NCBI RefSeq assembly: GCF_026004055.1 | Contig: NZ_BPIJ01000003.1 | Location: 124,001 to 188,000, forward strand | Reading direction: 5' to 3' | Length of the DNA: 64,000 bases | From: Meiothermus sp. | Lineage (GTDB): Bacteria; Deinococcota; Deinococci; Deinococcales; Thermaceae | Part shown: piece after piece, positions 1 to 64,000 of the stretch | Position numbering within the stretch: the stretch's first letter is position 1 | Layout: each line of letters begins with the position of its first letter | Position numbers and translations under genes: made by a program | Notes under the pieces: generated by a model | What the model was told of the DNA's origin: nothing | The model's input: the letters and a program-made list of their open reading frames with translations, nothing else | Database searches by the model: none

Positions 1-80
1 AAACGCCTACAACGCGGTCGGTCATACCAAGCGCTCACGGCGCATAGCTAAATAGGCTCACCCTTGCTATGGGCCATCGG

Positions 81-1049
81 CTACCGGATGATGCCCAACT
101 CGCGGGAGAGGTTACGGAACTGGTTCACCTGCCGGTCGATGAAGACCTGGAACTCGGCCCCCACCATGAAGAACTGACCCAGGCTGTTCTGTTCGCGTAC
201 CTTGGCCCACTCCGGGCTGCGCTCCACTTTGCGCAGGGCCTGCTGCCAGAACTCGTAAGCGTTGGCAGGCATGTTTTTGGGCACGTAGAAGCCGCGCCAG
301 ACCACCCAGTCTACGTTGTAGCCCAGTTCGCGCAAGGTGGGCACATTGGCATAGGGGGCCGGCAGACGGCGGGGAGACATCAGGCCCAGTACCCGCACCG
401 TGCCGGCCTGCACCTGGGCCCGCAGTTCCGAGGCATCACCGGCGAAAACTTGGATAAAACCCCCTAGCAGGGAGGTCAGAGCTTCTCCACCCCCATCAAA
501 GGGCACGTACTTGATGGCCCGAGGCTCGATACCCGCCGCCCGGCCCAACAGCAGCACCTTCATGTGATCCTGGCCGCCCACCGCACTCCCGCCGCCCACC
601 GCAATCTTGGAAGGGTCGGCCTTCCAGGCCGCCACCAGTTCTTGCATGGTTTTCCAGGGAGCATCGGCCTTGACGGCTACCAGGCCAAAGTCGGCGGCCA
701 CAGCGCCCAGCCAGCGCACATCGCGCTCGGTAAAACGGCTGTACTGGCCCTGGGCCAACCGCACGGTGGTGGCGGGGCTGGCAGCCACAATCAGGTTGGG
801 ATCGTCGCTCCGCTGGGTAACCACATTGGCATAGGCGACCCCGCCCCCACCCCCGGTCATGTTGGTAACCTTCATGGGTTGTGGAATGATTTTTAGGTCG
901 AGCATCACCTGGGCCACGCTACGGCAGGTGAAGTCCCAACCGCCCCCAGCCCCGGCGGGCGCAATGCACTCGGGGTTACGGGGGGTAAACTGGGCCCAAG
1001 CGCCTCCCAGCATCATGGCCAGAAAAAACAGCACAGTTACACGCTTCAT
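81..1049 (-). CDS. TctC/Bug-family periplasmic substrate-binding protein
   Basis: This 322-residue protein looks like the extracytoplasmic binding component of a tripartite tricarboxylate transporter. The N-terminus is a signal peptide ending in Ala-Trp-Ala-Gln, followed by the family's aromatic and glycine-rich first segment (GGGWD, then NMTGGGG). The ATG follows the ribosome site AGGAGG. No TctA or TctB membrane gene lies next to it; the only gene beside it is the GntR regulator upstream on the same strand, so it may serve a remote or shared permease. Bug proteins bind small carboxylates; the ligand cannot be told from sequence alone. A second TctC lies at 39011-39967. Confidence 0.87.
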   Translation of the reverse strand: MKRVTVLFFLAMMLGGAWAQFTPRNPECIAPAGAGGGWDFTCRSVAQVMLDLKIIPQPMKVTNMTGGGGGVAYANVVTQRSDDPNLIVAASPATTVRLAQGQYSRFTERDVRWLGAVAADFGLVAVKADAPWKTMQELVAAWKADPSKIAVGGGSAVGGQDHMKVLLLGRAAGIEPRAIKYVPFDGGGEALTSLLGGFIQVFAGDASELRAQVQAGTVRVLGLMSPRRLPAPYANVPTLRELGYNVDWVVWRGFYVPKNMPANAYEFWQQALRKVERSPEWAKVREQNSLGQFFMVGAEFQVFIDRQVNQFRNLSRELGIIR

Positions 1050-1109
1050 CTCTTCCTCCTGTTACACCACATTGAAGATGCTCCGATTGTACTCAGTGCA
1101 CCCGGGCCG

Positions 1110-1754
1110 TCAAGAGAGGCCTCTCAACAAAACCGAGCCCTCGAGGCTTTTGAGCAAGGCCTCGCGCGAGCGCTCGAGGTGCTGCTGCAAAAAAGCCGCC
1201 GCTTCTTCCCCCTGCCCTTGCTGCACCAGCTCGATCAGGCGCAGATGGTCGTGCAGGGCCTGGTCGGCCCCCTGAGGGCGGGTGATCTCCAGGTAGCGGG
1301 CCCGGTAGATGCGCTGCAAGACCTGGGCCAGCGAGGCCACCACGAAGCGGTTGCCGGTGAGCTTGGCCAGGGCCAGGTGAAAGTCGGTGGCCTTCTCCAG
1401 CTCCACCTCGGGGTCGAGATCGGCCTCGACCGAGGCCAGCAGATCGCGTAGCTGTCGGACGCCAAGTCGCCGGGCAGCGGCCTCTCGCACGATCTGGGCC
1501 TCGAGCCAGCCCCGAAACTCAAAGGCTTCCTCCAGTTCGGCCAAGTCGAGGGGGGCCACGGTATAAACCCGGCCTGTACGCTGCACCAGCCCCTCACGGA
1601 AAAGCTGCTGAATGGCGGCGCGAATCGGGGTGCGGGAAACCGCCAAAAGTTCTTCGAGCCTGCGTTCAACCAGAGGTTCGCCGGGCCTTAGCTCGAGCGA
1701 CAGTATCATGCGGCGCAGGCGGCGGTAGGCTTCATCGGTTTGCGGAGCCAGCAT
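1110..1754 (-). CDS. GntR-family (FCD/FadR subgroup) transcriptional regulator
   Basis: A 214-residue regulator with an N-terminal winged helix (about residues 5-70, with the typical LLAVSRTPIRAAIQQL recognition segment) and an all-helical C-terminal FCD ligand-binding domain. It lies 60 bases upstream of the TctC-type gene in the same direction, so it probably controls uptake of that protein's ligand. A perfect palindrome TGGTATACCA about 25 bases before its ATG resembles operators of this subgroup and suggests autoregulation. The effector is unknown; FCD regulators commonly sense carboxylates. Confidence 0.85.
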   Translation of the reverse strand: MLAPQTDEAYRRLRRMILSLELRPGEPLVERRLEELLAVSRTPIRAAIQQLFREGLVQRTGRVYTVAPLDLAELEEAFEFRGWLEAQIVREAAARRLGVRQLRDLLASVEADLDPEVELEKATDFHLALAKLTGNRFVVASLAQVLQRIYRARYLEITRPQGADQALHDHLRLIELVQQGQGEEAAAFLQQHLERSREALLKSLEGSVLLRGLS

Positions 1755-1779
1755 AGTGGTGGGCCTATGCTACCCTTTT

Positions 1780-1789
1780 TGGTATACCA
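1780..1789. promoter_or_regulatory. Candidate GntR operator TGGTATACCA
   Basis: A perfect 10-base palindrome upstream of the GntR gene start. FCD-type GntR regulators often bind T-N-GTATAC-N-A sequences, and this fits. The assignment is by motif and position only. Confidence 0.45.
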
Positions 1790-1797
1790 TCTCAACT

Positions 1798-2152
1798 CGA
1801 GGCTTAGTGGTCTGGTAACAAAATACGCAGTATGGGGTTTAGCCTTCAGAACGCGCCGTGTCTCGTAAACCTGGGCCTTCGGTGCCTTGCCTGTACGGTC
1901 ATGCAAAAAGCACCCCACCCCGCTTCGCCCCTTCCCTCCCCTACTGCGTAGGGGAGGCCAGGTGGGGTGGCTGACCTGGCCCTTCACCCAGCGGATTGGG
2001 GGCCTTGCCTGATACCCTCCCCCACCCTCCCTACGCGGTAGGGAGGGCGTTTTTAGATCTCGGGGGCCGAAGTGGGATGGAATCTCTACATCGATGTATT
2101 CGGGGTGCGGTACAAAACTTCGGAAATTTAGTTACCAGACCACTTAGTCTCG
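1798..2152. mobile_element. 355-base inverted-repeat-bounded element without a gene (MITE-like)
   Basis: Positions 1798-1826 and 2124-2152 form an imperfect 29-base inverted repeat whose core AGTGGTCTGGTAAC is identical in both arms. The interior has two further hairpins: one around 1930-1960 with CCTCCCCTAC / GTAGGGGAGG arms, and one at 2029-2055 (CCCTCCCTAC, GCG, GTAGGGAGGG, then GTTTTT) that could end transcription on the plus strand. No open frame inside resembles a protein. A non-autonomous transposable element or an insertion-sequence remnant are both possible. No clear target duplication was seen. The element fills the spacer between the GntR and YbaK genes. Confidence 0.5.
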
Positions 2153-2178
2153 GCAGTCAGCTGAAAGCATCCAATGGC

Positions 2179-2664
2179 CTACTCGGCTAAACCGGGTTGC
2201 AGTATGCGGCCTCCGGTTAGGCCTATCAGCTCGTCTGGGGAAAGTCCAAACAATGCAAAGGGGGTTCCGGCGGCGGCATAGATGCGCTCGTACTGCAGCA
2301 AATCGGGGTCTATCAGGGCTTCCAGAGGCTGAACATGGCCCACCGGCGGCACCCCACCAATGGCAAAGCCGGTCACCTGACGCACATACTCGGCATTGGG
2401 CTTTTCTAGCTTTTCGCCCAGCTCGGCCTCGAGCCCGTGCAGGTTCACCCGGTGGGCGCCCGAGACCAGCAGCAGGTAGGGTCGTCCACTACTGGCCCCT
2501 CGAAAAATTAGTGATTTGACAATCTGGCCCACCGTACAACCCACGGCATCGGCGGCTTCCTGGGCGGTGCGGGTAGAAGCCGCGAGTTCCTGCACCCGCA
2601 GGTGGGCAAAGCCTCTTTCTTGCAAGGCATCCTGCACGCGCTGGGCACTGGGGGAAAGTTTCAT
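2179..2664 (-). CDS. YbaK/EbsC-family aminoacyl-tRNA deacylase-like protein
   Basis: A 161-residue single-domain protein of the YbaK/ProX type. Family members hydrolyse mischarged tRNA, for example Cys- or Ala-tRNA(Pro). Recognisable family segments are AADAVGCTVGQIVKSLIFR near residue 40 and the GFAIGGVPPVGH loop near residue 100. Length matches the family. The start overlaps the stop of the upstream M20 peptidase by four bases (ATGA), so the two are probably translationally coupled. Which tRNA it edits cannot be told. Confidence 0.85.
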   Translation of the reverse strand: MKLSPSAQRVQDALQERGFAHLRVQELAASTRTAQEAADAVGCTVGQIVKSLIFRGASSGRPYLLLVSGAHRVNLHGLEAELGEKLEKPNAEYVRQVTGFAIGGVPPVGHVQPLEALIDPDLLQYERIYAAAGTPFALFGLSPDELIGLTGGRILQPGLAE

Positions 2665-3779
2665 CGGGAAAGCTCATCCAAGATTCCGCAAAGCAGGGCA
2701 ATGCGGGCCGGTATTTGCGGAATGTAGACGTTCTCGCTAAGCTGGTGGGCTGCCTCGCCAAAAAGCCCCAGCCCATCCAGCGTGGGCACGCCCAAGGCCG
2801 CGGTAAAGTTGCCATCGGAGCCGCCCCCCACCCGCCCGGGGCCCAGTTGCAGCCCTACCTCGGCCCCGATGCGCCGGGCCATCTCAAAAAGCTCGAGCGA
2901 GGCCGGGGAAGGCTCCATGGGGGGCCGGTTCAGACCGCCCTCGAGCGAGAGCGACGCCCCCGGCAGCACCGGCTGTAAGGCCCGGAGTTCGCGCTCCACC
3001 CGCTCGACTTCGGCCATGGTCCAGGCCCGCAGGTCGATGTCCACCCAGGCCAGAGCCGCCACCACGTTGCTGGTGGTACCGCCCTTGATGACGTTGGGCC
3101 CTAGGGTGGTGCCCTGGTTCCAGTCTTGCAGGGCCACAATTTTGGGAATCTGGTGGGCCAGCTCGACAACCGCATTGATGCCCTTTTCTGGCTCCACGCC
3201 CTGGTGGGCGGGCTTACCGTGAGCGGTGAGGCGGTACTGGCCTACCCCCTTGCGGGCTACCTTGAGGTCGCCGTTGCCCATGGGGGCCTCCAGCACCAGC
3301 ACCAGGTCGTTGCGCCGGGCCCCGGCCTCGATGGCCGCCCGCGAGGCCAGCGAACCCACCTCTTCGTCGGGGGTGAAGAGAAGCTCGAGCTGCGGGGTTC
3401 CCAACCCCAGGGCCGCGTTGGTGCGCAAAGCCCACAAAAGCTGCACGATGTTGCCCTTCATGTCGTAGACGCCGGGGCCGTAGGCCCGTTCACCCTCTAT
3501 CTTCCAGGGCGCCGCAAAAGCCCCCACCGGGTGCACGGTGTCGAAGTGGCAAAGCACCAAGACCTTCTTGCCGCGGCCGGGCACCTGTACGCGGAGGATG
3601 GGGCCGTTTTGGGTCTCCAGGCGCTCGAGCGTTCCGTAAGGCTCAAACTGGGCTGCAATCCAGCGGGCCACCCGATCCAGACCAGGGAGGTCGTGGGAGG
3701 GGGCCTCGAGGGTCACAATGGCTTCTAGGTCTTGCAGGATGGCCGGCAGTTGGGGTTGCAAGTGTTCCAGGGGCTGCAC
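2661..3779 (-). CDS. M20-family metallopeptidase, carboxypeptidase G2-like
   Basis: A 372-residue zinc peptidase related to glutamate carboxypeptidase (CPG2). The metal and catalytic segments are in order: HFDTVHP, the YDMKG aspartate, DEEVGS with the catalytic Glu pair, LEAPMG with a metal Glu, and a C-terminal His in AAHQLSENVY. The central lid domain carries GKPAHQGVEPEKGINA. There is no signal peptide, so it is probably cytoplasmic. It is divergent from argS, separated by 57 bases, and heads a two-gene unit with the YbaK-like gene. Substrate is inferred only broadly as an amidated or peptidyl glutamate-like compound. Confidence 0.87.
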   Translation of the reverse strand: MQPLEHLQPQLPAILQDLEAIVTLEAPSHDLPGLDRVARWIAAQFEPYGTLERLETQNGPILRVQVPGRGKKVLVLCHFDTVHPVGAFAAPWKIEGERAYGPGVYDMKGNIVQLLWALRTNAALGLGTPQLELLFTPDEEVGSLASRAAIEAGARRNDLVLVLEAPMGNGDLKVARKGVGQYRLTAHGKPAHQGVEPEKGINAVVELAHQIPKIVALQDWNQGTTLGPNVIKGGTTSNVVAALAWVDIDLRAWTMAEVERVERELRALQPVLPGASLSLEGGLNRPPMEPSPASLELFEMARRIGAEVGLQLGPGRVGGGSDGNFTAALGVPTLDGLGLFGEAAHQLSENVYIPQIPARIALLCGILDELSR

Positions 3780-3824
3780 AGGCCCATACTACCGCCCCAG
3801 GCGGGCATAGGTGAATCTTTCTGC

Positions 3825-3836
3825 TATCCTATTGCG
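3825..3836 (+). promoter_or_regulatory. Leaderless argS promoter (-10 TATCCT)
   Basis: TATCCT at 3825-3830 ends six bases before the GTG at 3837, which puts the expected transcription start at the start codon. There is no Shine-Dalgarno sequence in this gap. This geometry is common in the Deinococcota. No good -35 box was seen. Confidence 0.6.
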
Positions 3837-5678
3837 GTGTTAGCGCATCGCCCCGATATCAAAGCCCTGCTCAAGGAGACCCTGGCCCAAGCCCTGCAAG
3901 CCCTGGGGTTGAGTGAATGGCCCGAAATCATCGTGCAGGAGACCCCGGCGGGCAAGGAAGGCGATTACGGCACGCCCATCGCCATGAGCCTGGCCCGCAC
4001 CCTTCGTAAGGCCCCCCCGCAGATCGCCGCCGACTTGGCACAGAATATCCAGCTACCCCCCTGGGTGCGGCGCACTTTTGTGGTAGGGGGTTACCTGAAT
4101 TTTGAGCTGGATCCCGCTTTTTTGGTGCAGTCGGCCACCCTGCCCATAACACCCTTCCCGCAAACCGAGGGCAAGGTACTTCTGGAGCACACCTCGGTCA
4201 ACCCCAACAAGGAACTGCACGTGGGGCACCTGCGGAACATCTGCCTGGGCGACTCACTGGCCCGCATTCTGCGCTTTGCCGGGCGCAAGGTGGAGGTGAT
4301 GAACTACATCGACGACACCGGACGGCAAGCCGCCGAGAGCCTGTTTGCCCTCCGGTACTTTGGCCTAGGCGACCCTCCGGCAGGCCTCAAGTACGACCAC
4401 TTTGTAGGTGAGGCCTACGTGCGGCTGCATAGGGAAATGGAAGACCCCGAAAAGAAAGCGGCCATCGAACAGGGCGTGCAGGAAACCTTACACCGGCTCG
4501 AGGCGGGCGAACTACGGCCCGAGGTGGACAAAATCCTGCGCTCTCAGCTTCAAACCATGTACCGCCTGGGGGCCGAGTACAACACGCTGGTGTGGGAGTC
4601 GGACATTGTGCGGGAGGGCCTCTTGAGCCAGGCCATGAAAGCCCTCGAGGGCTCCCCTTACGTCTTCCGACCCACCGAGGGCAAGTACGCGGGGGCCCTG
4701 GTGATGGACACCAGCGCCTTCATTCCGGGCCTGGAAGACCCCTACCTGGTGCTAATCCGCTCCAACGGCACCAGCACCTACACCGCCAAGGACATCGCCC
4801 TCCAGTTCTGGAAGATGGGGCTTTTGCAAGGCATCAAGTTTGTGGAATACGACACCCAGCCCAGCGGCACCCGGCTCTACAGCACCCACCCCGAGGGGGT
4901 GCGGATGCCCTTTGGCGGGGCCAGCGAGACCATCAACGTGGTGGACGCCCGCCAGAGCCATGCCCTGCGGGTCGTACAGGCTTCCCTCGAGGTCGAGGGT
5001 CGGCACGACCTGGCCGAAAAGTGCTTCCATCTGGCCTACGAGACCGTGCTGCTCGAGGGCCGTCAGATGTCCGGGCGCAAGGGCATCGTGGTCAGCGTGG
5101 ATGAGGTGATGGACGAGGCCGTCCGGCGGGTGCTGACAGTGATAGCCGAGAAAAACCCCGACCACCCTAACCCCCAGGAGGCCGCCGAGCAGATTGGGGT
5201 AGGTGCGGTGCGTTTTGCCATGCTCAAGACCGAGGCCAAAAAACAGATTGACTTCCGCTACGACCAGGCCCTGAGCTTCGAGGGTGATACCGGGCCCTAC
5301 GTCCAGTATGCCTACGCCCGGGCCGGCTCGATTCTACGCAAGGCCGAAGAACAAGGGGTTTTGCAGGAAGAGGCCGATTACGCCCAGGCCACCGCCTACG
5401 AGATTATCCTGGCGAAACACCTCCTGCGCTTTCCCGAGGTCGTGCAGGATGCCGCTCGCAACAAAGCTCCGCACCTCGTGGCCATGTATTTGCTGGAACT
5501 GGCCGCCGCCTGGAGCAGCTTTTACAACGCCAAAACCCCCGAGGGTAAGCCCGCAACCCCCGTTCTAACCGCCCCCCAGGGACTGCGGGGGCTACGCTTG
5601 GAGCTGGTCAGGGCCCTGCGGCAAACCCTCCGCCAGGGGTTGGAGTTGCTGGGCTTGCAGGCCCCGGAGGTGATGTAG
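3837..5678 (+). CDS. argS: Arginyl-tRNA synthetase
   Basis: Class I synthetase that charges tRNA-Arg. The HIGH-type signature reads HVGHLRN, after the family's LLEHTSVNPNKELH segment. The KMSK-equivalent region is MSGRKG, and the C-terminal DALR anticodon-binding domain begins near DTGPYVQYAYARAGSI. The GTG at 3837 gives 613 residues starting Met-Leu-Ala-His-Arg-Pro. The reading frame stays open upstream to 3732, but that part runs into the divergent peptidase and does not resemble ArgRS. A -10 box six bases before the GTG supports this start as leaderless. Confidence 0.95.
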   Translation: MLAHRPDIKALLKETLAQALQALGLSEWPEIIVQETPAGKEGDYGTPIAMSLARTLRKAPPQIAADLAQNIQLPPWVRRTFVVGGYLNFELDPAFLVQSATLPITPFPQTEGKVLLEHTSVNPNKELHVGHLRNICLGDSLARILRFAGRKVEVMNYIDDTGRQAAESLFALRYFGLGDPPAGLKYDHFVGEAYVRLHREMEDPEKKAAIEQGVQETLHRLEAGELRPEVDKILRSQLQTMYRLGAEYNTLVWESDIVREGLLSQAMKALEGSPYVFRPTEGKYAGALVMDTSAFIPGLEDPYLVLIRSNGTSTYTAKDIALQFWKMGLLQGIKFVEYDTQPSGTRLYSTHPEGVRMPFGGASETINVVDARQSHALRVVQASLEVEGRHDLAEKCFHLAYETVLLEGRQMSGRKGIVVSVDEVMDEAVRRVLTVIAEKNPDHPNPQEAAEQIGVGAVRFAMLKTEAKKQIDFRYDQALSFEGDTGPYVQYAYARAGSILRKAEEQGVLQEEADYAQATAYEIILAKHLLRFPEVVQDAARNKAPHLVAMYLLELAAAWSSFYNAKTPEGKPATPVLTAPQGLRGLRLELVRALRQTLRQGLELLGLQAPEVM

Positions 5679-5750
5679 ATCGGCAGATTAAGGTTTCTTG
5701 AACATCCCAAAAGCACTTTTTTGTCCGTAAAACCTCGTCCCAAGGAAGTA

Positions 5751-5772
5751 AAACCCCCCCTTTGGGGGTTTC
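5751..5772 (+). terminator. Intrinsic terminator-like hairpin after argS
   Basis: Arms AAACCCCC (5751-5758) and GGGGGTTT (5764-5771) with a five-base loop lie about 75 bases after the argS stop. The T tract is short (three bases), so termination may be weak. Confidence 0.6.
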
Positions 5773-5829
5773 TGAGGAATGGCTATTGATTACTCACCAT
5801 CGGCATATGAGAATGAGAACGGTTTGCTG

Positions 5830-6891
5830 ATGATGCGCACGGTTGCCCTTTTGATTCTGATGGCCCTCACCCCGGCTTTGGCCCAGGCCCCCCGCCTGAC
5901 CACCCCCGAGGAGGTGGCCCGGGTGGAGGTGATTCGCCGCGCTTTGCCCGCTGTGGTCAAGATTTCTGGCATCCTGCGCGACCCTCAAACCGGCAACGAA
6001 GGCCCCACCAACGGATCGGGTTTTTTTTATGCGCCCAGCCGTATCATCACCAACTACCACGTGGTGCAGGATTTGCGCGACATCAGCGTGGAGTTGTTTG
6101 ATGGGCGCACCTTCCCAGCCCAGGTCTTCGCGGTAGACAAGGGCATTGATATTGCCATCCTGACCGTGCAGGGGGTCACGGCCCCAGCCCAGCTTTCCTT
6201 CAGCAGCTCGCAAAATTTGCCGGTGGGGATGGGCCTGGTGGTGATTGGCAGTCCCTTTGGCCAGCGCAACCTGGCCTCGTATGGCATTCTGGCCGGAAGC
6301 GGCCCTACCGCAGCAGAAAAAAACGACCTTGACCCCGAGATAGGAGCAGAAATCGGCGACCTGCTCTTCACCGATGCCCGCATCGTGCAGGGCAACTCGG
6401 GGGGGCCTGTGCTCGACCTGCAAGGCCGGGTGGTGGGAGTGGCCAACGCGACGCTGGGCGACCTGAGCGGGGTGGGCGGGGTGGGGGTGGCCATTCCGGG
6501 CGACCTGGTGCGGCAAAGCGTGAACGACCTCGAGCGTTTCGGGGTGCCCCAGCGGGGCAACCTGGGCGCCACCCTGCTCGACCTGGGCGAACTCGACCCC
6601 ATTCTGCTGGGGCGGGTGGGCCTGCTCTCCACCCGCGGGGCCATGATCGAAAAAGTGCAGCCCGGCGGCCCCGCCGCTCGCGCGGGCCTGCGCCCGGCCC
6701 AACGCGACCAACGCGGCAAGCTGGTCAGCCTGGGCGATATCATCCTGGCGGTGAATGGCCGCACCATGCGCAACGCCAGCGAGGTGACCCAGACCATTGC
6801 CCGCTACCGCCCCGGCGACCGGGTCAATCTGACCATCTGGCGCAACGGGCGACGGCTGGATGTGACCCTGACGATGATTGCACGGCGCTAA
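5830..6891 (+). CDS. HtrA/DegP-type serine protease with PDZ domain
   Basis: A 353-residue exported S1C protease for envelope protein quality control. A signal peptide of about 19 residues ends Ala-Leu-Ala-Gln. The catalytic triad is His77 (NYHVVQD), Asp107 (KGIDIAI) and Ser190 in GNSGGPV, so it should be active. One PDZ domain covers roughly residues 255-350. The ATG at 5830 is chosen because it begins the signal peptide; an in-frame ATG at 5779 would add 17 non-signal residues, and a second ATG at 5833 is equally possible. It is a single gene between argS and the kinase pair. Confidence 0.9.
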   Translation: MMRTVALLILMALTPALAQAPRLTTPEEVARVEVIRRALPAVVKISGILRDPQTGNEGPTNGSGFFYAPSRIITNYHVVQDLRDISVELFDGRTFPAQVFAVDKGIDIAILTVQGVTAPAQLSFSSSQNLPVGMGLVVIGSPFGQRNLASYGILAGSGPTAAEKNDLDPEIGAEIGDLLFTDARIVQGNSGGPVLDLQGRVVGVANATLGDLSGVGGVGVAIPGDLVRQSVNDLERFGVPQRGNLGATLLDLGELDPILLGRVGLLSTRGAMIEKVQPGGPAARAGLRPAQRDQRGKLVSLGDIILAVNGRTMRNASEVTQTIARYRPGDRVNLTIWRNGRRLDVTLTMIARR

Positions 6892-7040
6892 GGGGCAGCC
6901 CATCAAGCCCCTGGCTTGTCGGCGCAAAGCCCAAAACTCAACACTTGCTTTGAGCTTTTAGTACAGCATCGTAAAAGTGACCGTGCAATCCAAAGTGAAA
7001 GTCGGTGAGAAGGCTCGCCACCCTCTCTCAAGCGGATTTT

Positions 7041-7156
7041 GTCTTTGCGAGGAGGCCAAAGGCCGACGAAGCAATCCAGAAGAGCCTTGCCAAACGATTA
7101 GCCGAGTAGGGTGAACCTACTGGATTGCTTCGCATCCTGCGAACGCTCGCAATGAC
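7041..7156. repeat. 116-base palindromic dispersed-repeat-type element
   Basis: Arms at 7041-7079 and 7120-7156 are inverted copies. Both contain GAAGCAATCCAG at the inner end and an outer TTTGCGAG or ATTGCGAG core. Short palindromes ending in CATTGCGAG / GAAGCAATCC occur between genes in many bacteria. The rest of the 376-base gap between the HtrA gene and the kinase (6892-7267) shows no gene. Confidence 0.65.
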
Positions 7157-7267
7157 TTTCAGAATTCCTTTGAGAAGGTATAGACATCTATACGACTGTG
7201 CATTTAGCTCTTGGCTTGCAAATGTCAAGACTTCCGCTTTGCGCCTTTAGCTTTTAGCCTAGAGCAG

Positions 7268-7921
7268 ATGTATATCGCCATCGAGGGGGTAATTGGGGTG
7301 GGCAAGACCACCTTGGCCCGGCTGCTGGCCGAGCGGCTGGGGGCCGAGAGTTTGCACGAGGTGGTGGAGGAGAACCCCTTTTTGCCCTTGTTCTATCAAG
7401 ATCCGGCCCGCTACGGCTTCAAGGTGCAGGTCTTCTTCCTGCTCTCGCGCTACAAACAACTGCTGCCCCTTTCGCAGCCCAGTCTGTTTGCCCGGGGGGT
7501 AGTGGCCGACTATCTGTTCGATAAAGATGCTATTTTCGCGGCCATGAACCTGTCGGGCGCCGAGTGGGAGCTGTACAAAGATCTGTACGCGCACCTCTCG
7601 CCCAAGCTGCCTACCCCCGACCTCACCATCTACCTGCGGGCCCCCCTGCCGGTCATACTGGAGCGCATCCGCCGGCGGGGGCGGGTCTTCGAGAAGCAGA
7701 TGGAAAGCGAGTACCTGGCCCGGCTGAGCGAGTTCTACGAACGCCACTTTGCCGCTTACCCACACCCTTTGTGGGTTCTGGACACCCAGGAGTTTGACTT
7801 TGCCGAGCGCGAAGCCGACCAAGACTGGGTGGTGCGGTGCGTACAGGAAAAGCTGGGTATTCCCAAAGGCAGTGGAAACCCGCCCGGCAATCCGTCCATC
7901 GCCAGCGGTAAGCGTTCGTGA
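7268..7921 (+). CDS. Deoxynucleoside kinase (dAK/dGK family), first of a pair
   Basis: A 217-residue purine/pyrimidine deoxynucleoside kinase of the salvage pathway. The P-loop GVIGVGKTT is at residues 7-15. An EENPF base-recognition segment follows near residue 38, and an arginine-rich LID (RIRRRGRVFEKQMESEYL) lies near residue 137. The ATG at 7268 is chosen because the fold begins MYIAIEG, exactly as in the next gene; an upstream extension would be AT-rich spacer. The DRS-type motif seen in the paralog is replaced here by VADYLFDKD, so substrate preference probably differs. The specific nucleoside is not assignable. Confidence 0.87.
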   Translation: MYIAIEGVIGVGKTTLARLLAERLGAESLHEVVEENPFLPLFYQDPARYGFKVQVFFLLSRYKQLLPLSQPSLFARGVVADYLFDKDAIFAAMNLSGAEWELYKDLYAHLSPKLPTPDLTIYLRAPLPVILERIRRRGRVFEKQMESEYLARLSEFYERHFAAYPHPLWVLDTQEFDFAEREADQDWVVRCVQEKLGIPKGSGNPPGNPSIASGKRS

Positions 7922-8058
7922 GACCTCGAGTATGGAATCCAAAGAACAGTAATCAGAAGCAACCAGCAAACAGAAACCCGATCATCCAGACCCTTGGGTT
8001 GCCTGGCCCATAACCGGATACTCTGGCCCCAACCCCCGATGCTTGAACCCAAACCCCT

Positions 8059-8675
8059 ATGTATATCGCAATCGCAGGCAATATAGGCTCCGGTAAGTCG
8101 ACCCTGACCGGACTGCTGGCCCAGCGTTACGGGCTTTGGCCGGTTTACGAGGCGGTGGACGAGAACCCCTACCTGGCCGACTTCTACACCGACATGGGGC
8201 GCTGGGCTTTTCAGTCGCAGGTGTTTTTCCTGGCCAAGCGGCTGGCGCAGCACCTCGAGCAGATCAACCCTGCCCAGCATGTGGTGCAAGACCGCACCAT
8301 CTTCGAGGATGCTTTCATCTTTGCCCAGAACCTGTGGCTCGAGGGTCACCTCTCCGAGCGGGACTGGCAGACCTACCTGGCCCTCTACGAAGGTATTGCC
8401 CCAGCACTGCGCAAACCCGACCTGCTGATTTATGTGCGGGCCTCGGTCGAGACCCTGCAAGCCCACATCGCCCGCCGGGGGCGGGCCTACGAGCGAAGCA
8501 TCCCCACCGAGTACCTGGCCTCGCTCAACCGCCTCTACGAGGCCTGGGTCGGGGCCTACGATCTCTCCCCGGTGCTGGTTATTTCCAGCGACACCGTCAA
8601 CTACGCCGAGGACGAGGAAGCCCGCGAGCTGATGTTTCGGATGCTGGAGGCCTACGGCCTGAGCACCCCGCTGGT

Positions 8676-8679
<4 letters not shown>
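8059..8679 (+). CDS. Deoxynucleoside kinase (dAK/dGK family), second of a pair
   Basis: A 206-residue paralog of the preceding gene, starting MYIAIAG with P-loop GNIGSGKST at residues 7-15, the DENPYL segment, and QDRTIFED, which matches the family DRS site. The LID is [16 protein letters not shown]. Tandem kinases of this family in other bacteria form complementary or heterodimeric dAK/dGK pairs, which may apply here. Its TAA stop overlaps the convergent uvrA stop within the four bases TTAA at 8676-8679. Confidence 0.88.
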
Positions 8680-11615
<2,936 letters not shown>

Positions 11616-11621
11616 CCGCGC

Positions 11622-11650
11622 ACTATAACACCCCTCTTCGGGTTATGTAA
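11622..11650 (-). promoter_or_regulatory. uvrA promoter, leaderless, with overlapping palindrome
   Basis: On the minus strand TTACAT (11645-11650), a 17-base spacer and TATAGT (11622-11627) end six bases before the uvrA ATG. The -35 box is part of ATGT-N5-ACAT, with a further GTTATAT/ATAAC symmetry around it. That could be an operator, but no factor can be named. Confidence 0.65.
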
Positions 11651-11691
11651 ATAACATATAACACTCGGCAAAAATGGTGTATGATATTGGT

Positions 11692-12294
11692 TTATCGCAC
11701 CACCAGGTCGGCCACCCAGACAATCTCGCAGGCTCCGTTGCCGCTGTCGTGGCGGGTGGTGGAGGTGTTCCAGTAGAAGCCGTTGGGGCCCGTCACGTTG
11801 ACCAGAAACCCCCGGATACGCACCAGGTGGCCGGGCTTCAGGCGTTTGAGCCGGAGTTCGATGTTGGGGTTGCCCGGAATCAGGTGCATATTGGCGCTGC
11901 TGACCACAATTTCCCCTGCCGGGATGGGCGGCTCCCCGCGCCAGGCATAAAAGTAGAAGCGATCCGACTGGCGGATGGTTAGTTGGCGGATCACCGCGGT
12001 GTCGGACATCCGGCCCCAGCCTAGGGCCAGGTCTACCGGGGAGATAGTCGAGGCAGCATCGAAGCGGTAGAGGCGTTTGGACAGCACGCGGGCCTCGAGT
12101 TCGAAGTAGGCCACCGGCTGGAACCGATAACCGGGTTTCTCCAGGCGCACCTCGCTCTGTGGCGTCAGTGGAGCCTGGAAGGGCGCGTAAGGGGCCAGCA
12201 CCCCTGGCGGGCGGGCGATGGGCCGGGCCTGCACGTCCCGGATGAACCAGAAGGTACTCCCCGCCAGAATAGCCAGCAACCAGACCCCCCGCAC
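11692..12294 (-). CDS. Conserved-looking membrane-anchored protein of unknown function
   Basis: A 200-residue protein with one hydrophobic N-terminal segment (residues 4-19), so it is exported or membrane-anchored. The body is beta-rich with the pattern GHLVRIRGFLVNV followed by WNTSTTRHDSGNGACE. I have the impression that this D-x-G-x-G-x-C-E ending recurs in uncharacterised proteins but can give no function. It begins with GTG, 36 bases after dnaB on the same strand, and may be co-transcribed with it. Confidence 0.65.
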   Translation of the reverse strand: MRGVWLLAILAGSTFWFIRDVQARPIARPPGVLAPYAPFQAPLTPQSEVRLEKPGYRFQPVAYFELEARVLSKRLYRFDAASTISPVDLALGWGRMSDTAVIRQLTIRQSDRFYFYAWRGEPPIPAGEIVVSSANMHLIPGNPNIELRLKRLKPGHLVRIRGFLVNVTGPNGFYWNTSTTRHDSGNGACEIVWVADLVVR

Positions 12295-12330
12295 CCTTGC
12301 AGTCTAGCCGCCACTAGCGTGCGAGGATGG

Positions 12331-13686
12331 TCAAATTTCGTCCTTGGCCAAGTCGTTGAAGCGCACGTGCTGGGCGTGGAACTGTAGCTCAACGGTTCCG
12401 GTGGGGCCGTTGCGCTGCTTGCCCACAATAATCTCGGCAATGCCGGCCTTTTCGGAGTGGGGGTTGTAGTATTCGTCGCGGTAGATAAACATCACCAGGT
12501 CGGCGTCTTGCTCGATGGAGCCGCTTTCCCTAAGGTCGGAGAGCATGGGCCTTTTGTTGGGGCGCGACTCCACCGCCCGCGAAAGCTGCGAGAGGGCAAT
12601 CACCGGCAGGTCGAGTTCGCGGGCCAGACCCTTGAGGCCGCGGGAAATCTGGGCAATCTCCTGCTGGCGGTTCTCCCCGCCGTTCTTGCTCCCACCGGGG
12701 CCGGACATAAGCTGGAGGTAGTCAATCACAATCAGGCTCAGTTTGTGCTGGGCGTGCAAACGACGGGCGCGGGCCCGGAGTTCCATTAGGGTCAGGTCGG
12801 AGGTGTCGTCTATCAGGATAGCCGCCTCGGAGATGCGGCCCGCTACATCTACCAGGCGGGAAAAATCGCGGTCGGTGAGCTGGCCCTGGCGCAGACGGTT
12901 CATGTCGATGCGGGCCTCGGAACAGAGCATCCGGGTTACTAGTTGCACCGCGGGCATCTCCAGCGAGAAGATGGCCACCCCGGCCCCTTCCCCTCGCAGG
13001 GCCACGTTCTGCGCGATGGTGAGGGCAAAGCTGGTCTTACCCATGCTGGGCCGCGCCGCAATGATGTTGAGCGAGCCCCGCGTAAGGCCCCCAATCATGC
13101 TATCCAGCTCGCGGAAGCCGCTCTTGATGCCGTCAACCTGGCCTTTGTTTTCGTAGAGCAGTTGAATGTGCTCGAAGGTCTCGTGCACGAGCTCCTTCAT
13201 GCTCTGGAACTCGGATTTGGCCCCCTGGGTAGAGACCTCGAGCACCTTGCGCCCGGCGGTGTCGAGGATGTCCTCGAGGCTCCCCTCCTCGTCGTAGGCC
13301 ATCCGCATGGCCTCGCCCGCCGCGGCAATCAGCTTGCGCAGCGTCCACTTTTCGGCCACGATGCGCCCGTAGTAGTCGGCATAGGCCGCAGTAGGGGTGT
13401 GCTCCGAAAGACCCACCAGGTACGAAAGGCCCCCGATGTTCTCGAGCTCGCCGCTCTGGCGAAGTTCCTCCGAGAGCGTCACCAGGTCTACCGGGTCGCG
13501 CCGGGCCCGAAGGCTTACCATGGCCTCCCAGATTTTGCGGTGGGCTTCCTTATAGAAAGCATCGGCGGCCAGCAGGCCCTCGAGCCGATCCAATACCTCG
13601 CTGTCCAGCAACACCGAGCCCAGCACGCTGGCCTCGGCATCCAGGTTGTGGGGGGGTACGCGGCCCTCGAGCGGTGTAGTTGCCAT
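12331..13686 (-). CDS. dnaB: Replicative DNA helicase DnaB
   Basis: A 451-residue hexameric 5'-3' helicase of the replication fork. The N-terminal helical domain begins VPPHNLDAEASVLGSVL. The RecA-like motor has Walker A ARPSMGKTSFA and Walker B LIVIDYLQLM. Length is normal and no intein is present. The ribosome site AGGAG lies 6-7 bases before the ATG. It is divergent from tRNA-Asn. Confidence 0.96.
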   Translation of the reverse strand: MATTPLEGRVPPHNLDAEASVLGSVLLDSEVLDRLEGLLAADAFYKEAHRKIWEAMVSLRARRDPVDLVTLSEELRQSGELENIGGLSYLVGLSEHTPTAAYADYYGRIVAEKWTLRKLIAAAGEAMRMAYDEEGSLEDILDTAGRKVLEVSTQGAKSEFQSMKELVHETFEHIQLLYENKGQVDGIKSGFRELDSMIGGLTRGSLNIIAARPSMGKTSFALTIAQNVALRGEGAGVAIFSLEMPAVQLVTRMLCSEARIDMNRLRQGQLTDRDFSRLVDVAGRISEAAILIDDTSDLTLMELRARARRLHAQHKLSLIVIDYLQLMSGPGGSKNGGENRQQEIAQISRGLKGLARELDLPVIALSQLSRAVESRPNKRPMLSDLRESGSIEQDADLVMFIYRDEYYNPHSEKAGIAEIIVGKQRNGPTGTVELQFHAQHVRFNDLAKDEI

Positions 13687-13753
13687 CTACTCTCCTAGCG
13701 CCTTATTCAGCAAGCTTCTACTCTATTCAATCCGGACAGCTTTGCAAAGCCGC

Positions 13754-13782
13754 TTGTCAACCGGGCCAGTCTCTGCTATATT
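13754..13782 (+). promoter_or_regulatory. Promoter of tRNA-Asn
   Basis: TTGTCA (13754-13759), a 17-base spacer and TATATT (13777-13782) with an extended TG two bases upstream of the -10 box. This is close to consensus and about 20 bases before the mature tRNA. A GCTTTGCAAAGC palindrome sits just upstream (about 13738-13750). Confidence 0.75.
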
Positions 13783-13803
13783 CTTACCTGCTATCGGCGA
13801 CGT

Positions 13804-13879
13804 TCCGCGATAGCTCAGTTGGTAGAGCGTTCGACTGTTAATCGAATGGTCGCAGGTTCGAGCCCTGCTCGCGGAGCCA
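13804..13879 (+). tRNA. tRNA-Asn (anticodon GTT)
   Basis: A 76-base cloverleaf including an encoded CCA. The acceptor arms are TCCGCGA and TCGCGGA with discriminator G. The D arm is GCTCAGTTGGTAGAGC, anticodon GTT is at 13837-13839 in CTGTTAA, and the T arm contains GGTTCGAGCC. An intrinsic terminator follows directly. Confidence 0.96.
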
Positions 13880-13882
13880 GCA

Positions 13883-13907
13883 AACCCAGGGAAACCTGGG
13901 TTTTTTT
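13883..13907 (+). terminator. Terminator of tRNA-Asn
   Basis: A perfect hairpin, AACCCAGG-GAAA-CCTGGGTT, followed by a run of T. It ends on the stop codon of the convergent glutamine-type ATPase gene and may act in both directions. Confidence 0.9.
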
Positions 13908-14650
13908 CATAGCCGCCCCGCCTCGATGATGCTGGACAAAAACTGCTGGGTGCGCTCGTGCTGGGGGTGGGCAAATATCTGCTCTGGGGGGCCCTCCTCG
14001 TGCACCACCCCCCCATACATAAAGCACACTTTGCTGGCCACTTCCTTGGCAAAGCCCATCTCGTGGGTAGCCAGAATCATGGTCATACCCTCCCGGGCCA
14101 GCTCACGCAACAAGTTAAGCACCTCCGAAACCAGCTCGGGGTCGAGGGCCGAGGTAATCTCGTCCAGCAGAAGCAGCATGGGCTCCATGGCCAGCGCCCG
14201 CACAATGGCCACCCGCTGCTGCTGCCCGCCCGAAAGCTGATCCGGGTAGGCCTGGGCCTTGTGCTCCAGACCAATGCGCCGCAGAAGGGTCAGGGCTTTC
14301 TCCTGGGCTTCGGCCAGGGGCATCCGCAACACCTGGGTAGGGGCCAGGGTAATGTTTTGTAGCACGGTCATGTGGGGAAACAGGTTAAAGCTCTGAAACA
14401 CGATGCCCACATCGCGCCGCAGGGCGTTCAGGTCTACCCCCGGCCCGGTGATGCGGTCGCCGTGGAGCCGAATCTCCCCCCCCTGGATCTCTTCCAGGCC
14501 GTTCACACAACGCAGCAGGGTGGACTTCCCGCAGCCCGAAGGCCCAATCAGGCAGACCACCTGGTGCTCCTCCACGGTCAGGTTGAGGCCGCGCAGTACC
14601 TCGTTAGCCCCGAAGCGCTTATATACGTTTCTGACTTCTAGCAGGCTCAT
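13907..14650 (-). CDS. Amino-acid ABC transporter ATPase (GlnQ/HisP type)
   Basis: A 247-residue ATPase of the polar amino-acid uptake family. It has Walker A GPSGCGKST, signature LSGGQQQRVAIVRAL, Walker B LLLLDEITSALD and the switch His in ATHEM. The ATG at 14650 is chosen over a TTG two codons earlier because GAGGAGG sits seven bases before it. It is the last gene of a binding protein, permease, ATPase set on the minus strand; 13 bases separate it from the permease. Confidence 0.92.
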   Translation of the reverse strand: MSLLEVRNVYKRFGANEVLRGLNLTVEEHQVVCLIGPSGCGKSTLLRCVNGLEEIQGGEIRLHGDRITGPGVDLNALRRDVGIVFQSFNLFPHMTVLQNITLAPTQVLRMPLAEAQEKALTLLRRIGLEHKAQAYPDQLSGGQQQRVAIVRALAMEPMLLLLDEITSALDPELVSEVLNLLRELAREGMTMILATHEMGFAKEVASKVCFMYGGVVHEEGPPEQIFAHPQHERTQQFLSSIIEAGRL

Positions 14651-14663
14651 CGTCAATCCTCCT

Positions 14664-15764
14664 CTAGCCCTGCCGGAAGCGGGCCCGGTCGCGCTCGACC
14701 AATCGGTCTACCAGGCGGGTCTGGGGGATGGTGATCAGGATAAAAAGAATCGCCACCGTGGTCACGGCAGACAGATTGAAGTCGTTGGAGGCTATGATGC
14801 GGGCCTGGTTGAAGGCATCGATCACCCCCACCACGTTCACCAGGGCGGTGTCTTTTTGCATCCCGATGAAGTTGTTGAGCAAAGGCGGAATGATGCGCCG
14901 CACCGCCTGGGGTACTACCACAAAACGTAGGGTCTGGCCGTAGGAGAGGCCTAGGCTGCGGGCGGCGGCCCACTGGCTGGGGTGGATACTCTCGAGGCCG
15001 GCCCGGTAAACCTCGGCCATGTAGGCCCCGTAGGTCAGCGTCAGGGCCAGCACCGCCAGGGCCTCCAGGGGCAGGTTGCGGAAAAAGGCAATCCCGGTGA
15101 GGGGCAGACCAAAGCCAATCAGGTAGATCACGATGATGGAAGGCAGGCTCAAAAAAGCATCGGTGTAGAAGGTGGCAATAAAACGAATGGGTTGAGCCGG
15201 CCTGCCCGGCAGCAGTTTGGCGATAGCTACCACCAGGCCCCAGAACAGGGAAAAAATCCCGGCGAACAAGAAGATGACCACATTGACCCAGAAAGCTTGC
15301 AGAATCAGGTCAAAAGAGTTGGCGATCAGCTCGAGCTGGAAAAAGGTACGCCCCACGGCCACATTGTTGGCGACAAAAAACAACACGAACAGCAAGAACA
15401 ACAAAAGCGCCCCGGCATAGCCCAGGGTAAACCAGGCCCAGGTGTGGGCCTCCGAGCTATGAACCCTGGCCGCAATCAGGTTGTTGCTTTGTAAAGCCCG
15501 TCGGGCCGCCCGCGACTGCCCCAGGCTACGGGTAGCGGGCACCAAAAGCCCCAGGGGCAAAAGTGCCACCAACACCAGCAGAAAATCGGCCCAGAGCGCC
15601 TGGAAGTTGTTGGCCGTCATGGTCTGTCTGACCACCCACATCACCCAGGCTGTGGCAACCCACAGCAAAATAGCCAGCGCTAAGGCCAGCAAGGCAAAAC
15701 CAAAACCATCCCTGGGCAGGGTAAGGTTACGTTGCCGCGCCTCCTTGAGGTTCGAATCGATCAT
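14664..15764 (-). CDS. Amino-acid ABC transporter permease, long HisMQ form
   Basis: A 366-residue membrane permease. The C-terminal 220 residues are a standard HisM/GlnP domain with the EAA-type loop (AARSLGLSYGQTLRFVVVPQAVR). The N-terminal 145 residues add about three transmembrane segments, so this is longer than the usual 220-residue permease. It is the only permease of the set, implying a homodimeric channel. It lies between the binding-protein gene upstream, across a hairpin, and the ATPase gene downstream. Confidence 0.88.
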   Translation of the reverse strand: MIDSNLKEARQRNLTLPRDGFGFALLALALAILLWVATAWVMWVVRQTMTANNFQALWADFLLVLVALLPLGLLVPATRSLGQSRAARRALQSNNLIAARVHSSEAHTWAWFTLGYAGALLLFLLFVLFFVANNVAVGRTFFQLELIANSFDLILQAFWVNVVIFLFAGIFSLFWGLVVAIAKLLPGRPAQPIRFIATFYTDAFLSLPSIIVIYLIGFGLPLTGIAFFRNLPLEALAVLALTLTYGAYMAEVYRAGLESIHPSQWAAARSLGLSYGQTLRFVVVPQAVRRIIPPLLNNFIGMQKDTALVNVVGVIDAFNQARIIASNDFNLSAVTTVAILFILITIPQTRLVDRLVERDRARFRQG

Positions 15765-15782
15765 GGGTACATGATTGTACCC

Positions 15783-15813
15783 AAAAAAACCGGGGGTGCA
15801 TCTTTACACCCCC
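15783..15813 (-). terminator. Hairpin with T run between binding protein and permease genes
   Basis: On the minus strand GGGGGTG and CACCCCC arms around a seven-base loop are followed by GGTTTTTTT. It lies between the binding-protein gene (ends 15923) and the permease (starts 15764). As a partial terminator it would give the binding protein more message than the membrane parts, a common pattern. Confidence 0.7.
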
Positions 15814-15922
15814 AGCGTGAGCCATCGGTTCGGTGTCCTGCTGCCACACACCAAAACACCACAAGCCTCAAGTCGCAGCTTAAGCGCTATAGACCCTAGA
15901 CCACCAACTATCGAACTTCTGG

Positions 15923-16762
15923 CTAGGGCCGCCAGACCGGCACGGTGGTAGGGTCAATACCCCATTCCTTGGCCAGGTAGGTCTGGGAAAGCTTTTTGAG
16001 GGTGCCGTCTTTTTCCAGCGCCTCCAAAATCTTGTCCACCTGGGCCCGGTTGGGGTTGCCCTTGCTAAAGAGCGCCCCATAGTTTTCGCCGGTCTGGAAC
16101 TGACCCACCACTACCAAGGCACCGTTCGATTTGGCCGCTTCCGAAAGCACGATAGAAGTATCGATGATGAAGGCGTCTATCTGCCCGGCCCGCAGCGCCG
16201 TAAAGCCCGCTGCTACATCGGGGAAGACCCGGGTCAGGTTCTGGGGGTGCTTGAGGGTCTCGCTCAAAAACTTGGCCGCGGTGGTGGCCTGCTGTACCCC
16301 CAAGCGGGCCGTTTTGAGGCTGGCCGGGCCGCTAAACTTGGCCTTGTCGGCAGCCCGCACCAGCACGCCAATGTCGGAGGAGAAGTAGGGCCGGGAAAAG
16401 TCCACTACGCGCTTGCGGGCCTCGGTGATGGTGATCTGGGAAAGGGCAAAGTCAAAGTTGCGGGTCTGACCGGCGATCAGGGCGTCCCAGGCCACGTTCT
16501 GCACCACCACTTTATCCAGCCCGGCGCGGTGGGCAATGTTGGCGGCCAGGCAGTACTCGAAGCCGTCCTTGATAGTAGCAGGGCTATCGCCGTTGAAGAA
16601 TCCCGGCCCTGGCAGGTTGGTCTGCACCGTGAGCTGACCCGCAACAGCCGGACGGATGGGGAACTGCCCCTTGGGGCCGGTGACTTCACAGTTGCCGATC
16701 TTGGTCTGGGCCCACCCCAGCGATGCAAGGGCTACGAGACCTGCCATCCATAGTCGTTTCAT
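15923..16762 (-). CDS. Amino-acid ABC transporter substrate-binding protein (family 3)
   Basis: A 279-residue periplasmic protein. The signal peptide (MKRLWMAGLVALASLGWAQ) is preceded by GAGGAGG six bases before the ATG at 16762, which settles the start. The family 3 pattern is visible: DGFEYCLAANIAHRAG, DFALSQITITEARKR, FSRPYFSSDIGVLV. The spacing of GENYGALFSKGNP is as in other members. It heads the binding protein, permease, ATPase operon. Ligand is a polar amino acid by family; the exact one is unknown. Confidence 0.9.
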   Translation of the reverse strand: MKRLWMAGLVALASLGWAQTKIGNCEVTGPKGQFPIRPAVAGQLTVQTNLPGPGFFNGDSPATIKDGFEYCLAANIAHRAGLDKVVVQNVAWDALIAGQTRNFDFALSQITITEARKRVVDFSRPYFSSDIGVLVRAADKAKFSGPASLKTARLGVQQATTAAKFLSETLKHPQNLTRVFPDVAAGFTALRAGQIDAFIIDTSIVLSEAAKSNGALVVVGQFQTGENYGALFSKGNPNRAQVDKILEALEKDGTLKKLSQTYLAKEWGIDPTTVPVWRP

Positions 16763-16978
16763 TTCGAACCTCCTCTGTACGGTGGAACCATTCATTGCAA
16801 CAGAACGTCGTGCTCAACATTACAAAACCCAGATGAGCGTGTCAACGACCTGGTGAGGGCTGGAGCTTGATGATGGGCAGTATGTGCCTATGGCTGGCGA
16901 CGATGGGCGGCCAATTCCGGGCTTTGTGCAGCCTTTGCTTACAGAGTTTCCCGAGGCATCGGCTACAATGTATAGGCT

Positions 16979-18778
16979 GTGCAAGAGCGGATTAGAAATT
17001 TCTCCATCATCGCGCACGTAGACCACGGCAAGTCTACGTTGGCCGACCGCATTCTCCAGATGACTAAAGCGGTCTCGGAGCGGGAGATGCGCGAGCAGTT
17101 TTTGGATTCCTTGGAGCTCGAGCGCGAGCGCGGTATCACCATCAAGGCCAGCGCGGTGCGGCTGTTTTACCAGAGCAAGTCGGGCCAGACCTACACCTTC
17201 AACCTGATTGACACCCCCGGCCACGTGGACTTTGGCTACGAGGTTAGCCGGGCTTTGGCCGCGGTGGAGGGGGTACTGCTGGTGGTGGACGCCTCCCAGG
17301 GCGTGGAGGCCCAGACCATCGCCAACTTCTACCTGGCCCTGGAGCACGAACACACCATCATCCCGGTGATTAACAAGATTGACCTGCCGGGGGCCCAGCC
17401 GCTGGAGGTTGCGCTCGAGGTGGAAGAAGTGCTGGGCATTCCTGCCGAGGACTGCGTGTTTGCCTCCGGCAAGACCGGGCAGGGGGTGGACGAGATTCTG
17501 GAGGCCATCGTGGCCCGCATCCCGGCCCCCCAGGGCCGCCTCGAAAACCCCACCCAGGCCCTTATCTTCGACTCCATCTACGACGCCTACCAGGGGGTTA
17601 TTCCCTATGTGCGGGTGATGGACGGCCATATCAAGCCCGGTGAGGTTATCCGCATCTGGTCTACCGGCAAGGAATTTGAAGTAGACAAGGTGGGAGTTTT
17701 CCGGCCCGGTGTGCTCGAGCCTGTAGCGCAGCTCGGCCCCGGCGAGGTGGGCTGGGTGACGGCCTCCATCCGCGAGATTGGCGAGGCCCAGGTCGGCGAC
17801 ACCATTACCCTGGCCCAAAACCCCTGCCAGGCCCCTTACCCGGGCTTTAAGCCGGCCAAGCCGGTGGTGTTTGCCGGCCTCTACCCCACCGACACCCAGG
17901 AGTACAACCGGCTCCGCGAGGCCTTAGAAAAGCTCAAGCTCAACGATGCGGCACTCTCCTTTGAGCCCGAAACCTCCGAAGCCCTGGGCTTTGGCTTCCG
18001 CTGTGGCTTTTTGGGGCTGTTGCACGCCGAGATCGTGCAGGAGCGGCTCGAACGGGAGTTCAACCTCGACCTCATCTCCACCGCCCCCAGCGTGATTTAC
18101 CGGGTTAAGCTCACAGACGGCGCAGAAATCGAGATTCACAACCCTTCCGAGCTGCCCAGCCCGGACAAACTCGAGGCCATCTACGAGCCTTATGTCAGGC
18201 TCACGGTTTATACCCCCGAAGAATACGTGGGCTCCATCATGCAACTCTTACAAGAAAAGCGCGGCAAGATGGGCAACATGCACTACATCGGCAAGCGGGT
18301 CGAGCTGGTCTATGAGGTGCCCTTTGGCGAAATCCTCTACGACTTCCACGACCGTCTAAAGTCCATCAGCCGGGGCTATGCCTCCATGGACTACGAGCAG
18401 ATCGGTTACCAGGAAGGCGACTTAGTCAAGGTGAACATCCTGGTCAACGAAGAGCCGGTAGACGCCCTGGCCTTCATCGCCCACAAAGACAAGGCCTATA
18501 GCATCGGGCGCGAGATTGTAGACAAGCTCGCAGAGGTAATTCCCCGCCAGCAGTTTGCGGTGCCCATCCAGGCCGCCATCGGGGGCAAGATTATTGCCCG
18601 AGCCACCGTAAAGGCCCTGCGCAAGGACGTGCTGGCCAAGTGCTACGGCGGCGACATCACCCGCAAGAAAAAGCTTTTGGAAAAACAAAAAGAAGGCAAG
18701 AAGCGCATGAAGGCCATCGGCAAGGTAGACGTACCGCAGGAGGCCTTCCTGGCGGTGTTATCGGCTGGGCGCGACTAA
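16979..18778 (+). CDS. lepA: Elongation factor 4 (LepA)
   Basis: A 599-residue ribosomal back-translocase GTPase. G motifs are [24 protein letters not shown] and NKIDLP, and the C-terminal domain has the LepA-specific [19 protein letters not shown] tail. It starts with GTG, with TACAAT at 16964-16969 nine bases before it and no ribosome site, so a leaderless or near-leaderless message is likely. Its stop overlaps the stop of the convergent pilin gene in the four bases CTAA at 18775-18778. Confidence 0.97.
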
Positions 18779-19596
18779 TTGAGGGTGATATCGGTCAGCC
18801 GCTTGGGCAGGTTGCGCGGCGCGGCCTCGAAAAGCAGGGGGTTGGCAGGCACGCGGGAATCCCGCCCGCCCTGGCGGATTTCGCCTTGTAAGGAGAAGCG
18901 CACCTGTACTGCGCTGTGCTCGGCCCGCAGGGGCAAGGGAGGGGCTACGGGGCAAGGAGCCAACGTAGCCACCCCGGTCTCGTCAAAGCCCAAACAGTTG
19001 GCAAAACCCACCCCAAAGCCCCCGGGCTGCACATAGTCGGCCAGCAGGTTACCGGAGCTGCCCTCAATGGTGGTGGGGATGTTGGCGGGGAGACCGTTGG
19101 GCAGTCGGCTGGTACCCACTGCGATGTTGCGCTCGTAGATGTAAAGAAGCCATTTGTCGTTGTTGTTCGGGTCGGGGCCGGGGTTCTCGGCGCCCGTAGC
19201 CCGTCCTACCACCCAGCCTCGGTTGAGGGGGTAGATCATCACAAACTTCACCACTTCCACCCCCCCCTCCACGGTAGGGGGTTGGAGTAGGGCAATGGCG
19301 GGGTCTTGGCCAATACGCCAGGTGTTGGTGTTGGTAATAGGGTTTCGCACGGTATAGCCTCCGGCGCTCCCCACGGTAAGGGTCACCCCGGGGGGATAGA
19401 TAAAAGCCGCCGTGGAAAGGTAATCGCTTACCAGGTTGCCCGCATTGCGCAGGTCTTCGGTGAGGAGCTGGGAGTTTTGCACAAAACGCAGGCTATCGCT
19501 GCTGCTGCGCAGCCCGGCAGCAATCAGGCCCAGGATGGCCACCCCAATGACGGCCGAAATCAATAGTTCGATCAGGGTAATGCCGGCTCTATGCAT
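18775..19596 (-). CDS. PilW-like minor prepilin, cassette A
   Basis: A 273-residue type IV prepilin. The leader MHRAG is cut before [11 protein letters not shown]; Glu5 is present. The ATG at 19596 gives this short leader; upstream in-frame sequence belongs to the preceding pilin gene. The globular part resembles PilW/GspJ in length and has a partial calcium-loop-like DPNNND. It is the last gene of cassette A (PilX, FimT, PilV, PilW order). It ends tail-to-tail with lepA, sharing stop-codon bases. Confidence 0.82.
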
Positions 19597-19603
19597 AAGG
19601 CCT

Positions 19604-19978
19604 CTACTGGGGCGGCAGTACCACCTCGGTGGCAAAGCGATAGGGGCGGTTTTGTGGGCCGGTGAAGCGCAGGGTAACCCGGCGCAATACCACCTGGGTT
19701 CCGATAGTCTGGACGTCCTCGAGGGAAACGGTAGGGCTGCCAAAACCGCTGGGGGGCGCTACCGCAGGAAGTGCCGCGGCGTTGTAGGCTGCCCTCGTAG
19801 ACCAACTGGCCCGCAGGTTGTCGAAGTAGCTGCGGGCGTAGGCCTGGGCCTGGGTATCAATCTGGGCGTTGCGGGTGAGGGTGAAGCTCGAGCCAAAATA
19901 GGTCAGGATCAAAATAGTCAGGGAAAGGATGGCCAGCGCCACCATCACCTCGACAAAGGAAAAACCCCTACGGCGCAC
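19604..19978 (-). CDS. PilV-like minor prepilin, cassette A
   Basis: A prepilin of 124 residues if the GTG at 19978 is used. That start has GGTGGTGG a few bases upstream and gives the leader VRRRG before FSFVEVMVALAIL, with Glu5. An upstream ATG at 20011 would add 11 residues. It overlaps the end of the preceding FimT-like gene by 11 bases and is followed by the PilW-like gene after seven bases. By size and position it corresponds to PilV/GspI. Confidence 0.8.
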   Translation of the reverse strand: MRRRGFSFVEVMVALAILSLTILILTYFGSSFTLTRNAQIDTQAQAYARSYFDNLRASWSTRAAYNAAALPAVAPPSGFGSPTVSLEDVQTIGTQVVLRRVTLRFTGPQNRPYRFATEVVLPPQ

Positions 19979-20423
19979 GAACCACCACCTTTCCGGTTCT
20001 ACCAACCACATTAACGCTTAGCACGCGGCTGCCAGGGCCCCGCAGCACATAACTACTGTTGGCCCCGCTGTTCACAATGCCGTAGGGGGCATCGAACCTG
20101 ACCACACCACCCGTGGGTACGCTCTGAAAAATTACCCCAGGGGGTAGCGACTTACTCGGGAGCGAAGCCAAATCGCTGGTGCGCCCCACTTTATAGGTAT
20201 TGCTGTTGGCGCCGGCCTGGAAGGAAAAGTTGACCGACTGCCGCCGGGCCTGCTGGCGGATATTGAGCAGCTCGGTAGCCACCTGCGTAGCCGCCTCGCG
20301 GATGGCCAGGCTCTGCTGGTAAGAACGCAGCGAAACAAAGCCCACCCCCAGCAAAATGCCGAGCACCGCCAGCACAATCAAAAACTCCACCAGGCTTAGG
20401 CCCTTTGGGGAAGGTCTGTTCAC
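19968..20423 (-). CDS. FimT/GspH-like minor prepilin, cassette A
   Basis: A prepilin of about 151 residues with leader ending PSPKG before LSLVEFLIVLAVLGILL (Glu5 present). The GTG at 20423 overlaps the stop of the large pilin gene (GTGA), the usual coupling in this cluster; an ATG six codons upstream is the alternative. The C-terminal part has the beta-rich FimT/GspH pattern ending in SVNVVGRTGKVVVRAP. It is the second gene of cassette A. Confidence 0.82.
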   Translation of the reverse strand: MNRPSPKGLSLVEFLIVLAVLGILLGVGFVSLRSYQQSLAIREAATQVATELLNIRQQARRQSVNFSFQAGANSNTYKVGRTSDLASLPSKSLPPGVIFQSVPTGGVVRFDAPYGIVNSGANSSYVLRGPGSRVLSVNVVGRTGKVVVRAP

Positions 20424-22528
20424 TGCCCCACCACTTCCCATACACCGCGGCTGAGCTGGGCCTGCTGCCCACCAGGGATACGGGGGCGCAGGCGGTTGTC
20501 GTGGTAGATGTCCAGCTTGACCGGGGCCAGCACCCCGGTATCGGCGGCTACCAGGGCTCCGCGCAAGTCCCAGCGCCCCCCCAGGTTGTAGCCACGCCCA
20601 TTTTGTATCACGCTAAAGATGGCGTTGGCCGAGTACAGCAGACCATCTGTGCGCAGCGGGCCTGAAGCACGATCGCGCATGGTCTCGTTCCAAAGCAGCT
20701 TGAGGGCGGTGTTGCTAAAAGCGCTCGAGGTCAGCTCATAGCGCACCGACTGTCTGCGCAGGGCATCCACCTGAGCCTGGGTCAAAACCACGCTACCCAG
20801 CGAGGTTTCGCCCTGGCAGGTGTGCACTCGAGCCCCGGCCTGGAGGGTTTGGTAGCTTTCATAGCGCGTGGGGTCGTGCACGCAGCCATCTCCAAAGTAC
20901 ACTTCGTTTTCGCCAAAGGTATAAAAGCGAGGCCGGTAGGCATTATTGCGCAACCAACGCTGTATTTCGCTGCGGTTGAAGTTGGTCACCTCGGTCAGGG
21001 TCAGGTTGGGCCGATAGAGAGGGTCGTCCTGCCAACTTACAGATGCCCCGCTCCCACAGCCGGGCTGGGATGGATTGTTCCGGCAAACACCCATGGGAAG
21101 CTGAATTCGGTCGGTTTGTAGAAGGTTAAGGTTGTTCGCCGTAAAGGTGTCGATGCTCAAGAAATCTCCCATCAGGGTACTGCCCCCGGCAATCAGGTTG
21201 AGCTGGGGCAAGCGGCTGGGATCGCGGTAGTCACAGGCTTGCAGGGTGCTGCCCTGTCCGCAGTCGTAGGTCAGGTCGCCCAAAATGTACACGTTGCCCC
21301 GGGCCAGAATCGTCCCATTACCCCGAACACGGCCTCGGATGACCACATCGCCATTGATGAAAACCGTGCCGCTGAGGCTGATGGGCGTCACCGAGCCATC
21401 CAGAATGACGTTTTTACGAGAAAGGCCCAGCGCTGCCGAGTCGAGCGTTTGCACGCCAGAACCCCCTGGCCAGGCAATGCTGCTGGGATTAACCAGCATC
21501 GGGGCACTAATACTGCCGGCAAAGTAGTTTTCGTTGCGGTTATCGAGGCTCGCTTGCACTTCGTCTAGCCACTCCGCGTCGTCAATGAGGCGGTTGTTGT
21601 TGTCGTCGGGAATGGGCAGCGGAAAAAAGTCTGGCAGCTCACCGTCGGGGTAGCGGTTGCCAAAGGCGGCCAGACGGGTGCTGTCTGGATAGTTGTAGTA
21701 CAGGTTCTGGGTCGTGCTACAGTTGCTGGGGTTGCTGCAATCGGCAGGCGCGGGGCGAAGGGGTGTAACGGAGCGGATACGGGTCTGACCCGGCTCGAGG
21801 GTGGTGAAGTAGCGCGTGGAGGGCTCGAGGCGACCGCTGTACTGCTGACGCACCGTACCCCGGGTTACCAGGGAACCATGCACGATGCCCGCTTCCTGTT
21901 CGTCGCGCATCACCAGATCTTCCAGCACCCCCACCTTGATTCGTCGCCACCAGGTGCTGGGATCGCTGGGGTTGGGGTTGCCCCGGAAGGCGTCCATGCT
22001 ACGCACCTCGAGGTGGCAAAAGATGCAGTCGGCCTTATTGGTCAGGAAAGGGTAGTCGAAAGGAAACGGCGCCCGGGCCACCCGAAAAACCTGTCGCAGA
22101 CGTCGGGTAGTACCGTCAGGCAAGGTGCCGGTCGAGAGCACGGTTAGCTCGATGAAGGCCTCGCCCGAAGGGCTGGCGGTATCCCGACGGGAAACCCGCA
22201 CCGTATAGCTGCCCCCCTCCCCCAGGGTCTGGGGCTGGCCAAACAAGCTGTTGAGGGTGGCACCATTGGTTAGACCCATGCGTTCTAGGGCCTGTCGGTA
22301 ACCGGTCACGCTGGAGGAGGTGGCCTCGGCCAGCACCTGGTGCCACAGCCGGGCCACCGCTCGCTCGAGGCCCGCCTCGGCGGCGAACTGGGCCTGCGAG
22401 GTACGCAGAGCGTCCTGGGCATTGCGGCGGTTGTTGAGCGAGGTGATCGAAGCGACGCTAACCAGAATAATAACGATGAACATGAATACCAGGGTAGAAA
22501 CCAGGGTTATCCCCTTTGCTCTTGGCAT
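20420..22528 (-). CDS. Large PilX/ComZ-like prepilin with CXXCH and calcium-loop motifs, cassette A
   Basis: A 702-residue prepilin-like protein. The leader MPRAKG is followed by ITLVSTLVFMFIVIILV; residue 5 after the cut is Ser, not Glu, as in tip subunits such as GspK and PilX. A pilin helix with QFAAEAGLERAVARLWHQ follows. Cys168-Ile-Phe-Cys171-His172 is a haem-c or metal-type CXXCH. Residues 308-319 (DDNNNRLIDDAE) fit a 12-residue EF-hand loop. The central part (about 340-450) has repeated short strands with GNGTILARGNVYILGD, like a beta-solenoid. It is the first gene of cassette A, with GGGAGG five bases before the ATG. Confidence 0.78.
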   Translation of the reverse strand: MPRAKGITLVSTLVFMFIVIILVSVASITSLNNRRNAQDALRTSQAQFAAEAGLERAVARLWHQVLAEATSSSVTGYRQALERMGLTNGATLNSLFGQPQTLGEGGSYTVRVSRRDTASPSGEAFIELTVLSTGTLPDGTTRRLRQVFRVARAPFPFDYPFLTNKADCIFCHLEVRSMDAFRGNPNPSDPSTWWRRIKVGVLEDLVMRDEQEAGIVHGSLVTRGTVRQQYSGRLEPSTRYFTTLEPGQTRIRSVTPLRPAPADCSNPSNCSTTQNLYYNYPDSTRLAAFGNRYPDGELPDFFPLPIPDDNNNRLIDDAEWLDEVQASLDNRNENYFAGSISAPMLVNPSSIAWPGGSGVQTLDSAALGLSRKNVILDGSVTPISLSGTVFINGDVVIRGRVRGNGTILARGNVYILGDLTYDCGQGSTLQACDYRDPSRLPQLNLIAGGSTLMGDFLSIDTFTANNLNLLQTDRIQLPMGVCRNNPSQPGCGSGASVSWQDDPLYRPNLTLTEVTNFNRSEIQRWLRNNAYRPRFYTFGENEVYFGDGCVHDPTRYESYQTLQAGARVHTCQGETSLGSVVLTQAQVDALRRQSVRYELTSSAFSNTALKLLWNETMRDRASGPLRTDGLLYSANAIFSVIQNGRGYNLGGRWDLRGALVAADTGVLAPVKLDIYHDNRLRPRIPGGQQAQLSRGVWEVVGQ

Positions 22529-22539
22529 GAAACCCTCCC

Positions 22540-22579
22540 AATCTTACGTACCCTACCCCCAAATCTTAACGTACCCTAC
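22540..22579 (-). promoter_or_regulatory. Tandem TACGT repeats upstream of cassette A
   Basis: Two near-identical copies occur 22 bases apart: AATCTTACGTACCCTAC at 22540-22556 and AATCTTAACGTACCCTAC at 22562-22579 (plus-strand reading). They sit 12-51 bases before the large pilin start. Spacing of about two helical turns suggests binding sites for a dimeric regulator; each minus-strand copy also contains a TAAGAT that could act as a -10 box. Confidence 0.5.
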
Positions 22580-22612
22580 TCGAATGATTTGTAATTGACT
22601 TGAATTGTAACA

Positions 22613-22626
22613 CCCCCATTTGGGGG
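22613..22626. promoter_or_regulatory. Palindrome CCCCCATTTGGGGG upstream of cassette A
   Basis: The same 14 bases occur at 32060-32073 upstream of cassette C, with a variant at 27267-27280 upstream of cassette B. It lies between the response-regulator stop and cassette A. It could be a terminator for the regulator gene, but no T run follows. Confidence 0.45.
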
Positions 22627-22649
22627 TACTGGGCTACAAACAAGGATGG

Positions 22650-23234
22650 CTACCCACTTAGCAGCCCCAGGCTGCGGGCGCGCTCGAGGGCCTCTACCCG
22701 GTTGCGGGCCTCGAGTTTTTCATAAAGCCGCACCAGGTGGTCTTTCACGGTTTCGGGCGAAATGTGCAGGTGGCGGGCGATTTCTTTGGTCGAAAGCCCC
22801 TGAGCCATCCACTGCAACACCTCTTGTTCGCGGGCGGTGAGTTTGGGTAGTTCGGGGGCCCGCAGCCGGGGCTCTTGTCCCAGGCTGAGCCGGCGCAGGC
22901 GTTCGGCCAGGGCCTCGGGGGGTAGTTCTTTCGACCAGTAGGCGTCGGCCCCGGCATAGGCGGCCTGCTGAACCAAAACCGGCTCGTTGAAGGTGGTCAG
23001 GAGGGTAATGAGGCCCGCGTAGCGCTGCTCGCGCAGCATACGGGCGGTGGCGATTCCGTCTAGCTGGGGCATGCGCACATCCAGCACCACCCCGTCCGGC
23101 AACAGTTGCAGGCACAGATCCAGGGCTTCCTGGCCATCGCCGGCCTCCCCTACCACCTCGAAGCCTTCACGCTCGAGGGCCGCTCGCAGGCCCACGCGGA
23201 ACAGGGGGTGGTCGTCGGCAATCAGAAGGCGCAT
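22650..23234 (-). CDS. NarL/FixJ-type response regulator
   Basis: A 194-residue two-component regulator. The receiver domain has the acidic pair Asp7-Asp8, phospho-acceptor Asp52 in VVLDVRMP, and normal spacing. The LuxR-type helix-turn-helix is at about 130-190 (LTAREQEVLQWMAQG, STKEIARHLHISPETVKDHL). It lies between pilin cassettes B and A on the same strand, so it plausibly regulates them. No kinase is adjacent; the nearest is at 27440-28429, on the other side of cassette B. An extended -10 (TGCTATTTT) sits eight bases before its ATG. Confidence 0.92.
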   Translation of the reverse strand: MRLLIADDHPLFRVGLRAALEREGFEVVGEAGDGQEALDLCLQLLPDGVVLDVRMPQLDGIATARMLREQRYAGLITLLTTFNEPVLVQQAAYAGADAYWSKELPPEALAERLRRLSLGQEPRLRAPELPKLTAREQEVLQWMAQGLSTKEIARHLHISPETVKDHLVRLYEKLEARNRVEALERARSLGLLSG

Positions 23235-23256
23235 CTAAACTCAAAATAGCACAAGG

Positions 23257-23280
23257 GCCCCCGGGGCATAGCCCAGGGGC
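23257..23280 (-). terminator. GC-rich hairpin after cassette B
   Basis: On the minus strand GCCCCTGGGC-TAT-GCCCCGGGGGC forms a strong stem between the end of the cassette B large pilin and the response regulator start. The following sequence (CTTGTGCTATTTT) is only moderately T-rich, so this may attenuate rather than stop transcription. Confidence 0.5.
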
Positions 23281-23301
23281 TCTCGTGTAAAGCAATTTGG
23301 T

Positions 23302-25431
23302 TTATTGGTTGTAGTCGCGGTGGAAGAGTTCTTGGCTCATATAGGAGGCCATGGGCGTGAGCGGGGGCAGCAGGGTGAAGTTACGGAAGCGGGTATCAAA
23401 AGCCCAGTTACGAATTGGAGGGTGGTACCAGGGCTGGCCCAGGAAGAAGTTTCCGTTTACGTGCTGCGGGCCGTTGGTTGTAAGGCTCACAATAGAACCC
23501 CGGTAGGTAAAGGTGCGCGAGGCTGTGATGTTGTTGAAGCGTCGCATCGAAAGGTTCACACCATTGATACTCAAGTTCACAGTACCGAAGAAAGCCCCCT
23601 TGAGCACAGACCAAATTGCCGCACTGAGGGGGGCTATGCGAACTTCGGGCCACTGGTTGGTCCACTGTTCGTGGAAACGCATGATGTTGTGCACCCCCCC
23701 CGCACTCTGGCCTCCGATGGTGGGGGTAATGGTGGAGCCGGTCAAAACTGCCGCCTGCACAATGGTATTGCTCGCCGGAGGAATCCAGCGGTTGGGTGCG
23801 TTGCTGCTATCTTCCGAGGTGCCCAGCGGCATCCAGCGGTTACGGCAACGGGGGTTGCTTTTGGCATCACCCCCAATCTGGGTTGCGGTGGGGTCAACTA
23901 CAGCGCCGTTGAGCGCCACGGTACCGCAGGCATTGGGGATGTTGTTGGTAAAGCCTGTGGGGTTGACAAAGGCCGGCCCATAGTGGCCGCTGATATAGGG
24001 GTTGGGGTGTTGGTTGAACCACTCGTTGGACAGAATGTTGATGGAGTCGCTCAAAAGGGCCGCCGGGCGCCACCTAGAGGAGGCACTCGTACTTAGGTCG
24101 CTGTTGTAATCGCCCTGAACATAGAGGGCCTGGTTGGTGACGACCGTCAAGCCCTTAATTTGCGGATTGGCAATGGTCAGGTCGGCCCCGTTGCGAATGC
24201 GCACCCCGTAGTTGTTGAGGCCCGAACTGTTGGGCCCCACCACCCCAAAGTAGAACACCAGACCGTTATCGGTGGTGTCGGCCAGGTTCACCAGGTCGCT
24301 GGTCTGCAAGGCCTGCAACAGCGCGGCCATATTGACCTCGAGCATATGAATAGGGCCTAGGTTGGGCCGGGTGGTGAGCTCGCGGTTGTTGTAAAAGGAG
24401 TTGGAGTAGTCCACCGGGCGGGTACCGCCACCGGTGTTGGGGTCAAAGGCCGTTCCAGTGTTGAGCAACGTGGTCAGGGCCACATTCACCGAACCGTCTA
24501 CGTTGCGAACCTCCACTTGGGGCAAGGCAGTATTGAGGTTGAGCACCACCCGCAGCTCGGCCCGCTCCCAATACAGACCGCCGGGGTCGAAGGCCGAGGG
24601 CGCAGGAATTTGCAGGGGGTTCATGTTGTTCTGTACCCGCCCGGCCCAGGTTGCATTGGAAAGCTCCGCGTTCGTGAGGGTGCGGCGAGCACCGCCCCCA
24701 CAGTTGATCTCCACCGAAAGCACCGAAACTGTCCCGTTGCAGCCCACGTTGCTCTTGCCGCCCCGGTAGATATCCCGCACCGCAGTGACATTGTCCGTGA
24801 CGGTCAGACTGGCACTGCCCCCGGCATCCAAGAAGATATTGGCGTTGGAGTGGATGGGCCCATCCATGGTCATGGTGGCCGTACGGTCAAATTCCAGGTC
24901 GCCCTCATAGAAGACCCCAAACTGGAAAAGGGGAATCAGCCGCTGACGAAAGGTCATCCGTACAATGGCCTCGGGCTGATTCTGCCGGTTCAGGGCCCGC
25001 GCAAACACATCGTAGCGGTACTGGTTGGCCCAGAGGCCTTGGAAGGGCTCCCCAGGTGGAATGGAGATGGTATCACCGTTGACCACGTTGTTGGTCAGCT
25101 CGCGCATATAGGTGACTACTTGCTTACCTTGAACGGTAGTGGTCTGGCAGGCAAAATCGCCGCTGCCCATATTCCCAGAGCTGCAGGGGTTGCTGGCACC
25201 GGGAGCGGTTCCACTGGGCCGGCTATAGTTGGCGAACTGCTCCTTGACGGCTGCCGCCCGCAGGTTTAGAGCCGACTCGGCAGCAAAAAACCCCTTGGTG
25301 CGGGAAGACTGAGCGGCGGAGTTGTTGGTATCCAGTACAGAGATGGTGAAGTAAGCCGTGAGCAACGTAGCCAGTACGGCCATCATCAGCACCACTGCCA
25401 GGAAAGCAAAGCCTCGGTTGGACATATTCAC
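23302..25431 (-). CDS. Large PilX/ComZ-like prepilin, cassette B
   Basis: A 709-residue prepilin-like protein. The leader MNMSNRG precedes FAFLAVVLMMAVLATLL; position 5 is Ala, so Glu5 is missing as in PilX/GspK. The helix continues with KGFFAAESALNLRAAAVKEQF. The globular part is rich in Asn, Gly and short strands (for example GPIHSNANIFLDAGGSASLTVTDN), compatible with the beta-solenoid insertion known in Thermus ComZ. The GTG at 25431 is chosen because AGGAGG lies six bases upstream; an ATG two codons later is possible. It is the last gene of cassette B. Confidence 0.78.
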   Translation of the reverse strand: MNMSNRGFAFLAVVLMMAVLATLLTAYFTISVLDTNNSAAQSSRTKGFFAAESALNLRAAAVKEQFANYSRPSGTAPGASNPCSSGNMGSGDFACQTTTVQGKQVVTYMRELTNNVVNGDTISIPPGEPFQGLWANQYRYDVFARALNRQNQPEAIVRMTFRQRLIPLFQFGVFYEGDLEFDRTATMTMDGPIHSNANIFLDAGGSASLTVTDNVTAVRDIYRGGKSNVGCNGTVSVLSVEINCGGGARRTLTNAELSNATWAGRVQNNMNPLQIPAPSAFDPGGLYWERAELRVVLNLNTALPQVEVRNVDGSVNVALTTLLNTGTAFDPNTGGGTRPVDYSNSFYNNRELTTRPNLGPIHMLEVNMAALLQALQTSDLVNLADTTDNGLVFYFGVVGPNSSGLNNYGVRIRNGADLTIANPQIKGLTVVTNQALYVQGDYNSDLSTSASSRWRPAALLSDSINILSNEWFNQHPNPYISGHYGPAFVNPTGFTNNIPNACGTVALNGAVVDPTATQIGGDAKSNPRCRNRWMPLGTSEDSSNAPNRWIPPASNTIVQAAVLTGSTITPTIGGQSAGGVHNIMRFHEQWTNQWPEVRIAPLSAAIWSVLKGAFFGTVNLSINGVNLSMRRFNNITASRTFTYRGSIVSLTTNGPQHVNGNFFLGQPWYHPPIRNWAFDTRFRNFTLLPPLTPMASYMSQELFHRDYNQ

Positions 25432-25441
25432 ACTAGACCTC

Positions 25442-26356
25442 CTACTGCGAGAGGAAGTTGCGAGGGAAGAACTCGTTGGTTTGGGTGCGGGTGACGCCTT
25501 GGGGGTCGGTGGCCGTGATGGTGATGCGCACCCGGCTTAGATCCGAAAGTGGCATGGTGGCATTCCAAAGGCTACCGGTAGGAGTCAGGGGTTCTACCCG
25601 AAACTGCGTCACCCCCACCATAACGGCCCGCCCCGGCCCGCCGTTTTCGGAGAGCAAAAGCTGTCCGGCAGAGAGGGTATACTGCCTGCGGTCAACCAAC
25701 ATCAAGCTCGAGCCTTGCCCGTAGGTGCCGCTGGTAGAACCGGTGTAGGTAAAACTGTAGTTGGTGGCAGTACCGCTACCAGCGGTGAGGTTGATCAGCT
25801 TACCCGTACGCAAGGAGGGGTTGTAGAGATACACCTGCACGCTACCTCCTTGTGCGATGCGGTAGTTGTTGAAAGGCTCGGCCACATCGGGGATGTTGTT
25901 GCTGTTGCCATCGCCCTGGCCACAGCTATTGCTCGAGCTAGCCACAGGAATACTGCTGGCCGTGGCATTACCGCACAGCCCAATGGGAGTGGGAATGTTT
26001 GATCCGCTGCGGGCAAACCAGACCTCGAGGCTGTCGCCGGGCGTGCCTGCGGTGACCCAGATGGGTCTGGGGCTCGAGTTGTATCCCGCCCCCGCATATA
26101 GCAGTCCTTGGCCCGCCTGGCGCAAGTCGTCCCCAATCATGGCCATGGCAGCTTGAATATCCTGGTTTATCCCGGTACGAGACTGATCCAGGGTATAAAG
26201 CCGCCGACCCCCCATCACAATGGGTACCAACAAAGCCAGGATCAGAACCGAAACCGCCGAAGCAATCAACAGCTCAACTAAGGTCAGACCATCCTTTCTC
26301 CGCATTGGCAAGCGAAAACGACGACTTTGTTGTAAAGGTTCAGTTGAAAATGACAT
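25442..26356 (-). CDS. PilW-like minor prepilin with calcium-loop motif, cassette B
   Basis: A 304-residue PilW/GspJ-type prepilin. GGAGG lies six bases before the ATG at 26356, giving a long 23-residue leader ending MRRKDG, before LTLVELLIASAVSVLIL with Glu5. Residues 149-160 (DGNSNNIPDVAE) match an EF-hand-type loop with Asp1, Asn3, Asn5, Asp9 and Glu12. It overlaps the PilV-like gene by 17 bases and ends 10 bases before the large pilin. Confidence 0.82.
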   Translation of the reverse strand: MSFSTEPLQQSRRFRLPMRRKDGLTLVELLIASAVSVLILALLVPIVMGGRRLYTLDQSRTGINQDIQAAMAMIGDDLRQAGQGLLYAGAGYNSSPRPIWVTAGTPGDSLEVWFARSGSNIPTPIGLCGNATASSIPVASSSNSCGQGDGNSNNIPDVAEPFNNYRIAQGGSVQVYLYNPSLRTGKLINLTAGSGTATNYSFTYTGSTSGTYGQGSSLMLVDRRQYTLSAGQLLLSENGGPGRAVMVGVTQFRVEPLTPTGSLWNATMPLSDLSRVRITITATDPQGVTRTQTNEFFPRNFLSQ

Positions 26357-26729
26357 ACACCGCCTCCAAGCTATAAACCAGGCGACCGTCCAGCCTTACC
26401 TCGACCCGGAACTGGCGCTTGTCGCTGGAGCACTGGCTGGCATCCGGGCAAAAAACCGTGGTAACGGAGTAGTTTCTACCCCCTTGCGATACAGTCTGGG
26501 GTGAAGTGCTACCGGACATGGGGATGGTAGCCCCGGCTGCGCCCTTGGTTTGGCGTCGCCAGAAGTCCATTTGCTGCTGTGCAACAATAATCGCTTGGTT
26601 ACGAACCTCGTTATCGGTATTGGACTGCAAGAAACCTACAAAGCTGGGGATGACAAAAGCCAGCAAAATACCCAGAATGGCCAGGGCCACCAGGGCTTCG
26701 ATGAGGGAGAAACCCAGGGATTTTCTCAT
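26340..26729 (-). CDS. PilV-like minor prepilin, cassette B
   Basis: A 129-residue prepilin with the short leader MRKSLG before FSLIEALVALAILGILLAF; Glu5 is present. Size and the QQQMDFWRRQ stretch after the helix fit PilV/GspI. Two cysteines (VFCPDASQC) could form a disulfide loop. Its ATG overlaps the stop of the FimT-like gene by four bases. Confidence 0.83.
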   Translation of the reverse strand: MRKSLGFSLIEALVALAILGILLAFVIPSFVGFLQSNTDNEVRNQAIIVAQQQMDFWRRQTKGAAGATIPMSGSTSPQTVSQGGRNYSVTTVFCPDASQCSSDKRQFRVEVRLDGRLVYSLEAVYVIFN

Positions 26730-27196
26730 TGCTTGACCACACCTCCCCCCAAAAGAACCTGCATTCCACGGGTTCTTCCTTCTCGGCTTAGGGTAAGGGT
26801 CAGGTTGCTGGGCGAGCCCAGGCTTCCGCGGCTATTGAAGCAGATGCTCCAGGAAGTAGGGCTCATGGTTACCCCTTCGCCCAGTTGTAAGCCGCGCAAG
26901 CCTCCCCCCAAATCGCGTCCGATACTGGCATCGGTAGCCCAGGTAGTCGCACTACAACTGGTTGCCCACTGCACCCAAATGGTGCCGTCGTTGGCCACCA
27001 GACGATAGGCCGCGGTATTCTGCATGGCTTTAATACGGGCCAACCGAACCAGTGAAACCAATTCGGCATACTGGTTTTCTAAAGGGTTGGAAAAACCCCT
27101 AAAACCTACCAGAGCTACCGAGAACAAAACGGCCATCACCGCTGTTACGATGATGCCTTCGATCAGGGTAAAGCCCCGCATTGAAAATCTGGTCAT
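26726..27196 (-). CDS. FimT/GspH-like minor prepilin, cassette B
   Basis: A 156-residue prepilin. AAGGAG lies five bases before the ATG at 27196, giving leader MTRFSMRG before FTLIEGIIVTAVMAVLFSV with Glu5; an upstream in-frame start would add seven residues without a ribosome site. The body follows the GspH pattern (LVRLARIKAMQNTAAYRLV, ending in a strand-rich LTLSREGRTRGMQVLLG). It is the first gene of cassette B. Confidence 0.84.
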   Translation of the reverse strand: MTRFSMRGFTLIEGIIVTAVMAVLFSVALVGFRGFSNPLENQYAELVSLVRLARIKAMQNTAAYRLVANDGTIWVQWATSCSATTWATDASIGRDLGGGLRGLQLGEGVTMSPTSWSICFNSRGSLGSPSNLTLTLSREGRTRGMQVLLGGGVVKQ

Positions 27197-27266
27197 GTAG
27201 CTCCTTTGCATATCCAAGCTAGCCCCTCACCAACTCCAAAGTAAGAGGAGGTTACAGGCTTGTAGA

Positions 27267-27311
27267 CCCCCGATTGGGGGCTGGAACGTTACGTTAATCG
27301 CTTATTAATCC
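27267..27311. promoter_or_regulatory. Palindrome and AACG/TACGT motif upstream of cassette B
   Basis: CCCCCGATTGGGGG at 27267-27280 is followed by AACGTTACGTTAATCG and TTATTAATCC. The same order and polarity on the plus strand (AACG..ACGT.A, then ATTAAT) occurs upstream of cassette C at 31966-31995. It lies 71-115 bases before the first cassette B start and 130 bases after the end of the kinase gene. The palindrome alone could be a kinase-gene terminator. Confidence 0.45.
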
Positions 27312-27439
27312 AGCTATGCAAACGACCCCAATGTTTGATTAATTTGCTTGCGATAGGCTTTTTCGCCTAAGTTTGTCTTGATTCAACCAAGCAACCAGGA
27401 TTGTTCAAAAATCACAAGCCTCGGCAAGCCCGGCCTGGG

Positions 27440-28429
27440 TCAGGGCTGTAGGTACAACCGCAACCGCGACCCCTGCTGCTTTTTCAGGTTTTCCAACCGC
27501 CCCCCATGTACCTCGGCCACCCGCCGGGCCACATACAGCCCCAGCCCTGCGCTGCCGGCCCGCACCCCCCGCAGGCGCTGGCTGCGGAAGGGCTGGGAGA
27601 GGGCTTCCAGGCTATCGGGCAGGCCGGGCCCATCGTCTTCAACCTCGAGCCAGCCATCCCCCGCCCTAAGCACCACCCGGCTTCGGGCGTGTCGCAGGGC
27701 GTTCTCGGTCAGGTTCGCCAGGGCCCGCTCGAGCAAGAGCCGCTCGGCGCGGGCCTGTCCGGCCCCTTCAATCTCCAGGCGCAGGCCGCGCTTTTGGGCT
27801 TGCTGGGCGTAGCGCAGGCGAAAGTCTTCCAGAATCGAGCGCAGGTTGAGGTTTTCCGGCTGGATGCGCTGGGCCTCGAGGCGGCTGGCGGTGAGCAGGT
27901 TTTCTACGAGTTGGTAGCTCCGGTTGAGCTCGTCGCGCAGACTGCGCAGCATTTCCTTGCGCTTCTCAGGCCCAATCTTGTCGGCCTCTTCCAGGTATTC
28001 CAGCGCCCGCAAGCTGGCCAACAGGGGGGTCTTGAGGTCGTGGGTCAGGGCGGCGTAGGTGGCCTCGCGGGCCTCCAGCAGCTCGCGCAGGTGGTTCAGC
28101 ACCTCCTCGAAACCCTCGCGAAGCTGCTCGATCTCGGCAGGAGGACGTTGTTGGGGCGAGGGCAGCGAAAGCTCGGCCAGGGTGCGGCCGGCCCCCCGCA
28201 GGTAGTACAGGCTGCGGGTCAATTCATCTACCGGGCGCAGCAGCGCATTGGCCAGAATATACCCCACACCGGCAGCGACCAGGGCCAGCACCAAGACCCA
28301 GACCAACAAAAAAAGCCGGGTCTCCAGGGGTTGCCCGCGGGCCGAGACCCAGAAGGTGAGCACAATGGCCAGGTTGGGAATAAAGGCCAGCAAACCAATC
28401 ACCCAGGCCAGTTGGTGCTTGAGCGACAT
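27440..28429 (-). CDS. Sensor histidine kinase, membrane-bound
   Basis: A 329-residue kinase. Two transmembrane segments (residues about 9-30 and 38-62) enclose almost no extracytoplasmic domain, so it probably senses within the membrane or through partners. A HAMP-like linker follows (LLRPVDELTRSLYYLRG). The phospho-acceptor is His130 in ALTHDLKTPL. The ATPase domain has NLTENALRHA, EDDGPGLP and GSAGLGLYVARRVAE. It lies between pilin cassettes C and B. No regulator is adjacent; the NarL-type regulator at 22650-23234 is the only candidate in the window, although HisKA kinases more often pair with OmpR-type regulators. Confidence 0.9.
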   Translation of the reverse strand: MSLKHQLAWVIGLLAFIPNLAIVLTFWVSARGQPLETRLFLLVWVLVLALVAAGVGYILANALLRPVDELTRSLYYLRGAGRTLAELSLPSPQQRPPAEIEQLREGFEEVLNHLRELLEAREATYAALTHDLKTPLLASLRALEYLEEADKIGPEKRKEMLRSLRDELNRSYQLVENLLTASRLEAQRIQPENLNLRSILEDFRLRYAQQAQKRGLRLEIEGAGQARAERLLLERALANLTENALRHARSRVVLRAGDGWLEVEDDGPGLPDSLEALSQPFRSQRLRGVRAGSAGLGLYVARRVAEVHGGRLENLKKQQGSRLRLYLQP

Positions 28430-28471
28430 GGCTCCAGTCTACCTATCCCTATCCGGAATTGGTTTTTCCGT

Positions 28472-28497
28472 AAAAACCCCCACGCATAGCGTGGGGG
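28472..28497 (-). terminator. Terminator of pilin cassette C
   Basis: Stem CCCCCACGC-ATA-GCGTGGGGG followed on the minus strand by five T. It lies just after the comZ-like stop and before the kinase gene, so cassette C is probably its own transcription unit. Confidence 0.88.
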
Positions 28498-28514
28498 CAA
28501 GCGGGCGTATCGGC

Positions 28515-30185
28515 TTAGCGCCGCTCGTAGGACATGATCTTGAAGGAAGCAATGATGGTGTCTTCGGGGATTTGCGCTGCAACCGGGATGTTGCCCATGG
28601 TGGGAACATAGGTCACCTCGGCCTGCTGACCCGCATTGCACTGGCTGCCCCCGGCGCTGGTGGTGCAGAACTCGTTGGCCACCACGGTACCCAGGGTGCG
28701 CTGGTTGCGCTGGGTGCGAAACCGGCCTCCGGCATAGAAGATACCCATGGCATTGTTGGTGAGCTGCTCGAGGTTGTTCTGGGCCAAGAGCCCCAGCACC
28801 TGGTTGGGGAAGGTGGCCGAACTGGCGTCGGGCAGCACATCACGGTTCAGGGTAATGCTGCCGCCCTCTACAAAAATAGAGGCGTTGCGCTCGGTGGGGT
28901 CGGCAAAGTTGAAGGCCCGGTAGTTGACTGCATTGTCGAAGCTCACATTAATGCCACTGGTGTGCAGGGTTCCGTAAATTTCTAGAATACCAGGGTTGCC
29001 TGCCATATAGCGGAAGCCACCGGTTTTGCCGTTTAGGGTGTAGCGACAGTCCATACTGGTGCTGCCGAAGCGCAGCACGCCACCGCTGAGCACATTGCCC
29101 AAAACGCACGAGAGCGGACTGGTGGGAATAGCCCCTACAGGGAAAAGGACGGCCCCGCTGGTGATACGAAGACCCTGGCTGGCCGCCTCGTCACGCACGC
29201 AGGCCGCCCAGGTGCGGGAGGGGTCGGTGGTGCAGGGGGTGGTGTTGAACTCGGGAAAGCGGGGCGCGAGGGCGGGGGGCAGGTCGAAGGCCCCGCGGTC
29301 ATCGGTGCAGATGCCCCGGTTGGCGGCGCAGACGCTCGAGGTATTGCCGTAAATGTCGTTGGCGGCATCCCCCACATAAGCCCCTAGGAGTGGGTTGCTG
29401 GGCGTGCCATAGCTCGAGCTCCCCCCCACTTCTACCCGCCCATACTGCACCCGCAGGGTAGCGCAGAGGTTGGCAAGGCTGCGCATATCGCTGTTGAGGC
29501 GGTTGCTGAGCACGCTATCGGAGGTGTAGTTGTAATCGTTATATAGGGCAAAATTGCCGTTGGAGTCAATCACAGCTTTATCGGGGTCATTGCTTTGACC
29601 CTGTACATAAAGCCCACCCCGTATCAAAGCTCCTCCGTTGAGGTGCTTGTTGGCGGCCCCGCGCCCGCTAAAGATGGCATAGTTCCAGGGGCCGGTATTG
29701 GAGAGGTCGAAGGTGGCCTGGGCAATGGCCTGCGAGCCATTGAACCGGCCCACCGAGCGCACCAACATGAAGCGCGGGCGGGTGGGATCCTGGGCCACGG
29801 TGATGGTGTAGGTACCGGTACCGGTGCCCATCGGTACACTGCCGGTGCGGGTGGTAGGCAGGGTTTCGTTGCTCTCGATGGTGCCGTTGCGGTTCCAGTC
29901 CACACCAGCCGCCAGCACGTTGCCGCACTCGCTGCGGGTGGGGGTACGGCTCCCCCCAACGTTTCTAACAGTCTGGTAGAGCTGCCAGCGGTAGGCCTGG
30001 AACAGGCGGGTTTTCCACTGCTGCAGGCCGGTTTCGGCCACATAGTAGGCTTCGGTTGCGCCCCGCTCGTTGCGGGCGCTCCACTGGCTAATCATGGTGG
30101 TGACCGAGGAGGCAAAAGCCAGCAGTCCCACCGCGACCAGAATGGCCAGCGTGACGACCAGGGCGATTCCTTGGGGTTGTTTCAT
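28515..30185 (-). CDS. comZ: ComZ-like large minor pilin with EF-hand-type loop, cassette C
   Basis: A 556-residue prepilin-like protein, about the length of Thermus thermophilus ComZ, the competence pilin with a beta-solenoid insertion implicated in DNA binding at the pilus tip. The leader MKQPQG precedes IALVVTLAILVAVGLLAF; position 5 is Val, not Glu. Residues 96-107 (DWNRNGTIESNE) match an EF-hand loop at every ligand position. Repeated short strands with many Asn and Gly follow (IRGGLYVQGQ, GGFRYMAGN, GILEIYGTLHTSG). The ATG overlaps the stop of the upstream PilW-like gene by one base. The symbol rests on length, gene order and architecture, not alignment. Confidence 0.78.
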   Translation of the reverse strand: MKQPQGIALVVTLAILVAVGLLAFASSVTTMISQWSARNERGATEAYYVAETGLQQWKTRLFQAYRWQLYQTVRNVGGSRTPTRSECGNVLAAGVDWNRNGTIESNETLPTTRTGSVPMGTGTGTYTITVAQDPTRPRFMLVRSVGRFNGSQAIAQATFDLSNTGPWNYAIFSGRGAANKHLNGGALIRGGLYVQGQSNDPDKAVIDSNGNFALYNDYNYTSDSVLSNRLNSDMRSLANLCATLRVQYGRVEVGGSSSYGTPSNPLLGAYVGDAANDIYGNTSSVCAANRGICTDDRGAFDLPPALAPRFPEFNTTPCTTDPSRTWAACVRDEAASQGLRITSGAVLFPVGAIPTSPLSCVLGNVLSGGVLRFGSTSMDCRYTLNGKTGGFRYMAGNPGILEIYGTLHTSGINVSFDNAVNYRAFNFADPTERNASIFVEGGSITLNRDVLPDASSATFPNQVLGLLAQNNLEQLTNNAMGIFYAGGRFRTQRNQRTLGTVVANEFCTTSAGGSQCNAGQQAEVTYVPTMGNIPVAAQIPEDTIIASFKIMSYERR

Positions 30186-30862
30186 CACAGCACCTCGTCG
30201 GTTTTCAGGTTGCGGATCGGCACCCGCTGGGCGATGGTGTAGGTGTAGGTGCCCTGAGGTGAGGTCGCCGTCACGGTCACCAGCGCCGCCCGCACAAAAC
30301 GTTCGGTGGGGTTGGCCACGGCAATACAGCCGCTGGGGAGCCCCACTTCGGTGGCCGCGGCATCGCCGCAGACATAGCGGATGTTGAGCTGGGTGATGTT
30401 GGGGGCAAACTCGCGGTAGCTGCTGGCCGCAATCGCGCCGGTAGGGGCCTGGCTGCAAGGCACATCAGCCCGCAGAAGGGTGGTTCCGTTGAAGCTATAG
30501 CCAACGGAGCGGCACTCCTGGCCGTTTGGATAGAGACTGGTGTGGTAGCGGGTCACAAAGGTGTCCCGCTCGAGCTGGTCGGTGCCGGTGAGGCAGGGCG
30601 TTCCGGGCGCGCAAGAAACCCAGCTAGTCGCGTCAAAGCGCACCTCGTTGCCCCGGATAAAGCGGCTCGAGCCCGCCAGCAGCAAGTCCTGGCTCACCAT
30701 CTGCAGCACCAGGCGGGCCCGATCCTGTACCTCGTTGCGCTCCTGCACAATGCGGGTGTCCTGTGACTGGCTGGCCAAAAAGCGGGTGGCAATGGCCAGC
30801 ACCCCGGCAAAAATCGCCAGCACCACCATCAGCTCGAGAATCGTCAAACCTTTAGTTCGCAT
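30185..30862 (-). CDS. PilW-like minor prepilin (PilA3 position), cassette C
   Basis: A 225-residue prepilin: leader MRTKG, then LTILELMVVLAIFAGVLAI with Glu5. The following DRARLVLQMVSQDLLLAGS is the PilW/GspJ pattern after the helix. It directly precedes the ComZ-like gene, the place of pilA3 in Thermus. The start follows the PilA2-like stop by nine bases. Confidence 0.83.
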   Translation of the reverse strand: MRTKGLTILELMVVLAIFAGVLAIATRFLASQSQDTRIVQERNEVQDRARLVLQMVSQDLLLAGSSRFIRGNEVRFDATSWVSCAPGTPCLTGTDQLERDTFVTRYHTSLYPNGQECRSVGYSFNGTTLLRADVPCSQAPTGAIAASSYREFAPNITQLNIRYVCGDAAATEVGLPSGCIAVANPTERFVRAALVTVTATSPQGTYTYTIAQRVPIRNLKTDEVL

Positions 30863-30871
30863 GGCAAGCTC

Positions 30872-31318
30872 CTAGTTGGGACGCGGACAGGGCTCGAGGC
30901 TCCCCGCCCCAATGGCGGCGGTACGCGAAGCAAAACTGTCGTAGCACGAAACCTTGGTAGCCAGGTTAATGGTGATGCCCTGGCTGGCCGCCGAGGACTG
31001 AATCAGGATCTGCCCTTCCCCGTCCAGACCTTCGTCTATGCCGCTGTTGATGATGAATCCGGTACCTGAACAAACAAAGCCGTTGCCGCTCTCATTGCCG
31101 GTGGGGCAGCCGTTGTAGTAGCGGGTAAAGTTGGCCAGCACCACCCCCACCTGGTTTTCCAGAATTTGCGTGGCGGTGTCCTTGACCTGGCTTACCACCC
31201 CCGCCCGGGCGGTGGCGCGGTAGTTGGTAACCTGCGAGAACACCAGCACCCCAAACGCTACCGCCATCACGGCCAGGGCAATCAGCAACTCGACCAACGT
31301 AATTCCTCGATTCTGCAT
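30872..31318 (-). CDS. PilV-like minor prepilin (PilA2 position), cassette C
   Basis: A 148-residue prepilin: leader MQNRG, then ITLVELLIALAVMAVAFGV with Glu5. Four cysteines are present in the globular part (NGCPTGN, FVCSGTG, SCYDS, PCPRPN), which suggests disulfides. It occupies the pilA2 position between the FimT-like and PilW-like genes; the gap to the upstream gene is eight bases. Confidence 0.83.
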   Translation of the reverse strand: MQNRGITLVELLIALAVMAVAFGVLVFSQVTNYRATARAGVVSQVKDTATQILENQVGVVLANFTRYYNGCPTGNESGNGFVCSGTGFIINSGIDEGLDGEGQILIQSSAASQGITINLATKVSCYDSFASRTAAIGAGSLEPCPRPN

Positions 31319-31326
31319 GATGGCTC

Positions 31327-31833
31327 CTATGGACAGGCCGCTCTGATCTGGGCGCGGCCCTGCTGGTTGATGTTCACGAAACGGCTATACGAGCCGATGG
31401 CAAGCTCCACACTGCGGCTGGTGGCCAGCTGGTAGACCCCCCGAGCGTCGAACACCACCTCGGCGCTGGTAGAGGCCGCGGCATCGGCAGCAGTACACTG
31501 CCGCAGGCTGGCTACAATCCGGCCCCACTCGCCCTCCCCAAACTGGGTGCGGCTGATCACGGGGTCGCTGTTATCCAGGCCGTTCTGGTCGGCATCGGCC
31601 ACAATTTCGTAGCGGTTGGTTCCGCTGCCAAAGCTGAATCGGATTCCCACCGGCACGTTGCGCCGCAGGGCCTCGAGGCGGGCGCGGGTCACGTCGGCAC
31701 TGAGAATCTGGGCCGCCTGATTGACCCGCATCCGGTCGGAGTTAAACCACCCGCCTCCCAGGGCAATCAAAATGCCTAAAATGGCGGTCACCACGATCAG
31801 TTCAATTACGCTCAGACCGCTGGCTCGCTTCAC
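31327..31833 (-). CDS. FimT/GspH-like minor prepilin (PilA1 position), cassette C
   Basis: A 168-residue prepilin starting at GTG 31833, with GGGAGG five bases upstream. Leader MKRASG precedes LSVIELIVVTAILGILIAL with Glu5. The TRARLEALRRNVPVGIRF stretch is typical of FimT/GspH. Residues 80-91 (DADQNGLDNSDP) give a partial calcium-loop pattern, Asp1-Asp3-Asn5-Gly6-Asn9, but lack Glu12. It is the first gene of cassette C. Confidence 0.84.
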   Translation of the reverse strand: MKRASGLSVIELIVVTAILGILIALGGGWFNSDRMRVNQAAQILSADVTRARLEALRRNVPVGIRFSFGSGTNRYEIVADADQNGLDNSDPVISRTQFGEGEWGRIVASLRQCTAADAAASTSAEVVFDARGVYQLATSRSVELAIGSYSRFVNINQQGRAQIRAACP

Positions 31834-31965
31834 ACAACCTCCCGTCTGGAGGTGACAGGTGCAACTTGGTTACCGCAGCCAACCACCCCGTGTTTGCTCA
31901 CAGCTTCAGCCTAAAAGCGCGCAACCACGCTCCGGATGACTTTTGACCCAACAATTCAACTTTTA

Positions 31966-32073
31966 GGTAACGCAACGTAACGCCTAGATTAATGACGATT
32001 AAATGCGTCTCAGAACAGCAATATCGAAAATCCACTTACAGCAAAATTAACGAACCACTCCCCCATTTGGGGG
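31966..32073. promoter_or_regulatory. AACG/TACGT repeats and palindrome between cassette C and trmI
   Basis: GGTAACGCAACGTAACGCC at 31966-31984 is followed by GATTAAT, and CCCCCATTTGGGGG is at 32060-32073, identical to the 14-mer upstream of cassette A. They lie in the 323-base divergent spacer (31834-32156) between the pilA1-like gene and trmI. A terminator role is unlikely in a divergent spacer, which favours a regulatory site. Nothing else in the spacer looks like a gene. Confidence 0.48.
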
Positions 32074-32118
32074 ATACCCCAAGACCTACGGCTTGCGCCC
32101 TTGGCAAGGGCAGGACGT

Positions 32119-32149
32119 TTGACAAACCTACCCACCTCTCCCCTAGGCT
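32119..32149 (+). promoter_or_regulatory. trmI promoter, leaderless type
   Basis: TTGACA (32119-32124) and TAGGCT (32144-32149) are separated by 19 bases, with seven bases from the -10 box to the ATG. The spacer is long and the -10 imperfect, but the -35 is perfect and there is no ribosome site. Confidence 0.5.
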
Positions 32150-32156
32150 AGACCCC

Positions 32157-32924
32157 ATGACCTACGGCGACTGGGCACTCTTGCAAGACCGGCGGGGCCG
32201 CACCTATCTGTTTCGTTTGCAGGAAGGCGGTATGTTCAACTATCACCGGGGCTCCTTGCACCATGAGGCCATCGTGCACGCAGGGGTCGGTGGGAGGGTT
32301 GCCACCCCTCAGGGCGAGCTCTTTACCATCCACCGCCCCACCCTGGAAGACTACGTGCTGCACATGCCCCGCGAGACCACCCCCACCTACCCCAAGGACG
32401 CCGCCACCCTCTGTTTTCTGCTCGACTTAGCCCCCGGTATGCGGGTGCTGGAGGCCGGTTCGGGCTCCGGGGGCCTGACCCTGTACCTAGCACGGGCGGT
32501 AGGGCCTTCAGGCCAGGTTTGGAGTTATGAGACCCGCCCCAAGCACCAGGCCCGGGCCCGACGCAACCTGAGCGAGTTTGAAGACTGGGGCAACGTGACC
32601 TGGGTGGAGGCCGACCTGGCCCAGGCCGAACTCCCCCCAAAAGCCTTCGACGGGGTGGCGCTCGACCTGATGGAGCCCTGGACGGTGCTGTCTAGCGTAA
32701 CCCCGGCCCTCAAGCCCGACCGCTTTCTGGCCTGCTACCTACCCAACCTAACCCAGGTAGTAACGCTCCTGGAAGAAATAAAGCTGCACAAACTACCCTA
32801 CCTAACAGAGCGCACCCTGGAAGTGCTGCACCGCGAGTGGGACGTGCGACCCCCTGTAGCCCACCCCAAGTTTCAGCAGGTGGGGCATACCGCGTTTTTG
32901 GTGCAGCTCAGGCGAATTAGGTAA
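32157..32924 (+). CDS. trmI: tRNA (adenine-58-N1)-methyltransferase TrmI
   Basis: A 255-residue class I methyltransferase, the size of Thermus TrmI, that makes m1A58 in the T loop of tRNA and is needed for growth at high temperature in Thermus. The small N-terminal beta domain (GDWALLQDRRGRTYLFRL) precedes the Rossmann fold with the SAM motif VLEAGSGSGGLTLYLARAVG and the catalytic-region motif VALDLMEPW. The ATG at 32157 is the start that matches the family; the frame is open further upstream through the cassette C spacer. Confidence 0.93.
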   Translation: MTYGDWALLQDRRGRTYLFRLQEGGMFNYHRGSLHHEAIVHAGVGGRVATPQGELFTIHRPTLEDYVLHMPRETTPTYPKDAATLCFLLDLAPGMRVLEAGSGSGGLTLYLARAVGPSGQVWSYETRPKHQARARRNLSEFEDWGNVTWVEADLAQAELPPKAFDGVALDLMEPWTVLSSVTPALKPDRFLACYLPNLTQVVTLLEEIKLHKLPYLTERTLEVLHREWDVRPPVAHPKFQQVGHTAFLVQLRRIR

Positions 32925-33215
32925 GTACAACCCCTCGAGAGCAGGTACCCGGCAAGGCCCCGAACCTGTACGCAATGCAAAGGTGTGGGTCAGCAACTCC
33001 TCCTGACCTCCCCTACGAGGTAAGCGAGGAACGGGACGAATCTGGGTTCGGGTTGTTTTGCTTCACCGACCGCGCGGGCGTAGCGCATACGAAGGATCCG
33101 TAAAGTGGTTTTACATGTTCACCTGGGGCAAGCGTTGTGGTTGGTGATAATAAAGCAAAGGCCGCTTAATCTAAGCTTAGAGGCACCTAATGGGAGGGTG
33201 TGTTGAGCTAATTTT

Positions 33216-34235
33216 ATGCAGTGGCGTTACCTATTTCCCGTTTTGGCGTTACTCGTTTTAGTATCTGCTTGCGAAACGCCCAATCCACCCCCGGCCACAC
33301 CCTCACCCCCTACGATTATGCTGACAGACAGCGGCCCCATAACCGTTGCTCGCGACGATCAGGTTATCGAGAACGTCCGAATCAACGCCAGCAATGGACA
33401 CGGCATTACGGTTATCAACAAGCGCAATGTGGTGATACGCAACTGCCTCATCCAGCACCGAAACGGTGCGGGCATCTTCTTCAGAAACAGCCCCGGCATC
33501 CGCATCGAAAACTGCCACATCATTCACACCGGGGCTCCTGCCAGCGGGCCCAACCCCAGCGAAACCCTAAATAACATCACAGGAGAAATTTCCCCCGGCG
33601 CAGTAATCGACAACGTACGGCTGGAGAAAGGCTCTTCGGGCATCTATCTGACCGACTCCCCCAATGCCGTGCTGACCCGTGTGGAGGGCCGCGACTTTAG
33701 GGGCCCCTTCCCTCGAGGGCAGTTAGTCCAGTTTTCAAGAAGCCATAACTCGCGCCTAGAAAACTTCTCCAGCATCAACGGTCGGGAAAGCTGGGTCGAG
33801 GACAACCTATCCGCCTGGCGCTCCTCCAACGTGGTTTTTAGGAATGGCTACCTCGAGGGCAACAACTCCCCCAGCGGGGTGGGCGTTATGTTTGAGCAGG
33901 ACGACGGCGCTTCTTCAGGAGGACTGGTAGAGGACGTTCACCTGATCAAGATGGGCAACGGAGCGGTCTCGGCGTATCCGGGCCGCAACGTCATCTTCAG
34001 AAACATTGGTGTTCGGGACAACATTTGTACCGATCAGGGGAGGGGAACACCTTTGTCGGGTGGCTTGAGCTTTTCCGGATCGCCTAGCTCCAGCAACCTG
34101 CGGGTGGAAAACTCCCGGTACTTCAACCTCTGCCACATTGTCTTGTGGGATAGGCAGGCTTTTAGTTTTGTGGAGCTCAAGCAAGAGAACTTCGCCCTGA
34201 AAACACCGTTTAAGGCCAGGTTCGGATGGGAGTGA
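33216..34235 (+). CDS. Exported lipoprotein with right-handed beta-helix repeats
   Basis: A 339-residue protein with a lipoprotein signal (lipobox LVSAC, Cys19), a Pro/Thr-rich linker, then parallel beta-helix repeats: N-x-x-I-x-N-C patterns such as RNVVIRNCLIQHRNGAGIFF, IRIENCHI, NSRLENFSSINGR and RNVIFRNIGV. Such folds are found in polysaccharide lyases, epimerases and surface adhesins; no catalytic signature was recognised. It is a single gene between trmI and the catabolic block, with codon use less GC-biased than the block that follows. The 291 bases upstream (32925-33215) hold no other gene; a CTAAGCTTAG palindrome is at about 33173-33182. Confidence 0.72.
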   Translation: MQWRYLFPVLALLVLVSACETPNPPPATPSPPTIMLTDSGPITVARDDQVIENVRINASNGHGITVINKRNVVIRNCLIQHRNGAGIFFRNSPGIRIENCHIIHTGAPASGPNPSETLNNITGEISPGAVIDNVRLEKGSSGIYLTDSPNAVLTRVEGRDFRGPFPRGQLVQFSRSHNSRLENFSSINGRESWVEDNLSAWRSSNVVFRNGYLEGNNSPSGVGVMFEQDDGASSGGLVEDVHLIKMGNGAVSAYPGRNVIFRNIGVRDNICTDQGRGTPLSGGLSFSGSPSSSNLRVENSRYFNLCHIVLWDRQAFSFVELKQENFALKTPFKARFGWE

Positions 34236-34304
34236 TCCCGCAAGCCGGGTAGCGGGGTATCGTTCCCGCCCGCGGGTTCAAAAGACAGCTTCTGGTTAGA
34301 CCCT

Positions 34305-36134
34305 TCAGATATGCACCGAACCCAGCCGGCGCATCTGCGCGGCAATGCGCACCGAAGCGTTGGAAGCCCCAAAGCCCTGGTAGTTGCGCCGCTCCACGAT
34401 TTCGAAGAAAAAGAGGTCGGCAAAGGTCTGGGTGTAGGCCTGGAAGAACTCGCCCTCCTCGCTTTGCTCGTAGAGAATCTGGCGCCGCTTTAGGGCCTGC
34501 ACGAAGTCTGGGGCCAGGCCATAGCGGGCCTCGAGGTCGAGGTAATAGGTCTCGGGAATAGGCAGCAGCTCCACCCCGGCCTCCTCCAGGGCCGCCAGGG
34601 CGGCGAAGATGTCCGGGGTTTCCAGGGCGATGTGCTGCACCCCCCCGCCGTAGTAGGCGCTCAAAAAGCGCGAGGCCAGGGTCTCGGTGTGCTGGGAGGC
34701 GTTCTGCACCAGGCGCAGGGTGCCCTCGGGGTTCTGCACCGCCTGGCTCTCGATGAGGCCCTTGGGGTCGGGGATTTCGGTCAGGTCGCTGGCCTCCAGC
34801 CCCAGTACGCTGCGGTAGAAAAGCCGCCAGGAGAGGAGCTTGGCCGGGGGCATGACCTGGGCGATGTGATCAATACGCCGCAGGTGGGGCTGGGCTGGGG
34901 GTGGGGCCACCGGCTCCAGGCCCGCCCACCAGGGGGTGCCCGGCTCGAGCAGGTACAGGAGGCTGCCCTCCAGGCCCCGCAGGGCCGGCAGCGGCCAGTC
35001 GGGGCCCTCCAGGAGGGGGGCGCGGTAGGCCTGGGCCCGCGCCAGGGCTTGGGGCAGGCTGGCCACCTCGAGGCCTAGCGCGCACACCGCGGCCCCGTGT
35101 AGCAGGTGGTAGCTGTGGGCGAAGCCCTCGGGTTCGGCATTCACCACAAAGCGAATCTCCCCCTGCTGCCAAAGCCGCACCTGCCGGGTGGGGTGGCGGT
35201 GGGTGCAGGCAAAGCCCAGCCGCTCGAGCAGGTCTTCCAGCAAAGCGGCCTCCCCCTCACCCGCGGCGAACTCCACGAAGCCCACCCCCAAGCACCTGGG
35301 CGGGGGGGGCTGGCTTTGGGGCTGGGCCAGCCCCTGTAGGTAGACCAGCGAGCGGTGGGCGTCCTGGGCCACCTCCAGGGGCGGGGCCGAGCGGAACTGG
35401 TCGTTGAAAATCTCGAGCGAGAGAAACCCCTGGTAGCGGGCCTCGGCCAGGGATTGCATGAAGTCCTGCAGGGGAAGCTGGCCCTGGCCCGGCAGGTTGC
35501 GGAAGTGACGGCTCCAGGGTAGCAAGCCCATCTCGAGCCGGGGCGCGTCGGCCACCTGCACCAGGAAAATCTTCTCCGGTGGGATGCGGGGAATCCCCGA
35601 GAGGGGAAGCCCCTGGGCCAGGATGTGGAAGCTGTCCAGGATGGTGCCCACCGCGGGGTGGTCGGCCCGGCGCACTACCTCCCAGGCGTCGCGGTAGTCG
35701 TGGATGTGCCGGCCCCAGGCCAGGGCCTCGAAGCCTATGCGCATCCCCCGCCGCCGGGCCCGCTCGCCCAGCTCGTAGAGATCCTCGGCGGCCCGCTCGA
35801 GGCCGGGCAGGGCCTTGGGCGAGACGTTGGAGCAGACCAGCAACAGCTCGGTGCCCAGGGCCTCCATCAGGTCGAACTTGCGCTCGGCCCGCTCAAAGGC
35901 CCGGCTGCGCTCGGGCTCGGGCAGGCCCTCGAAGTCGCGGAAGGGCTGGAGGGCCACCAGCTTTAAGCCCAGCTCGCGGATGAAGGCCCCCACCGCCTGG
36001 GGCGAACCGTCGAAGGTGAGCAAGTCTTGCTCAAAGAGCTCCACCCCCTCGAAGCCGGCCTGGGCGATGGCCTGGAGCTTGCTCCGCAGGTCGCCGCTCA
36101 ACGAGACAGTGGCGATGGAGGTGCGGTAGCCCAT
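34305..36134 (-). CDS. quiC: 3-Dehydroshikimate dehydratase fused to HPPD-like domain (QuiC type)
   Basis: A 609-residue fusion. Residues 1 to about 265 are a TIM-barrel AP-endonuclease-2-type domain with the expected metal residues (FEALAWG, LDSFHILAQG, VQVADAP, LSLEIFND), as in dehydroshikimate dehydratases making protocatechuate. Residues about 275-600 are two VOC modules like 4-hydroxyphenylpyruvate dioxygenase; the 2-His-1-Glu set appears complete (RIDHIAQ, VQHIALET, FFFEIVER). The C-terminal domain's activity in such fusions is unsettled. The ATG at 36134 has GAGGGG upstream and lies four bases after the dehydrogenase gene. It is the last gene of the TctCBA operon, implying uptake and breakdown of quinate, shikimate or dehydroshikimate. 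Confidence 0.85.
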   Translation of the reverse strand: MGYRTSIATVSLSGDLRSKLQAIAQAGFEGVELFEQDLLTFDGSPQAVGAFIRELGLKLVALQPFRDFEGLPEPERSRAFERAERKFDLMEALGTELLLVCSNVSPKALPGLERAAEDLYELGERARRRGMRIGFEALAWGRHIHDYRDAWEVVRRADHPAVGTILDSFHILAQGLPLSGIPRIPPEKIFLVQVADAPRLEMGLLPWSRHFRNLPGQGQLPLQDFMQSLAEARYQGFLSLEIFNDQFRSAPPLEVAQDAHRSLVYLQGLAQPQSQPPPPRCLGVGFVEFAAGEGEAALLEDLLERLGFACTHRHPTRQVRLWQQGEIRFVVNAEPEGFAHSYHLLHGAAVCALGLEVASLPQALARAQAYRAPLLEGPDWPLPALRGLEGSLLYLLEPGTPWWAGLEPVAPPPAQPHLRRIDHIAQVMPPAKLLSWRLFYRSVLGLEASDLTEIPDPKGLIESQAVQNPEGTLRLVQNASQHTETLASRFLSAYYGGGVQHIALETPDIFAALAALEEAGVELLPIPETYYLDLEARYGLAPDFVQALKRRQILYEQSEEGEFFQAYTQTFADLFFFEIVERRNYQGFGASNASVRIAAQMRRLGSVHI

Positions 36135-36138
36135 GGGC

Positions 36139-37104
36139 TCACCCCTCCCAGACCAGCACGGCCTTGGCCTGCGGCAGCCGTCCTTCCAATAGCTCCTGGA
36201 AGGTCTCTTGGTAGGCGCTAAACGAATGCACCGCCGCCAGCCCGTCGGGGAGCTGGGCCACCAACCCCACCGCGCGCGAGAAGTCGTCGTGGGTGAAGAC
36301 ATAGGCCCCCTTGAGGCCTATTTCCTGCAGAACCAGGCGCTGCAAGGGCAGGGGGGCCGCGGTGGCCTCAAGGCCCACCAGCACCACCAACCCGCCCGGT
36401 TCCACCGCGTTTGCTGCGGCTTCTACGGTCTGCGTTCCGCCCACGCAGTCCAGCACCACCTCAAAGCTCCCTTCCGGGGCCTCCAGCACCCCCTGTAGGA
36501 AGCCCAGGCCCTCCAGCCAGGCCCGCCGCAAAGGGTTGCGCTCGGCCACCCAGACCCGCGCCCCACCCCGCTGCAAAAGCCAGGCCGCCAGGGTGCCGAT
36601 GGCCCCCCCACCCAGCACCAAAGCCCGCCGCCCCAGCGTGGGCCCGGCCAGCTCCACCGCCCGCAGGGCCACCGCCAGCGGCTCGCACAGGGCCCCTTTC
36701 CAAAGGGGCAAGCCTTCGGGCAGCGGGTAGAGCTGGGCCAGGGGCAGCCGGATCTGCTGGGCGAAGCCCCCCGGGTAGTGGAAGCCCACGTTGGTACGCT
36801 CCACGCAGAGGTTGGAGAGCCCCCGGCGGCAGGCATCGCAGCGCCCGCAGGCCACCAAAGGGTTCACCGCCACCGCCCGGCCCACCCAGTCCGGCGGGCC
36901 TTCCCGCACGACGGCGGCGATCTCGTGCCCCAGCACCAGCGGCGGGCGCCAGCGGGCCCGCATGGCCGGACTGCCCTTGTAGACGCTCAGGTCGCTTCCG
37001 CAAACCCCACAGGCCGCCACCTCCAGGAGCACCCCCCCCTCCGCCGGGGGAGGCAGCTCCTGCAGGCTCAGGCGGCCAAAGTCCTCCAAAACCACCGCCT
37101 GCAT
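36139..37104 (-). CDS. Zinc-dependent MDR dehydrogenase of the TctCBA operon
   Basis: A 321-residue medium-chain dehydrogenase. Catalytic zinc ligands are in GVCGSD and GHEIAAV; the structural zinc loop has four Cys (CGRCDACRRGLSNLC). The Rossmann motif is LGGGAIGTLAAW. Its ATG overlaps the TctA stop by one base, so 37104 is preferred over an upstream start. In an operon with a dehydroshikimate dehydratase it may oxidise quinate or shikimate to the dehydro form, but MDR enzymes are promiscuous and this is inference. Confidence 0.85.
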   Translation of the reverse strand: MQAVVLEDFGRLSLQELPPPAEGGVLLEVAACGVCGSDLSVYKGSPAMRARWRPPLVLGHEIAAVVREGPPDWVGRAVAVNPLVACGRCDACRRGLSNLCVERTNVGFHYPGGFAQQIRLPLAQLYPLPEGLPLWKGALCEPLAVALRAVELAGPTLGRRALVLGGGAIGTLAAWLLQRGGARVWVAERNPLRRAWLEGLGFLQGVLEAPEGSFEVVLDCVGGTQTVEAAANAVEPGGLVVLVGLEATAAPLPLQRLVLQEIGLKGAYVFTHDDFSRAVGLVAQLPDGLAAVHSFSAYQETFQELLEGRLPQAKAVLVWEG

Positions 37105-38585
37105 CAAGCACGCTCCTCCGCCGGCAGGCGCAGCGCCGCCCACCAGCCCCGCCGGAAGCCCAGCACCGCCACCACCATGGCCACGTTCAAAAAGGCCAGG
37201 AGTAGGGCCAAAGGCCGCTCAAAGAAGCTCAAGAGGTTCCAGTGGGTCTTGATCATGCTCACCATAAAGTGCTGCTCGAGCAAAGGCCCCAGCACCATCC
37301 CCAGCACCACCAGACCCAAAGGAAAGCCCCCCTGGCGCAGCACGAAGCCCAAAGCCCCCAGCGCCGCCAGCAGGTAAAGGTCGAAGGGGTTGTTGTTGAC
37401 GGCATAGGCCCCCACCACGCACAGCCCCAGCACCGCCCCCATCAGCACCCGCATGGGAATACGAAGCAGGTTCTGCACGATCAGGGCGCTCAGGTAGCCG
37501 CCCAGCGGCATCAGTACCACGCTCACCAGGAAGAAGGCCAGGTAGATTTGGATTACCAAAGCCCCGTGCTTGTTGAAAAGCTCGGGGCCCGGGGTAATGC
37601 CCAAGGCCAGGAACATCCCCAGCAGGATGGCCGTAAGGGTATCGCCGGGCAGCCCCAGGGCCATGGCCGGAATCCAGGCCCCGGCCACCGCGGCGTTGTT
37701 GGCGGTAGTTCCATCCAGGGCCACCTGCTCTGGGCGCCCCCCTCGCATACGACGCAGGTTACTGGAAATCCAGGCCGCGATGTCCGAGCCGGCCCCCGGC
37801 AAAAAGCCCACAAAGGTGCCCAGCACCGAGGAGCGCACCAGCGAGCCGCGTTCCTTCCAGCAGAACTGGCCGGCTTCCTGAAAGTACGCCCGAAAGATGC
37901 CCCGGCCCCCCAGCCCCTCGACCTGGGCCTGAGGCGAGCGGTTTTTGTGCAGCAGGTGGTGCAGCACCTCGCTCACCCCGAAGAAGGCAATCAGGGCTAC
38001 GATGAAGTCGATGCCCCCTAGTAGGTTGGGCTGGCCGAAGGTAAAGCGGGGGTGGCCTAAGGCGGGGTCGTAGCCGATGGTGGCCAGGAGCATCCCCAGG
38101 CCAAAGGCCAGTGCCCCCTTGAGGATGGAGGGCACCGCCAGGACGCCGCTGATGATGCCTAAGAGCACCAGCCAGAAGTACTCAAAGGAGGAAAACTGCT
38201 TGGCCAGGGCCACCAGCCCCAGCGAGCCCACCACCAAGAACCCCAGCCCAATCAGGCTGCCGATGGCCGAGGGCAGGGCCGAAAGCCCCAGGGCAAAGGC
38301 CGGGGAGCGCTTTTGGGCCACCTCGTGCAACTCCTCGGTGTAGGCCGCCGAGGCGGGGGTACCGGGCATCCGCACCAGCACCGAACCGATGTCCCCGGCG
38401 AAGATGGCCGTGGCGGTGATGCCGATGAGGGCTGCCAGGGCCACCTGGGGCCCCAAGAAGAGCAGAACGGGGATGGCCAGGCTGATGGCTAAGGTGGCGG
38501 TGAGGCCGGGAATGGCCCCAAAAATTGCCCCGTACAGCGAGCCCAGGATGAGGGCCAGCAGGGCTTCTGGGCTCAGGAAGCTCAT
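37104..38585 (-). CDS. tctA: Tripartite tricarboxylate transporter large membrane subunit TctA
   Basis: A 493-residue protein with about 11-12 membrane segments. The TctA family features GAIPGLTATLAISLAIPVL near the N-terminus and the second glycine/proline-rich loop FLPGAGSDIAAWISSN near residue 265 are both present. It forms the solute channel with TctB, driven by an ion gradient. It overlaps tctB by four bases. Confidence 0.93.
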   Translation of the reverse strand: MSFLSPEALLALILGSLYGAIFGAIPGLTATLAISLAIPVLLFLGPQVALAALIGITATAIFAGDIGSVLVRMPGTPASAAYTEELHEVAQKRSPAFALGLSALPSAIGSLIGLGFLVVGSLGLVALAKQFSSFEYFWLVLLGIISGVLAVPSILKGALAFGLGMLLATIGYDPALGHPRFTFGQPNLLGGIDFIVALIAFFGVSEVLHHLLHKNRSPQAQVEGLGGRGIFRAYFQEAGQFCWKERGSLVRSSVLGTFVGFLPGAGSDIAAWISSNLRRMRGGRPEQVALDGTTANNAAVAGAWIPAMALGLPGDTLTAILLGMFLALGITPGPELFNKHGALVIQIYLAFFLVSVVLMPLGGYLSALIVQNLLRIPMRVLMGAVLGLCVVGAYAVNNNPFDLYLLAALGALGFVLRQGGFPLGLVVLGMVLGPLLEQHFMVSMIKTHWNLLSFFERPLALLLAFLNVAMVVAVLGFRRGWWAALRLPAEERA

Positions 38586-39001
38586 CCTTGCACCCCCAAG
38601 AAGCGCTGGAAGAATAGGTAGACCAACAGGGCCACCGCCCCGCCGGTGAGCAAGGCCACCCCGGGGCGCACCCCCAGCAAGAGCGCCCCTGCTGCGGCGT
38701 AAAACCCGGCAGTGGGCGAGAGTCCGAGCCGCCCCAGGAGCCAGGGAGCCAGGGCCAGGCCCAAAAGGGCCAGCAGCACCAGGCCCTCACCCCCCTGGAG
38801 CCGGGCCCTTGCCCGGCGGCCCTGCCACCATAGCCCGAGCCCGCTGAGGAGGAGCACCACCCCCAGGATACTCGGGAAGAGGGCCGGGCCGGGGTAACCC
38901 CCCTCCATCTGGGGCAGGCCCCGGCTCAAGAGGAGGGCCAACGCGCCCAGGGCCACCGCTAAGAGGGCCGCTACCCGTTCCCAGACCCGCATCGCGTCCA
39001 T
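38582..39001 (-). CDS. tctB: Tripartite tricarboxylate transporter small membrane subunit TctB
   Basis: A 139-residue protein with four predicted membrane segments and the usual TctB size. It lies between the binding protein (nine-base gap) and TctA (four-base overlap). Sequence conservation in TctB is low; the call rests on topology and context. Confidence 0.87.
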   Translation of the reverse strand: MDAMRVWERVAALLAVALGALALLLSRGLPQMEGGYPGPALFPSILGVVLLLSGLGLWWQGRRARARLQGGEGLVLLALLGLALAPWLLGRLGLSPTAGFYAAAGALLLGVRPGVALLTGGAVALLVYLFFQRFLGVQG

Positions 39002-39010
39002 ACCAGGCTC

Positions 39011-39967
39011 CTAGAACTTGAGCTCGAGCTCCTGCACAATCTGCTGCATGGCCCGGGTGCGCTCCTGGAGGAAGGCCAGGCTGGCCTTGCGGTCCAGGTG
39101 GTTGATGACCAGGTTGGCGTTGTTCATGAAGCGTACGAACTCAGGGTCTTGCACTGCCTTGGCGAAAGCCTTGTCGAGGACGTCCACCACCGAGGGCAGG
39201 GTGTACTTGGGCGCGGCGGCCATCAGGAAGGAGGCAAACGTCCAGTCTACACCGACTTCTTTGAGGGTGGGCACCTCGGGGAAGGTGGAAAAACGCTTGT
39301 CGGTCATGAAGGCCAGGAAGCGGGCCTCGCCGGACTTGACCAGGGCGCTGGCTTCACCGATGGCGGTAAAGGCCACGTTCACCCCGCCGGCGATGAGCTC
39401 TTGCAGGGCGGCGGCGGCCCCCTGCGAGGGCACCCAGGGCAGGGCGTTCTCCTTGGCCCCGATGGTTTTGAGGAAGCCCAGCCGGGCAAAGTCGTAGGAG
39501 CCCCACTTGGCGGTGCCGGAGGCTTTGTACTTGCCGGGGTTTTGCTTGATGTCGGCGATGAGCTCCTGCACGCTGCGCCACGGAGCGTCCTTGCGCACCA
39601 CAATGGCCACCGGGTTCAGCACCAGAAGCGAGATGGGGGTGAACTGCTCGGCGTCAATCTTGGTCTGGGCCACCCAGGGGGGCAGGATGACTTCCAGGGT
39701 GATAATGCCGATGGTATAGCCGTCCGGGCGGCCCTGGGCGATGGCTCCGTGGCCTACCGCCCCACCCCCACCGGTGCGGTTGACCGGCTGGAAGGGCACC
39801 CCCAGGTTCTTCTCCAGGATGGGGGCCAGGGCCCTGGCGGTAAGGTCGGTCGAGCCGCCCGCCGACCAGGGAATAATCAGCGACACCGGGCGAGTCGGGT
39901 AGCGCTGGGCCAGCCCCAGTCCACTTATCAGCAACAAAACCATCGCAAACATCCACCAACGTTTCAT
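39011..39967 (-). CDS. tctC: Tripartite tricarboxylate transporter substrate-binding protein TctC
   Basis: A 318-residue periplasmic binding protein: signal peptide MKRWWMFAMVLLLISGLGLAQ, then YPTRPVSLIIPWSAGGSTDLTAR, the standard TctC/Bug opening. GAGGGAGG precedes the ATG at 39967, which is chosen over an in-frame ATG six codons upstream. It is the first gene of tctC-tctB-tctA-dehydrogenase-quiC and is divergent from a GntR regulator. The probable ligand is a cyclic hydroxy acid such as quinate or shikimate, inferred from the enzymes. Confidence 0.92.
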   Translation of the reverse strand: MKRWWMFAMVLLLISGLGLAQRYPTRPVSLIIPWSAGGSTDLTARALAPILEKNLGVPFQPVNRTGGGGAVGHGAIAQGRPDGYTIGIITLEVILPPWVAQTKIDAEQFTPISLLVLNPVAIVVRKDAPWRSVQELIADIKQNPGKYKASGTAKWGSYDFARLGFLKTIGAKENALPWVPSQGAAAALQELIAGGVNVAFTAIGEASALVKSGEARFLAFMTDKRFSTFPEVPTLKEVGVDWTFASFLMAAAPKYTLPSVVDVLDKAFAKAVQDPEFVRFMNNANLVINHLDRKASLAFLQERTRAMQQIVQELELKF

Positions 39968-40062
39968 GCGTTCCTCCCTCTGCAATCTTCGGCTTACCGT
40001 AGGTCGGGTTGTGGGTTGTAACCGAAGTGGGGCTACTATAAACCAAGGCCTCTGTGAAATGC

Positions 40063-40078
40063 AACTGGCATCTCAGTT
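40063..40078. promoter_or_regulatory. Candidate operator AACTG-N6-CAGTT between tctC and its regulator
   Basis: A perfect inverted repeat in the 144-base divergent spacer, followed by two direct AGTTAGA copies 11 bases apart. On the minus strand TATAGT (about 40034-40039) could be the tctC -10 box. The site could control both directions. Confidence 0.4.
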
Positions 40079-40111
40079 AGATTTGAGTTAGACTCTGCCT
40101 GAGGCCCGCCC

Positions 40112-40777
40112 ATGACCCTGCACCCCGAACTGGACGCCCTTCCCCTGCGCGAGCAGGCCTACTGGCGCATCAAGCAGCTCATTCTGGACGAGGAAGTCCA
40201 GCCCAACGGTTTTCTCTCCGAGCGAAGCCTGGCCGATCGGCTGGGCATGAGCAAGACCCCGGTGCGGCTGGCCATCGCCCGCTTGGAACACGAAGGCTAC
40301 GTGCGGGTCTCGCCGCAGCAAGGCATTGTGGTGTTGGCCCTGACCTTTGAAGAGATTCTGGATTACATAGACTTCCGGCTGGCCCTGGAGAGTTTTGTGG
40401 TCAAGGGGCTGGCCGCGACCCCCAGCCCTGAGCGGGCAGAGGCCCTGCAGGCCCATCTCGCCGAACAGGCCCGGGTGGTGCACGACCCCGAAAGCACCCG
40501 CCAAGAGCTAGTTCGTGCGGATATGGCCTTTCACCGCTTCTTGGCCGCCCTCTTGGGCAACCGGCCCATCCTGCAGGCCTTGGAGCGCCAGCAGGAGGTG
40601 CTCTACCGCATCGCCATGCGCATCTTCCAGAGGTATCCCGAGCGGCGAGAGCAGAGCTTTGCCGAGCACCAGGCCCTTTGCCGCCTGATCGCCGAGGGGC
40701 GGCAGGCCGAGGCGGTGGCCCTGATCAGCCAGCACATTCTGCGGATTAAGTCTCTTCTTATCGGCTCCGAGGGCTAA
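40112..40777 (+). CDS. GntR-family (FCD) regulator of the TctCBA-QuiC operon
   Basis: A 221-residue regulator: winged helix with SERSLADRLGMSKTPVRLAIARL (about residues 35-60) and a C-terminal helical FCD domain with the metal-type His residues (DMAFHRFLAALLGN, FAEHQAL). It is divergent from tctC and therefore probably its regulator, responding to the transported acid or a product. It converges on the lacI-type gene with a 49-base gap. Confidence 0.87.
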   Translation: MTLHPELDALPLREQAYWRIKQLILDEEVQPNGFLSERSLADRLGMSKTPVRLAIARLEHEGYVRVSPQQGIVVLALTFEEILDYIDFRLALESFVVKGLAATPSPERAEALQAHLAEQARVVHDPESTRQELVRADMAFHRFLAALLGNRPILQALERQQEVLYRIAMRIFQRYPERREQSFAEHQALCRLIAEGRQAEAVALISQHILRIKSLLIGSEG

Positions 40778-40826
40778 CAGGTCTTACCCTCGGCGTTTCC
40801 TCTTCGCATTTCTGCAAAAACCGCGT

Positions 40827-41852
40827 TCAGCCCACCGAATCCCCCCCCGGCGGCGCACAGCTTCCCCTAAGGATGAGCCGCCCAGGGAAGCGCCGCCGCA
40901 CCACCTTGTCCAGGGTCTGGTCTTCCACCGCGTCCAGGACAATTTCCACCGCCGCCCGGCCCATCTCCTCCACCGGCTGCTCGATCACGTCCAGGGGCGG
41001 GGTGACCAAGGAAGTCCAGGAGTAGTTGTCGAAGGTGAGAAGGGAGACGTCCTGGGGAATGCGCAGGCCCAGCTCCCTCAGGGCCCTAAAGGCCCCCGCG
41101 GCCTCGCTGCCGGTGAGGGAGAAAAGGGCGGTGGGGGGCTCGGGCAGGCGCATCAGCTCCAGGGTGAGCCGGTAGGCCGCCTCCTCGCTGCGCTCGATGA
41201 CCCGCTGGTAGGCCGGGTTGGGCGAGAGGCCCACCGCCTGCATGGCCTCGGGGAAGACCTTTGAGCGCTCGTCGGGGGTGAGGACGGGGTGGTAGTCGCC
41301 CAGGGTGGCAATTCGCCGGTGGCCCAGCTCATAGAGATAGCGCACCCCCTCAAACACGCACTGCCGCCCGTCCAGCATGACGTAGCTGAAGGGGCTATCG
41401 GGGTAGAAGTGGTCGATCTCGAGGATGTAGGTGCCCCGGGCCTGCATCTGCTTGAGGTAGTCGAGGTTGGGCGAGCCAAAGGCCGAGCGGATGATCAGGC
41501 CGCTCACCCGCTGGCCGCGGAAGAGCCGCAGGTTTTGCAGCTCGAGGCTCGAGTCGTACTCGCTGTCGGCGACCATCAGGGCGTAGCCGCGGGCCCGGGC
41601 CTCCCGGGCCACGCTGCGGGTCAGGCTGGCGAAGAAGGGCTCGATGATGTTGCCCACCATCAGCCCCAGGGTGCGGGTGCGGCCCCGCCGCAGCCCGCCG
41701 GCCACCTGGTCGGGCTCATAGCCGAGCTCCTCGATGGCCTTGCGCACCCGCTCGAGGGTGGCCGGGGCCAGCAGGTGGGGCTCGTTGATGGCCCGCTTGG
41801 CGGTGGTGGGGGCAACCCCTGCGCGTTTGGCGACATCGAGGATGCTGGGCAC
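40827..41852 (-). CDS. LacI-family repressor of the polyol operon
   Basis: A 341-residue repressor. The helix-turn-helix is ILDVAKRAGVAPTTAKRAINEP (residues 4-25), followed by the hinge and a periplasmic-binding-type sensor domain (RTRTLGLMVGNI, ending DQTLDKVVRRRFPGRLILRGSC). It begins with GTG at 41852, with a -10 TAAAAT six bases before it, so the message is leaderless. The start codon lies inside a 14-base operator, suggesting it represses itself. It is divergent from the kinase-transporter operon. Confidence 0.9.
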   Translation of the reverse strand: MPSILDVAKRAGVAPTTAKRAINEPHLLAPATLERVRKAIEELGYEPDQVAGGLRRGRTRTLGLMVGNIIEPFFASLTRSVAREARARGYALMVADSEYDSSLELQNLRLFRGQRVSGLIIRSAFGSPNLDYLKQMQARGTYILEIDHFYPDSPFSYVMLDGRQCVFEGVRYLYELGHRRIATLGDYHPVLTPDERSKVFPEAMQAVGLSPNPAYQRVIERSEEAAYRLTLELMRLPEPPTALFSLTGSEAAGAFRALRELGLRIPQDVSLLTFDNYSWTSLVTPPLDVIEQPVEEMGRAAVEIVLDAVEDQTLDKVVRRRFPGRLILRGSCAPPGGDSVG

Positions 41853-41859
41853 GTGACCA
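41846..41859. promoter_or_regulatory. LacI-type operator O1 over the repressor start
   Basis: TGGGCACGTGACCA, 13 of 14 bases identical to the perfect palindrome O3. It covers the GTG start of the repressor gene and touches its -10 box (41859-41864 on the minus strand). Confidence 0.65.
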
Positions 41860-41876
41860 TTTTAACCAGAAGGGGC

Positions 41877-41906
41877 TTGACAGGAAGTGAGGGGGGTATC
41901 TATCCT
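41877..41906 (+). promoter_or_regulatory. Promoter of the polyol operon
   Basis: TTGACA (41877-41882) and TATCCT (41901-41906) with an 18-base spacer point rightward toward the kinase gene. The expected start at about 41913 falls inside operator O2 and gives a leader of about 96 bases. Confidence 0.7.
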
Positions 41907-41908
41907 GA

Positions 41909-41922
41909 TGGACACGAGACCA
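41909..41922. promoter_or_regulatory. LacI-type operator O2 at the transcription start
   Basis: TGGACACGAGACCA matches O3 at 12 of 14 positions. It begins three bases after the -10 box, the classical position for repression. It is centred 63 bases from O1 and 66 from O3. Confidence 0.55.
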
Positions 41923-41974
41923 TCAAGCGGGCGAGGCCAACAACAAGCCCCCATCTTATTCGTCTGTGCCTTAG

Positions 41975-41988
41975 TGGTCACGTGACCA
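41975..41988. promoter_or_regulatory. LacI-type operator O3, perfect palindrome
   Basis: TGGTCACGTGACCA is a perfect 14-base palindrome with the central CG typical of LacI-family sites. It lies in the leader, 20 bases before the kinase ATG, where it could block elongation or support looping. Confidence 0.72.
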
Positions 41989-42008
41989 TTCTCTGGAGGT
42001 CTGGCTGC

Positions 42009-43565
42009 ATGAAACCCCTGGCGCTAGGACTGGACTACGGCACTGAGTCGGCCCGGGCAGTGCTGATTGAGCTGGAGAGCGGCGCCGAGTTGGCCACGGC
42101 GGTGGAGCCCTACCCCCACGGCGTGCTGGAGCGAGCCCTGCCCTCGGGCCGCCCCCTGCCCCCGCTGTACGCCCTGCACCACCCGGGGGACTACCTGGAG
42201 GTAACCCGGCGGCTCCTGGCGCGGATGGGGGCCGAGGCCCTGCGACACGGGGAAGTGGTGGGCATCGGCCTAGACGCCACCGCCTCGAGCCCCCTCCCCA
42301 CCGACGCCGAGGGAACTCCCCTGGCCCTCAAGGAGGCCTTCGCCAATGAGCCCCACGCCTACCTAAAGCTCTGGAAGCACCACGCCGCCGAGCCCTACGC
42401 CCAGGCCATCAACCGGGCCGCCCCCCCGTTTTTGCAGATGTACGGCGGCAAGACCAGCGCGGAGTGGTCGCTGGCCAAGGCCTGGGAGGTGCTGGCCGAG
42501 GCCCCTCGGGTCTGGGAGGCCACCGCCCGCTGGATTGAGGTGGGGGACTGGTTGGTCTGGCAGCTTTGCGGGGCCGAGGTGCGCTCGGCCTGCCAGGCCG
42601 GCTACAAGGCCCACTGGCAGCCCACGGGCTACCCCAAGCCGGAGGCCCTGGCGGCGCTGGAGTCGGCCCTGGTGGGCTGGCTCGAGCGGCTGGCCCCACC
42701 CCACCCGGTGGGGCAGCGGGCCGGGGGGCTCAGGCCCGGGTGGGCCACCGAGGGCCTCCCGGCGGGTACCCCGGTGGCGGTGGCGGTCATTGACGCCCAC
42801 GCCGCGGTGCCGGGGGTGGGGATCGGGGCCCCGGGGGCCATGGTGGCCATTTTGGGCACCTCGAGCTGCCACCTGGCCCTAAGCCCCGAGGCCCGGGCGG
42901 TGCCCGGCATCGCCGGCGTCGTGCCCGATGGAATCCTTCCGGGCTTCTACGGCTACGAATGCGGCCAGCCCGCCACCGGGGACATGCTGGCCTGGTGGGT
43001 GCGCACCTTAGCCTGGGCCGGCGGGGCCTCCGAGGCGGCCCTATTTGAGCGGCTCAACCAGGCCCTGGGGGCGCGCGGGGCCCCCTCGGGCCTGCTGGCC
43101 CTGGACTGGTGGAACGGCTGCCGCACCCCGCGCATGGACGCGGGCCTCAAGGGGGTGCTGAGCGGCCTCCGGCTGGACACCGACCCAGCGCAGGTCTACC
43201 AGGCCCTGGTGGAGGCCAGCGCCTTCGGCACCCGGCTGGTCAAGGAGACCCTCGAGCGGGCTGTGGGCCCGCTGGAGCGGGTGGTGGCCACAGGGGGGCT
43301 CTCCCGCTCCCCGGCCATCTTGCAAATCTACGCCAATGTCCTAGGAACCCCCATAGAAGCAAGCCCCGCCCCCCAGGCCTCGGCCCGTGGAGCAGCCCTT
43401 TATGGGGCCCTGGCCGCCGGCTTTCCCCTGCCGCCCGCCCCGCCCCCCCGGGTCTTCTACCCCGATGGGCAAAGCGGGGACTACCAGGCGCTCTACCGCG
43501 AATACCTGGCATTGGCCGACTTCTTCGGCCTGGCTTTTCAATCGAAGGAGGTGCCCCTGTCCTGA
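42009..43565 (+). CDS. FGGY-family carbohydrate kinase, ribulokinase-like
   Basis: A 518-residue sugar kinase. The N-terminal phosphate motif is GLDYGTESARAVLIE, and the ribulokinase-type segment NEPHAYLKLWKHHAAEPYAQAIN lies near residue 110. The C-terminal ATP motif is VVATGGLSRSPAILQIYANVLG. Ribulokinases act on L- or D-ribulose and some pentitols. The ATG at 42009 has GGAGGT eight bases upstream; longer in-frame sequence runs through the divergent repressor and is rejected. It is the first gene of a seven-gene operon with polyol transport and dehydrogenase genes, so it probably phosphorylates the ketopentose made from a pentitol. Confidence 0.85.
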   Translation: MKPLALGLDYGTESARAVLIELESGAELATAVEPYPHGVLERALPSGRPLPPLYALHHPGDYLEVTRRLLARMGAEALRHGEVVGIGLDATASSPLPTDAEGTPLALKEAFANEPHAYLKLWKHHAAEPYAQAINRAAPPFLQMYGGKTSAEWSLAKAWEVLAEAPRVWEATARWIEVGDWLVWQLCGAEVRSACQAGYKAHWQPTGYPKPEALAALESALVGWLERLAPPHPVGQRAGGLRPGWATEGLPAGTPVAVAVIDAHAAVPGVGIGAPGAMVAILGTSSCHLALSPEARAVPGIAGVVPDGILPGFYGYECGQPATGDMLAWWVRTLAWAGGASEAALFERLNQALGARGAPSGLLALDWWNGCRTPRMDAGLKGVLSGLRLDTDPAQVYQALVEASAFGTRLVKETLERAVGPLERVVATGGLSRSPAILQIYANVLGTPIEASPAPQASARGAALYGALAAGFPLPPAPPPRVFYPDGQSGDYQALYREYLALADFFGLAFQSKEVPLS

Positions 43566-43614
43566 AAAAAGTCGGTATCGGCCCTAGGATCTTTTTTCCC
43601 AAGGAGGTAGCACG

Positions 43615-44919
43615 ATGCGCTTGTGGAAATTTTTAGCCCTGGCTCTGGGGCTCGGCTCGCTGGCCCTGGCCCAGACCACCATCACCATCGCCACCGTTAA
43701 CAACCCCGACATGATCACCATGCAGAAGCTGACCCCGGAGTTCGAGAAGGCCAACCCGGGCATCAAGGTCAACTGGGTGGTGCTGCCCGAAAACGAGCTG
43801 CGCCAGAAGGTGACCACCGATATCGCCACCAACGCCGGCTCCTACGACGTTCTGACCATCGGCACCTACGAGGCCCCTATCTGGGGCAAGAACGGCTGGC
43901 TGGTGGAGATGACCGGGCTGCCCGCCTCGTACGACCTCGAGGACATCATCAAGCCAGTGCGGGCCGGGCTTTCCTACCAGGGCAAGCTCTACGCCCTGCC
44001 CTTCTACGCCGAGAGCTCCATGCTCTACTACCGCAAAGACCTCTTTGCCGCCAAACGCCTCACCGTTCCCGCCCAGCCCACCTGGACCCAGGCCATCAAC
44101 TGGGCCAAGACCCTGCACAACCCGAGCGGCGGGGTCTACGGCATCTGCCTGCGGGGCCTGCCCGGCTGGGGTGAGAACATGGCCTTCATCACCACCCTGG
44201 TCAACACCTACGGCGGACGCTGGTTCGACGAGAACTGGCGCCCCCAGCTCACCAGCCCAGAGTGGAAGCAAGCCATCGGGCAGTACGTGGAGCTGGTCAC
44301 CAAGTACGGCCCTCCCGGCGTAACCGGCAACGGCTTCACCGAGAACCTGACCCTGATGTCGGAAGGCAAGTGCGCCATGTGGATTGACGCCACCGTGGCC
44401 GCGGGCTACCTGGCCAACCCCAAGACCTCCAAAGTGGCCGACAAGATCGGCTTCGCCAAAGCCCCGGTGGCCACCACCCCCAACGGCTCGCACTGGTTGT
44501 GGAGCTGGGCCTTGGCCATCCCCAAGTCCAGCAAGAAGGTGGAGGCAGCCAAGACCTTCATCACCTGGGCCACCTCCAAGGAGTACATCGCCCTGGTAGG
44601 CCGCACCCAGGGCTGGGTCTCGGCCCCTCCGGGCACCCGCTACTCCACCTACAACAACCCCGAGTACCAGAAGGCCGCCCCCTTCGCCAAGGTGGTGCTG
44701 GACTCCATCAACACCGCCGACCCCACCCGGCCCACCCTGAAGCCGGTGCCCTACACCGGAATCCAGTTCGTGGGCATCCCCGAGTTCCAGGCCATCGGCA
44801 CCCAGGTGGGCCAGTTCATCGCGGGCATCGTGGCCGGCCGCACCAGCCTGGACGCCGGGCTGGCCCAGGCCCAGGCTGCGGTGGAGAAGATCATGAAGGA
44901 GGCCGGCTACCTCAAGTAG
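43615..44919 (+). CDS. ABC transporter binding protein, polyol (SmoE/MtlE) type
   Basis: A 434-residue family 1 binding protein with a signal peptide ending Ser-Leu-Ala-Leu-Ala-Gln. The pattern TITIATVNNPDMITMQKLTPEFEKANPGI and YALPFYAESSMLYYRKDLF matches sorbitol/mannitol-type binding proteins. AAGGAGGT precedes the ATG. It is followed by an intercistronic hairpin and two permeases. The likely ligand is a sugar alcohol; which one is not decided by sequence. Confidence 0.88.
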   Translation: MRLWKFLALALGLGSLALAQTTITIATVNNPDMITMQKLTPEFEKANPGIKVNWVVLPENELRQKVTTDIATNAGSYDVLTIGTYEAPIWGKNGWLVEMTGLPASYDLEDIIKPVRAGLSYQGKLYALPFYAESSMLYYRKDLFAAKRLTVPAQPTWTQAINWAKTLHNPSGGVYGICLRGLPGWGENMAFITTLVNTYGGRWFDENWRPQLTSPEWKQAIGQYVELVTKYGPPGVTGNGFTENLTLMSEGKCAMWIDATVAAGYLANPKTSKVADKIGFAKAPVATTPNGSHWLWSWALAIPKSSKKVEAAKTFITWATSKEYIALVGRTQGWVSAPPGTRYSTYNNPEYQKAAPFAKVVLDSINTADPTRPTLKPVPYTGIQFVGIPEFQAIGTQVGQFIAGIVAGRTSLDAGLAQAQAAVEKIMKEAGYLK

Positions 44920-44929
44920 GGGCCGCGCC

Positions 44930-44956
44930 GGGGTAGGGGTTTTTTGCCCCTACCCC
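44930..44956 (+). terminator. Hairpin between binding protein and permease genes
   Basis: Perfect 10-base arms GGGGTAGGGG and CCCCTACCCC with loop TTTTTTG. The T run is in the loop rather than after the stem, so this is more likely a message-stabilising or partial-stop structure than a strong terminator. Confidence 0.5.
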
Positions 44957-45020
44957 CTTGCACACCCCATGGGAAGCCGTTCTCTTTGCCAGACCCCCGC
45001 TTCCCGCCAAGGCAGGCGGT

Positions 45021-45920
45021 ATGACCCATAGCCCCCCCCTCAGACGTTATAGCCTGCGGCCCAACACCTTTTGGCTGCTGGCCCCGGCCATCCTGCTGCT
45101 GGTGGTCTGGACGCAGATTCCCTTCGTCCTCACCATCTACCACTCCTTCCGCCGCTTCAACCTGCTCAACCCCGAGCGGCAGGGCTTCGTAGGCCTGGAG
45201 AACTTCCACTCCCAGCTCACCGACCCCATCTTCTGGACTGCGGTGCAGAACACCTTGGTGCTGGTGGGCTCGGTGCTGGCCATCACGGTGCTCTTGGGGC
45301 TGGTGCTGGCGGTGCTCTTCTACCAGGACTTCCCGGGCCGGGCCCTGGCCCGCACCCTGGTCATCTCGCCCTTCTTCGTGATGCCGGTGGTCTCGGCCCT
45401 GATCTGGAAGAACATGCTGATGCACCCGGTCTACGGGCTTTTCGCCTGGATCGCCCAGCGCTTAGGCCAGGAACCCATAGACTGGCTGGCCACCTACCCC
45501 ATGCAGTCCATCGTGCTGATGGTCTCCTGGCAGTGGACGCCCTTCGCCATGCTGCTCATCCTGACCGGGCTGCAGTCGCTCTCCAAGGAGCAGCTCGAGG
45601 CCGCCAAGATTGACGGGGCCAACGCCTGGCAGGAGTTCCGCTACATCATCGTGCCCCACCTGGCCCAGACCCTCAGCGTGGTGGTGATGCTCGAGACCAT
45701 CTTCCTGCTCACCATCTTCGCCGAAATCTACGCCTCCACCTCGGGCGGGCCGGGCCTGGCCACCACCACCCTGCCCTACCTCATCTACCTCAAGGCCTTT
45801 GGCGAGTACCGCATCGGGGTGGCCGCGGCGGGAGCGGTCTTCGCGGTGATCCTGGCCAACATCGTGGCCATCTTCGTGCTGCGCATGATCGGGCGCAACC
45901 TGCAAGGGGGTCGCACATGA
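45021..45920 (+). CDS. Polyol ABC transporter permease, first (SmoF/MtlF type)
   Basis: A 299-residue MalF-type permease with six membrane segments and the EAA loop EQLEAAKIDGANAWQEFRYIIVPHL. The ATG at 45021 follows a GGCAGGCGG purine stretch; an upstream in-frame ATG at 44958 would add a non-family leader. It overlaps the second permease by four bases (ATGA). Confidence 0.9.
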   Translation: MTHSPPLRRYSLRPNTFWLLAPAILLLVVWTQIPFVLTIYHSFRRFNLLNPERQGFVGLENFHSQLTDPIFWTAVQNTLVLVGSVLAITVLLGLVLAVLFYQDFPGRALARTLVISPFFVMPVVSALIWKNMLMHPVYGLFAWIAQRLGQEPIDWLATYPMQSIVLMVSWQWTPFAMLLILTGLQSLSKEQLEAAKIDGANAWQEFRYIIVPHLAQTLSVVVMLETIFLLTIFAEIYASTSGGPGLATTTLPYLIYLKAFGEYRIGVAAAGAVFAVILANIVAIFVLRMIGRNLQGGRT

Positions 45921-46735
45921 GCGCACGACGCGTCCGCTGGGAGCTGACCCTGCTGGCCTACTTGGCCGCGGGTCTCATGTTCTTCCCCATCTTCTGGCTC
46001 TTCCTCACCGGGTTTAAAAGCGAGGCCGAGGCCATCGCCATCCCACCCCGGCTTTTCTTCCCGCCCACCCTGGAGAGCATCCAGGAGGCCCTAACCCGCA
46101 GCGACTACGGGGCCCACTTCCTCAACTCGGTCATCTCCGCCCTGGGCTCCACCCTGCTGGCCCTGCTGCTGGCCGTCCCGGCGGCCTACGCCATGGCCTT
46201 CTACCCCACCCCCCGCACCCAGGGCACCCTCCTTTGGATGATCAGCACCAAGATGATGCCGCCGGTGGGGGTGATCATCCCGGTCTACCTGATCTTCCGC
46301 GACCTGCGCTGGTTGGACAACGTCTGGGCCCTGGCCCTGATGTACACCGTGATGAACCTGCCGGTGGTGGTCTGGACGCTCTACGCCTATTTCCGCGAGG
46401 TGCCCCACGAGATCATGGAGGCCGCCCGGGTGGACGGGGCCAGCACCGCCCAGGAGATGCTGCGGGTGCTGCTGCCGGTCTCGGGGCCGGCCATCGCCTC
46501 GGCGGCCCTCTTGAGCATCATCCTGGCCTGGAACGAGACCTTCTGGAGCCTCAACCTAACCGCAGCCCAGGCCTCTCCCCTATCGGTCTACGTGGCCTCC
46601 TTCAAGACCGCCGAGGGCCTCTTCTGGGCCAAGATGTCGGCGGCCTCGATGATCGCCATCCTGCCGGTGTTGGTGATGGGCTGGCTGGCCCAGCGGCAGT
46701 TGGTGCGGGGCCTGACCTTTGGAGCCATCAAATGA
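45917..46735 (+). CDS. Polyol ABC transporter permease, second (SmoG/MtlG type)
   Basis: A 272-residue MalG-type permease with six membrane segments and EAA loop EIMEAARVDGASTAQEMLRVLLPV. It overlaps the next gene by four bases. No ATP-binding subunit follows, so the transporter must use a shared MalK-type ATPase encoded elsewhere. Confidence 0.9.
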   Translation: MSARRVRWELTLLAYLAAGLMFFPIFWLFLTGFKSEAEAIAIPPRLFFPPTLESIQEALTRSDYGAHFLNSVISALGSTLLALLLAVPAAYAMAFYPTPRTQGTLLWMISTKMMPPVGVIIPVYLIFRDLRWLDNVWALALMYTVMNLPVVVWTLYAYFREVPHEIMEAARVDGASTAQEMLRVLLPVSGPAIASAALLSIILAWNETFWSLNLTAAQASPLSVYVASFKTAEGLFWAKMSAASMIAILPVLVMGWLAQRQLVRGLTFGAIK

Positions 46736-47739
46736 AAGCAGCCGTTATCACCCAACCCAAAACCCTAAGGCTAGAGAACCTCGAGGCCCCCCAGGCCGGC
46801 TTCGGCCAGGTGCGCGTGCGGGTGGGGGCCACCGGGGTCTGCGGCACCGACCTGCACCTTTTTGAGGGCCACTTCCACGCCCGGCTGCCCCTGGTGCCCG
46901 GCCACGAGATCGCCGGGGTCATCGACCAGGTAGGCCCGGGGGTGGAGGGCTTGCAGGAGGGCCAGCTGGTGGCCCTCGACCCGGTGGTGGCCTGCGGCCA
47001 GTGCTGGGCCTGCCGCCGGGGGCAGCGGCAACACTGCCTGCACTTCCAGGCCCTGGGGGTAACCCAGGCCGGGGGCTTCGCCCAGTACGTGGTGGCCCCG
47101 GCCCAAAACGCCTACCCAGTGCGGGGCCTGAGCGCTGCCGAGGCCGCCTTTGCCGAGCCGCTGGGCTGCGTGGCCTGGGGCCTCCTGCGCCTCAGGCCCG
47201 AGCCGGGCAGCCAGGCCCTCCTCTTCGGGGCCGGGCCGATTGGCCTCCTCCTGATGCAGGCCCTCCTCATCTCCGGGGCCAGCCGAGCGGTGGTGGTGGA
47301 TCCGGTGCCCGAGCGGCGCGCGCTGGCCCTCCAGCTTGGGGCCCACCAAGCCTTGGCCCCCGGCGAGCCCGTGCTTGACCTAGCCCCCCACGGCTTTGAC
47401 ATCGTGGCCGAGGCTACCGGGGTGCCCGCGGTGGTGGAGGCCATGCCCCGCTTCGCCGCGGTGGGGGGCAAGCTCCTGGTCTTTGGGGTGGCCCCCGAGG
47501 AGGCCCGTATCCAGCTAAGCCCCTACGACCTCTTCCAGCGCGACCTGAGCCTGATTGGGAGCTTCTCCCTCAACGGCACCCTGCCCATCGCCCTGGAGTG
47601 GCTCGAGAGCGGGCGGGTGCAGGTCAAGCCCCTCATCAGCCACCGGCTGCCCCTCGAGGGCCTGCACCAGGCCCTGGCCTACAAGGAGCACCCCGGCATG
47701 GCCCAGTCCCTCAAGGTACTCATCGAACCCAACGCCTAA
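46732..47739 (+). CDS. Zinc-dependent MDR dehydrogenase, first of polyol operon
   Basis: A 335-residue sorbitol-dehydrogenase-like enzyme. Catalytic zinc segments are GVCGTDLH and GHEIAGV, the structural zinc loop is [15 protein letters not shown], and the dinucleotide motif is GAGPIGLLL. The ATG overlaps the permease stop (ATGA). In this operon it probably oxidises a polyol to a ketose with NAD(P). Confidence 0.87.
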
Positions 47740-47750
47740 AGGAGCAACCC

Positions 47751-48508
<758 letters not shown>

Positions 48509-48515
<7 letters not shown>

Positions 48516-49498
48516 GCCGCCGGCTGGCGGTGGAGGCCCCGCACCGGCTGGCCTGGCTCGAGGAGGCCCCCCCCACCCCAGGCCCCGGCCAGGCCCTGCT
48601 GAAGCCCCTGGCGGTGGGCCTGTGCGGCTCCGACCTGCACGTCTACGAGGGGCTCCACCCCTTCGTGCGCTACCCGGTCTACCCAGGCCACGAGGTGGCC
48701 GCGCGGGTGCTCGAGGTGGGCCCAGAAACCGACCCTGCCTGGGTGGGGGCGCGGGTGGCCCTCGAGCCCTCCCTCACCTGCGGGCGCTGCCCCCAGTGCC
48801 AAAGCGGGCGCTACAACATCTGCCAGGCCCTGCGGGTGATGGGTTTCCAGGCCCCCGGGGCCATGGCCGAGGCCTTCGTGGCCCCGGTAGATCGGCTGCA
48901 CCGCCTGCCCGAGGGCCTCACCGACGAGCAGGGGGCCTTGGTGGAGCCGCTGGCGGTAGCGGTGCACGCGGTGGGCCTAAGCCCGGTGGCGGGGCGCCGG
49001 GTGGCGGTGCTGGGGGCCGGCACCATCGGGCTTTTGGTGGCCCAGGTGGCCCGGGCCTACGGGGCGGCCTCGGTGGTGGTGGTGGATCCCCTGGAAGCCC
49101 GGCGCCGACTGGCCGAAGGCCTGGGCCTCCCGGCCCAGCCGCCTGGTCAGGAGCGCTACGAGGTAGTCTTTGAGTGCGTGGGGAGCGAGAAGGCCCTGGA
49201 GGCGGCCATTCAGGGCTGCCACAAGGGGGGCGAGGTGGTGGTGGCGGGGGTCTTCGGCCAGCCCACCCGCATCAGCGCGGCCCTAATCCAGGACTGGGAG
49301 CTCACCCTGCGGGGCAGCCTGATGTACACCGCCCGCGACTACCCGGAGGCCCTGCGGCTGTTGGCCCAGGGCCAGGTGCGGGTAGAGCCCCTCATCACCC
49401 ACCGCTTTCCCTTGCTGGAGGCCCCCGCGGCCTTTGCTGCGGCCTTGCAGCGCGAGCAGGCCCTGAAGGTAGTGTTGCTGAACCCCCAAAATATCTAG
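48509..49498 (+). CDS. Zinc-dependent MDR dehydrogenase, second of polyol operon
   Basis: A 329-residue MDR enzyme with [20 protein letters not shown], four structural Cys ([15 protein letters not shown]) and the cofactor motif GAGTIGLLV. The ATG at 48509 overlaps the SDR stop. It is the last gene of the operon; GC content falls sharply just after its stop. Two zinc dehydrogenases and one SDR suggest several polyols or two successive oxidations. Confidence 0.87.
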
Positions 49499-49632
49499 CA
49501 CAAGCTCCCTTTGACCAACAGCCACTGCCATTCGGGGGGCTGTGCCTCATAGAGCGCTCTACAAATTTTGGGCCATTATTGCGTTTCCCACAAACACTGC
49601 CCTCGCGGCGGCCAGTGTTTTATACCAGATTC

Positions 49633-49666
49633 GGTTAGTTCGTCACCGAACGGTGACGAACTAACC
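49633..49666. repeat. Perfect 16-base inverted repeat after the polyol operon
   Basis: GGTTAGTTCGTCACCG and its exact complement are separated by two bases. There is no T run, so it is not a standard terminator. It lies about 135 bases after the operon stop in a 470-base spacer (49499-49968) without a gene. Confidence 0.7.
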
Positions 49667-49756
49667 CGACCAAAGTTATCCGCGTAGCGGAGGGCGATAC
49701 CGCCCCTTGGAAGGGAGACGTTTTTTTCGCCGACCATCAGGGAGGGGTGTGCTCTG

Positions 49757-49813
49757 GGATTCAAAAAGATAGCCCACAGGGTTGTTTGTTTTGAAGACTA
49801 TCTTTTTGAATCC
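49757..49813. repeat. Perfect 16-base inverted repeat with 25-base loop
   Basis: GGATTCAAAAAGATAG (49757-49772) and CTATCTTTTTGAATCC (49798-49813). AT-rich arms and a long loop suggest insertion-sequence ends brought together or a recombination site rather than a terminator. Confidence 0.65.
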
Positions 49814-49820
49814 GGTATGA

Positions 49821-49870
49821 CCCCCACCAACACACACCGCTGTTGGAGGTATTCGTGGAAACCGCTCTGA
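49821..49870. repeat. Deleted third copy of the palindromic element seen near argG
   Basis: It shares CCCCACCAA at the left and ACCGCTGT, then TATTCGTGG and AACCGCTCT at the right, with the copies at 53961-54054 and 56052-56146, but lacks about 45 internal bases. The remaining hairpin is CCAACA / TGTTGG. Confidence 0.55.
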
Positions 49871-49968
49871 GAAGGGCGCGATACCCGTTCATAGCGTTTT
49901 CTTTAGCGAACCGTGTTTTTGTTGCATGGCCCCACATTCTGCCGAAGCCCCTCGCCCACACTGGAGGC

Positions 49969-50589
49969 ATGAAAGCCGGGGGTTTCTGGGCCGCGATGTG
50001 GCTGGGTAGCCTGGCTTTTGGCAACGTTTGTTCCAGCGCTTTCTACCCCACCGACCCCGACCTGCGCTGGCGCTACCGCAACCTGAACGACCAGCAGATC
50101 TACATCCAGACCTTCACCCAGACGGGCGCAGGTACGCTCCTGGAGCAGCGGCGCTATGAGGGGCGCACCGAGACCACCCGGTGGACGTGTACCCCCCAGG
50201 GCCTGCGTACCCTGCCGGAAGGGGATCTGCCCATTCCGGGCGGCACTATCCGATTTACCAAGCTCACCGGGGTGATCATTCCCAGCAGCGAGACCTGGCG
50301 GGTGGGCGGACGCTGGACGTACCGCTACGAGCTACGGGGCCGCATTGCGGTTTTCGACCTGACGGGGTTTCTCGAGGTCGAGAACCGCATTGTGGCTAAA
50401 GAAACCATCACCGTGGCCGCAGGCCGCTTCGAGGCCCTGCGGGTCGAGGCCAGTTTCCGGGGCGAGTTTGGCATTGGTTTTGGCGGCAAGGCCACCTACT
50501 GGTTTGCCGAAGGGGTGGGCGTGGTGAAGCAAGTCAGCGAGGGCACATTTGGCGGGCAGAGCAGCGAGCTGCTCGAGTTTGGGCGCTAA
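49969..50589 (+). CDS. Exported protein of unknown function (DUF3108-like beta protein)
   Basis: A 206-residue protein with an N-terminal signal-like segment ([23 protein letters not shown]; the Cys could be lipidated but the lipobox is poor). The body is beta-rich ([48 protein letters not shown]), the pattern of DUF3108-type periplasmic proteins. The ATG at 49969 is chosen because earlier in-frame sequence is the repeat-containing spacer. It ends tail-to-tail with carA, sharing stop bases at 50586-50589. Confidence 0.68.
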
Positions 50590-51752
50590 ATCCCCAGCCC
50601 CCCCACGCGCTGCTTCTCCACCGGTGTTCCGGTTAGGCCGTTAAAGGCATCCACTTCCTCGAGGAAGCGGTGGAACAGATAAATCGAGTCGTGCGGGCCG
50701 GGGTTGGCCTCGGGGTGGTACTGCACGCTAAACACCGGGTAGCGCAGGTGGGCCATGCCCTCGAGGGTGCCATCGTTCAGGTTGATGTGGGTGGGCTTGA
50801 AGTCCTTGAGGGAGTCGGGGTCTACCGCGTAGCCGTGGTTCTGGCTGGTGATCTCGATTTTGCCGGTGAGCAGGTTCTTGACCGGGTGGTTGGCCCCCCG
50901 GTGGCCAAACTTGAGCTTGAAGGTGCGCCCCCCCGCCGCCAGGCCCAGCAGTTGGTGGCCCAGGCAGATGCCAAAGGTGGGCAGCAGGCCCATCAGCTTC
51001 CAGAGGGTCTCGTGGGCGTAGCGAGGCATGCTGGGGTCGCCGGGGCCGTTGCTCACAAAGAGGCCGTGGGGCTCCAGGGCCATAATCTGGGCGGGGCCGG
51101 TTTTGCCCGGCACCACAATCAGCTCGAAGCCCAGCTCGGCCATGTAGCGCATCTGGGCATGTTTGATGCCGAAGTCCATCACCACCACCCGGCGCGAGCC
51201 CTTGAAGGTAGGGAACTGGTAGGGCAGCGGGGTGGAGACCTCGGGGGTCATGTCGCGCCCGTCAATATCGGTCCAGCGGCGGGCCTCCTCGCGCAGGGCG
51301 GCCAGGTCTTCGGGGGTGAAGCGGTAGGATGGCGAGCCAAAATGGGTGGCGTGAGCAATCACCCCTTTCATCACCCCCCCCTCGCGGATTTTGCGCACCA
51401 GGGCGCGGGTATCTATGCCTTCCAGACCGATTACCCCAGTATCGCGCATGAACTCTTCCAAGCTCTGCTGCGCGCGGGGGCCGGCGGTGTATTTGCTGAA
51501 CTCCCGCGCCACAAAACCCCGCACCCAGGGGCGGTTGCTCTCCATGTCGAAGACATTCACCCCGTAGTTACCCTGGTGGGGGTAGGTCATGACCACAATC
51601 TGGCCGTGGTAGCTGGGGTCGGTCAGAATCTCCTGGTAGCCGGTCTGGGCGGTGTTGAACACCACTTCTCCCACACTTTTGCCTCGGTGCCCGAAGGCGT
51701 AGCCGTGGTAGGTGGTGCCATCCTCGAGTACCAACACTGCGCGTTCTTTCAT
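50586..51752 (-). CDS. carA: Carbamoyl-phosphate synthase small subunit
   Basis: A 388-residue glutaminase subunit that supplies ammonia to CarB for arginine and pyrimidine synthesis. The class I amidotransferase site is [12 protein letters not shown] (catalytic Cys), with the His-Glu pair in [14 protein letters not shown]. The N-terminal domain begins [19 protein letters not shown]. The ATG at 51752 has GAGGT seven bases upstream; a TTG two codons earlier is less likely. carB is not in the window. It lies downstream of the arginine genes but 186 bases away, so it probably has its own promoter. Confidence 0.95.
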
Positions 51753-51938
51753 GCCCAAACCTCACTTCCCAAAGTGACAATATACATGTTTATCGCATTT
51801 CTATACAGAGGCCTCCGGTCGGTTTTGGGGTGCTGGCCCGCTTAGCGCACAAAGTTCTGGCGTCCTGACCAAGGTTTCGACTCTCAATCAAGACCCCAAC
51901 TGTTTGTGGGAGCTTTGTAGAAGCGAGTATTTTGAGCG

Positions 51939-52481
51939 CTAGCCGACCTTGTAGGCGTTTTCCACATCCAGCACCTTGGTCACGCCGATCTCGCGGCAGT
52001 TGTCGTAGAAGGGGCAAGCGCTGCACTCGGCGTAGACCTTGGGGGGCAGCGCCTCGCGGGTGGTCACCTGGTAGCCCAGGCTGGTGAAAAACTTGACCTG
52101 AAGCGTCCAGGCGAAGATCTGCGGGATGCCCAGATCCTTGGCCTCGCGCTCGGCGGCCAGGGCCATCCAGCGGCCCAGCCCCTGCCCCTGGCGCTCTGGA
52201 TGCACCGCCAGACCCCGTACCTCGGCGATGTCGTGCCAGAGGATGTGTAAAGCGCCGCTACCCACAATGTGCCCATCCTCGTCTTCCAGCACGAAGAAGT
52301 CGCGCAGGTTCTCATAGAGATGGTTGTGGCTGCGCACCAGCATCAGACCGCGCTCGGCCCAGTACTTGATGAGGGTGTAGATCTGCTCCACATCTTTCAT
52401 GCGGGCCTTGCGAAGCTCTACGTTGGCGTCCCAGCGCACCTTGGGTAAAACGGTAGTGCCAATTTCAACTAAGTTACTCAC
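51939..52481 (-). CDS. N-acetylglutamate synthase-like GNAT acetyltransferase
   Basis: A 180-residue GNAT protein with the acetyl-CoA site LAVHPERQGQGLGRWMALA and a C-terminal cysteine cluster (CSACPFYDNC), a layout found in stand-alone N-acetylglutamate synthases. It follows argH by 27 bases on the same strand, which supports a role in the first step of arginine synthesis. The start is GTG. If correct it acts with argG and argH; the call depends on context as much as sequence. Confidence 0.8.
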   Translation of the reverse strand: MSNLVEIGTTVLPKVRWDANVELRKARMKDVEQIYTLIKYWAERGLMLVRSHNHLYENLRDFFVLEDEDGHIVGSGALHILWHDIAEVRGLAVHPERQGQGLGRWMALAAEREAKDLGIPQIFAWTLQVKFFTSLGYQVTTREALPPKVYAECSACPFYDNCREIGVTKVLDVENAYKVG

Positions 52482-52508
52482 CGTGCCTCCCGATGGGCTT
52501 CAGGCAAC

Positions 52509-53903
52509 TCATCCTTCGACCTCGAGCTTTGCCGTCTTCAGGGCCTCCTGCACCGCCTCGGGTGCGGTGCCGCCGTAGCTTCGTCGTCGGTGGATGGCGG
52601 TCTCGAGCCGGGTTAGCTCGAGTGCGTCCGGGCCAAAGAGGGCATGAAACCCCTTAAGTTCGTCCAACGACAAATCCCGCAACTCCTTGGCGGCGTCCAC
52701 GCAATGGCGCACGATACGCCCCACCACGTGATGGGCCTCGCGGAAGGGCACCCCCCGCTCGGCCAGGTAGTCGGCCAGCTCGGTGGCCAGCGAGAAGCCC
52801 GACTCGGCGGCCCTGGCCATAACCTCGGCATTCCACCGGAGGCCCGGTAGCATGGCCGCCAGAAGCCGCACCGAGGCCCGGTAGGTGTCCACCGCGTCGA
52901 AGAGGGGTTCTTTGTCTTCTTGCAGGTCTTTGTTGTAGGCCAGCGGTAGACCCTTGGTCAGGGTGGCCAGGGTGACGAAGCTGCCCAGCACCCGGCCCGC
53001 CTTGCCCCGAATCAGCTCGGCGTGGTCGGCGTTTTTCTTCTGGGGCATGATGGAGCTTCCGGTGGAGAAAGCATCGGGCAGCACCGCAAAGCCAAACTCA
53101 AAGGTGGTGTAGAGGATGATTTCCTCGGCCAGCCTCGAGAGCGTAACCTGCCCGATGGTCAGGGCCGAGAGCACCTCGAGCACAAAGTCGCGCGAGCCCA
53201 CCGCATCCAGCGAGTTTCGCATGGGGCGGGCAAAACCCAGGGCCTGCGCGGTAAAGTGCCGGTCGATGGGGAAGCCCGTCCCGGCCAGGGCCGCTGCGCC
53301 CAGGGGCGACTCGTTGAGGCGACGCAGAGCATCCTGCAGGCGCCCGGCATCGCGGGAGAGCATCTCGTAGTAGGCCAGAAACCAGTGCGACAGAAGCACC
53401 GGCATGGCCCGTTGCAGGTGGGTATAGCCGGGGAGGATGAGGGGGGGCTTTAGGTACTTCTCGGCTTCCCGCACCAGCACCTGGCGCAGGGTCTTGAGGT
53501 CGCCAAGCAGGCCCTCGAGTTCGCCCCGCACCCATAGGCGCAGGTCGGTGGCTACCTGGTCGTTGCGGCTGCGGGCGGTGTGCAGTTTGCCCCCCACCGG
53601 GCCTACTAGTTCGGTGAGGCGGGCCTCCACATTCATGTGCACGTCCTCGAGTTCCTCGCGCCAGCGAAAGCGCCCCTCCAGGATTTCCTGCCGCACGCTC
53701 AGAAGCCCCTGACGAATCTGCTCGGCTTCCTCCGCACTCAGGATGCCCTGCCGGGCCAGCATGGCCGCATGGGCCAGCGAGCCTTCGATGTCTACCAGAG
53801 CAAGGCGCTGGTCAAAGGTCCAGGAAGCGTTGAACTCCTGGGCAATCTGGCTGGGGGCCTCGCTAAAGCGGCCCCCCCAGGTTTTTTGTGTCTGCTGGCT
53901 CAA
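52509..53903 (-). CDS. argH: Argininosuccinate lyase
   Basis: A 464-residue enzyme that releases arginine and fumarate. The family signature [10 protein letters not shown] is present, with the N-terminal WGGRFSE and [16 protein letters not shown] segments. Its ATG overlaps the stop of the upstream acetyltransferase by four bases. Confidence 0.97.
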
Positions 53904-54658
53904 AAATCCCTCCCCTTAGCCAATCGCGAGTAGTCAGTAGCCAGTGGCCCGTCGCTTTTATCGCGATCCCCACCAAAAGGGCCCACGCGGTGGCTCGTAT
54001 TGTAGTCTCTACAGCAAAAACCGCTGTAGGGACTATTCGTGGGAACCGCTCTAGTAAAGCACATAAGGCGATTCGCCAAACGCCCCACTCCTTCCAACAC
54101 CCCTTGTGGGACTTGCGAACTGTGCGCTTGATTCGGGGTGCTGTAACCATTCATGAGCGCACCTCGAGTTCCTTCCTCATCACAAAGGGCGGCGGGGGTA
54201 CTGGGGTTGGGGGTGCTATAGCGCAGGCTGGGGTCGTAGAAAAAGCCAAACTGGGTGTACCACTTGAGCAGCTTGGGCTGGTCGTGGCGCACGGCCAGGC
54301 GCAGTTCCCTGGCCCGCACCTCAAAGGCCTGACGGGCCAACGCTTCCATCAGCCTATGGGCCACCCCCTGCTTGCGGTACTCGGGCAGCACCCCCAGCTT
54401 CTTGACCTCCCACACCCCACGCTCCCTGGGGTCGGGGTGCCGCACCAGGCGCACCGTGCCCACCAGGGCTTCCCCGTCCAGCGCCACCCAGACATAGCCG
54501 CGTTCCAGGTCGGCCTGTACCTGTTCTGCCGTCTCGCGGTGGCCCGAGGAGTCCGGGGCCACCCGGTCGGCCCAGGCTTGGCGCACCATCTGGGCAACGG
54601 CCTCGGCATCGGCTGGGGTAGCCCGGCGAATCTCTAACGGCGCAGAATCGGCTTGCAT
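53900..54658 (-). CDS. GNAT acetyltransferase with repeat-derived C-terminal tail
   Basis: A 252-residue reading frame. Residues 1 to about 145 are a normal GNAT domain ([22 protein letters not shown], then [22 protein letters not shown]). The rest is atypical: it contains a duplicated YSTPN, and roughly residues 202-233 are encoded by the palindromic element at 53961-54054. The frame then ends in an ATGA overlap with argH. The native protein probably ended earlier and the tail arose by insertion. The ATG at 54658 follows GGGAGGGAG. It sits between argG and argH; substrate unknown. Confidence 0.72.
53961..54054. repeat. Palindromic element, copy 1 (inside the GNAT gene 3' end)
   Basis: About 90 bases, nearly identical to copy 2 in inverted orientation. 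The central hairpin is CTACAGC-AAAAACC-like loop-GCTGTAG, where copy 2 has CTACGGC and GCCGTAG, so the base pair changed on both sides. The ends are inverted: GTGGGAACCGC at the right and a decayed GCGATCCCCAC at the left. Confidence 0.72.
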
Positions 54659-54693
54659 CTCCCTCCCATGGCACTGCCCCGACATTCCCTCGT

Positions 54694-55887
54694 CTAGTCC
54701 TTTGGCTGGGCCTTGGCTCGCACCCTAAGCCGCAGCGAGTTGAGCTTGATGAAGCCCTCGGCGTCGGCCTGGTTGTAGCCGCCCTTTTCGTCGAAGGAGA
54801 CCAGGCTCTTGTCGTAGAGCGAGAGGGGCGACTTGCGCCCGGCCAGAATAATGTTGCCCTTGTAGAGCCGGAAGCGCACCGTACCGGTTACGGTCTTGGC
54901 CACGTGATCCATGTAGGCTTGCAGGGCCTCGCGCTCCGGGGCAAACCAGAAGCCGTTGTAGACCAGTTCGGCGTACTTGATGCCCAGTTGGTCGCGCTGG
55001 TGCAGCACCTCGCGGTCTAAGGTCAGGCTCTCCACGGCCCGCCGGGCGTGGTAGATGAGGGTGCCGCCGGGGGTCTCGTAGACGCCCCGCGATTTCATGC
55101 CCACAAAGCGGTTTTCCACCAGGTCTACCCGGCCAATGCCGTGCCGACCGCCAATTTCGTTGAGGCGGGCCAGCAAGCTGGCGGGGGAGAGCCGCTCGCC
55201 GTTTACGGCCACCGCGTCGCCCCCTTCCACTTGAATTTCCACCAGCTCGGGCTCTTCGGGTGCGTTCCAGGGGTCTTGGGTCAGGCGGAACATCCCGGCG
55301 GGGGGCTCGGCCCAGGGGTCTTCCAGCACGCCCCCCTCGAAGGAGTTGTGCAGCAGGTTGGAGTCCACGCTATAGGGCTTCTCGAGGGTGGTGGGTACCG
55401 GAATGCCATGCATGGCCGCGTACTCCATCATCTGCGGGCGGCTCACCAGGTTCCACTCCCGCCAGGGCGCAATTACCTTGATATCGGGCTTGAGCGCATA
55501 GGCGGTGAGCTCGAAGCGCACCTGATCGTTACCTTTGCCGGTAGCCCCATGGGAGATGGCCTCGGCCCCTTCCTCCTGGGCGATGCGTACGAGGTGCTTG
55601 GCGATGAGGGGGCGGGCAATGGAAGTGCCCAGCAGGTAGTAGCCCTCGTAGAGGGCGCCGGAGCGTAGCATGGGAAAGACAAAGTCCCGCACGAACTCCT
55701 CACGCAAGTCCAGGGCATAGGCCTTGCTGGCCCCGGTCTTGAGGGCCTTGACCCGGGCTTCCTCGACCTCCTCGCCCTGCCCGATGTCGGCGGTAAAGGT
55801 GATGACCTCGGCGTTGTAGTTTTCAATCAGCCACTTGAGGATGATGCTGGTATCCAGACCGCCGGAGTATGCGAGCACGATTTTCAT
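54694..55887 (-). CDS. argG: Argininosuccinate synthase
   Basis: A 397-residue ligase joining citrulline and aspartate with ATP. The PP-loop [14 protein letters not shown] is at the N-terminus, and [16 protein letters not shown] follows. It is the first gene of argG-GNAT-argH-NAGS on the minus strand. A clear promoter with an ArgR-like half-palindrome lies about 100 bases upstream. Confidence 0.97.
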
Positions 55888-55977
55888 TTATTCACCTCTG
55901 GGTTGGGAAACCCCACACAAAGCCATACAGTACCGCCAAATCTCCTGTGGTACAACCGATGGCCTGCTGCAAACATA

Positions 55978-56013
55978 CTGAATAAGGATACAGATTATAG
56001 TATAGGCGGTCAA
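55978..56013 (-). promoter_or_regulatory. argG promoter with ARG-box-like palindrome
   Basis: On the minus strand TTGACC (56008-56013), a 17-base spacer and TATCCT (55985-55990). CTGAATAAGGATACAG at 55978-55993 is palindromic except for one pair per half and contains TGAATA as in ArgR boxes; it covers the -10 and the start point. The leader to the argG ATG is about 90 bases. The 389-base spacer 55888-56276 otherwise holds only repeat copy 2. Confidence 0.6.
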
Positions 56014-56051
56014 GGCTGTTTTTGCTGCACCGGACTTGGTTATTTGAGACC

Positions 56052-56146
56052 CTAGAGCGGTTCCCACGAATAGTCCCTACGGCGGTTTTTGCCGTAGAAA
56101 CTACAATACGAGCCACCGCGTGGGCCCTTTTGGTGAGAACCGCGAT
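56052..56146. repeat. Palindromic element, copy 2 (upstream of argG)
   Basis: An inverted copy of the element at 53961-54054, here with well-kept terminal arms (GCGGTTCCCAC at the left, GTGAGAACCGC at the right) and a central hairpin CTACGGC / GCCGTAG. It lies just upstream of the argG promoter. Confidence 0.75.
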
Positions 56147-56276
56147 TGTACTAAACAATAAAAAAGACCGCATTATCATGCTTTGCTTGGGGGTTGGCAC
56201 CCGTATAATAGCAAGATGTAGATGCATAAATGTTCAGATACAAGCTGTTGGCGATGGGCTTTTCTACTTTCGGCAA

Positions 56277-56801
56277 CTACGGGGATCCCTCGGACGGTTT
56301 CACGCTGACCACGGCACCGGGCTTTATCTGATGCTGGGCAAACCAGCCCCGGGGCACCTCGAGCACCTGCCGATACACCACCCCCGGTGCATCGCTGCGG
56401 CAACCTTTGCCCTGGGGGGCAGGACAGGGCTCGATGTCCAGAATGGCCAGGATGTTTCCTTCTTTGTCCAAAAAAGCCACCGAGGCCGCGGTTTTTAGGC
56501 CCCAGCCGATCCAGGCATCGTCGCGGGCCTGGGGGAAGCGGTACAGAATGCCCTGGTTGGCTGATGGGTTTTGCCGGGGGAAAGCCTCGAGCGGCCTCGG
56601 GTTGCGGATCAGGTAAACCGGCAATTCCACGCTGCCTTGGGTGCTCGAGATGGTCAGCACATTTCGGGGCGCCGGTTGCATCCGCTGCTGTGACGGACGG
56701 TTTAGAATCAGACCTGCCAGAAAATAGCCCGTGGTGGACAGCGCAACTGCCAGGGCCAAAAGCCCCAAGCCATAGCCCCGCAGGCGTCCGCGCCGGTTCA
56801 T
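56277..56801 (-). CDS. DUF192-family exported protein
   Basis: A 174-residue protein with one N-terminal membrane segment (residues 11-31), then a DUF192 domain (VELPVYLIRN, AWIGWGLKTAASVAFLDKEGNILAILDIEPC, YRQVLEVPRGWFAQHQIKPG). Function of DUF192 is unknown. It overlaps the glutaminyl cyclase gene by four bases, so the two are co-transcribed. Confidence 0.8.
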   Translation of the reverse strand: MNRRGRLRGYGLGLLALAVALSTTGYFLAGLILNRPSQQRMQPAPRNVLTISSTQGSVELPVYLIRNPRPLEAFPRQNPSANQGILYRFPQARDDAWIGWGLKTAASVAFLDKEGNILAILDIEPCPAPQGKGCRSDAPGVVYRQVLEVPRGWFAQHQIKPGAVVSVKPSEGSP

Positions 56802-57586
56802 GGATTGGGCACCACTTCAATCTCGAATAAAAAGGGCCAGAGCTTGCCGGTCACAAAGAGGCGCCGGTTCTGGGGGTCGTAGGCGATGCCGTTGAGCACG
56901 GCGTCGGGGTTGGGGTTGCGAGCCTGGGCCAGCAAAGAAAGCCCGGTCAGGTCGAGCCAGGCTTCCACGTTGCCGCTTTGGGGGTTGATGATGGCCATGC
57001 GGTTGGTCATCCAAACGTTGGCCCAGATGCGGCCCTGGATGTACTCGAGCTCGTTGAGGCGCGTGACCGGCTGCCCGGCTGCCCGCACCGTAAGGATGCG
57101 CTCGGGCCGCAGGGTGTGCGGGTTGAGGAAGAAAAGCTGGGCCGAGCCATCCGACAGGATGAGTCGCTGGCCGTCGTGGGTCAGGCCCCAGCCCTCGGTC
57201 TGGTAGGTAAAGCGCCCCACCGGATTAAAGTTCAGGTCGTAGATGAAGCCCTCCTGGTTCTGCCAGGTGAGCTGGTAAAAGCGGTTTTGGAACAGGGTAA
57301 TGCCCTCACCAAAGTATTTTTGGGGCAGGGATCGGCTTTGTAGCACCCGCCCGGTTTTGAGTTCTACCTTGCGGATACTGGACTGCCCGTAGAGGCCGGT
57401 ACCCTCGTATAAAAAACCGTCGTGGTAGATGAGTCCCTGGGTGAAGGCGGTGGGGTCGTGGGGGTAGGTACTCACCACCCGGAAGCCCCAGACCGGCACT
57501 TGGGGCTGCGCCAGGGCCATACCTAGCAGAAACCAAAGGGTAAAAAGGGCTCGAGCCACGCCCTTTACCTTACCGCAAGCCCCCAA
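56798..57586 (-). CDS. Glutaminyl-peptide cyclotransferase, plant type
   Basis: A 262-residue exported five-bladed propeller enzyme that converts N-terminal Gln to pyroglutamate. It has a signal peptide ending Gly-Met-Ala-Leu-Ala-Gln, then STYPHDPTAFTQGLIYHDGFLYEGTGLYGQSS, the hallmark of this family, followed by LNELEYIQGRIWANVW. Many exported proteins in this window mature at Ala-Gln, leaving an N-terminal Gln that this enzyme could cyclise (inference). Confidence 0.9.
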   Translation of the reverse strand: MGACGKVKGVARALFTLWFLLGMALAQPQVPVWGFRVVSTYPHDPTAFTQGLIYHDGFLYEGTGLYGQSSIRKVELKTGRVLQSRSLPQKYFGEGITLFQNRFYQLTWQNQEGFIYDLNFNPVGRFTYQTEGWGLTHDGQRLILSDGSAQLFFLNPHTLRPERILTVRAAGQPVTRLNELEYIQGRIWANVWMTNRMAIINPQSGNVEAWLDLTGLSLLAQARNPNPDAVLNGIAYDPQNRRLFVTGKLWPFLFEIEVVPNP

Positions 57587-57611
57587 AGATGAATGAGACC
57601 AGGGTCAAAAG

Positions 57612-58256
<645 letters not shown>

Positions 58257-59009
58257 TTATAGCCCTGTCGGGTGCGCCAAAAACACCCAGGGCAGGCCGA
58301 ATTCTTCTTCCAGCCGCGCCGCCAGGGCCCTGACCCCAAAGGTCTCGCTGTCGTAGTGGCCGGCGTAGATTACGTTGATGCCCAGTTCAAAAGGCTCGTG
58401 GTAGTGGGCGTGCGAGGGCTCGCCGGTGATGTAGAGGTCGCAGCCCAGGGCTTTGGCCAGCCCCACATCGCCAGCCCCGCCGCCCGAGACGATGCCCACC
58501 CGGCGCACCTCCTCGAGGCCTCCTTTGTGAACCAGGGGCTGCATTCCGGTCAGCTCGCCGATGCGGTCTTCTACCTCGGCCAGGGGCCTGGGCTCGGAGA
58601 AATGCCCCACACAACCAATGGGGCCGTACTTGGGGTGAGGAAACGGCTCCAGGTCGCGCAACCCCAGCTCACGGGCTAGCACCGCGTTGTTGCCCACCTC
58701 GGGATGGGCGTCGAGCGGAAGGTGGGCCGTGTAGAGGCTAATGCCTGCCAGAAAAAGCCTTTCCAGGCGTTTCTTCTGGTAGCCCACAATGGCAAACGGC
58801 TGCCCCCAGAAGAGCCCGTGATGGGTAATCAGAAAATCCACCTGGGCTTCCGCGGCCTGGTCGAAGATGACCTGGGCCGCATCCACCGAGACCCCGATTT
58901 TTCGCACCTCGGCCTTTCCCTCCACCTGCAAGCCGTTGAGCGAGGGGTCTTTGAACTCGCGGATTTTTAGGTACTCGTCCAGCCAGCGAACCAAAACATC
59001 GCGCTGCAT
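58257..59009 (-). CDS. Nif3-like dinuclear metal-centre protein (DUF34/YqfO family)
   Basis: A 250-residue Nif3-family protein. Metal ligands are visible in FLITHHGLFWG and a C-terminal region GHYDSETFGVRALAARLEEEFG; SGGGAGDVGLAKALGCDLYITGE is family-typical. Some family members act as GTP cyclohydrolase I-like enzymes, but the general role is unsettled. It lies 27 bases upstream of tmk on the same strand. Confidence 0.9.
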   Translation of the reverse strand: MQRDVLVRWLDEYLKIREFKDPSLNGLQVEGKAEVRKIGVSVDAAQVIFDQAAEAQVDFLITHHGLFWGQPFAIVGYQKKRLERLFLAGISLYTAHLPLDAHPEVGNNAVLARELGLRDLEPFPHPKYGPIGCVGHFSEPRPLAEVEDRIGELTGMQPLVHKGGLEEVRRVGIVSGGGAGDVGLAKALGCDLYITGEPSHAHYHEPFELGINVIYAGHYDSETFGVRALAARLEEEFGLPWVFLAHPTGL

Positions 59010-59053
59010 AGCCCAAGTCTATCCCACGGCCGGCTCGGTTATTGACCCTGCCT

Positions 59054-60502
59054 CTAAGCCTTCAGCCCAGCTTCCTCCAGCGCCCGGCGCACCTCCTCCA
59101 CCTCGTTCCAGGGCAATACCTCGGTGCTGCGCTCGAGCGTCCGCTCATGGCCCTTGCCGGAGAAGAGCAGCGTATCGCCGGGCCGGGCCTGGCCAATGGC
59201 ATAGCGGATGGCCTCGCGCCGGTCGGGCACCAGCACGTAGCGGCGGGGGTCGCCGTGGGCCTGGGCCATGGTCTGCAAAATTGCCTCCAGCGGCTCGGTG
59301 CGGTGGTCTTCCTCGGTAAAGATGGCCAGGTCGGCCAGGCGCGCCGCCACCTGCCCGATGCCGGTTCGGCGGCTTTTATCCTGGTTGCCGGCAGCCCCTA
59401 TCACCAGCAGCAGGCGGTTTTGCGTGGTGGGGCGCAGGGTCAGGAGGGCCGCCTCGAGGCTGGCCCCGGTGTGGGCAAAGTCCACCACCACCCGAAAAGG
59501 CTCGCTCTGCAAAAGTTGCATCCGGCCCGGTACGCCGGGAAAACTAGCAAGCCCGGCCTGGAGTTGTGCCACCGAGAGGCCCATCCGACTCGCAGCAGCC
59601 AGGGCCGCCAGGGCGTTTTCGGCGTTGAAGCGCCCCAGCATGGGCAGCTGCACCGGGAACGACCCGATGGGTGAGATGACCTCAAACCCCAGGCCGTTGC
59701 TGCTTTCTACCAGGTGCTGTAGCCGCCAGTCGCCCTGGGCACCATACGTCCAGGTCTGGGGGCGCCCCGCCAGGGTTTGTGTCCATGGGTTGTCGCTGTT
59801 GATCACCGCAAACCTCGAGCGCTCCAAAAGCTTTCTCTTCTCGGCAAAGTAGTTCTCCATGCTGCCGTGCAGGTCGAGGTGGTCTTCGTACAGGTTGGTG
59901 AAGATGCCTACTTCGTATTCCAGGCCCCGCACCCGCTCCAAAGCCAGCGCATGGCTGCTCACCTCGAGCACGGCCTGCCGGCAGCCCGCCGCGCCAAAGC
60001 GGTGTAGCATCTCCTGCACCTGCGGGGCCTCAGGGGTGGTGAAGTGGCCGGGCAGAAAAAGCTCTTCATCGCCAATTTTGACCCCCACCGTGGAGAGCCG
60101 GCCCACCGGCGGGTAAGCCGACTGGAGCAGGTGGTGCAGCAACACCGCAACGGTGGTCTTGCCCTTGGAGCCGGTCACGCCTACCAGCTTCAGCTTTTGC
60201 GCCGGATAGCCCCAGAAGGCCGCCGAAAGGTCGGCCAGGGCGGCGCGCGTATCGGGCACCCGCAGGTAGGGTACGCTCAGGTTCAGCTCGAGCATCCCCA
60301 CCACCGCCACCGCGCCCTTTGCAAGGGCCTGGGGAATGTAGTCGTGCCCATCGAAGGGCTTGCGGCTGGGCAAGGGCACCCCGGGTATGGCCACAAATAC
60401 AAAACCGGGCTGCACCAGACGCGAGTCGTGCGTGATGCCCGCCACTTCCACAGGGGGGGCACTCTGGCCAAACAGGGAAAATAGCTCCGCCAGCGTCGGC
60501 AT
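59054..60502 (-). CDS. murE: UDP-MurNAc-tripeptide synthetase MurE
   Basis: A 482-residue Mur ligase that adds the third residue of the peptidoglycan stem peptide. The ATP motif is GVTGSKGKTTVA, followed by the Mur middle-domain LEVSSHAL and the C-terminal DFAHTGASLEAAL. The specificity loop reads EEDHRTEP instead of the DNPR of diaminopimelate-adding enzymes. Thermales use L-ornithine at this position, which the changed loop may reflect. No rest of the dcw cluster is nearby. Confidence 0.93.
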   Translation of the reverse strand: MPTLAELFSLFGQSAPPVEVAGITHDSRLVQPGFVFVAIPGVPLPSRKPFDGHDYIPQALAKGAVAVVGMLELNLSVPYLRVPDTRAALADLSAAFWGYPAQKLKLVGVTGSKGKTTVAVLLHHLLQSAYPPVGRLSTVGVKIGDEELFLPGHFTTPEAPQVQEMLHRFGAAGCRQAVLEVSSHALALERVRGLEYEVGIFTNLYEDHLDLHGSMENYFAEKRKLLERSRFAVINSDNPWTQTLAGRPQTWTYGAQGDWRLQHLVESSNGLGFEVISPIGSFPVQLPMLGRFNAENALAALAAASRMGLSVAQLQAGLASFPGVPGRMQLLQSEPFRVVVDFAHTGASLEAALLTLRPTTQNRLLLVIGAAGNQDKSRRTGIGQVAARLADLAIFTEEDHRTEPLEAILQTMAQAHGDPRRYVLVPDRREAIRYAIGQARPGDTLLFSGKGHERTLERSTEVLPWNEVEEVRRALEEAGLKA

Positions 60503-60523
60503 GGGGTTTAGTTTAGCGCCTGC

Positions 60524-60922
60524 TTAGCGCTCCTCCAGCCGCTCTACGGCTCCACCCACCCGCACCCACTCGGTAAAACCACCCTCGATATGGCACACCG
60601 GCTCCAGACCCATCCGCTGCACCGTTTGGGCGGCCAGGGCCGAGCGCCAGCCCCCCGCGCAGTAGAAGACAAACTTCTTGCCCGAGGCGAAGATGGGCTT
60701 GTGGTAGGGGCTTTCGGGATCTACCCAGAACTCGAGCATGCCCCGCGGGGCGTGGAAGGCACCGGGAATCTTGCCTTCGCGCTTTAGCTCGCGGATATCG
60801 CGCAGATCCACAAACACATAGTCGGGGTGGCCCAGGTAGCCCAGGGCCTCCTCGGCTTTGATGGTCTCGATCTCGGCCAGGGCGGCCTCGAGCAAGGCTT
60901 TGTAACCAACCTTCAGGCCCAT
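60524..60922 (-). CDS. Rhodanese-like domain protein
   Basis: A 132-residue single-domain sulfurtransferase with catalytic Cys88 in FYCAGGWRS and the typical YVFVDLRDIRELKREGKIPGAFH start of the fold. No signal peptide is present. It could carry sulfur for tRNA thiolation or act in cyanide/thiosulfate metabolism. It lies 22 bases upstream of murE and is divergent from the small lipoprotein gene. Confidence 0.9.
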   Translation of the reverse strand: MGLKVGYKALLEAALAEIETIKAEEALGYLGHPDYVFVDLRDIRELKREGKIPGAFHAPRGMLEFWVDPESPYHKPIFASGKKFVFYCAGGWRSALAAQTVQRMGLEPVCHIEGGFTEWVRVGGAVERLEER

Positions 60923-60963
60923 GCCTCAATTTACTCATCCAGGCCGTTTAAGCTAGGTGGGTT

Positions 60964-61365
60964 ATGCGAATGCTTTGGTGGCTCCTTCCTTTGCTGCTCT
61001 CGGCCTGTGTGGTCGTGCGGCCCGAACCCACCCCTCCCCCACCGGTGCGGCCCGTGCCGCAGTCCACCGGCTTCGTGCTCAACGCGCGGCTGGGCCTGCC
61101 GCCCTATCCCGGCAGTGTGGCCCTCAAGCGTGAGGAGCGGGGCGGCTCGAGCGAGGCCGAGTTCGAGACCCGCGATACCCTCGAGCAGGTTTATAGCTTC
61201 TTCCACAACTGGCTCACCAGCCGGGGCTGGGTGCGCACCCGCCTCGAGTACAAAGGCCCCGCTACCAAAGTGGAGGCGGTGTATCAGCGGGGCGCCGAGC
61301 GCTTCAAGCTCGAGCTCGACCAGCAGGGCCGTAGCGGGCGGTATAAGCTCGAGATCGATTTCTAG
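60964..61365 (+). CDS. Small lipoprotein of unknown function
   Basis: A 133-residue protein with a lipoprotein signal (lipobox LLSAC, Cys15) and a proline-rich linker ([14 protein letters not shown]), then a small alpha-beta domain ([37 protein letters not shown]) that I do not recognise by name. AGGTGG lies before the ATG. It ends tail-to-tail with hisD, sharing CTAG at 61362-61365. Confidence 0.7.
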
Positions 61366-62609
61366 TCCTTCCTTCTGCGATCCAGGGCCCGGGCATGGGC
61401 TTCCAGACCCTCCTCGCGGGCCATGTGGGCCCCCAGCACCGAGAGCTTGCTGGCCGCTTCATGGGTGAGCCCCACCACCGGAATCACCTTGAAAAAATCG
61501 CGCAGCGAGAGCCCCCCGCCAAAACGGGCCGTGCCGGAGGTGGGCATCACGTGGCTGGGGCCTGCAATGTAATCACCCAGCGCCTCGCAGGAATGTTCTC
61601 CCAGGAAAACGCCTCCGGCATTGCGCACCATTCCCAGGGCGGCCAGGGGGTCGTGAATGGAGAGGCACAGGTGCTCAGGGGCGTACAGGTTGGAAAGCTC
61701 CAGGGCTTGCTCCAGATGCTCTACCAGCACCAGCCCGCTGCGCTCCAGAGCCTGACGGGCGATGGAAGCCCTGGGCAGGTCAGCCAGCTGGCGCTCGAGC
61801 TCCTCCGCGACCCGCTCCAGTAGCTCCCGGTACGGTGAGAGCAGCCAGGCTTCGGAGTCCGGGCCGTGTTCGGCCTGGGCCAAGAGGTCGGCGGCCAGGA
61901 GTTTGGGGTCGGCGGAGGCATCGGCGATGATGAGGGTCTCGGTAGGCCCCGGCAGGCCCTCCATGCCCACCACCCCGTACACCTCGCGCTTGGCCAGCAC
62001 CACATAGCGGTTGCCCGGCCCCATGATTTTGTCGACCCGGGGCACCGTCTCGGTGCCGTAGGCCAGGGCGCCAATGGCCTGGGCCCCGCCCATGCCAAAC
62101 AGACGGTCGGCCCCCGCTACCCAGGCCGCCGCCAGAATGCCGGGGTGCACCCGGGGCGGCGAGGCTATCACAATCTCGCCCACCCCCGCTACTTTGGCCG
62201 GCACCGCCGTCATGAGCACGGTGGAGAGCAGCGGGGCCGACCCCCCCGGCACATAGACCCCGACCCGATCCAACGGGCGCACCAGTTGGCCCAGCACCCC
62301 CTCCGGCCCGGCCTCCAGAAAACCGCCCATGGGCTCGCGCCGATAGAAAGCTTCGATGCGCTCCTTGGCGGTCTCGAGGGCATCTCGCAGGTCGGCATCC
62401 AGGCTCTCGTAGGCCTCGCGCCAGACCCGCTTGGGAATCTCCTCCACCCCGTGCCCATCTATTTCCTGGCTAATCCGCTGCAAGGCTGCGTCGCCTTCGT
62501 GCTCGACCTGATGCAAGATGTACCGCACTGTTTCCAGTGCATCGCCATATTCCACCGTCATGCGGCGGCTTTTGAAGTGATCGAGGATTTGCTCTGGGGT
62601 TTTGATCAT
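61362..62609 (-). CDS. hisD: Histidinol dehydrogenase
   Basis: A 415-residue zinc enzyme for the last two steps of histidine synthesis. Family segments are [21 protein letters not shown], the zinc ligands in [10 protein letters not shown], and the catalytic/zinc region [20 protein letters not shown]. It stands alone, without other his genes in the window. Confidence 0.96.
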
Positions 62610-62768
62610 AGATAGCCCTTCATCGGCGCAGGAATGGTCGCAGGTTGCAGAACAAAGAACAGTTGTCAGAGGTCAGGAGCTGAAAACACAGGTACTTTCT
62701 TTGCCATCGGCTATTGGCCCTCAAGGGTTATGGTTTCGCTTGCAATCTTTAGCTTCGAGCCGGCCCTC

Positions 62769-63554
62769 CTAGTTATATCGTCTACGACGACGGCGGCGGC
62801 GGGGAGCAGTGTCTTTTTCACGTTCTTTGGGGGGCTCACCCGAAACCACCCGGGGCTTGCCGGGCTCGGTGGCTACCCCTCGAGCGCGGCTCGAGTTGCG
62901 CTGGATGGTCTCCTGACGGCGCTCCAGCGATTGCGGGCGCTGTCCTGCCTCGAGGCGCTCTACCTGCACCAGCTCGGCCTCGAAGATGTGCTCCCCCACC
63001 TTCTGCGTGAGGCGCACCGGGTAGCCCGCCTCATCGAAGTAAAGCAGGCTGAGGCCGGGGCGCAGGCGGTAGACCCGCACACTTCGCTCTACCTTCTCGC
63101 CCGAGGCGATAACTTCCAGATTTTGATCGGGCAGGCGTTCGGCATAGGCTCGCCCCCCTACCAGGGCAAACTTTTCGACCCCGCCCACCTCCAGCTTGAG
63201 CGCCCCCACCGCCAGAATCAACGAGAGCGGGTCGTACATCTGGGTCAGGTAGGGGATGGCGAAGTCGTCCTTGCCTTGGCTCACCGTGACCAGCCCATCC
63301 TCGAGCGAAAACTCCACCTCCATCACCCGGGCCCCGTTGCCCTCTACCCGCTCACGGTAGCGGCGGGGCAGGCCCTCCTGATCTACCTCGCTCTCCCAGC
63401 GTTGCCGGGTTCTGGGCGGGGGCAGCTCGACATTGGCTTCCAGGGTCAGGCGCAGCCCGTCCCGGCGCGGCTCCACGGTCAGGCGCTGCTCGCCCGCCGG
63501 ATGCCCGGCATACTTGAGGCTGTACCGGAGCGACTGCGGAATCGCCGTGTCCAT
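62769..63554 (-). CDS. DUF3108-like protein with polyarginine C-terminus
   Basis: A 261-residue beta-rich protein (SLRYSLKYAGHPAGEQRLTVE, RQRWESEVDQEGLPRRYRERVEG, SLLYFDEAGYPVRLTQKVG) similar in layout to DUF3108 proteins, but without a signal peptide. The last 45 residues are charged and low-complexity and end with eight arginines before Tyr-Asn, encoded by a CGC/CGT triplet run. Function unknown; the tail could bind nucleic acid or acidic polymers. Confidence 0.68.
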   Translation of the reverse strand: MDTAIPQSLRYSLKYAGHPAGEQRLTVEPRRDGLRLTLEANVELPPPRTRQRWESEVDQEGLPRRYRERVEGNGARVMEVEFSLEDGLVTVSQGKDDFAIPYLTQMYDPLSLILAVGALKLEVGGVEKFALVGGRAYAERLPDQNLEVIASGEKVERSVRVYRLRPGLSLLYFDEAGYPVRLTQKVGEHIFEAELVQVERLEAGQRPQSLERRQETIQRNSSRARGVATEPGKPRVVSGEPPKEREKDTAPRRRRRRRRYN

Positions 63555-63713
63555 GCTTTTATCCTACCAGCCCTGAAGGGGTAATCTCCGGGCTCGAGGG
63601 TTCAGCACCCAAGACAGCACACAAAATTTGGGTCATTTCCCCGCCCTCCGCCCTGGGTTTTGGCTATCGGCCAACGACGATTGACCATTGACTATGGACG
63701 ATAGACCCCCGCC

Positions 63714-64000
63714 CTACCCCAAGGCCTCCGAGAGCAGCCGGTGAAAATGATGCACCCCCTGCTCCCGCTTCACGCTGAAACGACCCTGGTGGTAGAAGCG
63801 GGACTTAACCCCTTTCTGCACGGCCTCCACCACCACCTCGTCCTCCCGCTCCACCCGGTCGAGGGCGGCCCCGGCCCCCGCCTCGAGCTTGCTGGCATCC
63901 CAAACGTAGGGCAGAAACGAGACCTTGGTCAGCTCGGGGCCCAAGGGGCGCACCACGTTGACCGAGAGGCCCCAGGGGTAAAAGTTCAGCATCAGGTTGG
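63714..64000 (-). CDS. Rieske-type aromatic-ring-hydroxylating oxygenase alpha subunit, C-terminus (partial)
   Basis: The frame is open through the window edge, so only the last 95 or so residues are visible. The sequence NLMLNFYPWGLSVNVVRP, WDASKLEAGAGAALDRVERE and SRFYHQGRFS, then GVHHFHRLL, is the end of the catalytic domain of RHO alpha subunits of the choline-monooxygenase-like group. The Rieske centre and iron ligands lie outside. Substrate unknown. Confidence 0.8.
   Translation of the reverse strand, partial: NLMLNFYPWGLSVNVVRPLGPELTKVSFLPYVWDASKLEAGAGAALDRVEREDEVVVEAVQKGVKSRFYHQGRFSVKREQGVHHFHRLLSEALG

Follow-up and report, generated by a model that had tools for sequence, protein, structure and literature searches.

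The question raised by this locus is whether the short Asp/Asn-rich loops that recur in its minor pilins are calcium sites and, if so, what the ions would do there. The window, that is, the whole 64,000-nt stretch of DNA that was analyzed (positions 124001-188000 of contig C3 in the 3.18-Mb genome of a Meiothermus sp.), contains three minor-pilin cassettes, each of which consists of a FimT/GspH-like, a PilV-like, and a PilW-like pilin together with one large pilin.

18775-22528, minus strand: minor-pilin cassette A
23302-27217, minus strand: minor-pilin cassette B
28515-31833, minus strand: minor-pilin cassette C

Cassette A was found in nearly all genomes of the genus. The distribution of cassette C is patchy, with a ComZ relative in 9 of the 18 genomes of the genus (the source genome counted, and that of G036 being distant); a ComZ with 57% identity in another family (L017) hints at horizontal transfer. 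Close orthologs of the cassette B PilW occurred in two other genomes only. Cassettes A and B are separated by a NarL/LuxR-type response regulator (22653-23234, minus strand), and cassettes B and C by a CreC/EnvZ-type sensor kinase (27443-28429, minus strand); the two may be regulators of the pilin cassettes. The large PilX-like pilin of cassette B (23305-25431, minus strand) matched the cyanobacterial hormogonium polysaccharide protein HpsA (NF038301, E 8.6e-18), and the cassette B PilW weakly matched HpsC, so that this cassette may share a common ancestry with an Hps-type pseudopilin set.

The loops and the four pilins that carry them are as follows.

20423-22528, minus strand: large minor pilin of cassette A, 702 aa, a PilX/GspK-type protein with a sizeable insertion (open reading frame, AlphaFold2 model, PilX_N and MinC_C matches, hhalign)
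21572-21607, minus strand: EF-hand-type loop DDNNNRLIDDAE at residues 308-319 of this pilin, with an invariant Trp directly after it (translation, conservation, model)
25445-26356, minus strand: cassette B PilW-like minor pilin, 304 aa (N_methyl match at the cut-off, relatives, alignment)
25877-25912, minus strand: loop DGNSNNIPDVAE of this PilW, residues 149-160 (translation, conservation)
28518-30185, minus strand: large ComZ-like pilin of cassette C, 556 aa when read from the Met codon that ends at 30185 (phmmer; PilX_N, E 3e-07)
29865-29900, minus strand: loop DWNRNGTIESNE at residues 96-107 of the ComZ-like pilin, within the alpha1-beta1 part of its pilin domain (translation, relatives)
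31330-31833, minus strand: cassette C FimT/GspH-like minor pilin, 168 aa (GspH PF12019, E 2e-08)
31561-31596, minus strand: shortened loop DADQNGLDNSDP of this FimT, residues 80-91 (translation, relatives)

A preliminary description of this DNA had placed loops at these residues of the cassette A large pilin, the cassette B PilW, and the cassette C ComZ-like protein, and the translations agree with it. The partial loop that it had noted in FimT is also present, but lies outside the interval 20420-30185 to which it had been assigned.

Strings of this kind could simply be chance products of Asn-rich proteins, given that the Asn-rich pilin heads raise the base rate and that the pattern, D.[DN].[DN]...[DESTN]..[DE], was defined after the loops had been seen. 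The pattern occurred three times in the 12 pilins of the window (3,718 aa), compared with twice in a background of 342 genes (110,824 aa) taken from 19 stretches of the source genome (a 380-kb sample). When the residues of the window pilins were shuffled 5,000 times with their composition kept, no shuffle gave three matches and two gave two. The corresponding Poisson P value of ~5e-5 is optimistic because the pattern was fixed post hoc, and the case therefore rests on conservation in relatives, which is an independent test. Relatives of all four loop proteins were collected in class-level searches of 111 genomes, and those with <60% identity were counted as independent. In all four families, the loop ranked above every other stretch of its protein when scored for D/N/E at positions 1, 3, 5, 9, and 12. 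The ligand positions are conserved among the orthologs of the cassette A and B proteins (see below), which rules out a chance origin for these two loops. The earlier claim that the recurrence exceeds chance is thus upheld, and we regard chance as a very improbable explanation of the loops as a whole. No EF-hand family was present among the Pfam matches of the pilins (E up to 0.1) or of their family members (E up to 0.1-1). Weak Pfam matches to GEVED and SdrD_B domains, observed for FimT relatives and for the ComZ-like protein, were counted in favor of calcium. Profiles of the FimT, PilW, and large-pilin alignments, when searched against the PDB, gave only N-terminal helix or chance matches, and no template for the loops.

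The strongest candidate is the loop of cassette A. A single-sequence AlphaFold2 model of the large pilin was discarded (pLDDT 39), and the model used was built from an 18-sequence alignment (pLDDT 86.6, pTM 0.82). In this model, an N-terminal helix (residues 4-68) and strands at 107-152, on one side, and C-terminal strands at 652-701, on the other, flank the insertion, as expected for a PilX/GspK-type pilin. PilX_N was matched by 13 of the 18 family members, and MinC_C was matched weakly by 16 of the 18. A MinC function was considered and rejected: the MinC_C/FapA matches are weak, and we interpret them as a beta-solenoid repeat common to these proteins. The loop lies within the insertion, directly before the beta-solenoid-like stretch to which the MinC_C matches at 389-419 belong. 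Helical or mutually distant ligand residues, or a loop not conserved in orthologs, had been named in the preliminary description as evidence against calcium. Neither objection holds for cassette A: the ligand positions are conserved (see below), and the model gives a coil at 301-316 and then a helix at 317-328. The first residue of this helix, 317, is loop position 10, where the exiting helix of an EF hand also begins. No entering helix precedes the loop in the model, the nearest upstream helix being at 283-289, and the site is therefore an EF-hand-type loop rather than an EF hand.

All five ligand positions of the cassette A loop were retained in 9 of 10 independent relatives. Across 23 rows with <90% identity, position 1 was D in 22 and E in 1, position 3 was N in 19, D in 3, and G in 1, position 5 was N in 18 and D in 5, position 9 was D in 18 and S in 5, and position 12 was E in 22 and D in 1. 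Position 13 was W in all 23 rows, and positions 2, 4, and 11 were variable. The loop was broken in one large-pilin relative (L070). The family extends from Meiothermus (the nearest named genus) and Calidithermus to other Thermaceae, Trueperaceae, and an uncultured Deinococcales bacterium, and the order large pilin-FimT-PilV-PilW was retained at most loci long enough to display the operon. Some relatives that retain the loop are placed in Trueperaceae rather than Thermaceae, and a heat adaptation of one genus is therefore unlikely to be its sole explanation. None of the three loops matches the literal motif Dx[DN]xDG: the cassette A, B, and C sequences begin with DDNNNR, DGNSNN, and DWNRNG, respectively, with Asn at position 5 throughout and Gly at position 6 in cassette C only. 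Position 6 is Arg in cassette A and Asn in cassette B instead of the usual Gly, which was counted against calcium. Taking the sequence conservation and the model together, we consider it highly probable that the cassette A loop binds calcium.

For the cassette B PilW, the ligand positions were retained in six of nine independent relatives, and the loop was broken or lost in 3 of 14 relatives. Thermus relatives carry DGDGNGWDDRLE, DEDNNGFDDRID, and similar sequences at the loop, which we take to resemble thrombospondin-3-type calcium loops. Position 8 is Pro or Asp rather than a hydrophobic residue, and this was counted against calcium. On the basis of these sequence comparisons, calcium binding by the cassette B loop is probable, with less confidence than for cassette A.

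The cassette C large pilin aligned with Thermus thermophilus ComZ (6QVI; phmmer E 8.8e-104) over residues 43-567 of the 567-aa reading, and the homology spans the pilin and solenoid domains. Half of the loop, G-[IVL]-D-[WLF]-[DN]-R-[DN]-G, is conserved throughout the ComZ family. Of the layout with Glu at position 9 that had been described earlier, the loop itself is confirmed; acids at both positions 9 and 12 (ESNE, DSDE, or DADE) are confined to the cassette C clade, and these acids have possibly arisen by chance. T. thermophilus ComZ has DLDRDGTITPFV, with no acid at loop position 12. The source genome encodes a second ComZ on contig C2, in which the corresponding sequence is DWDRGGSSPPQ and the full loop is absent; it belongs to an additional FimT-PilV-PilW-ComZ locus (G000:C2:340735-344334, L039), none of whose pilins contains a complete loop, and which could be the housekeeping competence locus. 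The ComZ loop may thus be generally a metal-free turn that has become a fuller site in the cassette C clade, or merely a turn. Judging from the sequences, calcium binding by the cassette C ComZ-like loop is conceivable, but we lean slightly against it. The cassette C FimT loop corresponds to a GspH-family loop lacking one residue, and the full 12 residues were found in 10 of 24 relatives; many from Thermus have this complete form, for example, DANRDGTFNPGE. Some Thermus relatives of FimT and ComZ satisfy Dx[DN]xDG. The shortened FimT loop itself is rather unlikely to bind calcium.

The ComZ family bears on the proposal that all of these loops are metal-free Asx-turns and helix N-caps, in which an Asp/Asn-rich turn is followed by an acid capping the next helix and no ion is held. 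T. thermophilus ComZ retains DLDRDG at this site, and the text of the paper reporting its structure at 2.72 A mentions no metal (PMC6561018). Furthermore, the Arg at ComZ loop position 4 is nearly invariant (29/30), suggesting a salt-bridged turn, and Asn is heavily used at positions 3 and 5. However, a turn does not require acids at position 9 plus position 12 while positions 2, 4, and 11 are free, and in cassette A the 1/3/5/9/12 pattern persists in relatives down to 26% identity. We therefore judge a metal-free turn to be an unlikely, but not negligible, general explanation.

In our favored reading, which we hold to be moderately probable, the EF-hand-type loops of the cassettes are structural Ca2+ staples that rigidify the minor-pilin heads. 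The minor pilins of a cassette (FimT/GspH, PilV/GspI, and PilW/GspJ, with one large PilX/GspK) would build the pilus tip, and their loops would take up Ca2+ after export, outside the cell, where calcium is plentiful. Each ion would staple together the loop and the part of the head domain that comes next; in the cassette A pilin, the staple would sit within the insertion, where the long coil meets helix 317-328. A large head stapled in this way would be rigid enough to cap and initiate the pilus and to bear traction, and the calcium sites would be structural, not regulatory. The cassette A loop, nearly unchanged over distant relatives, probably locks the folded head of a tip protein. We infer the tip location of the cassette A large pilin from its insertion and from the analogy with ComZ and GspK, and the identity of the metal as Ca2+, the mechanical or assembly role, and the calcium-dependent tip stability or adhesion suggested in the preliminary description likewise go beyond direct observation.

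Two tip-type pilins are informative here. Cassette A and T. thermophilus ComZ have the pilin domain in common, and both are large tip-type pilins with an insertion. When the cassette A and ComZ families were compared using hhalign (probability 96.8), only the pilin domain aligned (cassette A residues 1-164). The ComZ loop, in the alpha1-beta1 region, falls within the aligned stretch, whereas the cassette A loop lies ~140 residues past it, in the inserted domain, in accord with the earlier claim that the loops occupy non-homologous positions. GspK/XcpX resembles the cassette A protein in being a large pilin-domain protein with a big insertion and GspH/I/J partners, and in its location at the filament tip, which for cassette A is presumed. 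XcpX, a homologous tip pseudopilin of the GspK type, contains crystallographic Ca2+ and binds it with a Kd of 26 uM by ITC (PMC6211770). The GspK/XcpX sites are structural, two being canonical with a third in XcpX (PMC6211770), whereas the cassette A site is predicted. The inserted domains also differ, that of cassette A being beta-solenoid-like, and the GspK sites, unlike the Meiothermus loops, are not described as a single 12-residue EF-hand-type loop (PMC6211770); the sites are likened rather than matched. By analogy, the staple role is likely closer to the GspK/XcpX pseudopilins than to PilY1.

We take GspG/PulG to be a major subunit with a site different from the Meiothermus loops. This major pseudopilin has a calcium-stabilized pilin-family head (PMC5131608, PMC7248040). 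PilY1, the analog named in the preliminary description, turned out to be a poor one, and GspK/XcpX is closer. The C-terminal domain of PilY1 is similar in that it has an EF-hand-like Ca2+ loop in a pilus-tip protein; however, it is a beta-propeller with a 9-residue Dx[DN]xDGxxD motif and is not a pilin (PMC8833165, PMC3123361). The wider Dx[DN]xDG class shares the ligand spacing and the extracellular location in unrelated structural contexts, and the passages of its survey that were searched by term named PilY1 and no minor pilin (PMC3123361). Cassette A has Asn5 and Arg6 where this class has Asp-Gly. No PilY1 family was detected when the loop-bearing pilins were scanned against Pfam and NCBIfam.

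PilY1 is also the precedent for a different reading, in which calcium is a regulatory switch of pilus extension/retraction or adhesion rather than a permanent structural ion, since in other bacteria the formation of pili is controlled by EF-hand-like sites in PilY1 (PMC8833165). A search for PF05567 gave no match in 111 genomes of the class, with the control likewise silent, and the minor pilins might assume the PilY1 role; however, the silent control leaves the absence of PilY1 unsupported, and the loops are scattered over different subunits. Single calcium loops without a paired EF hand or an entering helix are, moreover, usually structural. We consider a regulatory switch quite improbable.

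The large pilin of cassette A also contains a c-type heme attachment signature.

22013-22027, minus strand: CIFCH, residues 168-172 of the cassette A large pilin (C168-C171-H172)

CxxCH was conserved in 17 of 18 aligned rows and, as CSFCH or CSLCH, also in the distant L075-L077; in L176, it was lost and the calcium-type loop was retained. The region is coil/strand, not helix, in the model. From its sequence, CIFCH could serve heme, zinc, or a CxxC disulfide. In Myxococcus, the noncanonical cytochrome c TfcP promotes the calcium-dependent stability of PilY1 (PMC8833165). It is an improbable speculation that the cassette A pilin is a tip subunit with both a calcium site (308-319) and a covalent c-type heme (CIFCH, 168-172), uniting the parts of Myxococcus PilY1 and TfcP in one chain, and that heme or redox state and calcium jointly control tip folding or activity in Meiothermus, Calidithermus, and Trueperaceae.

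Our search of the literature on calcium and EF hands in minor pilins, with subscription journals mostly outside its scope, returned PilY1, GspG, and GspK/XcpX and no Deinococcota minor pilin. Calcium in pilin-family tip proteins is already known; what is new within the literature searched is its proposed occurrence in this family of Deinococcota minor pilins, at this position and with this type of loop. If the staple reading is correct, the calcium stapling of tip subunits, already familiar from PilY1 and from the pseudopilins of type II secretion, would extend to the large type IV minor pilins of Deinococcota, and would have arisen at positions that are unrelated between one tip subunit and another. 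It would also show where to place metal when tip complexes are modeled or crystallized, and would provide a simple reason for calcium-dependent piliation or DNA uptake in Thermaceae.

Follow-up and report, generated by a model that had tools for sequence, protein, structure and literature searches.

Activators of the LuxR/NarL/FixJ type often bind near position -42.5 of their promoters, the lux box at -42.5 being an example of a class II LuxR-type activator site, and a conserved dyad at about -42.5 in a promoter without a -35 element characterises class II activation. Pilin genes may also be controlled in another manner, as for pilA of Pseudomonas and Acinetobacter, which is under PilS/PilR, where PilR is a sigma-54 enhancer-binding protein. 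Among the Thermaceae, the pilA4 promoter of Thermus thermophilus has been studied although its regulator is not known; the accessible part of that account places the predicted -35 and -10 elements at 131-170 bp upstream of pilA4 and reports higher activity for a longer promoter fragment than for a shorter one (PMC10507856). Competence regulation in T. thermophilus is described as relatively little known in the accessible part of a 2021 review (PMC8578077). The Meiothermus locus considered here carries three pilin cassettes, each with a CCCCC-N4-GGGGG palindrome upstream, and no description of this site was found in the titles and abstract openings of the open-licence PMC literature.

The pilin island and its palindromes

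The window, by which we mean the whole stretch of 64,000 nucleotides that was analysed (Meiothermus sp., contig NZ_BPIJ01000003.1, positions 124,001 to 188,000), contains a pilin island with cassettes A, B and C, all transcribed from the minus strand (Table 1). The palindromes are exactly those of the preliminary description, CCCCCATTTGGGGG upstream of A and of C and CCCCCGATTGGGGG upstream of B. For the first pilin of cassette B the ATG at 27196 is preferred to the TTG at 27217 from a reading of the ribosome-binding site. The large protein of cassette A belongs to a family found in 17 of 18 genomes of the genus and is without any Pfam family in a Pfam scan; searches of solved structures with the pilins and with this protein returned nothing that identifies either, and a BLAST search against plasmids gave no match. 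A gene for a beta-helix (NosD-like) protein lies downstream of trmI at 33216-34235.

Depending on the Meiothermus genome, the interval between the kinase and regulator genes (23302-27217 in the window; read at six loci) holds either pilin cassette B or B', a different cassette that takes the place of B in other species, and cassette C is present in some genomes and absent from others. Judged by sequence comparison, the B/B' interval is a site of cassette exchange within a conserved two-component frame.

Table 1. Coordinates of genes and sequence elements in the window (position 1 is its first letter).
Feature	Position	Strand	Remarks
Cassette A	19968-22528	-	
Cassette B	23302-27196 (or 27217)	-	
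Cassette C	28515-31833	-	
First gene of cassette A, large protein of 702 aa	20420-22528	-	pilin-like or PilX-like N-terminus by eye
Pilin of cassette A	19968-20441	-	PF07963, TIGR02532
First pilin of cassette B	26726-27196	-	PF12019, PF07963
First pilin of cassette C	31327-31833	-	PF12019
NarL/FixJ-type response regulator, between cassettes B and A	22650-23234	-	PF00072 and PF00196
Membrane histidine kinase, between cassettes C and B	27440-28429	-	PF00512, PF02518; position conserved
TrmI-type tRNA methyltransferase gene adjoining the C palindrome	32157-32924	+	
Cassette A palindrome (putative operator), sense CCCCCAAATGGGGG	22613-22626	-	kept at 8 of the 16 A orthologues
Cassette B palindrome (putative operator), sense CCCCCAATCGGGGG	27267-27280	-	present at all three B orthologues
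Palindrome upstream of cassette C, sense CCCCCAAATGGGGG	32060-32073	-	
TACGT direct repeat, 22 bp apart	22544-22579	-	between candidate promoter and A start
Candidate -10 of A, AATCAT	22584-22589	-	23 nt after palindrome; inferred from spacing
Alternative extended -10 of A, TGTTACAAT	22604-22612	-	directly after palindrome; conserved in class A
Candidate -10 of B, TACTTT	27238-27243	-	23 nt after palindrome
Box TAACGTAAC	27288-27296	-	7 nt upstream of B palindrome
ATTAAT upstream of B box	27304-27309	-	
C box, ATTAAT then two CGTTAC 10 bp apart (sense)	31968-31993	-	conserved in most of 7 C upstream regions
GTTAAT downstream of C palindrome	32046-32051	-	8 nt from palindrome

Within the window, CCCCCNNNTGGGGG gives six strand matches, a number reached by none of 100 shuffles and thus above chance, and the looser CCCCCNNNNGGGGG gives four, which 15 of 100 shuffles reach and which is at chance level. 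Over the genome of 3.18 Mb there are 25 sites for CCCCCNNNNGGGGG against 13 for the reversed control; the surroundings were inspected at ten of the 25, four inside the window and six elsewhere. The window by itself is weak evidence for the palindromes, and it is the comparison between genomes that carries the case; as the palindromes are only mildly unusual within the window, relatives were compared. The palindrome arms are 90-100% identical within classes against 50-86% in the 30 bases upstream, the figures for cassette A being 95-100% against 50%.

Conservation with pilin cassettes and the accompanying boxes

Sixteen orthologues of cassette A were compared, in which the palindrome is present in eight, imperfect in one (G007) and missing in seven. 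Six of the eight genomes have 61 nt between palindrome and start codon, G006 has 65 nt and the present genome, whose leader holds a 22-bp duplication, has 84 nt. The stop codon of the regulator gene, by contrast, is found at distances between 23 nt, in the present genome, and about 400 nt, in G016; in G003 the regulator gene is on a separate contig and another gene is found upstream of the palindrome. The palindrome at cassette C also lies upstream of trmI. It is found there in nine of 18 genomes, eight of which possess cassette C and one (G014) a remnant of it, and is absent in the other nine; its restriction to places beside cassette C or its remnant indicates that it belongs with the pilins. 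As an element of trmI it is ruled out, its presence there tracking cassette C.

Composite patterns give the same association at B and C. The palindrome followed by GTTAAT at N6-9 has a single occurrence in each of eight genomes, out of 111 in the class, always before cassette C, with no match for the reversed control in the 111 genomes; the spacing is 8 nt in six and 7 nt in one of the seven upstream regions read. The B composite, TAACGTAAC-N7-palindrome, occurs once each in 12 of the same 111 genomes (three before B, nine before B'), again with no match for the reversed control; at a tenth B' site, in G010, the box is a variant one. A related site is found upstream of a paralogous cassette, D, located elsewhere in the genome.

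The preliminary description had also regarded TACGT/AACG repeats as common to all three upstream regions. This holds upstream of B and C, where the AACG/ACGT and ATTAAT blocks are conserved, but not upstream of A, where the repeat is found only in this genome. The B arrangement, ATTAAT-N5-ATTAACGTAAC, is conserved, and that of C reads ATTAAT-N5-CGTTAC with a second CGTTAC 10 bp on in several C regions. The two copies before A, TTACGTACCCTAC (22544-22556) and TTAACGTACCCTAC (22566-22579), lie 22 bases apart, are absent from all 15 other A upstream regions read, and probably represent a local tandem duplication in the leader; as an operator the repeat is ruled out by its occurrence in this genome only. 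A repeat search of the sequence did not list it, probably since one copy is a base longer than the other. Upstream of cassette B, two loci show inverted repeats (for example CTACCTACTTTGGTTAGGTAG) that surround the -10 and leader, their sequence varying between species with the arms kept.

Upstream of a gene for a CheY-like response regulator, CGTAAC boxes are found in nearly all of 12 genomes and the palindrome in five of the 12 (12 of 16 regions read), so that the box and the palindrome are separable elements. A CRP-like dyad, TGTGCATYCATCACAG, lies between these CGTAAC boxes.

Promoter geometry and competing readings

A -10-like hexamer starts 23-24 nt after the palindrome in 35 of 36 sites, which represent five promoter classes. 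Counted as an A at position 2 and a T at position 6 at this distance, the hexamer is present in 7/8 sites of class A, 3/3 of B, 10/10 of B', 4/4 of D and 11/11 of Thermus, and the spacing also fits in G002, G008, G042 and G007. Column-wise permutation within classes reaches the observed total in none of 5000 trials, with the same result when C is included and when A is left out and C kept, although the spacing was first noticed by eye in the same data and the test is not fully independent. The hexamers are TACTTT, TACTTT and TACCTT in B, TATCAT, TACAAT, TACAAT and TAGAAT in D, and mostly TACCCT in the eleven Thermus pilin operons; those of B' are CANACT-like and those of A AATCAT-like, and these two (CAAACT, AATCAT) are poor -10 elements. 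Cassette C, one third of the original finding, has a hexamer at 23-24 nt in just one of seven regions, and the spacing is absent at the palindromes of the CheY-like and amidase genes and at pilin genes in four loci (L111, L112, L113 and L150). The amidase-family gene (PF01425 for one of them) has the palindrome upstream in six genomes, those in which the palindrome search matched and in which the amidase upstream regions were read.

In the eleven orthologous Thermus loci the palindrome lies between two successive pilin genes, at the stop codon of the first or a short way past it, and has an imperfect left arm in two of these loci; it is absent at the seven paralogous Thermus first pilins read and at a distant homologue in G060. 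A search of 50 Thermaceae genomes for the palindrome followed at N23/24 by TANNNT gave 77 matches against 14 for the reversed pattern. Seventy-six of these were assessed, one poly-G match having been dropped. All 24 matches with ATTT or GTTT as centre lie before pilin or PilX-like genes, in several different operons and nearly all in Thermus, as do ten of the 52 with other centres, the remaining 42 being coding sequence, terminator-like or unassigned. A domain scan of 21 of these pilin-like proteins detected PF07963 in 17 and PF12019 in nine. At least one strict match before a pilin-like gene is present in 28 of the 50 genomes. In three Meiothermus genomes CCCCC(A/C)TGAGGGGG with a TACCAT hexamer occurs just before a response regulator gene.

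The common regulon put forward in the preliminary description is strongly supported by the presence of the palindrome before Meiothermus pilin cassettes and many Thermus pilin operons, usually with a constant spacing to a -10-like hexamer. Were this hexamer the -10, the centre of the palindrome would lie near -42.5. For classes A, B, B', D and Thermus the dyad accordingly has the fixed position near -41.5/-42.5 that is predicted of a class II activator operator; for C it does not. We consider it probable, at about three chances in four, that CCCCC-N4-GGGGG, with a centre that is usually ANNT, is the site of a dimeric transcription activator with class II geometry that switches on minor-pilin and PilX-like operons in the Thermaceae; binding by a protein, and activation rather than repression, are what we infer from the conservation, the fixed spacing and the link to pilin genes. 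In A, B, B', D and the Thermus operons the site, 23-24 nt upstream of the -10, would replace the -35 element. In B and B' the second conserved box ATTAACGTAAC, exactly 7 nt farther upstream, would probably be bound by another factor or another dimer. In C, where the palindrome is 183-272 nt before the start with GTTAAT fixed at 7-8 nt from it, the site would act, if at all, from afar. A shared operator of fixed geometry predicts which pilin operons are co-regulated and where their transcripts start, and offers a bait for fishing out the regulator.

That the palindromes instead serve the upstream genes as intrinsic terminators or RNA hairpins is suggested by their ability to fold as 5-6 bp hairpins and by the closeness of some to an upstream gene, the A palindrome lying 23 nt past the regulator stop codon and the Thermus palindrome directly past that of the preceding pilin. 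RNA folding compared with shuffles is better than expected for the A stretch (z -3.5) and not for B and C. Some look-alikes are indeed terminator-like (window position 5755, L142, L143, and L002/L141 with an extended stem); that at 5755-5768, CCCCCCTTTGGGGG, stands between two genes, is flanked by AAAA and TTT, and is unlike the pilin palindromes in kind. At A, B and C, however, there is no T-run and no match in a terminator scan, the C palindrome lies between divergent genes, and at A the 61 nt to the start codon are constant despite a variable distance to the gene upstream, which in G003 is a different one. With the spacing to the hexamer fixed as well, this reading is very unlikely for the pilin palindromes, and the preliminary description's proviso, that palindromes common 3' of unrelated genes would be terminators, does not hold for A, B and C by position, spacing and terminator scan.

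A repressor, or a metal-responsive protein of the CsoR/RcnR or MerR kind, seated over the core promoter is suggested by the resemblance of G/C-tract palindromes to CsoR/RcnR operators and by the A palindrome abutting TGTTACAAT. Taken as a -10, 3 nt after the palindrome, TGTTACAAT would centre the dyad near -22.5, a better fit to a repressor, and several palindrome-free promoters have TATAAT at roughly this position; in class A, TGTTACAAT thus makes repression, or the presence of a second promoter, possible. Classes B, D and Thermus, by contrast, present a good hexamer only at 23-24 nt and no -35 recognisable by eye, which suits activation, and no metal-related neighbour occurs among the loci read, so that repression appears unlikely as a general account. 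The alternation of B and B' at one place between kinase and regulator, and the presence or absence of C, could further be taken to mean that the palindromes are recombination sites at which pilin cassettes are swapped. They mark the 5' ends of the cassettes and not the 3' ends, however, occur ahead of individual genes as well (CheY-like, amidase) and in Thermus operons at other locations, and keep a strict spacing to the -10, all of which makes recombination the most improbable of the readings considered.

The candidate regulator and comparison with known systems

For the proposed activator, the response regulator encoded between cassettes B and A, together with its orthologues, is a plausible leading candidate as reader of the palindrome. 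Its receiver (PF00072, 7.5e-24) and LuxR-type (GerE) DNA-binding domain (PF00196, 2.9e-21) are both recognised, and it aligns over its length with structures of DesR and NarL. It scores below the NCBIfam equivalog cut-offs for NarL (128.3 against 250 bits) and NarP (113.6 against 343 bits). The family is present in 49 of 50 Thermaceae genomes, with a DNA-binding helix that hardly varies within the genus and resembles its Thermus counterpart, and in two Thermus loci examined the gene is an orphan beside ribosomal genes. The near universality of the family makes co-occurrence uninformative as to the identity of the reader; the dyad near -42.5, the position of the gene within the island, its presence in 49 of 50 genomes and the constancy of the helix nevertheless make this protein the first candidate. 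More tentatively, and with the balance somewhat against it, one NarL-type regulator, accompanied by a membrane kinase in Meiothermus and an orphan in at least some Thermus, may be the master activator of Thermaceae minor-pilin operons (those of the DNA-uptake/twitching pilus) through a C5-N4-G5 dyad replacing the -35, with a CGTAAC-binding partner as a second input in Meiothermus.

To our knowledge the pure C5/G5 arms are unlike known sites of the NarL family. The pilA4 promoter of T. thermophilus is a pilin promoter of the same family, although the accessible part of the account of it does not mention a palindrome (PMC10507856). With the PilS/PilR control of pilA the island shares a two-component system beside pilin genes, but in contrast to PilR its regulator is of the NarL type, with REC and GerE domains. 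The likeness is closest to the class II promoters of LuxR/NarL/FixJ regulators, with which the pilin promoters share a dyad of about 14-20 bp near -42.5, the lack of a good -35 and, as proposed here, a dimeric activator, a regulator of this family being encoded within the island itself.
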